This document shows positions 1-40,338 of a stretch of DNA of 40,338 nt, in pieces (the first letter of the stretch is position 1; each line of letters begins with the position of its first letter). This DNA is from an uncultured bacterium. Lineage in GTDB: Bacteria; Bacillota; Clostridia; Lachnospirales; Lachnospiraceae. Under the pieces are notes generated by a model. That model ran no database searches. It saw only the letters and a list, made by a program, of their open reading frames with translations, and was not told the origin of the DNA. The translations under genes and the position numbers were made by a program. The stretch spans positions 1-40,338 of the forward strand of contig CAMWUN010000031.1 of assembly GCA_947177425.1 (NCBI GenBank), read 5' to 3'.

Positions 1-1966
1 TGAAGGTATTGGAAATACCATCCTGTGCATCATTGAAAGGAAGCTTGGATACAGAAGATAAGGAAGCTACTGCACCGTGGGTATCACGTCCGTGCATCGG
101 GTTAGCGCCGGGAGCAAAAGGCTGGCCTTTCTTACGTCCGTCAGGTGTGTTACCTGTTGCTTTACCATAAGTTACATTGGATGTAATGGTAAGGATGGAT
201 GTTGTAGGAACGCCATTCCTGTATGTGTGGTGTCTTCTGATGGCAGTCATGAATTTGTGTACAACATCCTGTGCAATGCTGTCTACACGGTCATCGTCAT
301 TACCATATTTAGGGAATTCACCTGTTGTCTTGAAGTCTACAATAATGCCGTCTTCATCTCTTACTACTTCAACCTTGGCATATTTGATAGCTGATAAGGA
401 GTCAGCTACGATGGAAAGGCCTGCAACACCTGTTGCGAAGTAACGCTTAACATCTCTGTCATGAAGAGCCATCTCTGCTCTCTCATAGCAATATTTGTCA
501 TGCATATAGTGGATGATATTCAGAGTATTTACATATACGTCTGCCTGCCATTCCATCATGTCGATGAATTTGCTGTATACATCATCATAATCAAGAACAT
601 CGCCTGCAACAGGGCGGTACTTAGGCCCTACCTGCTTCTTGCTGACTTCGTCAACACCGCCGTTTAATGCGTAAAGCAGACATTTAGCAAGGTTTGCTCT
701 TGCGCCGAAGAACTGCATTTCTTTACCGATTACCATGGAGGATACGCAGCATGCGATACCGTAGTCATCGCCGTGTGTTACTCTCATCAGGTCATCGTTC
801 TCATACTGGATGGAAGAGGTCTGGATGGACATCTTAGCACAGTATTTCTTCCAGTTTTCAGGAAGTCTTGTGGACCAGAGAACTGTTAAGTTGGGTTCAG
901 GGCTGGGTCCTAAGTTGGTTAATGTATGCAGATAACGGAAACTCATCTTTGTTACCATGGGACGTCCGTCAACGCCGACACCGCCTAAAGATTCTGTTAC
1001 CCATACAGGGTCGCCGGCAAAAATCTGGTTGTACTCGGGAGTACGTGCAAATTTTACGCAGCGCAGCTTCATAATAAAGTGGTCAACGAATTCCTGGATT
1101 TCCTGTTCGGTAAATGTTCCGTTTGCAAGATCTCTTTCTGCGTAGCAGTCAAGGAATGTGGAGGTACGTCCAAGGGACATAGCTGCACCGTTCTGCTCTT
1201 TAACTGAACATAAGTATCCAAAGTAAGTAGCCTGAATAGCTTCTTTTACGTTGGTAGCAGGTTTGGAAATATCGCAGCCATAGGAAGCAGCCATTTCCTT
1301 CATCATCTTGAGGGCAACCATCTGCTCGGAAAGTTCTTCGCGAAGACGGATAACGTCGTCAGTCATAACCCGTCCTGTGGAATCTTTCTGTGCCATTTTG
1401 TCCTCGATCAGTCTGTCAATACCGTACAGAGCAACACGTCTGTAGTCGCCGATAATACGTCCGCGTCCGTAAGCATCGGGAAGACCTGTAATGATATGTG
1501 CGGAACGGCATGCTCTCATCTCTGCATTGTAAGCGTCAAAACATCCTGCATTGTGTGTTTTTCTGTGTGTTGAGAAGAACTCGCTGATTTCAGGGTCAAC
1601 TTCATAACCATTGTCAGCGCAAGCTTTTTCAGCCATTCTGATACCGCCGTAAGGCTGGAGAGAACGCTTAAAGGGCTTATCTGTCTGGAAACCAACGATT
1701 TTTTCCTTAGACTTGTCTAAGTAACCAGGGCCGTGTGATGTGATTGTAGATACAACTTTGGTATCCATATCAAGAACACCGCCTGCCTCACGTTCTTTCT
1801 TCTGCAAATCAAGTACCATCTGCCATAAGTCTTTTGTGTCCTGTGTAGCTTCGGCTAAGAAGGATTCATCCCCGTCGTAAGGATGATAGTTTCTCTGGAT
1901 AAAGTCACGTACGTTAACTTCGTTCTCCCACTTGCCGCCTACAAAATCTTTCCATTCTGGTCTCAT
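1..1966 (-). CDS. pflB: Pyruvate formate-lyase (formate C-acetyltransferase), 3' end cut by window edge
   Basis: Converts pyruvate and CoA to acetyl-CoA and formate by glycyl-radical chemistry in the cytoplasm, the central anaerobic branch of mixed-acid fermentation. About 655 codons are visible on the minus strand, starting [14 protein letters not shown] at 1966 behind a TAGGAGG ribosome site. The adjacent catalytic cysteines are seen in IACCVSS at residues 406-407, equivalent to C418/C419 of the E. coli enzyme. The N-terminal blocks typical of true PFL are present (for example [18 protein letters not shown]), which argues against a glycerol or choline lyase. The family is about 740-760 residues long, so roughly the last 90-100, including the radical glycine loop, lie off the left edge. 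The activating enzyme gene pflA would be expected further left. A near-consensus promoter sits about 70 bp upstream. Identification is very secure. Confidence 0.97.
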
Positions 1967-2006
1967 TTCGTGTAAGCCTCCTATAAAATTTATTTGATAT
2001 ATTTGT

Positions 2007-2021
2007 GCATAAAAATTATGC
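2007..2021. promoter_or_regulatory. Perfect inverted repeat in the pflB leader, possible operator
   Basis: GCATAA-AAA-TTATGC is a perfect 6-bp inverted repeat just downstream of the predicted pflB transcription start. Its place suits a repressor operator or a short mRNA hairpin. It does not match the clostridial Rex site, and no regulator can be named. Confidence 0.35.
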
Positions 2022-2036
2022 TATTACCGTACCCTC

Positions 2037-2066
2037 ATTATATGTTAAATGTTTGTTGGCAGTCAA
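2037..2066 (-). promoter_or_regulatory. Sigma-A type promoter of pflB
   Basis: On the minus strand TTGACT (2061-2066) and TATAAT (2037-2042) are separated by 18 bp. Transcription would start near 2030, giving a 5' leader of about 65 nt before the pflB start. Confidence 0.75.
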
Positions 2067-2175
2067 GGCAAAGTGTGTACTTTTTTATGAACAAAGTACG
2101 GATTTTAGGGAAATTTTATAAATTTTTTGTAAAAAGTGTTCAGCCTTGTTTTCTGTATCCGGGAGATGTTTAGTA

Positions 2176-2204
2176 TTGCCAGAAAGCGGGCAAAGTATTA
2201 TACT
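2176..2204 (+). promoter_or_regulatory. Promoter for the DUF1858 gene
   Basis: TTGCCA (2176-2181) and TATACT (2199-2204) are separated by 17 bp. The start would be near 2211, about 65 nt before the gene. It diverges from the pflB promoter. Confidence 0.65.
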
Positions 2205-2277
2205 GGATAAAACGCAGACAGGAAATAAAGTGTGCGGTTTGGACGAATGTTTATATACGAAAAGGAGGTTGTATCAT

Positions 2278-2469
2278 ATGGCACAGATTACCAAAGACAT
2301 GACGATTGGCGAGATTTTAAGGACCAACCCTGACATAGCGCCCATACTCATGGAGGCAGGCATGCACTGTCTGGGATGCCCTTCCGCACAGGCTGAGAGC
2401 CTTGAGGAAGCAGCTATGGTTCATGGTATGGACATAGATGATTTGATGGCTAAGATTGCAGCGGTTTAA
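2278..2469 (+). CDS. DUF1858 (hybrid-cluster-associated redox disulfide) small protein
   Basis: A 63-residue protein covering a single DUF1858 domain. The start at 2278 is fixed by an AAAGGAGG ribosome site nine bases upstream; a longer reading from 2146 would run through the promoter and is rejected. The visible signature is the MTIGEIL opening, then a MHCLGC segment with a CxxC pair at C31 and C34, ending in DDLMAKI. Members of this family often accompany hybrid-cluster (prismane) proteins or other anaerobic redox enzymes and are thought to use the cysteine pair in redox or metal binding; the exact role is not established. Here it is a single-gene unit divergent from pflB, with its own promoter and a strong terminator. 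The family call is firm and the function is open. Confidence 0.85.
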
Positions 2470-2481
2470 AATCCGCTGAAA

Positions 2482-2525
2482 AGCCCCCGGCCTTTTATGT
2501 TTGGAAAGCCGGGGGCTGTATTTTT
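2482..2525 (+). terminator. Strong intrinsic terminator after the DUF1858 gene
   Basis: AGCCCCCGGC (2482-2491) pairs perfectly with GCCGGGGGCT (2508-2517), followed shortly by TTTTT (2521-2525). It lies between convergent genes and may also stop minus-strand transcription from the antiporter gene, although the T-run on that side is weaker. Confidence 0.9.
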
Positions 2526-2598
2526 GTATAAAGACAGAAAGCGGACTGTCATGGCAGCACAGACAGGGAATATATCTGGCTGAGCCTGCCGGAATGGT

Positions 2599-4209
2599 TT
2601 AATCCTGTCCTCTGCCGGACGCTTTGATGACAAACAGGCATATGAGCAGCAGCACGATACCGATTGGAAGGGGTATCCATGGATTCTGCACAAATCCTGC
2701 AATAACATAAGTGATGAAGGAAACGGCGGCAACTAACAGCGCATAGGGAAGCTGGGTGGTGACATGGTTCACATGGTTGCACTGGGCGCCTGCACTGGCC
2801 ATAATCGTTGTATCCGAAATGGGAGAGCAGTGATCCCCGCACACAGCCCCTGCCATGCAGGCGGAGATGGATATAATCATAAGCTGTGGGTTGGAATTTG
2901 CAAAAACCGCAACCACGATGGGAATAAGGATTCCAAAGGTGCCCCATGAAGTTCCGGTGGAAAATGCAAGGAAGCATCCAACCAGGAAAATAATTGCTGG
3001 CAGGAAATTCATAAGTCCCTGTGCGCTCTGTTCCATGGCTGAGGCTACGAATTCAGCGGCTCCTAAACTGTCGGTCATGGCTTTTAATGTCCACGCAAAT
3101 GTGAGAATCAGGATTGCCGGCACCATTGCCTTAAATCCTGCGGGGAGACATTCCATGCACTGGCTGAAAGTAAGGACTCTTCTGATTAAGTAAATGATAA
3201 TGGTGATGATCATGGCAAAAATGCTGCCCAGCGCAAGCCCTACAGACGCATCGGAATTGGAAAATGCTGTGACAAAGTTTTCGCCATCAAAAAATCCGCC
3301 GGTATAAATCATGCCGATTACACAGCAGACAATCAAAACTGCAATAGGGATTACCAGGTCGATGACTTTGCCCTTGGAATTTTTGGGTTTTTCATCTTCG
3401 GAGGCGGTTTCCCTGCCGGAGGTGAAAAGGTCGCCTTTTAAAGCGTTTGCCTCGTGGGTGCGCATGGAAGCAAAATCTATATTCAGAACAACTAAGGTAA
3501 TCATCATAATAATAGTAAGAAGGGCATAGTAGTTATAAGGAATTGCCCTGATAAAGATGGAAAAGCCGTCTTCCCCTTCAACAAAGCCGGATACCGCAGC
3601 GGCCCAGGAAGAAATGGGGGCAATGATGCATATAGGAGCAGCAGTGGCATCAATCAGATACGCAAGCTTTGCACGGGAAACCTTGTGTTCATCGGTTACA
3701 GGCTTCATAACGCTGCCCACTGTCAGACAGTTGAAATAGTCGTCTATAAAAATAAGGACGCCCAGGGCGATTGTTGCCAATTGCGCGCCGATTCTGGATT
3801 TGATCTTTTCCTTGGCGAAATGGCCGAACGCGGCGGAGCCTCCCGCCCGGTTCATCAGACTTACCATGGCTCCCAGTATAACCAGGAATATCAGAATACC
3901 CACATTATAGCTGTCAGAGAGTACAGAGACAAAACCGTCATTAAATATGTGGGTGATGGTTCCTTCAAAGGAAAAACCGGAGTAGAACAGTCCGCCTACC
4001 AGTATTCCTACAAACAAAGAACTGTAAACCTCTTTGGTGATAAGTGCAAGCACGATAGCCACCACAGGAGGAACCAGCGCCCAGAATGTGGCGTACATGG
4101 AAGGCTGCGCTGCTTCTTCTTCTGCCGCAAGGGTAAGCATGGGCATCAGCAGAAAGCAAAGTGACAGGACGGATGCGCCGGCAATCAGTCCTTTTTTGAA
4201 TTTTTTCAT
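2599..4209 (-). CDS. NhaC-family Na+/H+ antiporter
   Basis: A polytopic inner-membrane protein of 536 residues of the Na_H_antiporter (NhaC-like) family, predicted to exchange Na+ for H+ across the cytoplasmic membrane. The N-terminus (lysine-rich start, hydrophobic stretch, LAAEEE) looks like a signal or first membrane segment. About a dozen further hydrophobic segments follow. Family-like blocks include IFIDDYFNCLTVG, DATAAPICIIAPISSWAAA, FSTGTSWGTFGI and GDHCSPISDTT, with acidic and polar residues buried in membrane segments. The start ATG at 4209 has an AAGGGG site. The gene is probably a single unit, since a terminator separates it from mecA upstream. Some relatives carry amino acids or dicarboxylates rather than only Na+/H+, so the substrate is inferred. 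A Na+ antiporter would fit the Na+-type ATP synthase about 10 kb away. Confidence 0.85.
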   Translation of the reverse strand: MKKFKKGLIAGASVLSLCFLLMPMLTLAAEEEAAQPSMYATFWALVPPVVAIVLALITKEVYSSLFVGILVGGLFYSGFSFEGTITHIFNDGFVSVLSDSYNVGILIFLVILGAMVSLMNRAGGSAAFGHFAKEKIKSRIGAQLATIALGVLIFIDDYFNCLTVGSVMKPVTDEHKVSRAKLAYLIDATAAPICIIAPISSWAAAVSGFVEGEDGFSIFIRAIPYNYYALLTIIMMITLVVLNIDFASMRTHEANALKGDLFTSGRETASEDEKPKNSKGKVIDLVIPIAVLIVCCVIGMIYTGGFFDGENFVTAFSNSDASVGLALGSIFAMIITIIIYLIRRVLTFSQCMECLPAGFKAMVPAILILTFAWTLKAMTDSLGAAEFVASAMEQSAQGLMNFLPAIIFLVGCFLAFSTGTSWGTFGILIPIVVAVFANSNPQLMIISISACMAGAVCGDHCSPISDTTIMASAGAQCNHVNHVTTQLPYALLVAAVSFITYVIAGFVQNPWIPLPIGIVLLLICLFVIKASGRGQD

Positions 4210-4306
4210 AATCTCAAACCCCTTTCTTATTAGTTGAACAACTTATTTTATCATCAATATCGACAAAAACCAAGTGTTTCGGCCAATATTCTTTTATGGT
4301 TTTTGG

Positions 4307-4335
4307 AAAAAAAATGAACTGTCCGAAGACAGTCC
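4307..4335 (-). terminator. Intrinsic terminator of mecA
   Basis: On the minus strand GGACTGTC-TTCG-GACAGTTC forms an 8-bp stem with a UUCG-type tetraloop, followed by eight Ts (4307-4314). It starts 20 bp after the mecA stop codon. Confidence 0.9.
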
Positions 4336-4354
4336 ATTTTTATATCCAGTATTT

Positions 4355-5155
4355 TTAAATGCAGGACAGCGATTGAAGTGCCGTATTTTTGATGATTGGT
4401 TCAAAGTGTTCTTCCAGATAAGCTTCTGAGGCCGGCACTGATTTGACACTGGCGCCGTATTCTGAAAGGATATTGCATATCTTGTTGAATTCAACAGGTG
4501 TATGACTGCTCTTGGAAAGAACCAGCAGGAAGGAACCGTCTTTCTGCTTATACAAGGAATTTGTACCGGAGTAAAAGCCGGACAGGATGTGCGCCGATCC
4601 GGTCACTTCCCGAAGGCTGTTAAAGGAATAAAGCCTGGTAAGTTCCATGGAAGCTGCGGTGTCGGCAAGCTTTTTCTGCAGGGCGTTTTTGAAAGAGCGC
4701 TTGGCTTCTTCGATGTCGGTATTGCTGCCCCCGTTCTGGGAATGATCTTCCGGGGAGGCGTTTCCGGCTTTGCTGCCCTGGAGTTTCTTGAAAAGATCAA
4801 GGACATCGTCCGCCCCTTCTGCAATGGTGTCCAGCACATCGTCTAAAGTACTGTCGTCCTCGTGGACAGATGGCGCAAACTTTGAAAAACGGGTGTCAAG
4901 TTCGTCAGGGTCTTCAACTTTAGTAATAATCAGAACGATGCACTCTGAATTTAAGGGAATTGCTTCTATCATTAATGGAATATCTTCCGCTTCAAATCCA
5001 AATTCAAAGGATGCCTGCTGCATCATGTCACGAAATAAATCTTTGGCTTTTTCGGTACCATAAGCAAGTTCACTGAGCTTTAATTCTCTGTCGGCCAGAT
5101 CCTCTCTGGTCAGAGTACAGCGAATCTGATGATCATTCACTTTTTCTATTTTCAT
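4355..5155 (-). CDS. mecA: Adaptor protein MecA
   Basis: MecA-type adaptor that delivers substrates to the ClpC/ClpP protease and promotes ClpC assembly in the cytoplasm; in Bacillus it controls competence and stress regulators. The 266-residue protein begins MKIEKVNDHQIRCTLTREDL, the characteristic N-terminal substrate-binding domain (about residues 1-80). A long acidic, low-complexity linker follows (about 85-150). The C-terminal ClpC-binding domain (about 155-260) contains LYSFNSLREV and a conserved pattern ending SEAYLEEHFEPII. It is longer than the Bacillus protein (about 218 residues) because of the linker. The start at 5155 has a GAGGATGTG site. It has its own promoter and terminator, so it is probably monocistronic. 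The family assignment is firm; target proteins in this organism are unknown. Confidence 0.9.
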   Translation of the reverse strand: MKIEKVNDHQIRCTLTREDLADRELKLSELAYGTEKAKDLFRDMMQQASFEFGFEAEDIPLMIEAIPLNSECIVLIITKVEDPDELDTRFSKFAPSVHEDDSTLDDVLDTIAEGADDVLDLFKKLQGSKAGNASPEDHSQNGGSNTDIEEAKRSFKNALQKKLADTAASMELTRLYSFNSLREVTGSAHILSGFYSGTNSLYKQKDGSFLLVLSKSSHTPVEFNKICNILSEYGASVKSVPASEAYLEEHFEPIIKNTALQSLSCI

Positions 5156-5229
5156 AATATTATCACATCCTCACTATTAAGATACTGTTATCCTGCCATT
5201 TGGTGACACATACAATCACTTAAAAATAT

Positions 5230-5256
5230 ATTATACTTTGAGCGAATTTAAGTCAA
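5230..5256 (-). promoter_or_regulatory. Candidate promoter of mecA
   Basis: On the minus strand TTGACT (5251-5256) is followed after 15 bp by TATAAT (5230-5235), or after 17 bp by TAATAT. The short spacer lowers confidence. The surrounding 5156-5350 is very AT-rich and sits between divergent transcripts. Confidence 0.5.
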
Positions 5257-5355
5257 TAGGACAAAAAAACAGTTTAAAAAAATTTAATAAAATGACCATA
5301 TTCTAGGAAATTATACATTATTTGTTAAAAATATATAAAAAATTCAAAATGCTAC

Positions 5356-5384
5356 TTGCAAAATTTGGCAATAACCACTATAAT
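5356..5384 (+). promoter_or_regulatory. Promoter of the structured RNA
   Basis: TTGCAA (5356-5361) and TATAAT (5379-5384) are separated by 17 bp, preceded by A/T tracts that could act as an UP element. The predicted start at about 5391 coincides with the first base of a long closing helix, which supports both calls. Confidence 0.8.
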
Positions 5385-5390
5385 TATTCC

Positions 5391-5707
5391 CGTGAGATGC
5401 TTCCGGATAAATCATGTATCGGCAAGGAGGCATAACTTAAGAATTTTTTTCACGAATCTAAGCAAATTGAATCACTGGAAGCTTGGTTTTTAAGCTTCAT
5501 CTTTTCCCTTCGGGTCTTCGGGCTCTGCTGATTTATTCTATGATTTATTCCAGTATATTATTTTTTATGAATGAAGGGACGTCTTACAGGCTTTGTGCTT
5601 GTCGCGAATATTCTACAGATTTTCACTGTTATAATTCAAACCATCGGAAGTTCGCAGCGGTAGTTTTTTAGTTAGTTAGATACGTATCCGGCATCTTACC
5701 TGTTTTT
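5391..5707 (+). ncRNA. Structured non-coding RNA, about 315 nt, family not recognised
   Basis: No convincing protein is encoded here. The two ends pair over a long distance: GTGAGATG (5392-5399) with CATCTTAC (5692-5699), then CCGGATA (5403-5409) with TATCCGG (5685-5691), giving a 15-bp closing helix with a 3-nt bulge. A T-rich tract (CTGTTTTTATT) follows at once, and a sigma-A promoter places the start exactly at the 5' edge. Inside are clear hairpins: GAAGCTT/AAGCTTC (5478-5498, 7-nt loop), CCCTTCGGG (5506-5514), ACAGGC/GCTTGT around 5586-5602, and ACAG/CTGT around 5615-5629. The ends are not tRNA-like (against tmRNA), RNase P core motifs are absent, and it is longer than 6S RNA. It may be a stand-alone RNA or the leader of the small gene at 5831. 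A raiA-like or other large clostridial RNA class is possible but I cannot confirm it by eye. Confidence 0.75.
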
Positions 5708-5830
5708 ATTATCGTCATTAATAAGAAAACTATAATCAGTTCCAGGATTAATTTATCTCTTTGACATGACATATCACGGAATCCTTTTGGAAATTGTCAA
5801 TGAATAAATCCGGGACAGATGGGAGATTGT

Positions 5831-6049
5831 ATGGCTTCTAATAACAAAACAAATTTCAGCCTGCTGAAGTCACAGTTGGAAAAACTGGAAAAAAACGGCA
5901 TAAAGCTGTACTTAAATGGCCTTCCGTCCACTACGGAATATATTGTGAGAAAGTGTGTAAATGAAGATACGGTATATATGCCTGATTATGTGACGGACGA
6001 GGATGGAAAGGTAAAGGAAATCCGGTATGACAGGATATCCTTCCATTAA
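5831..6049 (+). CDS. Small unknown protein, 72 residues
   Basis: I do not recognise this protein. It begins MASNNKTNFSLLKSQLEK; the start at 5831 is preferred over the in-frame ATG at 5819 because GGGAG then sits seven bases upstream. The N-terminal half is lysine/leucine-rich and probably helical (LLKSQLEKLEKNGIKLYLNG). The C-terminal half is mixed and acidic with several Tyr and Val, ending RYDRISFH. It has no signal peptide, membrane segment or cysteine motif beyond a single Cys, so it is probably cytosolic. It lies 124 bp after the structured RNA and just before two inverted-repeat elements. No good promoter is visible directly upstream: a TTGACA at 5761 has no matching -10, but forms an inverted repeat with TGTCAA at 5795. 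Its normal codon structure and ribosome site suggest it is real. Confidence 0.65.
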   Translation: MASNNKTNFSLLKSQLEKLEKNGIKLYLNGLPSTTEYIVRKCVNEDTVYMPDYVTDEDGKVKEIRYDRISFH

Positions 6050-6051
6050 AT

Positions 6052-6155
6052 ATTGCCCCTGTCAGATTTCCGGCGGGAAGCCCCATTGTCTAAAATGACA
6101 GAAATTCCCTTGTACAAGATACAAATTGCATTGAAAAGGGCAATCCGCCGGAAAT
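6052..6155 (+). repeat. Compound inverted repeat downstream of the small gene
   Basis: ATTTCCGGCGG (6066-6076) is perfectly complementary to CCGCCGGAAAT (6145-6155). ATTGCCC (6052-6058) is complementary to GGGCAAT (6138-6144). The two pairings interleave, so they would form a pseudoknot or be mutually exclusive. A perfect palindrome CTTGTACAAG lies inside (6109-6118). No T-run follows, so it is not a standard terminator. It may be an mRNA 3' structure or a mobile repeat. Confidence 0.6.
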
Positions 6156-6211
6156 ATAAAAAATCATGTATTTATTAATAGGAACAAAATGGTAACAGAC
6201 CAGCTTGTCTG

Positions 6212-6360
6212 AACTGCTGGTTACTGTTCACTCCGTGACCAGTAACATGCAGAAATCCATCGAAAATTGCCTTCGGCAATGGGATTTTTGCACTCTCGAA
6301 TCACTTTCTTACGACCAGCGCAGTAAATGCGCAGGTCTGTGTGAACAGTAACAACTGCTG
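6212..6360. mobile_element. MITE-like element with 12-bp terminal inverted repeats and 8-bp target duplication
   Basis: GTTACTGTTCAC (6220-6231) and GTGAACAGTAAC (6341-6352) are perfect terminal inverted repeats bounding a 133-bp core. Directly outside both ends is the same octamer AACTGCTG (6212-6219 and 6353-6360), the footprint of insertion with target-site duplication. The core is itself palindromic: AAATCC..GGATTT around ATTGCCTTCGGCAAT (about 6251-6296), and an imperfect GACC..GCGCA/TGCGC..GGTC hairpin near 6313-6338. It has no coding capacity, so movement would need a transposase in trans. The 8-bp duplication is compatible with several IS families; I cannot name one. With the compound repeat it fills the 394-bp gap before the GH18 gene. 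Confidence 0.8.
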
Positions 6361-6411
6361 CATAAAATGTTAGAAAAAGTCAAAATTGATAATGACGGTA
6401 TAGGAATAGTC

Positions 6412-6420
6412 TGCTATAAT
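6412..6420 (+). promoter_or_regulatory. Extended -10 promoter of the GH18 gene
   Basis: TGCTATAAT is a textbook extended -10 element. The -35 region 17 bp upstream (ATGACG near 6392) is weak, as is common for extended -10 promoters. It lies 24 bp before the GH18 start codon and downstream of the MITE. Confidence 0.6.
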
Positions 6421-6443
6421 ATAGGGCGATTGGAGGTTACGGG

Positions 6444-8141
6444 ATGAAGAAAAAAATACTACCTGTTTTAATAGCAGTCGTCCTTATTATAGTAATCGGG
6501 GGCGTGAGCATTGGAACAATGATTCTGGAGAAGTATTCGTATACGAAAGAACGTGCGGATCTTTCGGCATATTTTAATATGCAGGGGGAAGCGGATGTGG
6601 CAATTATGCTGCAGGATGAACTGATTGAAGAGAGGGCAAAACTTTTTGACGGGGTATATTATTTGGATATTAACACGGTTCACAAATACTTTAACGACCG
6701 TTTTTATGAAGATAAAGGTGAAGGGCTTTTACTCTATACACTTCCTGACGATATTGTGAGGAATGTCATTGGAAGCAGCGAGGTAAGCGGCAAAGACGGC
6801 ACGGCGACATTTTCCTGCGTGCCTGCCAGATATGAAGGGGAAACTTTATACATTGCACTGGATTATGTAAAGCAGTATGCTAATTTTTCCTATGAAGGGT
6901 TTACAGAGCCTGACCGTCTCCAAATCTATACCCAGTGGGATGAGAGACAGGTGGCCGATATAGCAAAAGACACAGCCGTCAGGGTTTTAGGAGGCGTAAA
7001 GAGCGAGATACTTGAGGATCTTAAGGCAGGAGACAGGGTAATCGTCCTGGAACAGATGGAAAACTGGAGTAAGGTCAAAACCCAGGATGCTGTTGTGGGA
7101 TATGTGGAAAACAAGCGGCTTTCCAATATAAAATCAGAACTGCCTATTCCGGTGGAAGATTATGAGGAGCCAGAGTATACCAGCCAGACCAGGGATTACA
7201 AAATCAACCTTGGATGGCATGTGGTGGCCGGGCCTGCAGGAAACGATACCCTGAATGAAGCTGTTGCAAATACCAAAGGGCTGAATGTCATATCCCCTAC
7301 CTGGTTCAAATTAAGCGACAGCGAAGGAAATTTTACCAGCTTTGCAAGCCAGGGGTATGTGGACAAGGCTCACAGCATGGGACTTGAAGTCTGGGCGCTG
7401 GTGGAAAATATTGAATATAAAGACAGTATTGACATGTTTGCCATTCTTTCTTCTACGGCCACAAGGGCAAAGCTGATTGACGGCCTTGTAAATGAAGTCC
7501 TTGCCTGTGGAATTGACGGAATAAATGTGGATTTTGAGCAGATCAGCATGGACTGCGGCGAGCATTATATAGAGTTTATCAGGGAATTGTCCATTCCCTG
7601 CCGGGCAAACGGCATTGTCCTGTCAGTGGACAACTATGTGCCCACCGGATACACTGACCATTATGACAGGGCGGAGCAGGGGGTGGTGGCCGATTACGTG
7701 ATTATCATGGGCTATGATGAACATTATGCGGGAAGCCCGGAGGCAGGAAGCGTGGCGTCCATTAACTTTGTGGAGGAAGGAATCGAAAAGACGGTAGAGC
7801 AGGTGCCTGCCAATAAAGTAATCAACGCAATTCCTTTTTATACCAGAATCTGGGAAACTTCCAATGGAGAACTTGGCAGCCAGGCGGTGGGTATGGATGC
7901 GGCCCAGCAATGGGTAAATGCCCATAATGTTGCAGTGGAATGGAATGAGGAAACCTGCCAGAATTATGGCGAGTATACAGACGGCGCAAGTCTCTATCAG
8001 GTATGGCTGGAGGATGAAAAATCCATTGAAGTCAAGCTGAATATTATGGAAAAATATGGTATCGGCGGAGTTGCAGGCTGGAGACTTGGATTTGAAAGGC
8101 CGTCAGTGTGGGATGTAATTGAGGTATATCTGAACAGATAG
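6444..8141 (+). CDS. Membrane-anchored GH18 glycosidase with SH3-like domain
   Basis: A 565-residue exported cell-wall protein. A lysine-rich start and one hydrophobic segment (about residues 4-28) form a signal anchor. Residues about 35-160 are an uncharacterised extracytoplasmic region. An SH3-like domain covers about 172-230 (AVRVLGG, GDRVIVLEQMENWSKV, GYVENKRL), followed by a glycoside hydrolase 18 barrel from about 250 to the end. The GH18 active-site block is DGINVDFEQ, with E365 as the expected acid catalyst and D363 as its partner; the Asn at 361 is usual in the YaaH/SleL-like branch. VIIMGYDEHY and the C-terminal GVAGWRLGFE are typical barrel strands. Relatives act on peptidoglycan or chitin-like glycans, including spore-cortex lytic enzymes. 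Substrate is inferred. The ribosome site is GGAGG, and a terminator follows. Confidence 0.88.
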   Translation: MKKKILPVLIAVVLIIVIGGVSIGTMILEKYSYTKERADLSAYFNMQGEADVAIMLQDELIEERAKLFDGVYYLDINTVHKYFNDRFYEDKGEGLLLYTLPDDIVRNVIGSSEVSGKDGTATFSCVPARYEGETLYIALDYVKQYANFSYEGFTEPDRLQIYTQWDERQVADIAKDTAVRVLGGVKSEILEDLKAGDRVIVLEQMENWSKVKTQDAVVGYVENKRLSNIKSELPIPVEDYEEPEYTSQTRDYKINLGWHVVAGPAGNDTLNEAVANTKGLNVISPTWFKLSDSEGNFTSFASQGYVDKAHSMGLEVWALVENIEYKDSIDMFAILSSTATRAKLIDGLVNEVLACGIDGINVDFEQISMDCGEHYIEFIRELSIPCRANGIVLSVDNYVPTGYTDHYDRAEQGVVADYVIIMGYDEHYAGSPEAGSVASINFVEEGIEKTVEQVPANKVINAIPFYTRIWETSNGELGSQAVGMDAAQQWVNAHNVAVEWNEETCQNYGEYTDGASLYQVWLEDEKSIEVKLNIMEKYGIGGVAGWRLGFERPSVWDVIEVYLNR

Positions 8142-8174
8142 CCTGTGTGGAATCACGCTTAAGGGAAATTGAGG

Positions 8175-8207
8175 ATAAGCTGTGGGGTATACCTGCAGCT
8201 TATTTTT
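8175..8207 (+). terminator. Intrinsic terminator after the GH18 gene
   Basis: ATAAGCTG (8175-8182) pairs with CAGCTTAT (8196-8203), with a short self-complementary GGTATACC core in the loop, followed by a T-run to 8207. Confidence 0.8.
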
Positions 8208-8235
8208 CATACATTTAGTTGAAAGCTTATTATGA

Positions 8236-8946
8236 ATGGGGCAAAGCGTGACAAGTAATCAGAACAGGGTTTTGAAACTGGTAATGGTAGGGATATTGAT
8301 GTTTTCCATGTTTGTGGTGGCGAGAGAAGGAGCTGTTTATGTAAGTTCTGTGCAGGTGAAGGAGAAGGAAAAGATATGTGTGGTGATTGATGCCGGACAT
8401 GGGGGAGCGGATCCTGGCAAAGTGGGCGTCAACAACCAGCTTGAAAAGGATATTAATCTGAAAATAGCCCAGAGCCTTAAGCAGTTTCTGCAGGCGGAGG
8501 GTATCGAGGTGGTGATGACCCGGGAGGGGGATGGCGGCCTGTATGACGAAAATGCTTCCAATAAAAAGGTACAGGATATGAAAAGAAGGCTGGAAATTAT
8601 TGAAAACGCCAATCCGGCTCTTGTGGTAAGCATCCACCAGAACAGTTATCATGAAGAGTACGTCAAAGGGGCGCAGGTTTTTTATTATTCTACCAGCGAG
8701 AAAAGTAAAGAACTGGCGGAAATACTTCAGGAGCAGCTGCGGAAACTGGATTCGGAGAATACACGGCAGGCCAAAGGGAATGACAGCTATTTCCTGCTGA
8801 AAAAGACTTCTAAGCCGATTGCCATAGTAGAATGCGGTTTCCTGTCCAACAGGGAGGAGGCGGAGGAACTGTCCTCACCGCTTTATCAGGAGAAAATGGC
8901 CTGGAACATCCATATGGGAATTATGAAATATATTAGTACATTGTAG
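8236..8946 (+). CDS. cwlD: N-acetylmuramoyl-L-alanine amidase, CwlD-like
   Basis: Zinc-dependent Amidase_3 enzyme that cuts the bond between muramic acid and the stem peptide of peptidoglycan. In spore formers CwlD-type enzymes begin muramic-lactam formation in the cortex. The 236-residue protein has an N-terminal membrane or signal segment (about residues 15-30). The catalytic domain starts at VVIDAGHGGADPG (first zinc His); the Glu in LEKDINL, the His in VSIHQN and the catalytic Glu in IVECGFLSN follow in order. All key residues are present. The start is uncertain: ATG 8236 has a poor ribosome site, while in-frame GTG 8248 is preceded by GGGG. It lies between the GH18 gene and sua5. The specific symbol rests on size and architecture and could be another small amidase. 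Confidence 0.8.
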   Translation: MGQSVTSNQNRVLKLVMVGILMFSMFVVAREGAVYVSSVQVKEKEKICVVIDAGHGGADPGKVGVNNQLEKDINLKIAQSLKQFLQAEGIEVVMTREGDGGLYDENASNKKVQDMKRRLEIIENANPALVVSIHQNSYHEEYVKGAQVFYYSTSEKSKELAEILQEQLRKLDSENTRQAKGNDSYFLLKKTSKPIAIVECGFLSNREEAEELSSPLYQEKMAWNIHMGIMKYISTL

Positions 8947-9072
8947 AAGCGTACAACTGTTCAGACGACAATATTTCTGCTTCTTGACCTAAAGGGTTAC
9001 TGATTTGGAGACGGTAATGCGTAATAAAGGTAGTCAAATAAGGGAAAGTGTGATAGAGTAAAAGATGTGGAA

Positions 9073-9092
9073 GCCGCCGTTATGCCGGCGGC
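9073..9092 (+). other. GC-rich hairpin just upstream of the Sua5 gene
   Basis: GCCGCCG and CGGCGGC form a perfect 7-bp stem with a 6-nt loop, 18 bp before the sua5 start. There is no T-run, so it is not a classical terminator. It could stabilise the mRNA or modulate access to the GGGA ribosome site. The rest of 8947-9110 shows no clear promoter. Confidence 0.45.
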
Positions 9093-9110
9093 ATATGGGA
9101 AAGTGCGGAA

Positions 9111-10160
9111 ATGAAAACAAGAATAGTCCAGGTAGAAGAAAAAAATATAGACATGGAGATTATACGGGAGGCGGGGGAAATTATAAAAGCCGGCGGTCTG
9201 GTGGCTTTTCCCACGGAGACGGTGTACGGTCTTGGGGGGGATGCGTTAAACGGCGCATCATCAGGGAAAATTTATGCTGCGAAAGGAAGACCTTCAGATA
9301 ATCCGCTGATTATCCATATTGCGGGGATGGAATATCTGCCCCGGATCGTAAAGAGGATACCGGAGGAAGCTTACAAACTGGCCGGGCTTTACTGGCCGGG
9401 ACCTCTTACCATGATTTTTGAGAAAGCGGACTGTGTGCCTTTGGAAACCACGGGGGGCCTTGCTACAGTGGCGGTGAGAATGCCTTCTAACAAGGCGGCA
9501 AGGGCGTTGATAGAAGCAGCCGGAGGCTATGTTGCTGCTCCCAGTGCAAATCTCTCAGGGCGGCCAAGCCCCACCATGGCAAAGCATGTGATTGAAGACA
9601 TGGATGGCCGGATCGACATGATTATAGACGGCGGAGAGGCGGATATCGGGCTGGAATCCACAATAGTTGACCTGACCGGGGACGGGCCGGTGATTTTAAG
9701 ACCCGGATATGTTACCCGGGAAATGCTGGAGGATGCGGTAAGCGGGGTGGCAGTGGACGGGACGATTCTGGGCGGGGATGCGGCAGGGGCGCCCAAAGCG
9801 CCCGGCATGAAATACAGGCATTATGCTCCCAGAGGCAGCCTTGTGATTGTGGAAGGAATGCAGGAAAAGGCGGCGGCCTGCATTAACAGCAGGTTAAAAG
9901 CCCACAGGCAGGCAGGGGAGAGAACCGGCGTCATTGCCACAGACGAGACGGCGGCGCTTTATCAGGCGGACAGCGTCAAGAGTCTGGGCAGACGCAGCGA
10001 TGAGGAGACAATAGCGAAGCATTTATTCCAAATACTGCGGGAATTTGATGAGGAAGAGATACAGTTTATATATGCAGAAAGTTTTGATGCCAGGGGTGTG
10101 GGACAGGCCATTATGAACAGGCTCCTTAAGGCAGCCGGGCATCAGGTGATAAGGCAGTGA
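9111..10160 (+). CDS. L-threonylcarbamoyladenylate synthase (Sua5/YwlC type)
   Basis: Uses threonine, bicarbonate and ATP to make threonylcarbamoyl-AMP, the donor for the essential t6A37 modification of ANN-decoding tRNAs in the cytoplasm. At 349 residues it is the long Sua5 form: a YrdC-type catalytic domain (about 1-205) followed by a linker and a small Sua5 C-terminal domain (about 235-345). Conserved elements seen are AFPTETVYGLG, the K-x-R block YAAKGRPSDNPLIIH, APSANLSGRPSPT and a glycine-rich ESTIVDLTG. The linker motif GMKYRHYAP is typical of the long form. The start ATG at 9111 has a modest GGGA site behind a GC-rich hairpin. It is followed after 23 bp by rpiB, so the two are probably co-transcribed. 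The call is secure. Confidence 0.93.
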   Translation: MKTRIVQVEEKNIDMEIIREAGEIIKAGGLVAFPTETVYGLGGDALNGASSGKIYAAKGRPSDNPLIIHIAGMEYLPRIVKRIPEEAYKLAGLYWPGPLTMIFEKADCVPLETTGGLATVAVRMPSNKAARALIEAAGGYVAAPSANLSGRPSPTMAKHVIEDMDGRIDMIIDGGEADIGLESTIVDLTGDGPVILRPGYVTREMLEDAVSGVAVDGTILGGDAAGAPKAPGMKYRHYAPRGSLVIVEGMQEKAAACINSRLKAHRQAGERTGVIATDETAALYQADSVKSLGRRSDEETIAKHLFQILREFDEEEIQFIYAESFDARGVGQAIMNRLLKAAGHQVIRQ

Positions 10161-10183
10161 AACAGGGAAAGGGAGGCAGAAAA

Positions 10184-10615
10184 ATGATAGCGTTGGGAAG
10201 CGACCATGGGGGATATGATTTGAAATGCAGAGTTATGGAGCATTTGAAGGAAAGAGGGATTGCCTGTAAAGATTTTGGATGTTTTGACAGGAAATCCTGT
10301 GATTACCCGGATTTCGGGAAAGCGGCGGCAAAGGCCGTGGCATCCGGGGAGTGTGACAGGGGAATTGTGGTGTGTACCACGGGAATTGGCATTTCCATTG
10401 CGGCAAACAAAGTTCCCGGCGTGCGCTGCGCACTCTGTACCGACCCCTATCTTGCAAAGATGACGAGGCTCCACAATGATGCAAATATGCTTGCCCTTGG
10501 TGGTGAAATAACCGGAGGGAATCTGGCCCTTGAAATTGTGGATGTCTTTCTGGATACAGAGTTTTCCGGGGAAGAGAAGCATATGCGCAGGGTCGGCAAA
10601 ATAGAAAACGGCTGA
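10184..10615 (+). CDS. rpiB: Ribose-5-phosphate isomerase B
   Basis: Interconverts ribose 5-phosphate and ribulose 5-phosphate in the pentose phosphate pathway. The protein has 143 residues, the usual length of RpiB. MIALGSDHGG at the start, catalytic C64 in VVCTTGIGI and H97 in RLHNDANML are all visible. The usual CGTGIG loop reads CTTGIG, a mild variant; the same fold also includes galactose-6-phosphate isomerase (LacAB) and allose-6-phosphate isomerase, but there are no sugar-operon neighbours. The start at 10184 is chosen for its GGGAGG site; an in-frame GTG at 10157 would overlap the Sua5 stop codon. The sua5-rpiB order is common in Bacillota. The enzyme is probably cytosolic and constitutively expressed with sua5. 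Confidence 0.92.
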   Translation: MIALGSDHGGYDLKCRVMEHLKERGIACKDFGCFDRKSCDYPDFGKAAAKAVASGECDRGIVVCTTGIGISIAANKVPGVRCALCTDPYLAKMTRLHNDANMLALGGEITGGNLALEIVDVFLDTEFSGEEKHMRRVGKIENG

Positions 10616-10659
10616 CCGGAAGCTGTAAGGTACGGAATTAATTATTGAGGTAAAGGCGG

Positions 10660-11835
10660 GTGAAAGAGATGAGAAAGGCAGGAAAAAAGAACATTGCTGC
10701 AGTAGTGGCGGCAGTTCTTTTCTTAGGTGCTTTTCCCATAACTGCATATGCCGATAAGATATCGGAGTTAGAGCAGAAAATCAACCAACAGAAGGAAGAA
10801 AAAGAAAAGACGGAAAATGAAATCAGCGAGAGGAAGGATGAACTGGAGGATTTAAACCAGACCACGGAAGGACTTAAGGGCCAGCTCAATAACCTGAACG
10901 CGGATTTGACGGAAGTAAGCAATAACCTGGCGGAACTGGAAGACAAGATTGTTCTTAAAAACGAAGAGATTGAAAAGACCCAGGAGGAACTTGCGGAGGC
11001 AAAGAGGATAGAAGAAGAACAGTATGAAGCCATGAAGAAGCGGATACAGTTTATGTATGAGAGAGGCGACCATGTGCTGCTGGAGGCGCTTTTTGGGGCG
11101 GTAAGCTTTTCGGATCTGCTGAACAGGCAGGATTATATTGAACAGTTGTCGGCATATGACAGGAATAAATTAGAAGAATTTAAAGCCATCAGGCAGAATG
11201 TGGAAGACACCGAGGCGCGCCTTGAGCAGGAAAAGAAGGAACTGGATGCGCTGAAAGTTACAGTGGAAGCGGAGCAGAGCCGCGTGGCGGGCCTTGTGAG
11301 CCAGACTTCCGGCAAAATTTCCAGCTACCAGAACGAAATTTCCCGGACGGAAGCCGAAATGATAGAATATGAGCGCCAGCTTGCAGAACAGAACAACAGT
11401 ATTGAAGAATTGCAGAAGCAGTTGGAGGAAGAAAGGCGGCTGTCCCGTCTGGCAGCCCAGTCTGCATGGAGGGATATTTCGGAAATTTCTTTTGCAGACG
11501 GAGACAGGTACCTGTTGGCGAATCTGATATACTGCGAGGCGGGAAACCAGCCTTATGAAGGCCAGGTGGCAGTGGGCGCCGTGGTCATGAACCGGGTTAT
11601 GAGTTCTGTATTCCCGGATACGGTGGTGGGGGTTATCTACCAGAATAAGCAGTTCTCCCCTGTAGCCAGCGGGCGGCTTGCCCTTGCCCTGGCGGAAAAT
11701 CATGCCACTCAGGCATGTTACAGCGCTGCGGACGCGGCCATGTCCGGAACCACAACTGTGGGCAACTGTCTGTTTTTCAGAACGCCCATTGAAGGATTAT
11801 CCGGCACCCAGATTGGAGGCCATATCTTTTACTAA
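10660..11835 (+). CDS. Secreted coiled-coil protein with C-terminal SleB-type cell-wall hydrolase domain
   Basis: Exported peptidoglycan hydrolase of 391 residues. A signal peptide ends at about residue 31 (FPITAYADK). Two long, highly charged coiled-coil blocks follow (about 32-130 and 165-270), resembling the N-terminal part of CwlO/EnvC-like proteins, interrupted by a short globular segment around GDHVLLEALFGAVSFSDLL that is typical of that family. The C-terminus (about 280-391) is a Hydrolase_2 (SleB/CwlJ-like) domain with LIYCEAGNQPYEGQVAVGAV; the Glu in CEAG is the expected catalytic residue. CwlO proteins usually end in NlpC/P60 and EnvC in LytM, so this combination is less common. The start could be GTG 10660 or ATG 10669, each with a purine-rich site. 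Its stop codon overlaps the convergent gene. Confidence 0.85.
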   Translation: MKEMRKAGKKNIAAVVAAVLFLGAFPITAYADKISELEQKINQQKEEKEKTENEISERKDELEDLNQTTEGLKGQLNNLNADLTEVSNNLAELEDKIVLKNEEIEKTQEELAEAKRIEEEQYEAMKKRIQFMYERGDHVLLEALFGAVSFSDLLNRQDYIEQLSAYDRNKLEEFKAIRQNVEDTEARLEQEKKELDALKVTVEAEQSRVAGLVSQTSGKISSYQNEISRTEAEMIEYERQLAEQNNSIEELQKQLEEERRLSRLAAQSAWRDISEISFADGDRYLLANLIYCEAGNQPYEGQVAVGAVVMNRVMSSVFPDTVVGVIYQNKQFSPVASGRLALALAENHATQACYSAADAAMSGTTTVGNCLFFRTPIEGLSGTQIGGHIFY

Positions 11836-12317
11836 AAAGTGGAAGACGGCTGGTCTATATAGGACTTCAGCGCATCAAAGCCGCCGGAATAAATAATCTG
11901 CAGTAATTTATTGAGGCGGAGCAGACTGGATTTTAATGTGTCCAGTGAAATGGAACGGGATTCCAGGGCTGTCACCAGCTCGTCCAGATCCACGACTTTT
12001 ACAAAACCGTCAGGATAAATGATTACGTCGGCCAGCAGGTCCGTGACAATCATCGTATTGTCGGAGGAGTGGTAGTCAAAATCCACAATATCGCAATACC
12101 AGTACAGAAGGCTTCCGCTTTCACGGCAGAATTTGCTTATCTTGAAACCTTCCTTCAGGAAATAGCAGGAACTGCCGTGGTGGAGGTCTTTTTTGGGATG
12201 GAGGGCTTTCCACGAAGTGATAATATGTTTTTCGTCGCAGGAGAGAATGATGTCATCTTTAAGAAGGACACATTCTTCCGGGATGATGCGTCTGCGGTAT
12301 AAAATGGGGTTTGTCAT
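11832..12317 (-). CDS. DUF402 family protein (YgaC/Ntdp-like)
   Basis: A 161-residue cytosolic protein of the DUF402 family, whose characterised members include nucleoside di- and triphosphate phosphatases and FomD. The family signature is clear: YWYCDIVDFDYH at about 72-83, then VTDLLADVIIYPDGFVKVVD and a following DELVTAL. The Asp and Tyr residues in these strands form the metal-binding site in solved relatives. The start at 12317 has a GGAGG site, and a good minus-strand promoter lies about 55 bp upstream. The stop codon overlaps that of the convergent SleB-type gene by four bases, leaving no room for a terminator between them. Biochemical activity is inferred from the family only. It diverges from the ATP synthase operon. 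Confidence 0.85.
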   Translation of the reverse strand: MTNPILYRRRIIPEECVLLKDDIILSCDEKHIITSWKALHPKKDLHHGSSCYFLKEGFKISKFCRESGSLLYWYCDIVDFDYHSSDNTMIVTDLLADVIIYPDGFVKVVDLDELVTALESRSISLDTLKSSLLRLNKLLQIIYSGGFDALKSYIDQPSSTF

Positions 12318-12368
12318 ACAGCCTCCTTTGCCGGAAAAAGAATGTTTTTTGTAGTTGTTTTATGGAAA

Positions 12369-12397
12369 ATACTACTATTAATCTGAAGGAAAGTCAA
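12369..12397 (-). promoter_or_regulatory. Promoter of the DUF402 gene
   Basis: On the minus strand TTGACT (12392-12397) and TAGTAT (12369-12374) are separated by 17 bp. Confidence 0.65.
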
Positions 12398-12475
12398 CGA
12401 ATTTGATTCATGTAACAGTAGTAAAAATGTATAAAATTTTTGTTAATTATTTATAAGGTTTTCATGTTTCTTGCC

Positions 12476-12504
12476 TAGACAGAAGCCAAAAAAGTATGTA
12501 TAAT
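12476..12504 (+). promoter_or_regulatory. Promoter of the ATP synthase operon
   Basis: TAGACA (12476-12481) and TATAAT (12499-12504) are separated by 17 bp. The start would be near 12511, giving a leader of about 43 nt. No other strong promoter is evident before the terminator after atpC. Confidence 0.7.
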
Positions 12505-12553
12505 CATAGTTGAGTGTAAGTAGGAGATAAAGCACTTTGAAAGGGAGAGGCAT

Positions 12554-12859
12554 ATGAAGTTCAATCGGAAGGTTTATCAGGCTTTAACGATGATAGGTCA
12601 GTTCGGAATCAATATGCTGGTCCCTGTTTTTATTTGTTCCTTTCTGGGAATATTTCTTGACGGGAAACTGGGAACTGAATTCTGGGTAGTTATCCTGTTT
12701 TTTGTGGGAGCGGTAGCGGGAGGGTATAATGTCTACCGTTTTGCCAGAGGAATATTTATGAGTGAAAGTGAGCAGTCAGCTTATCTTCACAAAAGCAGAA
12801 GGAACAGGAGAGGTGCAGATGAAGGGAAAGATTATCAGGATAAACAGGACTCTGTTTGA
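12554..12859 (+). CDS. atpZ: AtpZ/AtpI-family small membrane protein
   Basis: First gene of the ATP synthase operon: a 101-residue membrane protein with two hydrophobic segments (about 10-35 and 42-65) joined by LGIFLDGKLGTEFW, the F0F1-ATPase_gene1/AtpZ pattern, and a charged C-terminal tail. Members are proposed to act with AtpI in Mg2+/Ca2+ uptake or in ring assembly; the exact role is not settled. The start at 12554 follows AAAGGGAGAGG. Its 3' end overlaps the next gene by 41 bp, suggesting translational coupling. Position and topology make the family call good, although a very small protein always carries some uncertainty. Confidence 0.82.
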   Translation: MKFNRKVYQALTMIGQFGINMLVPVFICSFLGIFLDGKLGTEFWVVILFFVGAVAGGYNVYRFARGIFMSESEQSAYLHKSRRNRRGADEGKDYQDKQDSV

Positions 12860-13265
12860 GCTTGAAACAGGGATTCTCATGTTTGGGGCACTATGCCAGC
12901 TTTTGGTATTTCTGGTAGAAGACAGGACTGGATACAGTCTTGGACTCTGGCTGGGAATCCTGATAGCGGCTGTGAGTGCATTCCATATGTGGTGGTCGCT
13001 GGATAAAGCGCTTGATCTGGGAGAAAACCAGGCTGTCAAAACCATGAGCATGCACAATATACTGCGGTACATGTTCATTACAGTGGCGCTTATTCTGATT
13101 GCCATAAGCGGCAGGATGAATCCTCTTTCCGCGTTTCTGGGTATCATGGGGCTCAAGGCGTCTGCATATATGCACTTTATCACCAAAAAAATCAGCACAT
13201 CAATATACGGAGAGGAGATTCTCCCTCCGCTGATAGAAGAACCTGCATTACAGCAGGATAAGTAA
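12819..13265 (+). CDS. atpI: ATP synthase protein I-like membrane protein (AtpI)
   Basis: A 148-residue membrane protein with four hydrophobic segments (about 18-34, 41-59, 82-99 and 106-122), in the position and with the topology of AtpI, the chaperone that helps assemble the c-ring of F-type ATP synthase. Sequence conservation in this family is weak, so position carries much of the call. The start at 12819 is selected for the AGGAGAGGTG site; an upstream in-frame ATG at 12762 lies inside atpZ and lacks a good site. It overlaps atpZ by 41 bp and is followed 12 bp later by atpB with its own GGAGGTG site. In a Na+-type synthase AtpI is known to be important for c-ring assembly, which fits the c subunit here. 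Confidence 0.75.
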   Translation: MKGKIIRINRTLFELETGILMFGALCQLLVFLVEDRTGYSLGLWLGILIAAVSAFHMWWSLDKALDLGENQAVKTMSMHNILRYMFITVALILIAISGRMNPLSAFLGIMGLKASAYMHFITKKISTSIYGEEILPPLIEEPALQQDK

Positions 13266-13277
13266 GGAGGTGAAGGT

Positions 13278-14000
13278 ATGGGACAGGGAATTTTATTATC
13301 CCAGAGCACGGAAGTGGACTTTATGATTCATGGAGTCTTTTCCTATGAACTGTTTGGCCAGACGGTATGGATAACCACGACCCATGTGTGCGTTCTAATC
13401 GTCATGCTGATTGTTATCGGCTTCTGTATTGCGGCAAACCGGGCAGTAAAGCATGCCACGGAAGTTCCGGGAGCATTTCAGAATGTGGTGGAACTGATTG
13501 TCGAGATGCTGGACGGAATGGTCGGCGGCGTAATGGGAAAACAGGCAGTCAGGTTCCGAAATTATATCGGGACGATTTTCATATTTATTTTTATCAGCAA
13601 TATTTCCGGCCTGCTGGGACTGCGGCCTCCCACAGCGGATTATGGCGTTACATTTGCGCTGGGGATCATCACGTTTACCCTGATTCACTTTAATAAGTTC
13701 AAGTACCAGAAAGTATCTGGCGTACTTAAGGGACTGTGTGAGCCGTGGCCGATTTGGGCGCCGATCAATATTATAAGTGATCTGGCGGTTCCGGTTTCGC
13801 TCTCGCTGCGTCTGTTTGCCAATATTTTGTCGGGAACAGCGATTATGGCGCTGATATATGCACTGCTCAGCAAGGTTGCTCTTGTTTGGCCGGCGGCGCT
13901 GCATGTGTATTTTGACCTGTTTTCGGGTGCAATCCAGACCTATGTATTCTGTATGCTTACCATGACGTACATTACAGACGCATGTAATACAGGAGACTGA
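13278..14000 (+). CDS. atpB: ATP synthase F0 subunit a
   Basis: Stator subunit holding the ion half-channels against the c-ring in the membrane. It has 240 residues with five or six membrane segments. The essential arginine is visible as R178 in VSLSLRLFANILSG, and the following PAALHVYFDLFSGAIQTYVF block is the conserved last helix. A conserved N-terminal NVVELIVEMLDG precedes the first channel helices. The C-terminus stops soon after the last helix, as usual. The start at 13278 has a GGAGGTG site. It is third in the operon, followed by a 124-bp spacer before atpE. The family call is firm; the ion (Na+ rather than H+) is inferred from subunit c. Confidence 0.95.
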   Translation: MGQGILLSQSTEVDFMIHGVFSYELFGQTVWITTTHVCVLIVMLIVIGFCIAANRAVKHATEVPGAFQNVVELIVEMLDGMVGGVMGKQAVRFRNYIGTIFIFIFISNISGLLGLRPPTADYGVTFALGIITFTLIHFNKFKYQKVSGVLKGLCEPWPIWAPINIISDLAVPVSLSLRLFANILSGTAIMALIYALLSKVALVWPAALHVYFDLFSGAIQTYVFCMLTMTYITDACNTGD

Positions 14001-14080
14001 CAGGGAGGCATTGATGCGCGGGGATGCGCAGGAACAGGCATAAGAAATGAAACAGGCATTTAAAAATTGATAGTAATGTA

Positions 14081-14388
<308 letters not shown>

Positions 14389-14483
14389 AACTAGGAAAAT
14401 CCTGGCCGTCTGGGAGGGATATCCTTCTGACGGGAATGAGAGGGCAGTCTGAATGACAATAGGGAGAGAAAGGAGGTTTACGG

Positions 14484-14989
14484 ATGGAACCCAGATTGTT
14501 TGACCTTGACCTGCAGCTTCTGGCTGATGCCACGCTCATGATTATTGCTATTTTTACGCTTTTTCTTGTGGCATCTTATTTTCTGTTTAACCCTGTAAGG
14601 GAGATGCTTGCCAAAAGGCAGAAGAAGATAAAGGATGAGCTGGATAATGCAGCTAAGGATAAAGAAGATGCGGCGGGGCTTAAACTTCAGTATGAGGAAA
14701 AGCTTAAGAACATCGACAGGGAAGCGGAAGAAATTTTAAGCGATGCCAGAAAACGTGCGCTGGAGAATGAGAATAAGATTGTGGCCGAAGCAAAGGAAGA
14801 AGCCGCAAGGATTATTGAGAGGGCCAGAGTGGAAGCCGAACTTGAGAAGCAGAAAGCGGCAGACGATGTGAAACGTGAGATGGTAGTGCTTGCATCCATG
14901 ATGGCCGGCAAGGTGGTTAAAGCATCTATTGATACAGCCGTACAGGAAAGCCTGGTAAATGAAACGTTAAAGGAAATAGGTGAGAGCAC

Positions 14990-15002
<13 letters not shown>
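14484..15002 (+). CDS. atpF: ATP synthase F0 subunit b
   Basis: Peripheral stalk subunit of 172 residues linking the membrane sector to F1. It has one N-terminal membrane helix (about 12-34, ending FLFNPVREML, with the conserved Arg of the family) and then a long charged coiled coil (about 38-150) that dimerises. The AKRQKKIKDELDNA stretch after the membrane is typical. The start at 14484 follows AAAGGAGG, about 95 bp after atpE. The 3' end overlaps atpH by 13 bp, implying coupled translation. The assignment is secure from structure and order. Confidence 0.94.
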
Positions 15003-17078
<2,076 letters not shown>

Positions 17079-17131
17079 GGGAGGCCCGACGGGCTTTTCC
17101 TTAAGGAAAAAGATAAGGATAAGGTGACATT

Positions 17132-18004
17132 ATGGCTTCAATGAGAGACATAAAAAGGCGTAAGGGCAGTATTCAGAGCACCCAGCAGATTACCAAGGCC
17201 ATGAAGCTTGTTTCCACTGTTAAGCTGCAAAGAGCAAAGCAGAATGCAGAAAAATCCGGGAATTATTTCCACTGTATGTACGATACAGTCAGCTCTATTT
17301 TAAAAAGGACAAAGAATCTGGATCACAAGTATCTGAAATCCGGTGCGTCAGGCAAGAAGGCAGTGATTGTGATTACATCCAACAGAGGGCTGGCAGGCGG
17401 CTATAACTCCAATGTAGTCAAGCTGATTACAAGAGGAGAACTGGCGGAAGAAGACCTGGCGGTTTATGCAATCGGCAAAAAGGGAAAAGAAGCGCTGCAA
17501 AGGCAGTATGAGATTAAGGCGGATTATTCCGACATAATTGATGAGCCTGTTTATGTGGACGCTATGGCAATCTGCAAGGAAGTGCTGGAAGCTTTTTCCA
17601 AAGGTGAAATCAGCGAGATTTACCTCGCTTACACCGCATTTAAAAATACGGTAGTCCATGTGCCTACCCTGTTGAAACTTCTCCCTGTGGAGATAAACGG
17701 GGAAGAAGCCCCGGAGGGAAGCGGAGAAGATGCGCAGAGCAGCAGGGCGCCCATGAACTTTGAGCCTGAGGACGAAGAAGCTTTAAATCTGCTCATACCC
17801 AAATATATAACCAGTCTGATTTATGGCGGTATGATTGAAGCGGTAGCCAGTGAAAACGGAGCCAGAATGCAGGCAATGGATTCGGCTACCAGCAATGCAG
17901 AAGAAATGATAGACCATCTGACACTGATGTACAACAGGGCGCGCCAGGGTTCCATTACACAGGAACTGACGGAGATTATTGCAGGTGCGAATGCAATATC
18001 TTAA
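17132..18004 (+). CDS. atpG: ATP synthase F1 subunit gamma
   Basis: Central rotor shaft of F1, 290 residues. The N-terminal helix MASMRDIKRRKGSIQSTQQI, with TKAMKLVSTVKLQ, and the C-terminal helix ending RARQGSITQELTEIIAGANAI form the coiled-coil shaft; the Rossmann-like middle begins VITSNRGLAGGYN. An acidic insert (EEAPEGSGEDAQSS, about residues 190-205) is somewhat longer than in Bacillus. Start at 17132 follows AAGGTGAC. The call is secure. Confidence 0.97.
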   Translation: MASMRDIKRRKGSIQSTQQITKAMKLVSTVKLQRAKQNAEKSGNYFHCMYDTVSSILKRTKNLDHKYLKSGASGKKAVIVITSNRGLAGGYNSNVVKLITRGELAEEDLAVYAIGKKGKEALQRQYEIKADYSDIIDEPVYVDAMAICKEVLEAFSKGEISEIYLAYTAFKNTVVHVPTLLKLLPVEINGEEAPEGSGEDAQSSRAPMNFEPEDEEALNLLIPKYITSLIYGGMIEAVASENGARMQAMDSATSNAEEMIDHLTLMYNRARQGSITQELTEIIAGANAIS

Positions 18005-18030
18005 AGCTACATGGGACAGTGCAGAAATGA

Positions 18031-19485
<1,455 letters not shown>

Positions 19486-19502
19486 TTACGGGGGGAAAGC
19501 AT

Positions 19503-19907
19503 ATGGCAGACAACAATTTATTTACTTTGAGGATTATAACTCCTGACCGTGTGTTTTATGAGGGAGAGGCTTCCATGGTGGAGTTCAATACCACGGAAGG
19601 CGAAATCGGTATTTATAAGCAGCATGTGCCCACTACGGTGATTGTAAGTCCGGGTATTCTGACTATTACGGAAGAAGGCGGGACGAAAGAGGCTGCTCTC
19701 CATGCTGGATTCGCTGAAATTCTGCAGGATGAGGTTGTGATTCTTGCGGAAATTATCGAGTGGCCGGGAGAAATTGATGCAGGCCGTGCCGAGGCAGCGA
19801 AAGAGCGTGCCGAGGAAAGGCTCCGCAGTAAGACGCCGGAGACGGATGTCCTGCGTGCAGAGACGGCACTGCAGAGAGCGCTTGCCCGTATTCATGTAAT
19901 TAAATAA
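19503..19907 (+). CDS. atpC: ATP synthase F1 subunit epsilon
   Basis: Rotor subunit and possible ATPase inhibitor, 134 residues. The N-terminal beta sandwich (LRIITPDRVFYEGEASMVE, TTEGEIGIYKQHVPTT) is followed by two C-terminal helices (AGRAEAAKERAEERL and ALQRALARI). It begins 17 bp after atpD with a GGGGGAAAG site and is the last gene of the operon; a hairpin terminator follows. Confidence 0.96.
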   Translation: MADNNLFTLRIITPDRVFYEGEASMVEFNTTEGEIGIYKQHVPTTVIVSPGILTITEEGGTKEAALHAGFAEILQDEVVILAEIIEWPGEIDAGRAEAAKERAEERLRSKTPETDVLRAETALQRALARIHVIK

Positions 19908-19925
19908 TATAAAAGGTGCACAGAT

Positions 19926-19955
19926 AAAAGGCGTATATGAAAGTATATGCCTTTT
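19926..19955 (+). terminator. Terminator-like hairpin at the end of the atp operon
   Basis: AAAAGGCGTATA pairs with TATATGCCTTTT (12 bp, one G-T pair, 6-nt loop). The Ts form part of the stem and no long T-run follows, so some read-through into the moxR gene is possible. Confidence 0.65.
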
Positions 19956-20048
19956 GTCGCCTTTAGAGGACACCGCAATGGCCCAGACAGTTGCAAAGCA
20001 TTAAGGCGCCTGAAGAAAAGGGACGCAGGGAATGGGAAGGAGAAATGG

Positions 20049-20999
20049 ATGATGGATATAAAACAGGTGGAGGAAATCGGGAAAAATCTTGTACATAATA
20101 TAGGCCGGGTTATTGTGGGGAAGGAGCATACCATAGGACTTCTTGTGACGGCCCTTTTAGCGGACGGCCATGTGCTTCTTGAGGATATGCCGGGGACAGG
20201 GAAGACGAAGATGGCGAAATCTCTGGCGGCTTCACTGGACGGAAGGTTTTCCCGTATTCAGTTCACCCCGGATCTGCTTCCAGGGGATGTGACAGGTATG
20301 CATGTGTTTAACAGAAAAACAGGGGAATTTGACATGCGAAAAGGCCCGGTATTTACCAATGTCCTTCTGGCGGACGAGATTAACCGGGCGACTCCCAGAA
20401 CCCAGTCGGGACTGCTGGAATGTATGGAGGAGAGGCAGGTTACGGCTGACGGGGAAAGGTTTAAGCTTGCGGAGCCGTTTTTTGTTATTGCTACCCAGAA
20501 TCCGGTGGAAACAGCAGGTACGTTCCCTTTGCCAGAGGCCCAGTTGGATCGTTTTATGATGCGCCTTAGTGTGGGACTCCCCTCTAAGGAGGAAGAAATC
20601 CGTATGCTGAATATTTATGGGAAAGAAGACCCTTATCAAAGTCTTTCGCCAGCGGCGGGCCTTGAGGAGATAAATGGCGCAAAGGAGAAAATACATGAAA
20701 TTTTTGTCCACCCGGAAATTGAGAAATATCTGGTGGAAATTGTCACAGCCACCCGCAAAAGGGATAAAGTCGTGATGGGAGCCAGCCCCAGGGCGGCACT
20801 TGCTCTTTTAAGGGCGGTAAAGGCTTATGCGGCCCTTAAGGGAAGGGAATACTGCATTCCCGATGACGTAAAGGAACTGGCGGTTCCGGTTCTGGCCCAC
20901 AGACTGAAGCTGTCTTATGGCTTAGGAAGGGGAAATGAAGCAGAAAATATGATAAGGGAAATCCTTGGGAGTGTCCCTGCGCCTACGGAAAACCTGTAG
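20049..20999 (+). CDS. MoxR-type AAA+ ATPase
   Basis: Cytosolic AAA+ ATPase of about 316 residues of the MoxR/AAA_3 group, chaperones thought to help mature or activate partner proteins, usually encoded with DUF58 and VWA proteins. Walker A is PGTGKT near residues 48-53, Walker B LLADEINRA, sensor 1 IATQNPVE, and the substrate-contacting GTFPLPEAQLDRFMM block is diagnostic. The C-terminal lid has GASPRAALALLRA. The start at 20049 (ATG ATG) has an AAGGAG site; longer readings start inside the atp terminator. DUF58 and DUF4129 genes follow in the usual order. Client proteins are unknown. Confidence 0.92.
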   Translation: MMDIKQVEEIGKNLVHNIGRVIVGKEHTIGLLVTALLADGHVLLEDMPGTGKTKMAKSLAASLDGRFSRIQFTPDLLPGDVTGMHVFNRKTGEFDMRKGPVFTNVLLADEINRATPRTQSGLLECMEERQVTADGERFKLAEPFFVIATQNPVETAGTFPLPEAQLDRFMMRLSVGLPSKEEEIRMLNIYGKEDPYQSLSPAAGLEEINGAKEKIHEIFVHPEIEKYLVEIVTATRKRDKVVMGASPRAALALLRAVKAYAALKGREYCIPDDVKELAVPVLAHRLKLSYGLGRGNEAENMIREILGSVPAPTENL

Positions 21000-21091
21000 C
21001 GGTTTGGGCGGGCCCGCGGGCGTACAATAAATGGGGCGTCTTTGCCAGACTGTCTGATTCGGAAAATTCACCTTAAGATAAGGGGACGATT

Positions 21092-22213
21092 ATGGTTATT
21101 ATTTTTGCAGGAATATTTCTTTTTCTGCTGTTTGCGCTACAGCGGGGATTATATAAGAGGTGGTGGAACCGGGGAATATCGGTGAAACTGGAATTTGAGG
21201 AAGAAATGGTGCAGGAAGGGGAGGAGGTAAAACTTTTTGAAATCGTGGAAAACAGGAAAAGGCTTCCACTGCCTTCCTTCAAAGTAAAGTTTCAGTGCTC
21301 CCGGTATCTTGAGTTCCCGGCAGGGGGGAATGGCAGTGTGACGGACAAGTATTACAGGAACGATCTATTCAGTATCATGCCTTACCAGAGAATAACCCGT
21401 ACCCATCAGATTTGCTGCAGGAAGAGAGGCTATTATGGGATATACAGCATAGATCTGGTAGGGGCGGATTTGTTTTTTTCAGAGGAGATGGTAGAAAATA
21501 TTGCCGCTGACACTGTGCTGTATGTATTGCCCAGGGCTCTTTCAGCCGCAAATATTCTTCCTTCGCTGAAACAGATCAGCGGCGAGATAACGGCCAGAAG
21601 GTATGAACTGGAAGATCCTTTTACCCACAGGGGCATCAGGGAGTACGAGCCTTATGATGAGGTTAAGGCTATCAACTGGAAAGCGACGGCTAAAACCGGA
21701 GAATTAAAGGTAAATATGAAAGATCATACAGCGGTAAGCAGTGTCCGCATTTTTATGAATCTGGATGACAGAGGGGTATTGCGGCAGGAAGAACTTTTGG
21801 AGATGGGCATCCGTATCTGTGCCCATCTTGCCGAGGAGATGCTGCATCAGGGAATCCGTATCAGTATTTTTGCCAACGCAGGAGACTGCGTATCCGGCCG
21901 GCATCTTGAAATGGAGGAGATTGCCGACGCTTCCGGCATGGACGGGGTTTTGAAATCCCTTGCCAGGCTGGATGTAGAATCGCCTATGGAGAAATTTGAA
22001 GACTGCTTTGGGGAAAAGCTGTTTTTAAAAGGAGAGAGTCTTTTTACAGTATTTATCTCGCCTGACCAGCATGAGGATTTTCAGGAAATGATAATCCGCT
22101 ACAAGATGGAAGCAGGGGATGATTTTATCTGGATATGCCCCGTCAAAAAAGCAGGGGATGAGAAAGTACACAACTGCCTCACTGACAGGACAGTTTTTCC
22201 CACAATAAGCTGA
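21092..22213 (+). CDS. DUF58 domain protein
   Basis: A 373-residue protein with an N-terminal membrane segment (about 1-16) and a cytosolic or membrane-associated DUF58 region from about 165. The family hallmark is seen as REYEPYDEVKAINWKATAKTG near residues 193-213, followed by a VWA-like fold. Such proteins sit in moxR-DUF58-transglutaminase clusters and are presumed partners of the MoxR ATPase in envelope or wall processes; no activity is established. The start at 21092 follows AAGGGG. The stop codon TGA falls within the first unit of a 36-bp tandem repeat, so the last codons (ATA AGC) already belong to repeat sequence. The preceding gap (21000-21091) shows no promoter. Confidence 0.88.
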   Translation: MVIIFAGIFLFLLFALQRGLYKRWWNRGISVKLEFEEEMVQEGEEVKLFEIVENRKRLPLPSFKVKFQCSRYLEFPAGGNGSVTDKYYRNDLFSIMPYQRITRTHQICCRKRGYYGIYSIDLVGADLFFSEEMVENIAADTVLYVLPRALSAANILPSLKQISGEITARRYELEDPFTHRGIREYEPYDEVKAINWKATAKTGELKVNMKDHTAVSSVRIFMNLDDRGVLRQEELLEMGIRICAHLAEEMLHQGIRISIFANAGDCVSGRHLEMEEIADASGMDGVLKSLARLDVESPMEKFEDCFGEKLFLKGESLFTVFISPDQHEDFQEMIIRYKMEAGDDFIWICPVKKAGDEKVHNCLTDRTVFPTIS

Positions 22214-22419
22214 CTGGCGGAAGCGTGGCAGCGTTTGTTAATAAGCTGACTGGCGGAAGCGTGGCAGCGTTTGTTAATAAACTGACTGGCGGAAGCGTGG
22301 CAGCGTTTGTTAATAAGCTGACTGGCGGAAGCGTGGCAGTGTTTGTTAATAAACTGACTGGCGAAGCGTGGCAGTGTTTGTTAATAAACTGACTGGCGAA
22401 GCGCAGAAGCGTTTGTTTT
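22210..22419. repeat. Tandem array of a 36-bp repeat, six units
   Basis: Four 36-bp units (22210-22245, 22246-22281, 22282-22317, 22318-22353), one 35-bp unit (22354-22388) and a diverged partial unit (22389-22419) lie head to tail. The unit reads CTGACTGGCGGAAGCGTGGC then AGCGTTTGTTAATAAG. Only a few substitutions and one deleted G separate the units. The array joins the DUF58 stop to within 12 bp of the next start. One frame would read NKLTGGSVAAFV repeatedly but is out of frame with both genes. There are no spacers, so it is not CRISPR. Related units occur at 24276-24345 and 34050-34125. Confidence 0.92.
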
Positions 22420-22430
22420 GGAGGAGCCGG

Positions 22431-23771
22431 ATGAATAAGGCAGGAAATACAGTGTTTTACAGAAGAATAGAAATAGTTCAGAATATTCTGGCGGAAATAA
22501 TAAATTTTCTGCCTGTATTTGGGGCCACTGTCATTGTGTATACGGATATGGCGGGCGGCCGGACGGTTGGGGCGGAAGGATTCTGGCTTCCAGTGGCAGT
22601 GCTTTTGTTCTATTATTTCCTTCGGGAGGTGTCAGAAAGGTTGCCTGTATTTCTGCTGTTCCATATTTTTCCGCTGGCTGGGATTATTTTCTTTTATGAA
22701 AATGACATCTTCAGAAAGGTCATTATGGCAGGAATTGTCAGCATTTACATGATATTGAGTATCAGTAAAAGGGTGAAGGGCCAAAAGCGGGGAATGGAAG
22801 CGGCGCCTCCGGCTGCGGCTGTGGGAGCGTTTTTTTTGCTGTATCTTCTGGACGGCGCGCTGGGACAGGCACAGAATAGCGCTTTTTTGCTTGAAATGAC
22901 AATTTTCTTTCTGACAGGATACTTTGTACATTATTTTCTAAGGCAGTTCCTTTATTATGTGGATATGAATACGCGGAGCAGTGAAAACATGGCGGCCGGC
23001 CATATATTTTATCCTGCCCTGGGAGTGGCGGGTGGATTTTCAGCCGGAGCGGCCATTCTGGCCTTTCTTTGTTCGGACAGGGAACTTATGGAAAGGCTTT
23101 CCGCAGGGCTGCGGAGGATAATTATAAGGTTTCTGACCTTTTTGATTTCCCTGCTTCCTAAGCAGGAGACTGAGCAGGAGATGCAGGTTCCGCACCAGGA
23201 GGCCATGGAAAATGTTTTTGACATGATGGGGGAACCTGCAAAGGAATCTCTGCTGCTTAAAATTCTGGATATGCTTTTTATGGCGACGGCCTTTGTCCTT
23301 GTGACTGTGTTCTTTTTACTGGCAGTTGCAGCAGTTATCAGGCTGATAAGGTCAGGATTCAGTAGAAAAAGAAAAGCGCGGGTGATAGAGGAAGAACTTT
23401 ACACGGAGCAGGCAGAGCGGATTGTTCCCGGAGAGAGGAAAGCAAAAAAGGGCGGCGTCTGGGGCAGGATGAAGGGGGCATTTTCGCCGGAGGAGAAAAT
23501 ACGGCGGATTTACAGGAAGACTCTGGCGGAGAGCGCGCCTGCCTGGATGGGAGAAAAGAAAACTGATATTTTGAAGTATGCCACAGCCCGCGAGTGCTGC
23601 GCTGCGCTGTTTCCCGACCAGGCGTCCCGGGCAAGTGATTTTGCACGGCTTTATGAAAAGGCCCGGTATGGATGTAGCCTGTGCACCGGGGAGGATGTGC
23701 GGCAGGCAAAGACTCTTGCAGAAGAACTTTTGCAGGGAAGGTTTCACAGGAAGGAAGGAAAACGCATATGA
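22431..23771 (+). CDS. Membrane protein with C-terminal DUF4129 domain
   Basis: A 446-residue polytopic protein. About six hydrophobic segments lie in residues 25-225, a further one at about 285-310, and a cytosolic or exposed C-terminal DUF4129 domain at about 345-440 (IRRIYRKTLAESAPAW, ATARECCAAL, FARLYEKARYG). This is the layout of TgpA-type transglutaminases from MoxR/DUF58 clusters, but the transglutaminase core with Cys-His-Asp between the membrane blocks is missing, so no enzyme activity is expected. The start at 22431 is chosen for the GGAGGAG site; an earlier in-frame start at 22368 would translate the repeat array. The next gene begins 31 bp later. Its role is unknown, presumably envelope-related with its two upstream neighbours. 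Confidence 0.78.
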   Translation: MNKAGNTVFYRRIEIVQNILAEIINFLPVFGATVIVYTDMAGGRTVGAEGFWLPVAVLLFYYFLREVSERLPVFLLFHIFPLAGIIFFYENDIFRKVIMAGIVSIYMILSISKRVKGQKRGMEAAPPAAAVGAFFLLYLLDGALGQAQNSAFLLEMTIFFLTGYFVHYFLRQFLYYVDMNTRSSENMAAGHIFYPALGVAGGFSAGAAILAFLCSDRELMERLSAGLRRIIIRFLTFLISLLPKQETEQEMQVPHQEAMENVFDMMGEPAKESLLLKILDMLFMATAFVLVTVFFLLAVAAVIRLIRSGFSRKRKARVIEEELYTEQAERIVPGERKAKKGGVWGRMKGAFSPEEKIRRIYRKTLAESAPAWMGEKKTDILKYATARECCAALFPDQASRASDFARLYEKARYGCSLCTGEDVRQAKTLAEELLQGRFHRKEGKRI

Positions 23772-23802
23772 TAAGTGTAAAGAAGCAAGGAAGTACATCC
23801 AT

Positions 23803-24192
23803 ATGTATGAGCGTAAGATTTTGCCTTTTTATATGACATATCCCCTCCCCATGTATTATGAGGAAGAAGAGACGATTATCAGGGATTTAGAATATCTGCA
23901 GCAGATGTATCCGGCGGAAGCAAAGCGGTATCAGAAGGTGATAAGCGGTATTCTGGATAAGCTGGACTATGAGGGCAGTATGATTTATGATGAATATCCA
24001 GATAAATGGCAGCTTTATAAACTATCTAAGGACATAACAGACCGGATAAGGAGAGAGGATGAACAGGCAGACCCGGACTGCGGAAATCCGCCGGAGAAAT
24101 GGGAGTGGATGGGGGACTTAATTCAAATCCTGCTGTGTTATGAAATCTATAAAAGGAGACATAATAGCAGGAGAGGGATTCTCAGATTCTGA
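23803..24192 (+). CDS. Unknown 129-residue protein
   Basis: I do not recognise this protein. From the start at 23803 (AAGGA about ten bases upstream) it begins MYERKILPFYMTYPLPMYYE, a proline/tyrosine-rich N-terminus, and continues as a charged, probably helical protein (IIRDLEYLQQMYPAEAKRYQ, VISGILDKLDYEGSMIYDEY) with a C-terminal hydrophobic helix (MGDLIQILLCYEIYKRR). There is no signal peptide. It follows the DUF4129 gene closely and precedes a terminator, so it is probably the last gene of the moxR cluster. The length and periodic pattern suggest a small helical cytosolic protein; function unknown. Confidence 0.7.
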   Translation: MYERKILPFYMTYPLPMYYEEEETIIRDLEYLQQMYPAEAKRYQKVISGILDKLDYEGSMIYDEYPDKWQLYKLSKDITDRIRREDEQADPDCGNPPEKWEWMGDLIQILLCYEIYKRRHNSRRGILRF

Positions 24193-24227
24193 TAAAGTTT
24201 TAGTTGTGGTTTTGCAGGTAAATAAGT

Positions 24228-24265
24228 AAAATATAGTCATGACGCCAAGTTATGGCTATATTTTT
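24228..24265 (+). terminator. Intrinsic terminator after the moxR cluster
   Basis: AAAATATAG (24228-24236) pairs with CTATATTTT (24256-24264), extended inward by CAT/ATG after one mismatch, ending in a T-run. The stem is AT-rich, so strength is moderate. Confidence 0.65.
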
Positions 24266-24275
24266 GAGCATAGGA

Positions 24276-24345
24276 CGAGCCGCAAAGTGAGTCAGCGTTT
24301 GCGCAATAAGATGACGTGCGAAGCAGGTCAGCGTTTGCTGGGCAG
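24276..24345. repeat. Two diverged copies of the 36-bp repeat
   Basis: Two degenerate units read about GTGAGTCAGCGTTTGCGC-AATAAG and TGACGTGCGAAGCAGGTCAG-CGTTTGCTGGGCAGG. They share the GCGAAGC, CAGCGTTTG and AATAAG segments with the array at 22210. They end about 9 bp before the methyltransferase start and contain part of its ribosome-site region (GGCAGGAG). Confidence 0.6.
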
Positions 24346-24353
24346 GAGAAAAG

Positions 24354-25505
24354 ATGGAAGAGTTAAGAAAAAGGTTAGCAGAGGTTTTATCGGACAGGCT
24401 TTATCAGGTTATAATCAGTAATCCAAGGAATAAGACAGATGTTTCAAAAATAAAAGTGCGGCCGGTAATGGTGAAAGGGGAGTTATGTTTTCAGGAGACT
24501 TTATGGAAGGGGCCGCAGGTTTTTCATAAAAACAGAAAGAAAGAAGAGATGCTGGAGAAAATCGCAGGTTATATGGAAGCGGATTTTAAACAGCTTGAGG
24601 CCCAGAGCATGGATGGGAAGATGCATGTGCTGGTGGGGAAGAAGGGCACTGTCACCATAAAGGAGCAGAAATGTAAAGGCGAAGTGCCCGACAGGATACC
24701 GGATATGTCTCATAACAGGACAAAGAGATATATTCTGGAGGAGGGAAAGGCAGTTCCTTTCCTAATTGATCTTGGGGTGCAGACAAAGGAAGGGAAGATT
24801 GTCCATGCACGGTATGATAAGTTTAAGCAGATTAACCGTTATCTGGAATTTGTGGAGGACATACTGCCTGTCCTTAACAGGGAAGGGACGGTGCAAATTA
24901 TTGATTTCGGCTGCGGGAAGTCGTATCTGACTTTTGCCCTTTACTATTACCTGCATGAGATGAAAGGGCTGGATGTGTCTATTACGGGACTGGATTTGAA
25001 GGCGGAGGTGATAGAGAACTGCAATCGTCTGGCGCAGAAGTACGGCTATGGGAAGCTTTGCTTTTTGCAGGGAGATATCAGCGCTTTTCATGGGGCAAAA
25101 GAGGTAGATATGGTAGTTACCCTTCATGCCTGCGATACGGCTACGGATTATGCAATTAAAAAGGCGGTTGACTGGAATGCGAAGGTTATTTTCACAGTAC
25201 CCTGCTGTCAGCATGAGGTCAACGGACAGATTGAAAATGAAATTCTGTCGCCGGTCCTTCAATATGGACTTTTGAAGGAGCGGATGGCAGCGCTTGTTAC
25301 GGACGGTATACGTGCCTGTCTTTTAGAGGAAGCCGGGTATGATACCCAGGTGCTGGAATTTATTGACATGGAACATACGCCCAAGAATATACTGATAAGG
25401 GCAGTCCGGCGGAGGGGAAAGGATAGGGGGAAGGATACGAAAGCTGCGGATATGGCCCGGTTTCTTAATGTGGAGACTACCCTGCAGAAACTGATGGGGC
25501 AATAA
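24354..25505 (+). CDS. SAM-dependent methyltransferase (Methyltransf_32-like)
   Basis: A 383-residue cytosolic class I methyltransferase. The N-terminal third (about 1-130) is a charged, less conserved domain. The Rossmann methyltransferase fold spans about 140-355: motif I is IIDFGCGKSYLTFALYYYL (near 180-198), the acidic residue after strand 2 is in TGLDLKAEV, and VVTLHACDTATDYA is the motif IV region. The TVPCCQHEVNG block resembles the METTL25/RRNAD1-like Methyltransf_32 group, often suspected to act on RNA. The start at 24354 has a GGCAGGAG site. The next gene starts 22 bp after the stop, so co-transcription is likely. The substrate cannot be told from sequence. Confidence 0.82.
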   Translation: MEELRKRLAEVLSDRLYQVIISNPRNKTDVSKIKVRPVMVKGELCFQETLWKGPQVFHKNRKKEEMLEKIAGYMEADFKQLEAQSMDGKMHVLVGKKGTVTIKEQKCKGEVPDRIPDMSHNRTKRYILEEGKAVPFLIDLGVQTKEGKIVHARYDKFKQINRYLEFVEDILPVLNREGTVQIIDFGCGKSYLTFALYYYLHEMKGLDVSITGLDLKAEVIENCNRLAQKYGYGKLCFLQGDISAFHGAKEVDMVVTLHACDTATDYAIKKAVDWNAKVIFTVPCCQHEVNGQIENEILSPVLQYGLLKERMAALVTDGIRACLLEEAGYDTQVLEFIDMEHTPKNILIRAVRRRGKDRGKDTKAADMARFLNVETTLQKLMGQ

Positions 25506-25527
25506 CGCTCCGGCATGGAGGAATATT

Positions 25528-28062
25528 ATGAAAAAAATGGTTATCAAAGGAGTCATAGTCAGTTTTGTCTTTTTTATGACGCTGTTTATTGTCAGCAGCA
25601 TTATGAACCAGGGAAATGCCGACATGACCATGGAGATGGGAAGGGCTTCTTATCCTGTCATAAAGGTAAATTATAACGGGCATTCCATTAATGAAATGCA
25701 CGGATACAGGGAGGCCATGGAAGTAGGGCAGATGCGCGGGAGCATTACGCCTCTTTCGGAAGGGAGAAGGATAAGTCTGGAGATTAACCCTTACGGAAGG
25801 GAAATTGATAAAATTGCCTTTGAAGTGCGCAGTGTTGACGGAAGCCGCCTGATTGAAAATACGCAGGTGGAAGAGTTCGACCAGAGCGGAGAGAATATCC
25901 AGCTTACCTTTGGGCTGAAGGATTTAATTGAGAGTAATAAGGAATATCTGCTGGTGATTCTGCTGACGCTGGATAGCGGAAGCCAGGTGCGCTATTATAC
26001 AAGGGTGGTCAGCACGCAGGAATACCATGTGGACGACAAGCTGGATTATATTGCTGATTTCTCAGATAAGACATTTGACAAAGAGGCGGCCAAAGATTTA
26101 ACCAAATATATGGAGTCCAATGCCGACGGAGATAACACCACTTATGGACGGGTGGACATCCACAGCAGTTTTTATCAGGTTACATGGGGAGATTTAGATG
26201 TGACAAGGGAAAGCCGCCCGCAGATTACCATTAAGGAACTGGCATCCCAGACCGGAAGCTTTTATCAGGAATACTATGTGTCCATGGCCCAGGGAAGGGA
26301 GAAGAATTATTATAAAGTAAAAGAGTTTTACCGCGTGCGTTACACCGAGGACAGGATGTATCTTCTGGATTTTGAAAGAACCATGGATCAGATTTTCGAT
26401 GCCGGAAGCAATGTATATGCCAACAACAAGATTATGCTGGGGATCACCAGCGAAGAGATACAGCTTAAGGAAAGCGACGGCGGGAATAATATTGCCTTTG
26501 TCACCGGGGGAAGGCTTTTCGTCTATAATGTGGCAGATAATAAGATGGCGCTTTTGTTCGGTTTTTATGACAAAAGCAATGGGGACGAAAGGACTTTATA
26601 CAACGGACACAGAATTAAAATATTAACCGTGGACGAGGGCGGCAATGTGACATTTCTTGTTTACGGGTATATGAGCAGGGGACACCATGAAGGTAATGTG
26701 GGCATTTCCATCTATTATTATGACAGTGTGGTCAACACGGTGGAGGAATTTGTCTATATACCGTGTAGCCAGTCCCAGGAACTTTTGATTGAAGAGGTAG
26801 AACAGCTTTCCTATATCAACAGAAACAGCATACTGTATCTGAAGTGGCGGGACCGGATTTACAGTGTGAATGTGATGAACAGAACCTGTGAAGTGGTAGT
26901 GGAAAATCTTGCGGAGGGCAGCTATAAGGTATCCGACAGCAATAAGATGGCTGTCTGGCAGAAAGGCGGTACCGGCTATCTGGGAAAAGAACTGGTGCTT
27001 ATGAATCTGACCAACGGCAGCCAGACAAGTATTACGGCGGGAGCCGGGGAAGTCATTATTCCTATTGGATTCATGGAGGAAGATCTGATTTACGGCCTTG
27101 CAAGGGAACGGGACATTGTCAGGGACCTGACGGGCAATATGATTTTCCCCATGTACTGTGTCAGGATTGAAAATGAGACGAAAGGCGTGCTGAAGGTTTA
27201 TCAGCAGCCTGATGTATATATCACGGACGGGAGGGTAAGCGGCAACCAGATTATACTTTCCAGAGTGGAAAAAGATGAAGAGGGCGGTTATGTACCCATA
27301 AAGGACGACCAGGTCATGAACGCCGAAACGGCCATAGAGAGCCAGAATAAGGTAGAGACGGCAATCACGGAAAAATATGAAAAACTGACCCAGATTGCCC
27401 TGAAAAGAACGATTGCATCGGCTTCCATGAAGCATCTGACTCCCAGAGAAGTGCTGTTTGAAGGCAGCAGGAATGTGATTCTTGAGGTTTCAGAGGAGGC
27501 GGCCGCAAGGTATTACGTCTATGGAAAGGGCGGACTGGAGGACATTTACACTGATGAGGGAAGCGCGGTCAACTGTGCGGATGCCATATCGGGAGTTGTG
27601 GTCAATGAAGACGGGTATTATGTGTGGATGAAAGGGAACCGCAGTCTGAAAAACCAGATTATGGCCATACAGGGAGAGATGATGACGGAGGAGAAGAATT
27701 CCCTGGCCGTCTGTCTGGATGTAATGCTTGCCCACCAGGGCGTGGTGAGGAATTCAGAATACATGCTGAACCGGGGGGAATCCGTTTTTGATATTCTAAG
27801 GGACAGCCTGCCGGATGTACAGATTCTGGATCTGACAGGATGTAGTCTGGATGCAGTCCTGTATTATGTCAACCAGGATATTCCGGTACTTGTGATGATG
27901 CAGGACGGTTCTGCGGTACTCCTTATCGGCTTTAACGAACAAAATACCGTAGTTATGAACCCGGAGACAGGCACAGTCTATAAAGTGGGAATGAACGATT
28001 CCAGGGAATGGTTTGAATCTAACGGGAACTGCTTTATCACATATATTAAAAATGAGGAATAG
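25528..28062 (+). CDS. Large exported protein, beta-rich body with degenerate C39-like peptidase fold at the C-terminus
   Basis: An 844-residue protein with one N-terminal signal anchor (about 5-27) and the rest predicted outside the membrane. Residues about 45-170 look like a beta-sandwich; about 280-600 contain repeated short strand/turn blocks (for example GGRLFVYNVADNKMALL and DRIYSVNVMNRTCEVV), suggestive of a propeller-like sensor. The last 120 residues resemble a papain-like C39 fold: C729 in LAVCLDVMLAHQGV, then DIPVLVMMQDGSAVLLIGFN and VVMNPETGTVY. The expected catalytic His after the Gly is Ser795, so it is probably inactive, perhaps a binding or scaffold domain. The start has a GGAGG site. 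It follows the methyltransferase directly. The fold calls are by eye; overall function is unknown. Confidence 0.7.
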   Translation: MKKMVIKGVIVSFVFFMTLFIVSSIMNQGNADMTMEMGRASYPVIKVNYNGHSINEMHGYREAMEVGQMRGSITPLSEGRRISLEINPYGREIDKIAFEVRSVDGSRLIENTQVEEFDQSGENIQLTFGLKDLIESNKEYLLVILLTLDSGSQVRYYTRVVSTQEYHVDDKLDYIADFSDKTFDKEAAKDLTKYMESNADGDNTTYGRVDIHSSFYQVTWGDLDVTRESRPQITIKELASQTGSFYQEYYVSMAQGREKNYYKVKEFYRVRYTEDRMYLLDFERTMDQIFDAGSNVYANNKIMLGITSEEIQLKESDGGNNIAFVTGGRLFVYNVADNKMALLFGFYDKSNGDERTLYNGHRIKILTVDEGGNVTFLVYGYMSRGHHEGNVGISIYYYDSVVNTVEEFVYIPCSQSQELLIEEVEQLSYINRNSILYLKWRDRIYSVNVMNRTCEVVVENLAEGSYKVSDSNKMAVWQKGGTGYLGKELVLMNLTNGSQTSITAGAGEVIIPIGFMEEDLIYGLARERDIVRDLTGNMIFPMYCVRIENETKGVLKVYQQPDVYITDGRVSGNQIILSRVEKDEEGGYVPIKDDQVMNAETAIESQNKVETAITEKYEKLTQIALKRTIASASMKHLTPREVLFEGSRNVILEVSEEAAARYYVYGKGGLEDIYTDEGSAVNCADAISGVVVNEDGYYVWMKGNRSLKNQIMAIQGEMMTEEKNSLAVCLDVMLAHQGVVRNSEYMLNRGESVFDILRDSLPDVQILDLTGCSLDAVLYYVNQDIPVLVMMQDGSAVLLIGFNEQNTVVMNPETGTVYKVGMNDSREWFESNGNCFITYIKNEE

Positions 28063-28087
28063 CAAAAACGGCGTATTTATGCGTTTC

Positions 28088-28153
28088 GCAACCAAAAGTT
28101 GCGGCAATTCAAACCAGAGTTGGTGGTGCAACCAGAGGGAAATTTCCTATAAT
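28088..28153 (+). promoter_or_regulatory. Promoter region with repeated CAACCA boxes before the XRE gene
   Basis: A perfect palindrome GCAAC-CAAAA-GTTGC (28088-28102), a related AACCAGAGTTGG (28112-28123) and a third GCAACCAGAG (28128-28137) lie just upstream of a TATAAT (28148-28153) with no good -35. This suggests binding sites for a dimeric HTH regulator, most simply the XRE protein itself. Confidence 0.5.
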
Positions 28154-28188
28154 CTGTTTGTGAAACAGATCAAATTGAGGAGGAAAAT

Positions 28189-29040
28189 ATGAATATTGAA
28201 ATTGCAAACCGGCTGGTTAATTTAAGGAAAAGCAATAACCTTTCTCAGGAAGCTTTAGCGGAGAAGCTGGGAATCAGCAGACAGGCAGTGAGCAAATGGG
28301 AGAGAGCGGAGGCATCACCGGATACAGATAACCTTATTTTACTGTCACGTATCTACGGAGTCTCTCTGGATGAACTTTTAAAAACAGAAGAGGAAATTCT
28401 CCGTCCCCTGGAAGAACCGGAAAAGGAGAGCAGGGGAGAGATCGTTTCGTGTGATCTGCCAGGGCAGGAAGCCGCGGGCACAGACACAGACGGAGGCAGT
28501 AAGGATGAGTATGTCCATGTAGGTTTTGAAGGGGTTCATGTAAAAGATGCAGGGGGCGAAGTCCACGTGGGATGGAGCGGCATCCATGTGGATGACAAAA
28601 GAGGAGGGGACAGTGTCCACGTTGACAGAAACGGCGTTTATATAAATGGAGAAAAATATGATGGGAATATATTTCTCAAAGCAGGTTTTCCCATGGCGAC
28701 TGCTATCTGTATCGTTTATTTAAGTATTGGATGTGCCTTTGGAGCCTGGCATCCTGGCTGGCTGTTATTTCTGCTGATACCCATCTGGTACTCCCTGCTG
28801 GAGGCGGTAAAAAAAAGAAATGCCTACTGCTTTGCCTATCCTGTTCTGGCAACCCTGATTTTCCTGTGTATGGGTATTTTCTGGTATGTATGGCATCCGG
28901 GATGGGTGATATTTTTGACGATACCTCTTTATTATTCCATGGTATCCTACTTCCGCACTCTTAAAAACAGGCAGGGCGGAGAAAGGAGTGACGGCAAAGA
29001 GGCCGGGATGGAAAGGAAGGATGATGGGTATGAAGAATAA
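28189..29040 (+). CDS. XRE-family HTH regulator with C-terminal membrane domain
   Basis: A 283-residue membrane-linked transcription regulator. The N-terminal HTH_3 domain spans about residues 5-62 (LRKSNNLSQEALAEKLGISR, QAVSKWERAEASPD). A charged linker follows, then three short repeats of the form VHVxxxGVHV (EYVHVGFEGVHV, EVHVGWSGIHV, SVHVDRNGVYI; about 106-152). After that come two membrane hairpins that repeat each other: AWHPGWLLFLLIPIWYS and VWHPGWVIFLTIPLYYS. The start at 28189 has a GAGGAGG site. It overlaps the DUF4097 gene, so both are co-translated. It probably senses an envelope signal and controls its own operon via CAACCA boxes; this is inference. Confidence 0.85.
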   Translation: MNIEIANRLVNLRKSNNLSQEALAEKLGISRQAVSKWERAEASPDTDNLILLSRIYGVSLDELLKTEEEILRPLEEPEKESRGEIVSCDLPGQEAAGTDTDGGSKDEYVHVGFEGVHVKDAGGEVHVGWSGIHVDDKRGGDSVHVDRNGVYINGEKYDGNIFLKAGFPMATAICIVYLSIGCAFGAWHPGWLLFLLIPIWYSLLEAVKKRNAYCFAYPVLATLIFLCMGIFWYVWHPGWVIFLTIPLYYSMVSYFRTLKNRQGGERSDGKEAGMERKDDGYEE

Positions 29041-30019
29041 TAAAGTGATTTTACTGTTTGCAGCAGTCATAATTTTATGCGCGGCATTGATTAGTGTCCT
29101 GAGTGTGGTCAGCGCTGTAAAACGGGGAGGTGGAGGTATGCAGTTTTTTTCTTTCGGCGGCGGCCGGGCGGAGCTTAGGAATACCATAGAAGTAAAGGCG
29201 TCCCAGGCAGACAGGCTGAAATTAATTTATGGAAGCAAAAATGTAAAGATTTACCCTTCAGAGGATGACCGGGTAATTGTAAAAGAGTATTTATATAGTA
29301 ACAGGCCGGAAGCAAGGGCCAGTGTCACCTACGGGGATGGGGAGGTGCTGATAGAAGGCGCTGGTGTGAACACATTTGTGGTTTTTGGATTCTTTTGGGG
29401 AGAAGGAGAGAGGATTGAAGTCTATGTCCCTGAAAAGGGACTGGAAGAGTTCTGGGTTGAAACCGGAAGCGGCAATATCACATTCCAGGCAGGGGCAGTG
29501 GAGGTGAAGAAGACTATCCGGGCAGAAGCCCGCAGCGGAAATATCAAATGGCAGAAGAGCACAGCGGAGGAAATCTTTCTACAGGCCGGGAGCGGTAATG
29601 TGAAAGCAGAGGCGTTGAAAGGAAATATTTCTCTGCGTACAGGAAGCGGCAATATCAGCGGTGAAAATCTGGAGGGAGCACTGCAGGTGCAGGCCGGAAG
29701 CGGAAACATTACATTAAAGGAAGTGTCTGGCAGTGGTAATGTGGAAGCCGGAAGCGGAAATGTAAATGTGAACGCTCTGGAAGTGACAGGAGATATTGCA
29801 ATCCGTACAAACAGTGGGAACAATAGTCTGGAAATACCGGGAGATTTAAGCTTCCATTTCCAGGCGGATACAGGAAGCGGCAATATCCATACGGATTTTG
29901 AGGACCAGTTGTCTTATAATAAGAAAGGGAACCATGGAGAGGGCGATGTGGGGGATGGAGGCGGACTTACAATCAGCATGAAGGCCGGGAGCGGGAACGT
30001 GCGCATACGGCGGAGGTAA
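29030..30019 (+). CDS. DUF4097-type beta-repeat membrane protein
   Basis: A 329-residue protein with an N-terminal membrane anchor (about 5-28) followed by an extracytoplasmic right-handed beta-solenoid. At least nine near-regular GSGNI/V-type turns (TGSGNITF, RSGNIKW, AGSGNVKA, TGSGNISG, AGSGNITL, GSGNVEA, GSGNVNV, TGSGNIHT, AGSGNVRI) mark successive coils, the hallmark of DUF4097 proteins. The first of several nearby ATGs with good spacing to AAGGAAGG is 29030, and the gene overlaps the XRE gene by 11 bp. Such proteins often pair with XRE or LiaRS-type envelope-stress regulators; a role as sensor or adaptor on the cell surface is inferred. A strong hairpin terminator follows the stop. Confidence 0.85.
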   Translation: MKNNKVILLFAAVIILCAALISVLSVVSAVKRGGGGMQFFSFGGGRAELRNTIEVKASQADRLKLIYGSKNVKIYPSEDDRVIVKEYLYSNRPEARASVTYGDGEVLIEGAGVNTFVVFGFFWGEGERIEVYVPEKGLEEFWVETGSGNITFQAGAVEVKKTIRAEARSGNIKWQKSTAEEIFLQAGSGNVKAEALKGNISLRTGSGNISGENLEGALQVQAGSGNITLKEVSGSGNVEAGSGNVNVNALEVTGDIAIRTNSGNNSLEIPGDLSFHFQADTGSGNIHTDFEDQLSYNKKGNHGEGDVGDGGGLTISMKAGSGNVRIRRR

Positions 30020-30028
30020 ATGAACAGG

Positions 30029-30060
30029 GCCGGCACAAAGATATCATGTGCCGGCTCTTT
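30029..30060 (+). terminator. Terminator between the convergent DUF4097 and queT genes
   Basis: GCCGGCAC (30029-30036) pairs perfectly with GTGCCGGC (30048-30055), followed by TCTTT. The symmetric stem may serve both strands. Confidence 0.8.
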
Positions 30061-30078
30061 GACAGGTTTCCGAAAATA

Positions 30079-30621
30079 TTACATGGGGCGTTTCTTCATG
30101 GGCAGAGAACCGGGCTCTGACTGTGCATGAAAGTCGGATACAAAGAGCCTGCCCTTATATTTATCCAGCACAGACAAAAGAATCATGCCCAGTACGCCGC
30201 AGGAAATGATTTCCCCAATGGTCACGGTAATGAAGGACAGCCATAAGGGGCCTACCCCGTAGGCATACAATAACACAAATGGCACGACAACTGCGTTAGC
30301 TGCAATAGGAGGAATGGGCGCCAACCATCTGAATCTGCGCAGTCTGTATGTAAGGACTGCGGCCAGTAAGGTGGCAAGGCTGCCGAAAATAATATCGGGA
30401 ACTGCACAGCCTGTAAGCATGTTGGAAAGCAGGCATCCGATAAAAAGTCCCGGTATGGCGGCAGGGGTAAAGTAAGGCAGAATGGTAAGCGCCTCAGAGA
30501 AGCGGACCTGCACTGCATAGTTGGCAAGCCCTAAGACGTTGGCTAAAAGGGTAAGCACAACGTAGAGGGCAGCAATCATTGCTGCCTGGACAATGGTTGT
30601 CACTGAAAATTGTTTTTTCAT
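30079..30621 (-). CDS. queT: QueT-family queuosine-precursor transporter (ECF S-component)
   Basis: A 180-residue membrane protein with about five or six segments. The sequence (VVLTLLANVLGLANYAVQVR, FSEALTILPYFTPAAIPGLF, GCLLSNMLTGCAVPDIIFGS) matches the QueT family, which imports preQ1 or preQ0, precursors of the queuosine tRNA modification, using a shared energy-coupling module encoded elsewhere. The start at 30621 has a GGAGAA site. Upstream on the same strand is a preQ1-type riboswitch and a consensus promoter, which independently support the substrate. The gene is monocistronic and convergent with the DUF4097 gene. The call is strong. Confidence 0.9.
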   Translation of the reverse strand: MKKQFSVTTIVQAAMIAALYVVLTLLANVLGLANYAVQVRFSEALTILPYFTPAAIPGLFIGCLLSNMLTGCAVPDIIFGSLATLLAAVLTYRLRRFRWLAPIPPIAANAVVVPFVLLYAYGVGPLWLSFITVTIGEIISCGVLGMILLSVLDKYKGRLFVSDFHAQSEPGSLPMKKRPM

Positions 30622-30631
30622 ATTCTGTTCT

Positions 30632-30672
30632 CCTTTAGTTTTGATTTTCGTCAGGAAGGTCTCGAACTGACG
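30632..30672 (-). promoter_or_regulatory. preQ1-I-type riboswitch in the queT leader
   Basis: On the minus strand CGTCAG (from 30672) pairs with CTGACG (to 30649) around a 12-nt loop TTCGAGACCTTC, followed by an A-rich tail ending CAAAACTAAA that runs straight into the GGAG ribosome site. This is the compact preQ1-I pattern: one hairpin plus a tail that folds back as an H-type pseudoknot. With bound preQ1 the ribosome site would be hidden, repressing translation. The placement before queT fits exactly. An extra hairpin GGAAAAGC/GCTTTCC lies upstream (about 30680-30702). Confidence 0.75.
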
Positions 30673-30710
30673 TTGTTTTGGGAAAGCGTTGCTGGCTTTT
30701 CCGAAAACAT

Positions 30711-30738
30711 ATTATATAGGAAATTGGGAGAATGTCAA
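30711..30738 (-). promoter_or_regulatory. Promoter of queT
   Basis: On the minus strand a consensus TTGACA (30733-30738) and TATAAT (30711-30716) are separated by 16 bp. The transcript would carry the riboswitch. Confidence 0.8.
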
Positions 30739-30794
30739 GACTTACATTAATTTTTGCAGGGAAATCATTTTTCGGAATATATGAGGTATTGGAT

Positions 30795-31508
30795 ATGTTG
30801 GAAATTGCGGTATGTGATGATGAAAAGTTTTACAGGGAAAAGATACAAAAGCTTTTGGAGGAATATCTGACAGGGCATGGTCTGGAATACAGAATCCGGT
30901 TGTTTTTATCCGGGGAAGAATTTTTAAGCTGTAGTGAAAACAGTGTAAAGTATGATATCGTGTTTATGGATATCAACATGGAGAAGGTGGACGGGATTCA
31001 GGCTGCCATGCAGATGCAGTCATTTCATTCATGCACTTATCTTGTATTAGTTACGGCGTTTATCAATTATGTGCTGGAGGGCTATAAGGTAAATGCGGTG
31101 CGTTATATCATGAAAGATACGCTGGATACAGCCATAGCAGAGTGCATGGATGCGGTTTTGGAAAAAATGAAAATTGCCCGGATATCTTTTTCGTTCATGG
31201 AAGGGGAAAGAATGCTTTACACGGACAACATCCTTTATGTAGAGAGCAGGAAGCACAAATCGGTTTTCTTTTACATGGAGTCAGAAATTGTGAAATATCA
31301 GATTTATGAAAAGCTGGACTGGGTGGAACAGAGACTGTCCGGTTTTCACTTTCTGCGCATACATAAAAGCTATCTTGTAAATATGAAACATATACGCAGA
31401 ATCAGCAATTATACGGCTGTTCTGGATACCGGGGAAGAACTGCCGGTTCCCCGTCTCAGATTCCAGGCGGCAAAAGAGGCGTTTGTGGCGTATAAAGGGG
31501 CATTGTAA
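30795..31508 (+). CDS. LytTR-type response regulator (AgrA/VirR-like)
   Basis: A 237-residue cytosolic regulator: a receiver domain (about 1-120) and a C-terminal LytTR DNA-binding domain (about 135-235). The phospho-acceptor is D59 in YDIVFMDINME; the acidic pocket is VCDDE at the N-terminus and K128-like functions fall in YIMKDT. The LytTR part shows DNILYVESRKHKSVFF and FHFLRIHKSYLVNMKHIRRI. The start at 30795 follows GAGG; an in-frame ATG at 30732 lies within the divergent queT promoter and is rejected. A possible promoter is TTGCTG (30689) and TTATAT (30712), 17 bp apart. It forms an operon with the kinase that starts at its stop codon (TAATG). Regulated genes are not known. Confidence 0.9.
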   Translation: MLEIAVCDDEKFYREKIQKLLEEYLTGHGLEYRIRLFLSGEEFLSCSENSVKYDIVFMDINMEKVDGIQAAMQMQSFHSCTYLVLVTAFINYVLEGYKVNAVRYIMKDTLDTAIAECMDAVLEKMKIARISFSFMEGERMLYTDNILYVESRKHKSVFFYMESEIVKYQIYEKLDWVEQRLSGFHFLRIHKSYLVNMKHIRRISNYTAVLDTGEELPVPRLRFQAAKEAFVAYKGAL

Positions 31509-32794
31509 TGGACGGTTTTATAAATAGTGTTTTATTTTCTATAGTATATGGTATCAGTTGTGAAGCGTACTTTGGCACCATTGCCGAGAAAAGAGTGTGG
31601 AAACAAAAATGGGTGGGACGCATGACGGTACTGGCATTTGGGGCAGGGTTTATGATTATTTCGTATACCCCTGTTCCGCCATACATTTTTCAGCCGGTCC
31701 GCCTGGCTGTTGTAGTGGCTGCTGCCGCGCAGTTGTATTTCAGGATAAAACCCCTTCATAATCTGCTTTTTTCCATATTGTTCTGCAGTATTTACTGGAT
31801 GGAGACGATGCTGGCGGCTTCCCTCATATTTATGCTTCCCCAGGCACAGGCAGGAGCCCTGGAAAAAAAGACAGAAAGTATTGTGGCAGGGATTCATCTG
31901 TGTCTGATGCTGGCCTTTCACTACAGGTATAAAAAAAGCGCGCGGAAACTGTTGGGGGTAAAGTGGGAGAGGTTTGGCATTTTTCCCATAATCAGCCTGA
32001 TTGTTGTAATGGCCGTTACAATGCTGCCCTGGGACAGAGGCAGCGCTGTGGAGAATCATGTGCGCCTGACCGTTAATCTGGGGGTAATTGCCATCAGTCT
32101 GTGTGCATTTTATCTGACAGGGAATCTTCTGGAAAAAGACATGGAAATGCAGGGAATCCGGCTTCTTCATGAACGCACGAAAAACCAGATAAATATGTAC
32201 CATAATATGCAGAAAAGTTATGAACAGCAGAGGAAATATCTGCATGACTATAAAAACCAGCTTGCCTGTATACAGGGGATGCTGGAGGAGGGCAGGACAA
32301 AAGAGGCGCTGGCTTATATTTCAAAACTTACCGGAGGACTGAAAAAAAGCGCAGACCATATCAATGCAAATCATACAGCAGTCAATGTGGTGCTGAACCA
32401 GAAGTATCAGGAAGCAGGGGACAGAGGTATTGCAATGGCGATTGCGGTCAATGATCTGTCGGGACTTACGGTAAGCGAGGAGGAGATTGTCACGCTGCTG
32501 GTAAACTTAATTGATAATGCAATGGAAGCCTGTGGAAAGCTTGATAAAAATAAGATTATTCAGTTTAAAATGATGCTGGAAGAGGGGGAGCTGATTCTTT
32601 CCGTCAGAAATCCCGTGAAGGAGCCTGTGAGAATTAAGGACGGCAGAGTCGCCACCAGCAAGGAGGACGCCGGAAACCACGGAATCGGCCTGTTAAATGT
32701 GGAAGCTGTCATAAAGAAAAATGCCGGAACCAGCGTTATCAGATGTGAGGATGGATGGTTCAGCTTTTCGGCCATGATACCTATACCGGCATAA
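31508..32794 (+). CDS. Sensor histidine kinase, AgrC/HPK10-like
   Basis: A 428-residue membrane kinase paired with the LytTR regulator. The N-terminal sensor has about six membrane segments (residues 1-205). A coiled segment with the phospho-histidine H246 in KYLHDYKNQL follows; this H-D-x-K-N pattern is typical of the HPK10 peptide-sensing kinases. The ATPase domain has LLVNLIDNAMEACGKL (N box) and GNHGIGLLNV (G box), close to HATPase_c_5. The start at 31508 shares a base with the regulator's stop codon. Kinases of this class often sense cyclic peptide pheromones, but no AgrB or AgrD is present nearby, so the signal is unknown. Confidence 0.9.
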   Translation: MDGFINSVLFSIVYGISCEAYFGTIAEKRVWKQKWVGRMTVLAFGAGFMIISYTPVPPYIFQPVRLAVVVAAAAQLYFRIKPLHNLLFSILFCSIYWMETMLAASLIFMLPQAQAGALEKKTESIVAGIHLCLMLAFHYRYKKSARKLLGVKWERFGIFPIISLIVVMAVTMLPWDRGSAVENHVRLTVNLGVIAISLCAFYLTGNLLEKDMEMQGIRLLHERTKNQINMYHNMQKSYEQQRKYLHDYKNQLACIQGMLEEGRTKEALAYISKLTGGLKKSADHINANHTAVNVVLNQKYQEAGDRGIAMAIAVNDLSGLTVSEEEIVTLLVNLIDNAMEACGKLDKNKIIQFKMMLEEGELILSVRNPVKEPVRIKDGRVATSKEDAGNHGIGLLNVEAVIKKNAGTSVIRCEDGWFSFSAMIPIPA

Positions 32795-32815
32795 ATGGCC
32801 CGGCAGTCTTTTTTT
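32771..32815 (+). terminator. Weak terminator after the kinase gene
   Basis: A short stem (GCCAT 32771 with ATGGC 32795, or CCGG with CCGG) precedes seven Ts (32809-32815). The T-run is good but the stems are short. Confidence 0.4.
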
Positions 32816-32846
32816 GCCTTCCGGACGTCGATTTGTGCTGTGGATA

Positions 32847-32875
32847 TTGCCTGACTGCCATAGGGGAAATACAAT
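32847..32875 (+). promoter_or_regulatory. Promoter of the lipoprotein gene
   Basis: TTGCCT (32847-32852) and TACAAT (32870-32875) are separated by 17 bp, giving a leader of about 90 nt before 32970. Confidence 0.6.
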
Positions 32876-32969
32876 ATAAGCAAGAAGGAGACAGCAAAGG
32901 GCCGGCAGGGCCTATACGGCTTGGTGCGGTGGTATTGGAAACATCCGCCGGGCAGAGAAGGAGGCAGAA

Positions 32970-33776
32970 ATGAAAAACAACAAAAAAAGGCGGAAAAATG
33001 GAATAGCAGGGAAAGCAGGGGCAGTCATACTGCTTGGAATCAGCGTTTTGTTTCTTTATGCCTGCGCAGGACGGCAGGGCGAGACAGATATGGCACAGGC
33101 AGGACTAAACACGCCGGAGGAAGCGGTGCAGGTGACGATGGAAAAGCTGAAAGAACTGGATATGAAAGCATTTAATGCATGTACGGACAATCTTGTGAGC
33201 ACCCACCGGAACTGGATGGGATTTCCAACGGAAAAGGAATATCGTGTTTTTAATGAACTGATGAACACAGGATGGAAAAACGGCACGCGGTATGAAAAAG
33301 ACTATAAGCTGGCGGAAAAATCAGTTGCGCGCATGACATGGGAAATCAAGGATGTAAGGGAAGAAGATGACCAGGCAGAGGTTGATATGGAGATTACCAA
33401 TATTGATATGATGAAGGTATTGGGCAATTATGAGATATACGAGATGGAATGTCTGGCAGGCGGGGGAGAATTTGGCGTTGGACAGTTTGTGAAAGGTATG
33501 TTCAATCTGGCAAATATAAAAGAAGATTTGACCGTTTTCATGGATGCCCTGGATGAGGAAGACATGTGCACCATCAGCGTCACTGTACAGACTTATAAGC
33601 AGGATGGACAGTGGAAAGTCCATCTTAGCCAGGAGTTTATAGACGCTTTTCTTGGCTACGGGGACTTGGAAAAATATCCGGAAGAAGTTGGACAGAAAAT
33701 TGATGAGCTGACAGATATGATTGAAGAAGGGGCAGAAACATGGGCGGAAGAATGGGCCGCACAGTTTGAAAATTAA
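32970..33776 (+). CDS. Putative lipoprotein of unknown function
   Basis: A 268-residue exported protein. The lysine-rich N-terminus, hydrophobic core and lipobox LYACAG (Cys near residue 32) predict a lipoprotein anchored on the outer face of the membrane. The mature part opens with TPEEAVQVTMEKLKELDMKAF, a pattern common to DUF4878/DUF5105-like lipoproteins with a cystatin- or NTF2-like fold, and has a repeated strand-helix arrangement (VDMEITNIDM, TISVTVQTYKQDGQWKVHLS) before an acidic C-terminal helix. The start at 32970 has a GAAGGAGG site. It lies 175 bp after the two-component pair with its own promoter and could be a target of it. Family membership is tentative. Confidence 0.72.
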   Translation: MKNNKKRRKNGIAGKAGAVILLGISVLFLYACAGRQGETDMAQAGLNTPEEAVQVTMEKLKELDMKAFNACTDNLVSTHRNWMGFPTEKEYRVFNELMNTGWKNGTRYEKDYKLAEKSVARMTWEIKDVREEDDQAEVDMEITNIDMMKVLGNYEIYEMECLAGGGEFGVGQFVKGMFNLANIKEDLTVFMDALDEEDMCTISVTVQTYKQDGQWKVHLSQEFIDAFLGYGDLEKYPEEVGQKIDELTDMIEEGAETWAEEWAAQFEN

Positions 33777-33795
33777 TTTCCCGGTGCAAAACCGC

Positions 33796-33824
33796 TTGCA
33801 CTTTACAAAACCATATGCTATTAT
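33796..33824 (+). promoter_or_regulatory. Promoter of the putative pan leader RNA
   Basis: TTGCAC (33796-33801) and an extended TGCTATTAT (-10 at 33819-33824) are separated by 17 bp. It starts only 20 bp after the lipoprotein stop. Transcription would begin near 33831. Confidence 0.6.
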
Positions 33825-33830
33825 TTTAGC

Positions 33831-34037
33831 GGACAGTATCCAGGTGGTCAACACGTTAAAGAACTGTACCAGCGCATACAAATTAGTAAATCAGGGGCAG
33901 TGTATTTTGAAAACTGCCCTTATATAAACAAAAAGATAATTCTTATATAAAATGGCTGTACCGTTTTAAGGGCAACACATTTTCATATGGGAGTTTATTG
34001 TTGTATGTCTGGGCAGCAGGATGTCCAGACTTTTTTT
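33831..34037 (+). ncRNA. Putative structured leader or small RNA upstream of panC, about 205 nt
   Basis: No credible gene lies here. Between a good promoter and a perfect intrinsic terminator there are two further hairpins: GGGCAGT/ACTGCCC (about 33895-33920) and AAAATGG/CCGTTTT (about 33949-33967, one G-T pair). The terminal hairpin GTCTGG/CCAGAC with seven Ts is enclosed by a perfect 10-bp inverted repeat AGTTTATTGT (33992-34001) and ACAATAAACT (34041-34050). No strong promoter is seen between the terminator and panC, so this may be an attenuating leader controlling the pan genes. It does not match T-box or other classes I know. A free small RNA is the alternative. Confidence 0.55.
34007..34037 (+). 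terminator. Intrinsic terminator 136 bp upstream of panC
   Basis: GTCTGG (34007-34012) pairs with CCAGAC (34025-34030), followed at once by TTTTTTT (34031-34037). It either ends a small RNA or acts as an attenuator for panC. Confidence 0.85.
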
Positions 34038-34049
34038 GTTACAATAAAC

Positions 34050-34125
34050 TTGCCTGCGTGGAGTCGTTTGTTAATAAGCAGACTCGCGGAGCGTGGCAGT
34101 GTTTGCTAATAAGCTGGCAGGCAGG
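34050..34125. repeat. Third locus of the 36-bp repeat, two units and a fragment
   Basis: Units reading GCGTGGAGTCGTTTGTTAAT-AAG and CAGACTCGCGGAGCGTGGCA-GTGTTTGCTAATAAG, then the fragment CTGGCAGGCAGG, match the array at 22210 at most positions. They lie between the upstream terminator and panC, and would be part of the panC 5' leader. Confidence 0.75.
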
Positions 34126-34173
34126 TATGCCTGTATTGGTTTTGCAGGCGTTGTGCGGATAGGAGGAATACTA

Positions 34174-35019
34174 ATGGAAATTACGGGCTTGATTGATGAG
34201 GTAAGGAAACAGGTAAAAGAATGGAGGCGTCAGGGACTGACTGTCGGGCTGGTACCGACTATGGGCTATCTGCACGAGGGGCATAAGAGCCTGATTGACA
34301 GGGCCGTGGCTGAGAATGACAGGGTGGTGGTGAGTGATTTCGTCAATCCCATCCAGTTTGGGGTAAATGAGGATCTGGATGCTTATCCAAGGGATATTGA
34401 AGCGGACAAAAGGCTCTGCAGACAGGCAGGGGCGGATTTGATCTTCCACCCGGAGCCGGAGGAAATGTATGCGCCGGACTTTTCCACTTATGTGGAAATG
34501 CAGAAGGTCAGCGAAGGACTGTGCGGAAAGACCAGGCCCACCCATTTTAAGGGAGTCTGCACGGTTGTCTGCAAATTATTTCATATTGTAATGCCGGACC
34601 GGGCATATTTCGGCCAGAAGGATGCCCAGCAGCTTGCAGTTATCCGGCGGATGGTCCGTGATTTAGACATGGATATTCAGATTGTGGGATGCCCCATCAT
34701 ACGGGAGGCAGACGGTCTTGCCAAAAGTTCAAGAAATACCTATTTAAACGAGGAAGAGAGAAGGGCGGCGCTGGTTCTTTCACGGGCAGTTTTTCACGGG
34801 GAAGAGATGATGAAAAATGGTGAGCGGGATGCAGATACAATTTTGTCGCAAATGCGGAAGATAATAGAAGCGGAACCACTGGCCAGAATTGATTACGTGG
34901 AAATGACGGATGCGGACAGCATAAAGCCTCTTGCAAGGGCACAGGGAAGGGTTCTGACTGCCATGGCGGTATACATTGGGACTACCCGGCTGATTGATAA
35001 CTTTATCATGGAAGTGTAA
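34174..35019 (+). CDS. panC: Pantothenate synthetase (pantoate--beta-alanine ligase)
   Basis: Joins pantoate and beta-alanine with ATP to give pantothenate (vitamin B5), the coenzyme A precursor. The protein has 281 residues, the family's usual length. The nucleotidyl-transferase motif is PTMGYLHEGHKSL (HxGH), the pantoate-binding block is FVNPIQFG, and GLAKSSRNTYL corresponds to the KMSKS-like loop; CTVVCKLFHIV and RAYFGQKDAQQ are also conserved. The start at 34174 has a GGAGGA site; a longer reading begins inside a repeat unit and is rejected. panD follows after 92 bp and a BASS carrier after that. panB is absent from this window. Very secure. Confidence 0.97.
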   Translation: MEITGLIDEVRKQVKEWRRQGLTVGLVPTMGYLHEGHKSLIDRAVAENDRVVVSDFVNPIQFGVNEDLDAYPRDIEADKRLCRQAGADLIFHPEPEEMYAPDFSTYVEMQKVSEGLCGKTRPTHFKGVCTVVCKLFHIVMPDRAYFGQKDAQQLAVIRRMVRDLDMDIQIVGCPIIREADGLAKSSRNTYLNEEERRAALVLSRAVFHGEEMMKNGERDADTILSQMRKIIEAEPLARIDYVEMTDADSIKPLARAQGRVLTAMAVYIGTTRLIDNFIMEV

Positions 35020-35111
35020 AAAGGCAGGAAGGCTGAAAACGGAAATTTTTAGTCTGGAGGTTTGTGCTATGCACAAAGTTCCCGGACTTTGAAAGGGGCA
35101 TGGCTATAAAA

Positions 35112-35501
35112 ATGATTCTTGAAATGTTAAAAAGTAAAATTCACCGCGCCACGGTGACGCAGGCGGAATTAAATTATGTGGGCAGTATTACCATTGACGA
35201 AAGTCTGATGGAGGCAGCAGGAATATACGAGTATGAGAAAGTGCAGATTGCGGATGTGGATAATGGGGCAAGATTCGAGACTTATGTGATTGCAGGGGAA
35301 GCCGGAAGCGGGACTATCTGCTTAAACGGAGCGGCGGCCCGGATGGTATCCACAGGGGATAAGGTCATCATCATGTGCTATGCAGGAATGACGCCGCAGG
35401 AGAGGGCGGATAATCCGCCTAAGGTGGTTTTTGTGGATGATAATAATAAAATCACCACTGTTGCCCGTTATGAAAAACACGGGATGCTTGAGAGCATCTG
35501 A
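35112..35501 (+). CDS. panD: Aspartate 1-decarboxylase precursor
   Basis: Makes beta-alanine from aspartate, the second substrate of PanC. It is a pyruvoyl enzyme that cleaves itself between Gly24 and Ser25, seen here in [10 protein letters not shown]. The start at 35112 puts the cleavage site exactly at the canonical 24/25, which favours it over the in-frame ATG at 35100. The 129-residue length is normal. Other family blocks are [35 protein letters not shown] and [16 protein letters not shown] upstream is the likely ribosome site, with long spacing. It sits between panC and the BASS transporter gene (14 bp downstream), so the three probably form one operon. Very secure. Confidence 0.97.
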
Positions 35502-35515
35502 GAAAGAGGATTGGG

Positions 35516-36451
35516 ATGAACCAGATTAAAAAGATATGTAATTTTATGTCATCAAATATTGCCGTGCTGATTATTATATTTTCAGTGGCAGCGTTTTTCT
35601 ATCCGGCGGGATTTTCCTGGGCCACAAATTATACAACGCTGTTTCTGGGAGCCGCCATGTTCGGCATGGGACTGACAATTAAAACAGAGGATTTCAAAAT
35701 TGTTTTTACCCGGCCTAAGGATTTGTGCATCGGGTTTTGCCTGCAATATACCGTTATGCCTGTTACGGCCTTTGTGCTGGCGAAAGCCTTCGGCCTTCCG
35801 GCGGATCTGGCTTTGGGAGTAATTTTAGTGGGATGCTGTCCGGGAGGTACGGCAAGCAACGTCATTACCTATGTGGCGGGGGGAGATGTGCCTTTGTCTG
35901 TGGGAATGACCATTGTGTCCACCATACTGGCGCCCATATGCACCCCTGTTCTGGTCTATCTGCTGGCAGGTTCCTGGGTGGAGGTATCGCTGGTAACAAT
36001 GATGATGTCCGTGATAAAAGTCGTGCTTGTTCCCGTTCTTTTGGGAATACTGATTTACAGGATTTTTCCGAAGCAGATAGAGGCCGTAAGGGATTTGCTC
36101 CCGCTGGTATCAGTGATTGCTATTGTGATGATTATTTCCGGGATTGTGGGAAGCAATGCGGAGAAAATTGTCTCCTGCGGGGCGCTGGTGATGGTAGTGG
36201 TGGCCATCCATAATGTGGTCGGGCTTTGTCTGGGGACAGGTGTTGCTAAACTGATGAAGCTGGAGGAAAAAAAGGTAACGGCCATAGGCATTGAGGTGGG
36301 AATGCAGAACAGCGGGCTGGCGATTTCCCTTGCCACGGCAAATTTTGCGGCAAATCCCCTGGCAACCCTGCCGGGAGCGGTTTTCTCTGTGTGGCATAAT
36401 ATTTCCGGCACAGTTTATGCGGGAATCCGGCGGAAAATGTCCGGGAAGTGA
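35516..36451 (+). CDS. BASS-family transporter, candidate pantoate/ketopantoate importer
   Basis: A 311-residue membrane protein of the bile acid:sodium symporter (BASS) family with nine or ten hydrophobic segments. Family blocks seen are FLGAAMFGMGLTIKTEDF, VGCCPGGTASNVITY (crossover region) and GIEVGMQNSGLAISLA. The start at 35516 has an AAGAGGA site and lies 14 bp after panD. BASS proteins carry various organic anions with Na+; one characterised bacterial member, PanS of Salmonella, takes up the pantothenate precursor ketopantoate. Placement next to panC-panD, with no panB in the window, suggests a similar role here. The family call is firm; the substrate is inference. No terminator is obvious after the stop. 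Confidence 0.88.
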   Translation: MNQIKKICNFMSSNIAVLIIIFSVAAFFYPAGFSWATNYTTLFLGAAMFGMGLTIKTEDFKIVFTRPKDLCIGFCLQYTVMPVTAFVLAKAFGLPADLALGVILVGCCPGGTASNVITYVAGGDVPLSVGMTIVSTILAPICTPVLVYLLAGSWVEVSLVTMMMSVIKVVLVPVLLGILIYRIFPKQIEAVRDLLPLVSVIAIVMIISGIVGSNAEKIVSCGALVMVVVAIHNVVGLCLGTGVAKLMKLEEKKVTAIGIEVGMQNSGLAISLATANFAANPLATLPGAVFSVWHNISGTVYAGIRRKMSGK

Positions 36452-36499
36452 AAAATGCAAATTGCAGAAAACGAGATGGAAAATAGGAGAAAGGGAATT

Positions 36500-36529
36500 G
36501 TCATAACCCTTCAAAACCCTTCATACAAT
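36500..36529 (+). promoter_or_regulatory. Sigma-E-like (mother-cell) promoter of spoIIID
   Basis: GTCATAA (36500-36506) and CATACAAT (36522-36529) are separated by 15 bp, close to the Bacillus sigma-E consensus, in which the -10 element is CATACAnT. The start would be near 36536. In Bacillus spoIIID is a sigma-E gene, which supports the call. Confidence 0.75.
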
Positions 36530-36557
36530 GTAAAAAAGTGTTTTGAGGGGAATTCCT

Positions 36558-36815
36558 TTGAAAGATTATATCGAGGAACGAGCAATCGATATTGCCAATT
36601 ATATCATTGACAACAATGCCACGGTGAGGCAGACGGCAAAGGCGTTTGGGATTAGCAAGAGTACTGTACATAAAGATGTAACAGAAAGACTTACGCAGAT
36701 AAATCCTTCCCTTGCCAAAGAAGCGAGAAAGGTTTTGGATGTGAATAAACAGGAACGGCATATCAGGGGAGGAATGGCAACGAAAGAGAAATATCAGCAT
36801 TTGCATTATGAGTAA
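36558..36815 (+). CDS. spoIIID: Sporulation transcription regulator SpoIIID
   Basis: Small DNA-binding protein that adjusts mother-cell gene expression during sporulation, acting on sigma-E genes and the switch to sigma-K. It has 85 residues: KDYIEERAIDIANYIIDNNA, then the helix-turn-helix TVRQTAKAFGISKSTVHKDV, TERLTQINPSLAKEARKVLD and the basic tail HIRGGMATKEKYQ, all matching the family. The start is TTG at 36558, chosen because GAGGGG is seven bases upstream and homologues start at this point (M-x-DYI-x-ER). A sigma-E-like promoter precedes it and a strong terminator follows, so it is a single-gene unit. It marks the organism as a spore former. Confidence 0.95.
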   Translation: MKDYIEERAIDIANYIIDNNATVRQTAKAFGISKSTVHKDVTERLTQINPSLAKEARKVLDVNKQERHIRGGMATKEKYQHLHYE

Positions 36816-36840
36816 TAGGAAGATAAAACTGAAATATTAA

Positions 36841-36878
36841 TGGCGTTTCACGCATACAAGAGGTGAAACGTCATTTTT
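36841..36878 (+). terminator. Intrinsic terminator after spoIIID
   Basis: TGGCGTTTCAC (36841-36851) pairs with GTGAAACGTCA (36863-36873), an 11-bp stem with one G-T pair, followed by TTTTT. Confidence 0.9.
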
Positions 36879-36987
36879 AAGTTACAGTTCCCGGTCCAAT
36901 TGGTCTGCCGCTGGCTAACCTGTGAAATGTAACACCCTGGTTACTATTCATGGCTCAGGAAGGCGTGGGGGAATTGTATTTCCTATG

Positions 36988-37017
36988 TTGTTGCATCAGT
37001 TAAAACCGTGCTATAAT
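36988..37017 (+). promoter_or_regulatory. Promoter of the MATE gene
   Basis: TTGTTG (36988-36993) and an extended TGCTATAAT (-10 at 37012-37017) are separated by 18 bp. The start near 37024 leaves a leader of about 40 nt and rules out the upstream in-frame start at 36922. Confidence 0.65.
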
Positions 37018-37065
37018 AGCAAGTGGCAAAATGAAAGAATTTTATGTCAGGGGTGTTACTCTACT

Positions 37066-38403
37066 ATGCTTTATACGGACAGGGACTTGAAAAAACTGAT
37101 TGTACCGCTGGTATTTGAGCAGCTTCTTGCCATTCTGGTGGGAATGGTAGATACGATTATGATTGCGGGGGTAGGGGAAGCGGCGGTTTCCGGCGTTTCA
37201 CTGGTTGACACCATCAATATCCTTATTATAAATATTACGGCGGCACTGGCAACGGGAGGCGCTGTGGCGGCAGGTCATTTTCTTGGACAGAAGGATTCGG
37301 AAAAAGCCAGCCGTTCAGCGTGGCAGTTGGTGCTTTTTTCCATATGGCTGTCCATTGCGGTGACAATAATCTTTCTGGCTTTCCACAAGCCGCTGCTCAA
37401 AGTCATTTTTGGCCAGGTGGAACCAGCGGTTATGGAAAGCGCGTCTATCTATCTGGTTATTACGGCAATTTCAATTTGCCCGCTTGCGGTTTACAACTCC
37501 TGCGCCGCCCTGTTTCGGGCCATGAGCGATTCAAAAACAACCATGCTGATAGCCATAGCCATGAACCTGATTAATCTGACAGGAAATGCAATTCTAATTT
37601 ACGGGGTAAAAGTCGGCGTGGCGGGCGCTGCCATAGCAACTACCGTTTCAAGAATTGCAGCCGCAGGTATTATTATGGTACTGATGTTCCGTCAGGGCAG
37701 GGCAATCAGTCTCCGGGGGAAGGCAACGTGGAAAATGGACTTTGGTCTGATTAAGAAAATCCTTTACATTGGAATTCCAAACGGTCTGGAAAACAGTCTG
37801 TTCCAGTTGGGGAAAATCCTGCTGCTCAGTCTGATTTCCACTTTTGGCACTTATGCGATAGCGGCAAACGCTGTCTGTAACACGCTGGCAAGTTTCAATG
37901 TGCTGCCAGGGCAGGCCATCAATCTGGCGCTTTTGTCAGTGGCCTCTATGTGCATCGGCGCCGGGGATTTTAAGCAGGCCAGATATTATACGAAAAAGCT
38001 TATGATAATAGCGGTATCATGTACGGCATTGATATCGGGCCTGCTTTTTGCATTTGCTCCGTGGGTGATGAAAATTTACCAGCTATCCCCCCAGACGGAA
38101 AGCCTTGCAGTGCAGGTCATTCGGTGGCATACAATACTTGCGGTAATTTTCTGGGTACCTTCTTTTACACTGCCCAATACTCTGAGGGCAGCAGGGGATG
38201 TGGTATGGACTATGCTCATTGCAATTGCGTCCATGTGGATTTTCAGGATTGGATTTGCATACTTTTTCAGCAGGCGTTTTGATGGCGGTCTGATGGGGGT
38301 ATGGATAGCCATGACGATAGACTGGGCATTCCGGGCGTTCTGCTACTGGCTCAGATATCATGGGCATAAATGGGAACACTCCATGAGGGTATCTAAAACA
38401 TGA
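37066..38403 (+). CDS. MATE-family efflux transporter
   Basis: A 445-residue membrane protein with twelve hydrophobic segments in two similar halves, the layout of MATE (multidrug and toxin extrusion) exporters, driven by Na+ or H+. Family patterns seen are LVFEQLLAILVGMVDTIMIA, LATGGAVAAGHFLGQKD, and in the second half GIPNGLENSLFQLGKILLL and LPGQAINLALLSVASMCIGA. The start at 37066 lies downstream of the promoter and has an AGGGGTG site that is part of an inverted repeat. It is probably monocistronic; guaA has its own promoter. The substrate cannot be predicted. Confidence 0.9.
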   Translation: MLYTDRDLKKLIVPLVFEQLLAILVGMVDTIMIAGVGEAAVSGVSLVDTINILIINITAALATGGAVAAGHFLGQKDSEKASRSAWQLVLFSIWLSIAVTIIFLAFHKPLLKVIFGQVEPAVMESASIYLVITAISICPLAVYNSCAALFRAMSDSKTTMLIAIAMNLINLTGNAILIYGVKVGVAGAAIATTVSRIAAAGIIMVLMFRQGRAISLRGKATWKMDFGLIKKILYIGIPNGLENSLFQLGKILLLSLISTFGTYAIAANAVCNTLASFNVLPGQAINLALLSVASMCIGAGDFKQARYYTKKLMIIAVSCTALISGLLFAFAPWVMKIYQLSPQTESLAVQVIRWHTILAVIFWVPSFTLPNTLRAAGDVVWTMLIAIASMWIFRIGFAYFFSRRFDGGLMGVWIAMTIDWAFRAFCYWLRYHGHKWEHSMRVSKT

Positions 38404-38423
38404 GAAATGGGGAAAAGAATCTT

Positions 38424-38452
38424 TTGACAAGTGTCCGGCCTGTCTTTATAAT
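38424..38452 (+). promoter_or_regulatory. Consensus promoter of guaA
   Basis: TTGACA (38424-38429) and TATAAT (38447-38452) are exact consensus hexamers with 17-bp spacing. The start near 38459 gives a leader of about 130 nt. I see no purine riboswitch in it, only a small GCCG/CGGC hairpin near the ribosome site. Confidence 0.9.
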
Positions 38453-38588
38453 GGGGATATAACGTCACTTTTAAAGCGGTTCTGGCTGGATGATATTTAT
38501 ATGGAAGAAAGGCGCGTCTGCAGTCCGAAAAATATTTGGTAAATTTCAGCACATCAGAGGCCGGTAAGCGGCAGATAGGAGCACTTTT

Positions 38589-40130
38589 ATGGATAAGGAA
38601 ATGGTGATAGTACTTGATTTTGGCGGTCAGTATAACCAGTTGATTGCCCGCAGGGTCAGAGAGTGTCATGTGTATTGTGAGGTTCATCCCTGTACGGTAA
38701 GTTTAGAGCAGATTAAGGAGATGAACCCTAAGGGAATTATTTTTACGGGAGGGCCTAACAGTGTTTACGGTGAGGATTCCCCGCGGTATTCTAAGGAGAT
38801 TTTTGAACTGGGTATCCCAATTCTGGGAATCTGCTACGGCTCCCAGCTTGTGGCTTATCTTCTGGGTGGCAGTGTAAAAGCTGCGCCAGTCAGCGAATAT
38901 GGTAAGACGGAAGTAGAGGTGGACAAGTCCTGTGTACTTTTTGGCGATGTGTCGGAAAAGACTGTGTGCTGGATGAGCCATACAGATTATATAGAAAAAG
39001 CGCCGGAGGATTTCCGGGTGGTTGCACATACGCCGGTATGCCCGGTGGCTGCCATGGAAAATGCGGCAGGAAACATTTACGCTGTGCAATTCCATCCAGA
39101 AGTTATGCATACCCCGGAAGGTATGAAAATGCTCTCTAATTTTGTATATAAAGTCTGCCAGTGTAAAGGCGACTGGCGCATGGATTCTTTCGTGGAGACT
39201 GCTATTGGGCAGATTCGTGAAAAAGTCGGCGCCGGCAAGGTACTTTGTGCTCTTTCTGGCGGTGTTGATTCTTCTGTGGCAGCAGTTCTTCTTGCGAAGG
39301 CAGTGGGCAAACAGCTTACCTGTGTCTTTGTAGACCATGGGCTCCTTCGCAAAAATGAAGGCGATGAGGTGGAAGCAGTCTTCGGACCGGGCGGGTCTTA
39401 TGACCTTAATTTTGTCCGTGTGAACGCACAGGAACGGTTCTATGGAAAGCTTGCAGGCGTGACGGATCCGGAGACAAAACGGAAAATTATCGGAGAGGAG
39501 TTTATCCGTGTTTTTGAGGAGGAAGCAAAGAAAATCGGTGCGGTGGATTTCCTGGTACAGGGAACGATTTATCCGGATGTGATTGAGAGCGGTCTGGGAA
39601 AGAGCGCTGTGATTAAGTCCCATCACAATGTAGGCGGGCTTCCGGATTATGTTGATTTTAAGGAAATAATTGAACCCCTGCGGTTACTGTTCAAGGATGA
39701 AGTGCGCAGGGCAGGACTGGAACTTGGTATTCCGGAGTATCTTGTTTATAGACAGCCATTTCCCGGTCCGGGGCTTGGCATTAGGATTATTGGTGAGGTT
39801 ACGGCAGAAAAGGTTCGCATTGTTCAGGATGCAGATGCAATTTATCGGGAAGAAATTGCAAAAGCAGGTCTGGATAAGGGACTGGGACAGTACTTTGCAG
39901 CCCTTACAAATATGAGAAGCGTTGGTGTTATGGGGGATGAAAGGACTTATGATTATGCAGTGGTGCTTCGGGCAGTGAATACCTCTGACTTTATGACGGC
40001 GGAGGCAGCACAGCTTCCATGGGAAGTGCTTGGGGTAGTGACCAGCAGGATTGTGAATGAGGTGAAGGGGGTTAACAGAGTGTTGGTAGATACTACATCG
40101 AAGCCACCGGCTACGATTGAGTTCGAGTGA
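38589..40130 (+). CDS. guaA: GMP synthase (glutamine-hydrolysing)
   Basis: Last step of GMP synthesis: XMP plus glutamine and ATP gives GMP. Full length at 513 residues. The class I glutamine amidotransferase domain (about 1-195) has catalytic C82 in GICYGSQ and the His/Glu pair in QFHPEVMHT. The ATP-pyrophosphatase domain follows with the PP-loop [12 protein letters not shown], and the dimerisation domain has [18 protein letters not shown]. The usual ending IEWE reads IEFE here. The start at 38589 has a TAGGAG site. A single-gene unit with a consensus promoter and a strong terminator about 125 bp after the stop. Very secure. Confidence 0.98.
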
Positions 40131-40189
40131 TGAAATGGGCTTTGGAAAGCTAGCGTTTATGCGGGTTGCAAGCAAATTTGTTTAGGGAC

Positions 40190-40210
40190 TGGCAACGATT
40201 TGGCAACATT
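40190..40210. repeat. Short direct repeat downstream of guaA
   Basis: TGGCAACGATT and TGGCAACATT follow each other 60 bp after guaA. The 3' end of guaA is a known integration site for genomic islands, so this could be part of an attachment site or arm-type sites; it could also be chance. No integrase gene is visible inside the window. Confidence 0.3.
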
Positions 40211-40254
40211 TTTCACATCACGCACTAAATAATTACATCAATGGCATAAGAAAA

Positions 40255-40304
40255 ACCTTGCTGATTTTCAGATATGGAAACTGAATATCGGCAAGGTCTT
40301 TTTT
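40255..40304. terminator. Strong terminator between guaA and the convergent gene
   Basis: ACCTTGC (40255-40261) pairs with GCAAGGT (40291-40297), continued by TGAT and TTCAG with ATC and CTGAA, and six Ts on the plus side (40299-40304). On the minus strand the stem is followed by TTTTTC, so it can serve both genes. Confidence 0.85.
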
Positions 40305-40338
40305 ATGCTTTCTTCTTTTTCTGTTTTTTCTTTTCTTC
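40303..40338 (-). CDS. Lysine-rich C-terminus of a gene entering from the right edge
   Basis: On the minus strand an open frame enters at the window edge and reads EEKKKQKKKKA before TAA at 40303-40305. The stop sits exactly at a bidirectional terminator, which supports a genuine gene end. Only eleven residues are visible, so no family can be assigned; such lysine-rich tails are common on nucleic-acid-binding proteins. It could be an accidental open frame. Confidence 0.45.
   Translation of the reverse strand, partial: EEKKKQKKKKA

What the first reader, a model, noticed from the sequence alone, without database searches (positions are those of the whole stretch)
5356..5707. Structured RNA of about 315 nt with its own promoter and a 15-bp closing helix
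The promoter start point, the 5' arm of the helix, the 3' arm and the T-rich tract line up precisely (5356-5384, 5392-5409, 5685-5699, 5703-5707). Several internal hairpins are visible. It does not fit tmRNA, RNase P, SRP or 6S RNA by length and motifs. This is the best candidate here for an undescribed or poorly known RNA class.
Basis: partly seen in the sequence, partly recalled or inferred. Interest (0 to 1): 0.75.

Follow-up and report, generated by a model that had tools for sequence, protein, structure and literature searches.

The report
New structured RNA of gut Lachnospiraceae
Between two ordinary genes of a gut bacterium lies a roughly 315-letter RNA gene whose folded shape has been kept by evolution in many related bacteria but matches no catalogued RNA class, so it looks like a real, undescribed RNA whose job is still to be found.

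Summary
Alone the sequence folds only slightly better than chance (z -1.7); comparison is decisive. The RNA is in 35 of 37 genomes of its genus, Parablautia by inference, and in 29 further genomes of the family, upstream of a GH18 gene (29 of 29) and divergent from mecA (27 of 29) (six weak hits without these genes were dropped). Helices P1, P2, P3 and hairpin P4 show compensatory change: 12 of 24 pairs; 30 cells against 8.0 in shuffles, 0 of 500 as high. No Rfam family reaches its threshold; 6S RNA lies elsewhere in 10 of 10 genomes tested. Order and class searches gave no hit outside the family that kept the gene context. A conserved downstream motif (5771-5790) and no terminator found within 200 nt suggest that the unit runs past 5707. 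I call it a new RNA family; best mechanism, a structured 5' leader, with a free-standing RNA nearly as likely. Transcription is unproven.

The parts
5356..5384 (+). Promoter-like site TTGCAA-17-TATAAT of the RNA
   Evidence: counterpart with a TTG -35 in 29 of 29 other loci, 17-nt spacer in 28 of 29
5391..5707 (+). Structured RNA as proposed (about 317 nt); start inferred from the -10 box, 3' end uncertain
   Evidence: fold conservation
5392..5400 (+). P1 5' strand, pairs with 5691-5699
5404..5409 (+). P2 5' strand, pairs with 5685-5690
   Evidence: 5 of the 5 modelled P2 pairs have compensatory changes in A8
5416..5420 (+).
   Evidence: replaced by GCAC/GUGC, GUAA/UUAC or GUAC/GUAC in other genera (read by eye)
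5424..5430 (+). Shine-Dalgarno-like AAGGAGG without a conserved reading frame after it; AGGAGGCAT is invariant in the 27 aligned genus sequences, close variants elsewhere
5456..5579 (+). Variable arm(s), approximate limits; whole RNA 224 to 544 nt in the genus
5581..5602 (+). Conserved GUCUUACA leading into hairpin P4 (5586-5591 with 5597-5602)
5630..5638 (+). Conserved, apparently unpaired UAUAAUUCA
5679..5699 (+). 3' strands of P3 (5679-5683), P2 (5685-5690) and P1 (5691-5699)
5703..5707 (+). T-tract after P1, largely kept in the genus, not consistently outside it
5771..5790 (+). Downstream motif AUAUCACG-n-CCUUUUGG, single exact occurrence in this genome
4355..5155 (-). mecA (ClpC adaptor family), divergent neighbour
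   Evidence: (PF05389, 252.6 bits)
5831..6049 (+). Small protein gene (72 aa; 76 aa from an upstream start), no Pfam or NCBIfam match
6444..8141 (+). Glycosyl hydrolase family 18 with SH3 domain, constant downstream neighbour

Best explanation
Shown: 5391-5699 belongs to a family of structured RNA that no Rfam model recognises, with a promoter-like site, two ends that meet in a stacked P1-P2-P3 base, a variable arm, hairpin P4 and fixed motifs. Inferred: it is the structured 5' leader of a transcript that runs on into the small orf (5831-6049) or, in genera where that orf is not found, towards the GH18 gene. The folded domain keeps its 5' end locked. The AAGGAGG about 33 nt from the start binds either the 30S 3' end (a translation-independent stabiliser of the STAB-SD type) or the CCUUUU of the downstream motif. 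Either would couple the fold to mRNA stability or to access to the downstream ribosome site. My confidence that it is a genuine conserved RNA family is about 0.95; the figure below is for the leader mechanism.
For: Compensatory changes in 12 of 24 pairs, 0 of 500 shuffles as high. P1 pairing is species-specific in an own-versus-swapped test: 26 loci 7.15 of 8 paired against 6.01 +- 0.13; 11 of the 13 held-out loci 7.09 against 5.74 +- 0.24; 0 of 20000 permutations each (R2, which located them, itself rewards pairing). Gene context: every R2 hit at E <= 0.001 lies upstream of GH18 on the same strand, 26 of 26 in the family search and 6 of 6 in the order search, including L113 without mecA. No intrinsic-terminator-like site ends within 200 nt after P1 in 31 loci (the scan does not see P1 itself as a stem). 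A conserved motif lies between RNA and gene; its strict pattern has one match in 7 of 10 genomes, none in 3, none reversed. No conserved reading frame in 29 genus loci. A Shine-Dalgarno-like stabiliser that does not start translation has precedent in Bacillus (PMC4113751, passages read).
Against: The next gene is not constant: the small orf is found in 15 of the 29 non-genus loci, borderline in 1, not found in 13. P1 followed by a T-rich tract in the genus and by T6 in L100 and L104 could end the transcript; a terminator-like hairpin inside the variable arm (5478-5498) could stop it earlier. A TATAAT-like stretch at about 5709-5736 (by eye; not listed as a promoter) could serve the orf on its own. 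AAGGAGG/CCUUUU pairing has no species-specific signal (20 loci: own -11.6, swapped -11.5 +- 0.35, p 0.36), and several loci lack CCUUUU.
Confidence: 0.45

Rival explanations
1. A free-standing (trans-acting or ribonucleoprotein) non-coding RNA that starts at about 5391 and ends after P1 at about 5707; the downstream motif belongs to the regulation of the next gene.
For: Both ends paired, as in many stable RNAs; T-rich tract after P1 in the genus alignment (TTTTT in many, TTTCT or TTTT in others) and T6 in L104 and L100; the RNA persists where the small orf is not found (13 of 29) and where mecA is absent (L113); TATAAT-like stretch at about 5709-5736 after the RNA.
Against: All R2 hits at E <= 0.001 are beside GH18; weaker hits elsewhere were dropped, and a relocated diverged copy would be missed. 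T-tract not consistently kept outside the genus.
Confidence: 0.4
2. A very diverged member of a known class (6S, raiA-type, SRP, RNase P, tmRNA) that the Rfam models miss.
For: Extreme sequence divergence of the family: even R2 finds it in only 24 of 334 genera, so models can miss members.
Against: No gathering-level match in the window or in 18 distant loci. At E up to 10 the region gives only SNORD115 on the other strand (E 1.1) and a microRNA model (E 5.3); the two matches in 10 genus loci do not lie on the RNA. 6S is at another place in 10 of 10 genomes, 9 over the cut-off, 8 of them carrying this RNA. tmRNA, RNase P, SRP and raiA were not searched genome-wide.
Confidence: 0.07
3. The conservation is of DNA (binding sites between divergent promoters) or of a short peptide, not RNA structure.
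For: It lies between two divergent genes; fixed sequence blocks; reading frames of up to 91 codons occur in single species.
Against: Compensatory changes at many pairs; the longest frames differ in place and length among 29 loci.
Confidence: 0.03

Closest known systems
STAB-SD 5' mRNA stabiliser of Bacillus thuringiensis cry3A (PMC4113751, passages read)
   Same: A Shine-Dalgarno-like sequence near the 5' end of a transcript that does not start translation
   Different: Here it sits inside a large conserved fold found in many genera; ribosome binding untested
6S RNA (RF00013)
   Same: Paired ends, own promoter, poor sequence conservation (recalled)
   Different: A separate 6S match is present in 10 of 10 genomes tested; here a hairpin P4 and fixed motifs
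raiA, OLE, ROOL, GOLLD and other large bacterial RNAs (that they are Rfam families is recalled)
   Same: Large structured RNAs of Firmicutes and relatives
   Different: No Rfam family reaches its gathering score in the window or 18 distant loci
Candidate motifs of intergenic-region screens (PMC11109978, PMC8632094, PMC8040213; only keyword passages seen)
   Same: Same kind of evidence, covarying intergenic RNA of unknown job
   Different: mecA, Lachno-, Blautia and Roseburia do not occur in their main texts; supplements were not read

Membership tests
6S RNA | Match to RF00013 at this locus | tested here: not met
   6S matches lie elsewhere in 10 of 10 genomes
Any of 4227 Rfam 15 families | Gathering-score match | tested here: not met
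   0 in the window, 0 in 18 distant loci, 2 of them later dropped; E-value mode on 10 genus loci gave two matches far below threshold and not on the RNA
tmRNA, RNase P, SRP RNA | Rfam model match at this locus | tested here: not met
   presence of the true genes elsewhere was not searched
raiA RNA | Rfam model match at this locus | tested here: not met
   (that raiA is among the models is recalled); presence elsewhere in the genome not tested
Riboswitch or cis-regulatory leader | Conserved fold upstream of one gene kind on the same strand | tested here: met
   GH18 downstream in 29 of 29 kept loci; all R2 hits at E <= 0.001 have it. The immediately next gene varies
Riboswitch or cis-regulatory leader | Alternative expression platform (terminator or sequestered ribosome site) | tested here: inconclusive
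   No terminator within 200 nt after P1; AAGGAGG/CCUUUU complementarity without covariation
Riboswitch or cis-regulatory leader | Ligand binding changes expression | not testable with these tools
   needs experiment
New RNA family (this report) | Covarying helices in diverged relatives at one locus | tested here: met
New RNA family (this report) | Transcribed | not testable with these tools
   no expression data on hand

The most novel reading that the evidence does not exclude
A family-wide RNA switch in Lachnospiraceae in which a ribosome-binding decoy (AAGGAGG) held inside a conserved fold and a downstream 16S-tail-like element (AUAUCACG-n-CCUUUUGG) compete, so that the state of the ribosome pool sets expression of a cell-wall (GH18) locus. 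The class would be far wider than the covariance model sees, since diverged versions with promoter, long P1 and G-rich motif appear to stand at further mecA loci.
Probability: 0.15. Interest if true: 0.85.

Novelty: categorically new. Interest (0 to 1): 0.66.

Why it matters
Large structured RNAs with strong covariation and no known class are uncommon, and some have turned out to be ribozymes, riboswitches or parts of ribonucleoproteins (recalled). This one is in nearly every sampled genome of a gut genus, in scattered genera of a major gut family, and tied to one genomic place between a ClpC adaptor gene and cell-wall genes, so its function can be tested directly. 'Categorically new' refers to the RNA family; whether its mechanism is new is not known.

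Tried and rejected
Alternative hairpin AUGCUUCC/GGAGGCAU (mutually exclusive with P1): possible in Parablautia but not kept where P1 changes (L098, L106, L113; read by eye), so not adopted. A genus helix AUCUAA/UUAGAU (in model R1) competes with P3; P3 has the wider support, so R2 uses P3. AAGGAGG with CCUUUU: complementary but without species-specific signal. Leader peptide after AAGGAGG: no conserved frame. Papers: searches showed no description of this RNA in their listings (one search listed 20 of 79 papers); the library lacks most subscription journals and preprints, and supplements were not readable.

Dropped before counting, because neither mecA nor GH18 lies nearby: L109 and L112 (R1 hits, 27.8 and 23.5 bits), L160 (27.1 bits), and L164, L165, L166 (26.4-29.6 bits, other families). 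This makes the 29 of 29 partly true by construction; the cut E <= 0.001 does not use context and gives the same picture. L110 and L111 (R1 E 0.015 and 0.017) were kept because of their context. L163 (partial match) was left out of the promoter table and, with L104 and L157, out of the P1 test (26 of 29 tested). The architecture test was designed after I had read the gaps by eye, so its criteria are post hoc, and at L134 and L142 it picked a helix other than the one that I or R2 see there. Alignments A3-A7 and A9 were made and not used for counts or models.

Full report
Observation. On one sequence alone the case is modest: fold z-score -1.7 with 5 of 100 shuffles as good, six promoter-like sites where 3.5 are expected, and a longest end-to-end run of 10 pairs reached by 122 of 5000 composition shuffles.

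Genus. A blastn-type search found it in 34 of 37 genomes of the genus. Model R1 added G004, making 35 of 37; the two without it are estimated 59% and 82% complete. In one search a degenerate pattern of the 5' motif matched 29 named contigs, among them Parablautia intestinalis D8-82 and P. muri D42-62, whose contig lengths (138801 and 66101) are those of G028:C23 and G029:C126; hence the genus name, by inference. Among the 30 loci L001-L030 the small orf and GH18 follow in 30 and mecA precedes in 29; L007, the exception, is cut by its contig end. The RNA measures 224 to 544 nt because of variable arms between blocks that hardly change. RNAalifold on the 210-column core of 26 distinct sequences gives -65.2 against -32.5 +- 4.0 for 100 column shuffles, none as good. 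No shared reading frame is seen in 29 loci.

Family. R1 gave hits in 20 of 397 sampled family genomes at E 0.1. R2, built from 11 sequences with helices P1, P2, P3 and P4, gave 27 of 397 (24 of 334 genera) at E 0.05, 9 of 246 in the order at E 0.05 (6 in the family, 3 outside) and 2 of 341 in the class at E 0.01, both in this family. Over 40 genomes the tool uses stricter filters that lose weak matches. At E <= 0.001 all R2 hits have GH18 just downstream on the same strand: 26 of 26 and 6 of 6 (contexts). Dropping six weaker hits without gene context and keeping two R1 hits with it (L110, L111), 29 genomes outside the genus remain: 16 loci and 13, the latter used in no model. GH18 lies downstream in 29 of 29 and mecA divergent in 27 of 29; L106 is near a contig end, and L113 has GH18 only. 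Detection by R2 rewards pairing, so the 13 held-out loci are not independent evidence for the structure; their gene context is.

Structure. In alignment A8 97.2% of cells pair; 12 of 24 pairs and 30 cells have changes on both sides (shuffled means 5.5 and 8.0; 0 of 500), and sliding the strands by 1 to 3 columns lowers pairing to 32-39%. The alignment was fitted to R1, which holds P1, P2 and P4 but not P3, so it leans towards the former three. Own-versus-swapped tests agree: P1 7.15 of 8 paired against 6.01 +- 0.13 in 26 loci, and 7.09 against 5.74 +- 0.24 in 11 held-out loci; the longest Watson-Crick run in the P2/P3 zone is 4.81 against 4.06 (p 0.00015) and 4.82 against 3.80 (p 0.00075). By eye, P3 is GUAUC/GAUAC here, GCAC/GUGC in L147, L150 and L156, GUAA/UUAC in L108 and L155, and GUAC/GUAC in L154.

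Other constant features. In 29 loci (28 outside the genus, plus L173) the best promoter-like site has a -35 starting TTG in 29, a 17-nt spacer in 28, and ends 4-8 nt before the RNA match in 28. AAGGAGG or a close variant follows P3. Downstream of P1, TATATCAC occurs exactly in 21 of 29 and with one difference in 6 more, 32 to 140 nt after the match (my count from the rows); L096 and L161 lack it. The strict pattern ATATCAC-N(1-7)-CCTTTTGG has one match in 7 of 10 genomes, none in 3, and none reversed. In the window it is 5771-5790.

Wider still. Of 60 family genomes, 59 carry mecA. The tool fetched the 30 best-scoring mecA loci: R2 finds the RNA in 6 (E <= 2.3e-9; a seventh match at E 0.81 is not counted). 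In other gaps I read diverged versions, for example GAGAUUUGAGGC/GCCUCAAAUCUC in L122 and CUAAAAGAUAG/CUAUCUUUUAG in L124. A scripted test (a -10 box, a helix of at least 8 bp just after it, a G-rich motif) passes 16 of 30 against 6, 1, 2, 1, 4 and 0 in six shuffle rounds; adding the downstream motif 8 of 30 against 1, 0, 0, 0, 0 and 0. Thirteen of the 16 loci with GH18 found upstream of mecA within the 1500-nt flank pass, and 3 of the 14 others (Fisher p 0.003). This test was designed after reading the gaps.

Identity. No Rfam family reaches its threshold in the window or in 18 distant loci. The permissive searches gave two chance-level matches on the region and two off the RNA in 10 genus loci. 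6S RNA matches lie elsewhere in 10 of 10 genomes tested, 8 of which carry this RNA. Paper searches and keyword passages in three screens showed no description; supplements and most subscription journals were out of reach.

Mechanism. Shown: a conserved RNA fold with a promoter-like site, locked to one place. Inferred: transcription, its ends, and function. No intrinsic-terminator-like site ends within 200 nt after P1 in 31 loci, though 8 of the 31 have one inside the RNA or beyond 200 nt, and the scan cannot see P1 itself as a terminator. A conserved motif stands between RNA and gene, so I favour a leader (0.45) over a free RNA (0.40). Against the leader, the small orf is found in only 15 of 29 non-genus loci, with 1 borderline, and the genus keeps a T-rich tract after P1. 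AAGGAGG near the 5' end without an orf recalls STAB-SD (PMC4113751, passages); its pairing with the downstream CCUUUU is possible but gets no covariation support.

Verdict. A genuine, apparently undescribed RNA family of Lachnospiraceae; function open.

Noticed in passing
window about 6220-6353: A roughly 133-bp element with inverted ends (GTTACTGTTCAC...GTGAACAGTAAC) between the small orf and GH18; 44 matches listed in this genome (40 of 245 first-look candidates scored), so a high-copy MITE-like repeat.
   Followed up: partly
window 5831-6049: Small protein family (72 aa) with no Pfam or NCBIfam match; an HMM built here finds it in 43 of 72 loci scanned, repeated loci of one genome included.
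   Followed up: partly
L027:1226-1472: The variable arm of the RNA in G027 is expanded by tandem copies with a 52-nt period, making a 544-nt RNA.
   Followed up: no
window about 5709-5736: Genus-conserved TATCGTCAT...ACTATAAT just after the RNA, with variants in L105 and L108: a second promoter (not listed by the scan) or part of the RNA.
   Followed up: no
window 8236-8946: CwlD-like spore amidase (TIGR02883, 212.6 bits, just under the cut-off 221.55), next to the GH18/SH3 gene.
   Followed up: no
L122, L124, L126, L127, L129, L138: Strongly diverged versions of the RNA that the covariance model misses.
   Followed up: partly
window 5478-5498: Terminator-like hairpin with a T-rich tail inside the variable arm of the RNA; whether it stops transcription is unknown.
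   Followed up: no
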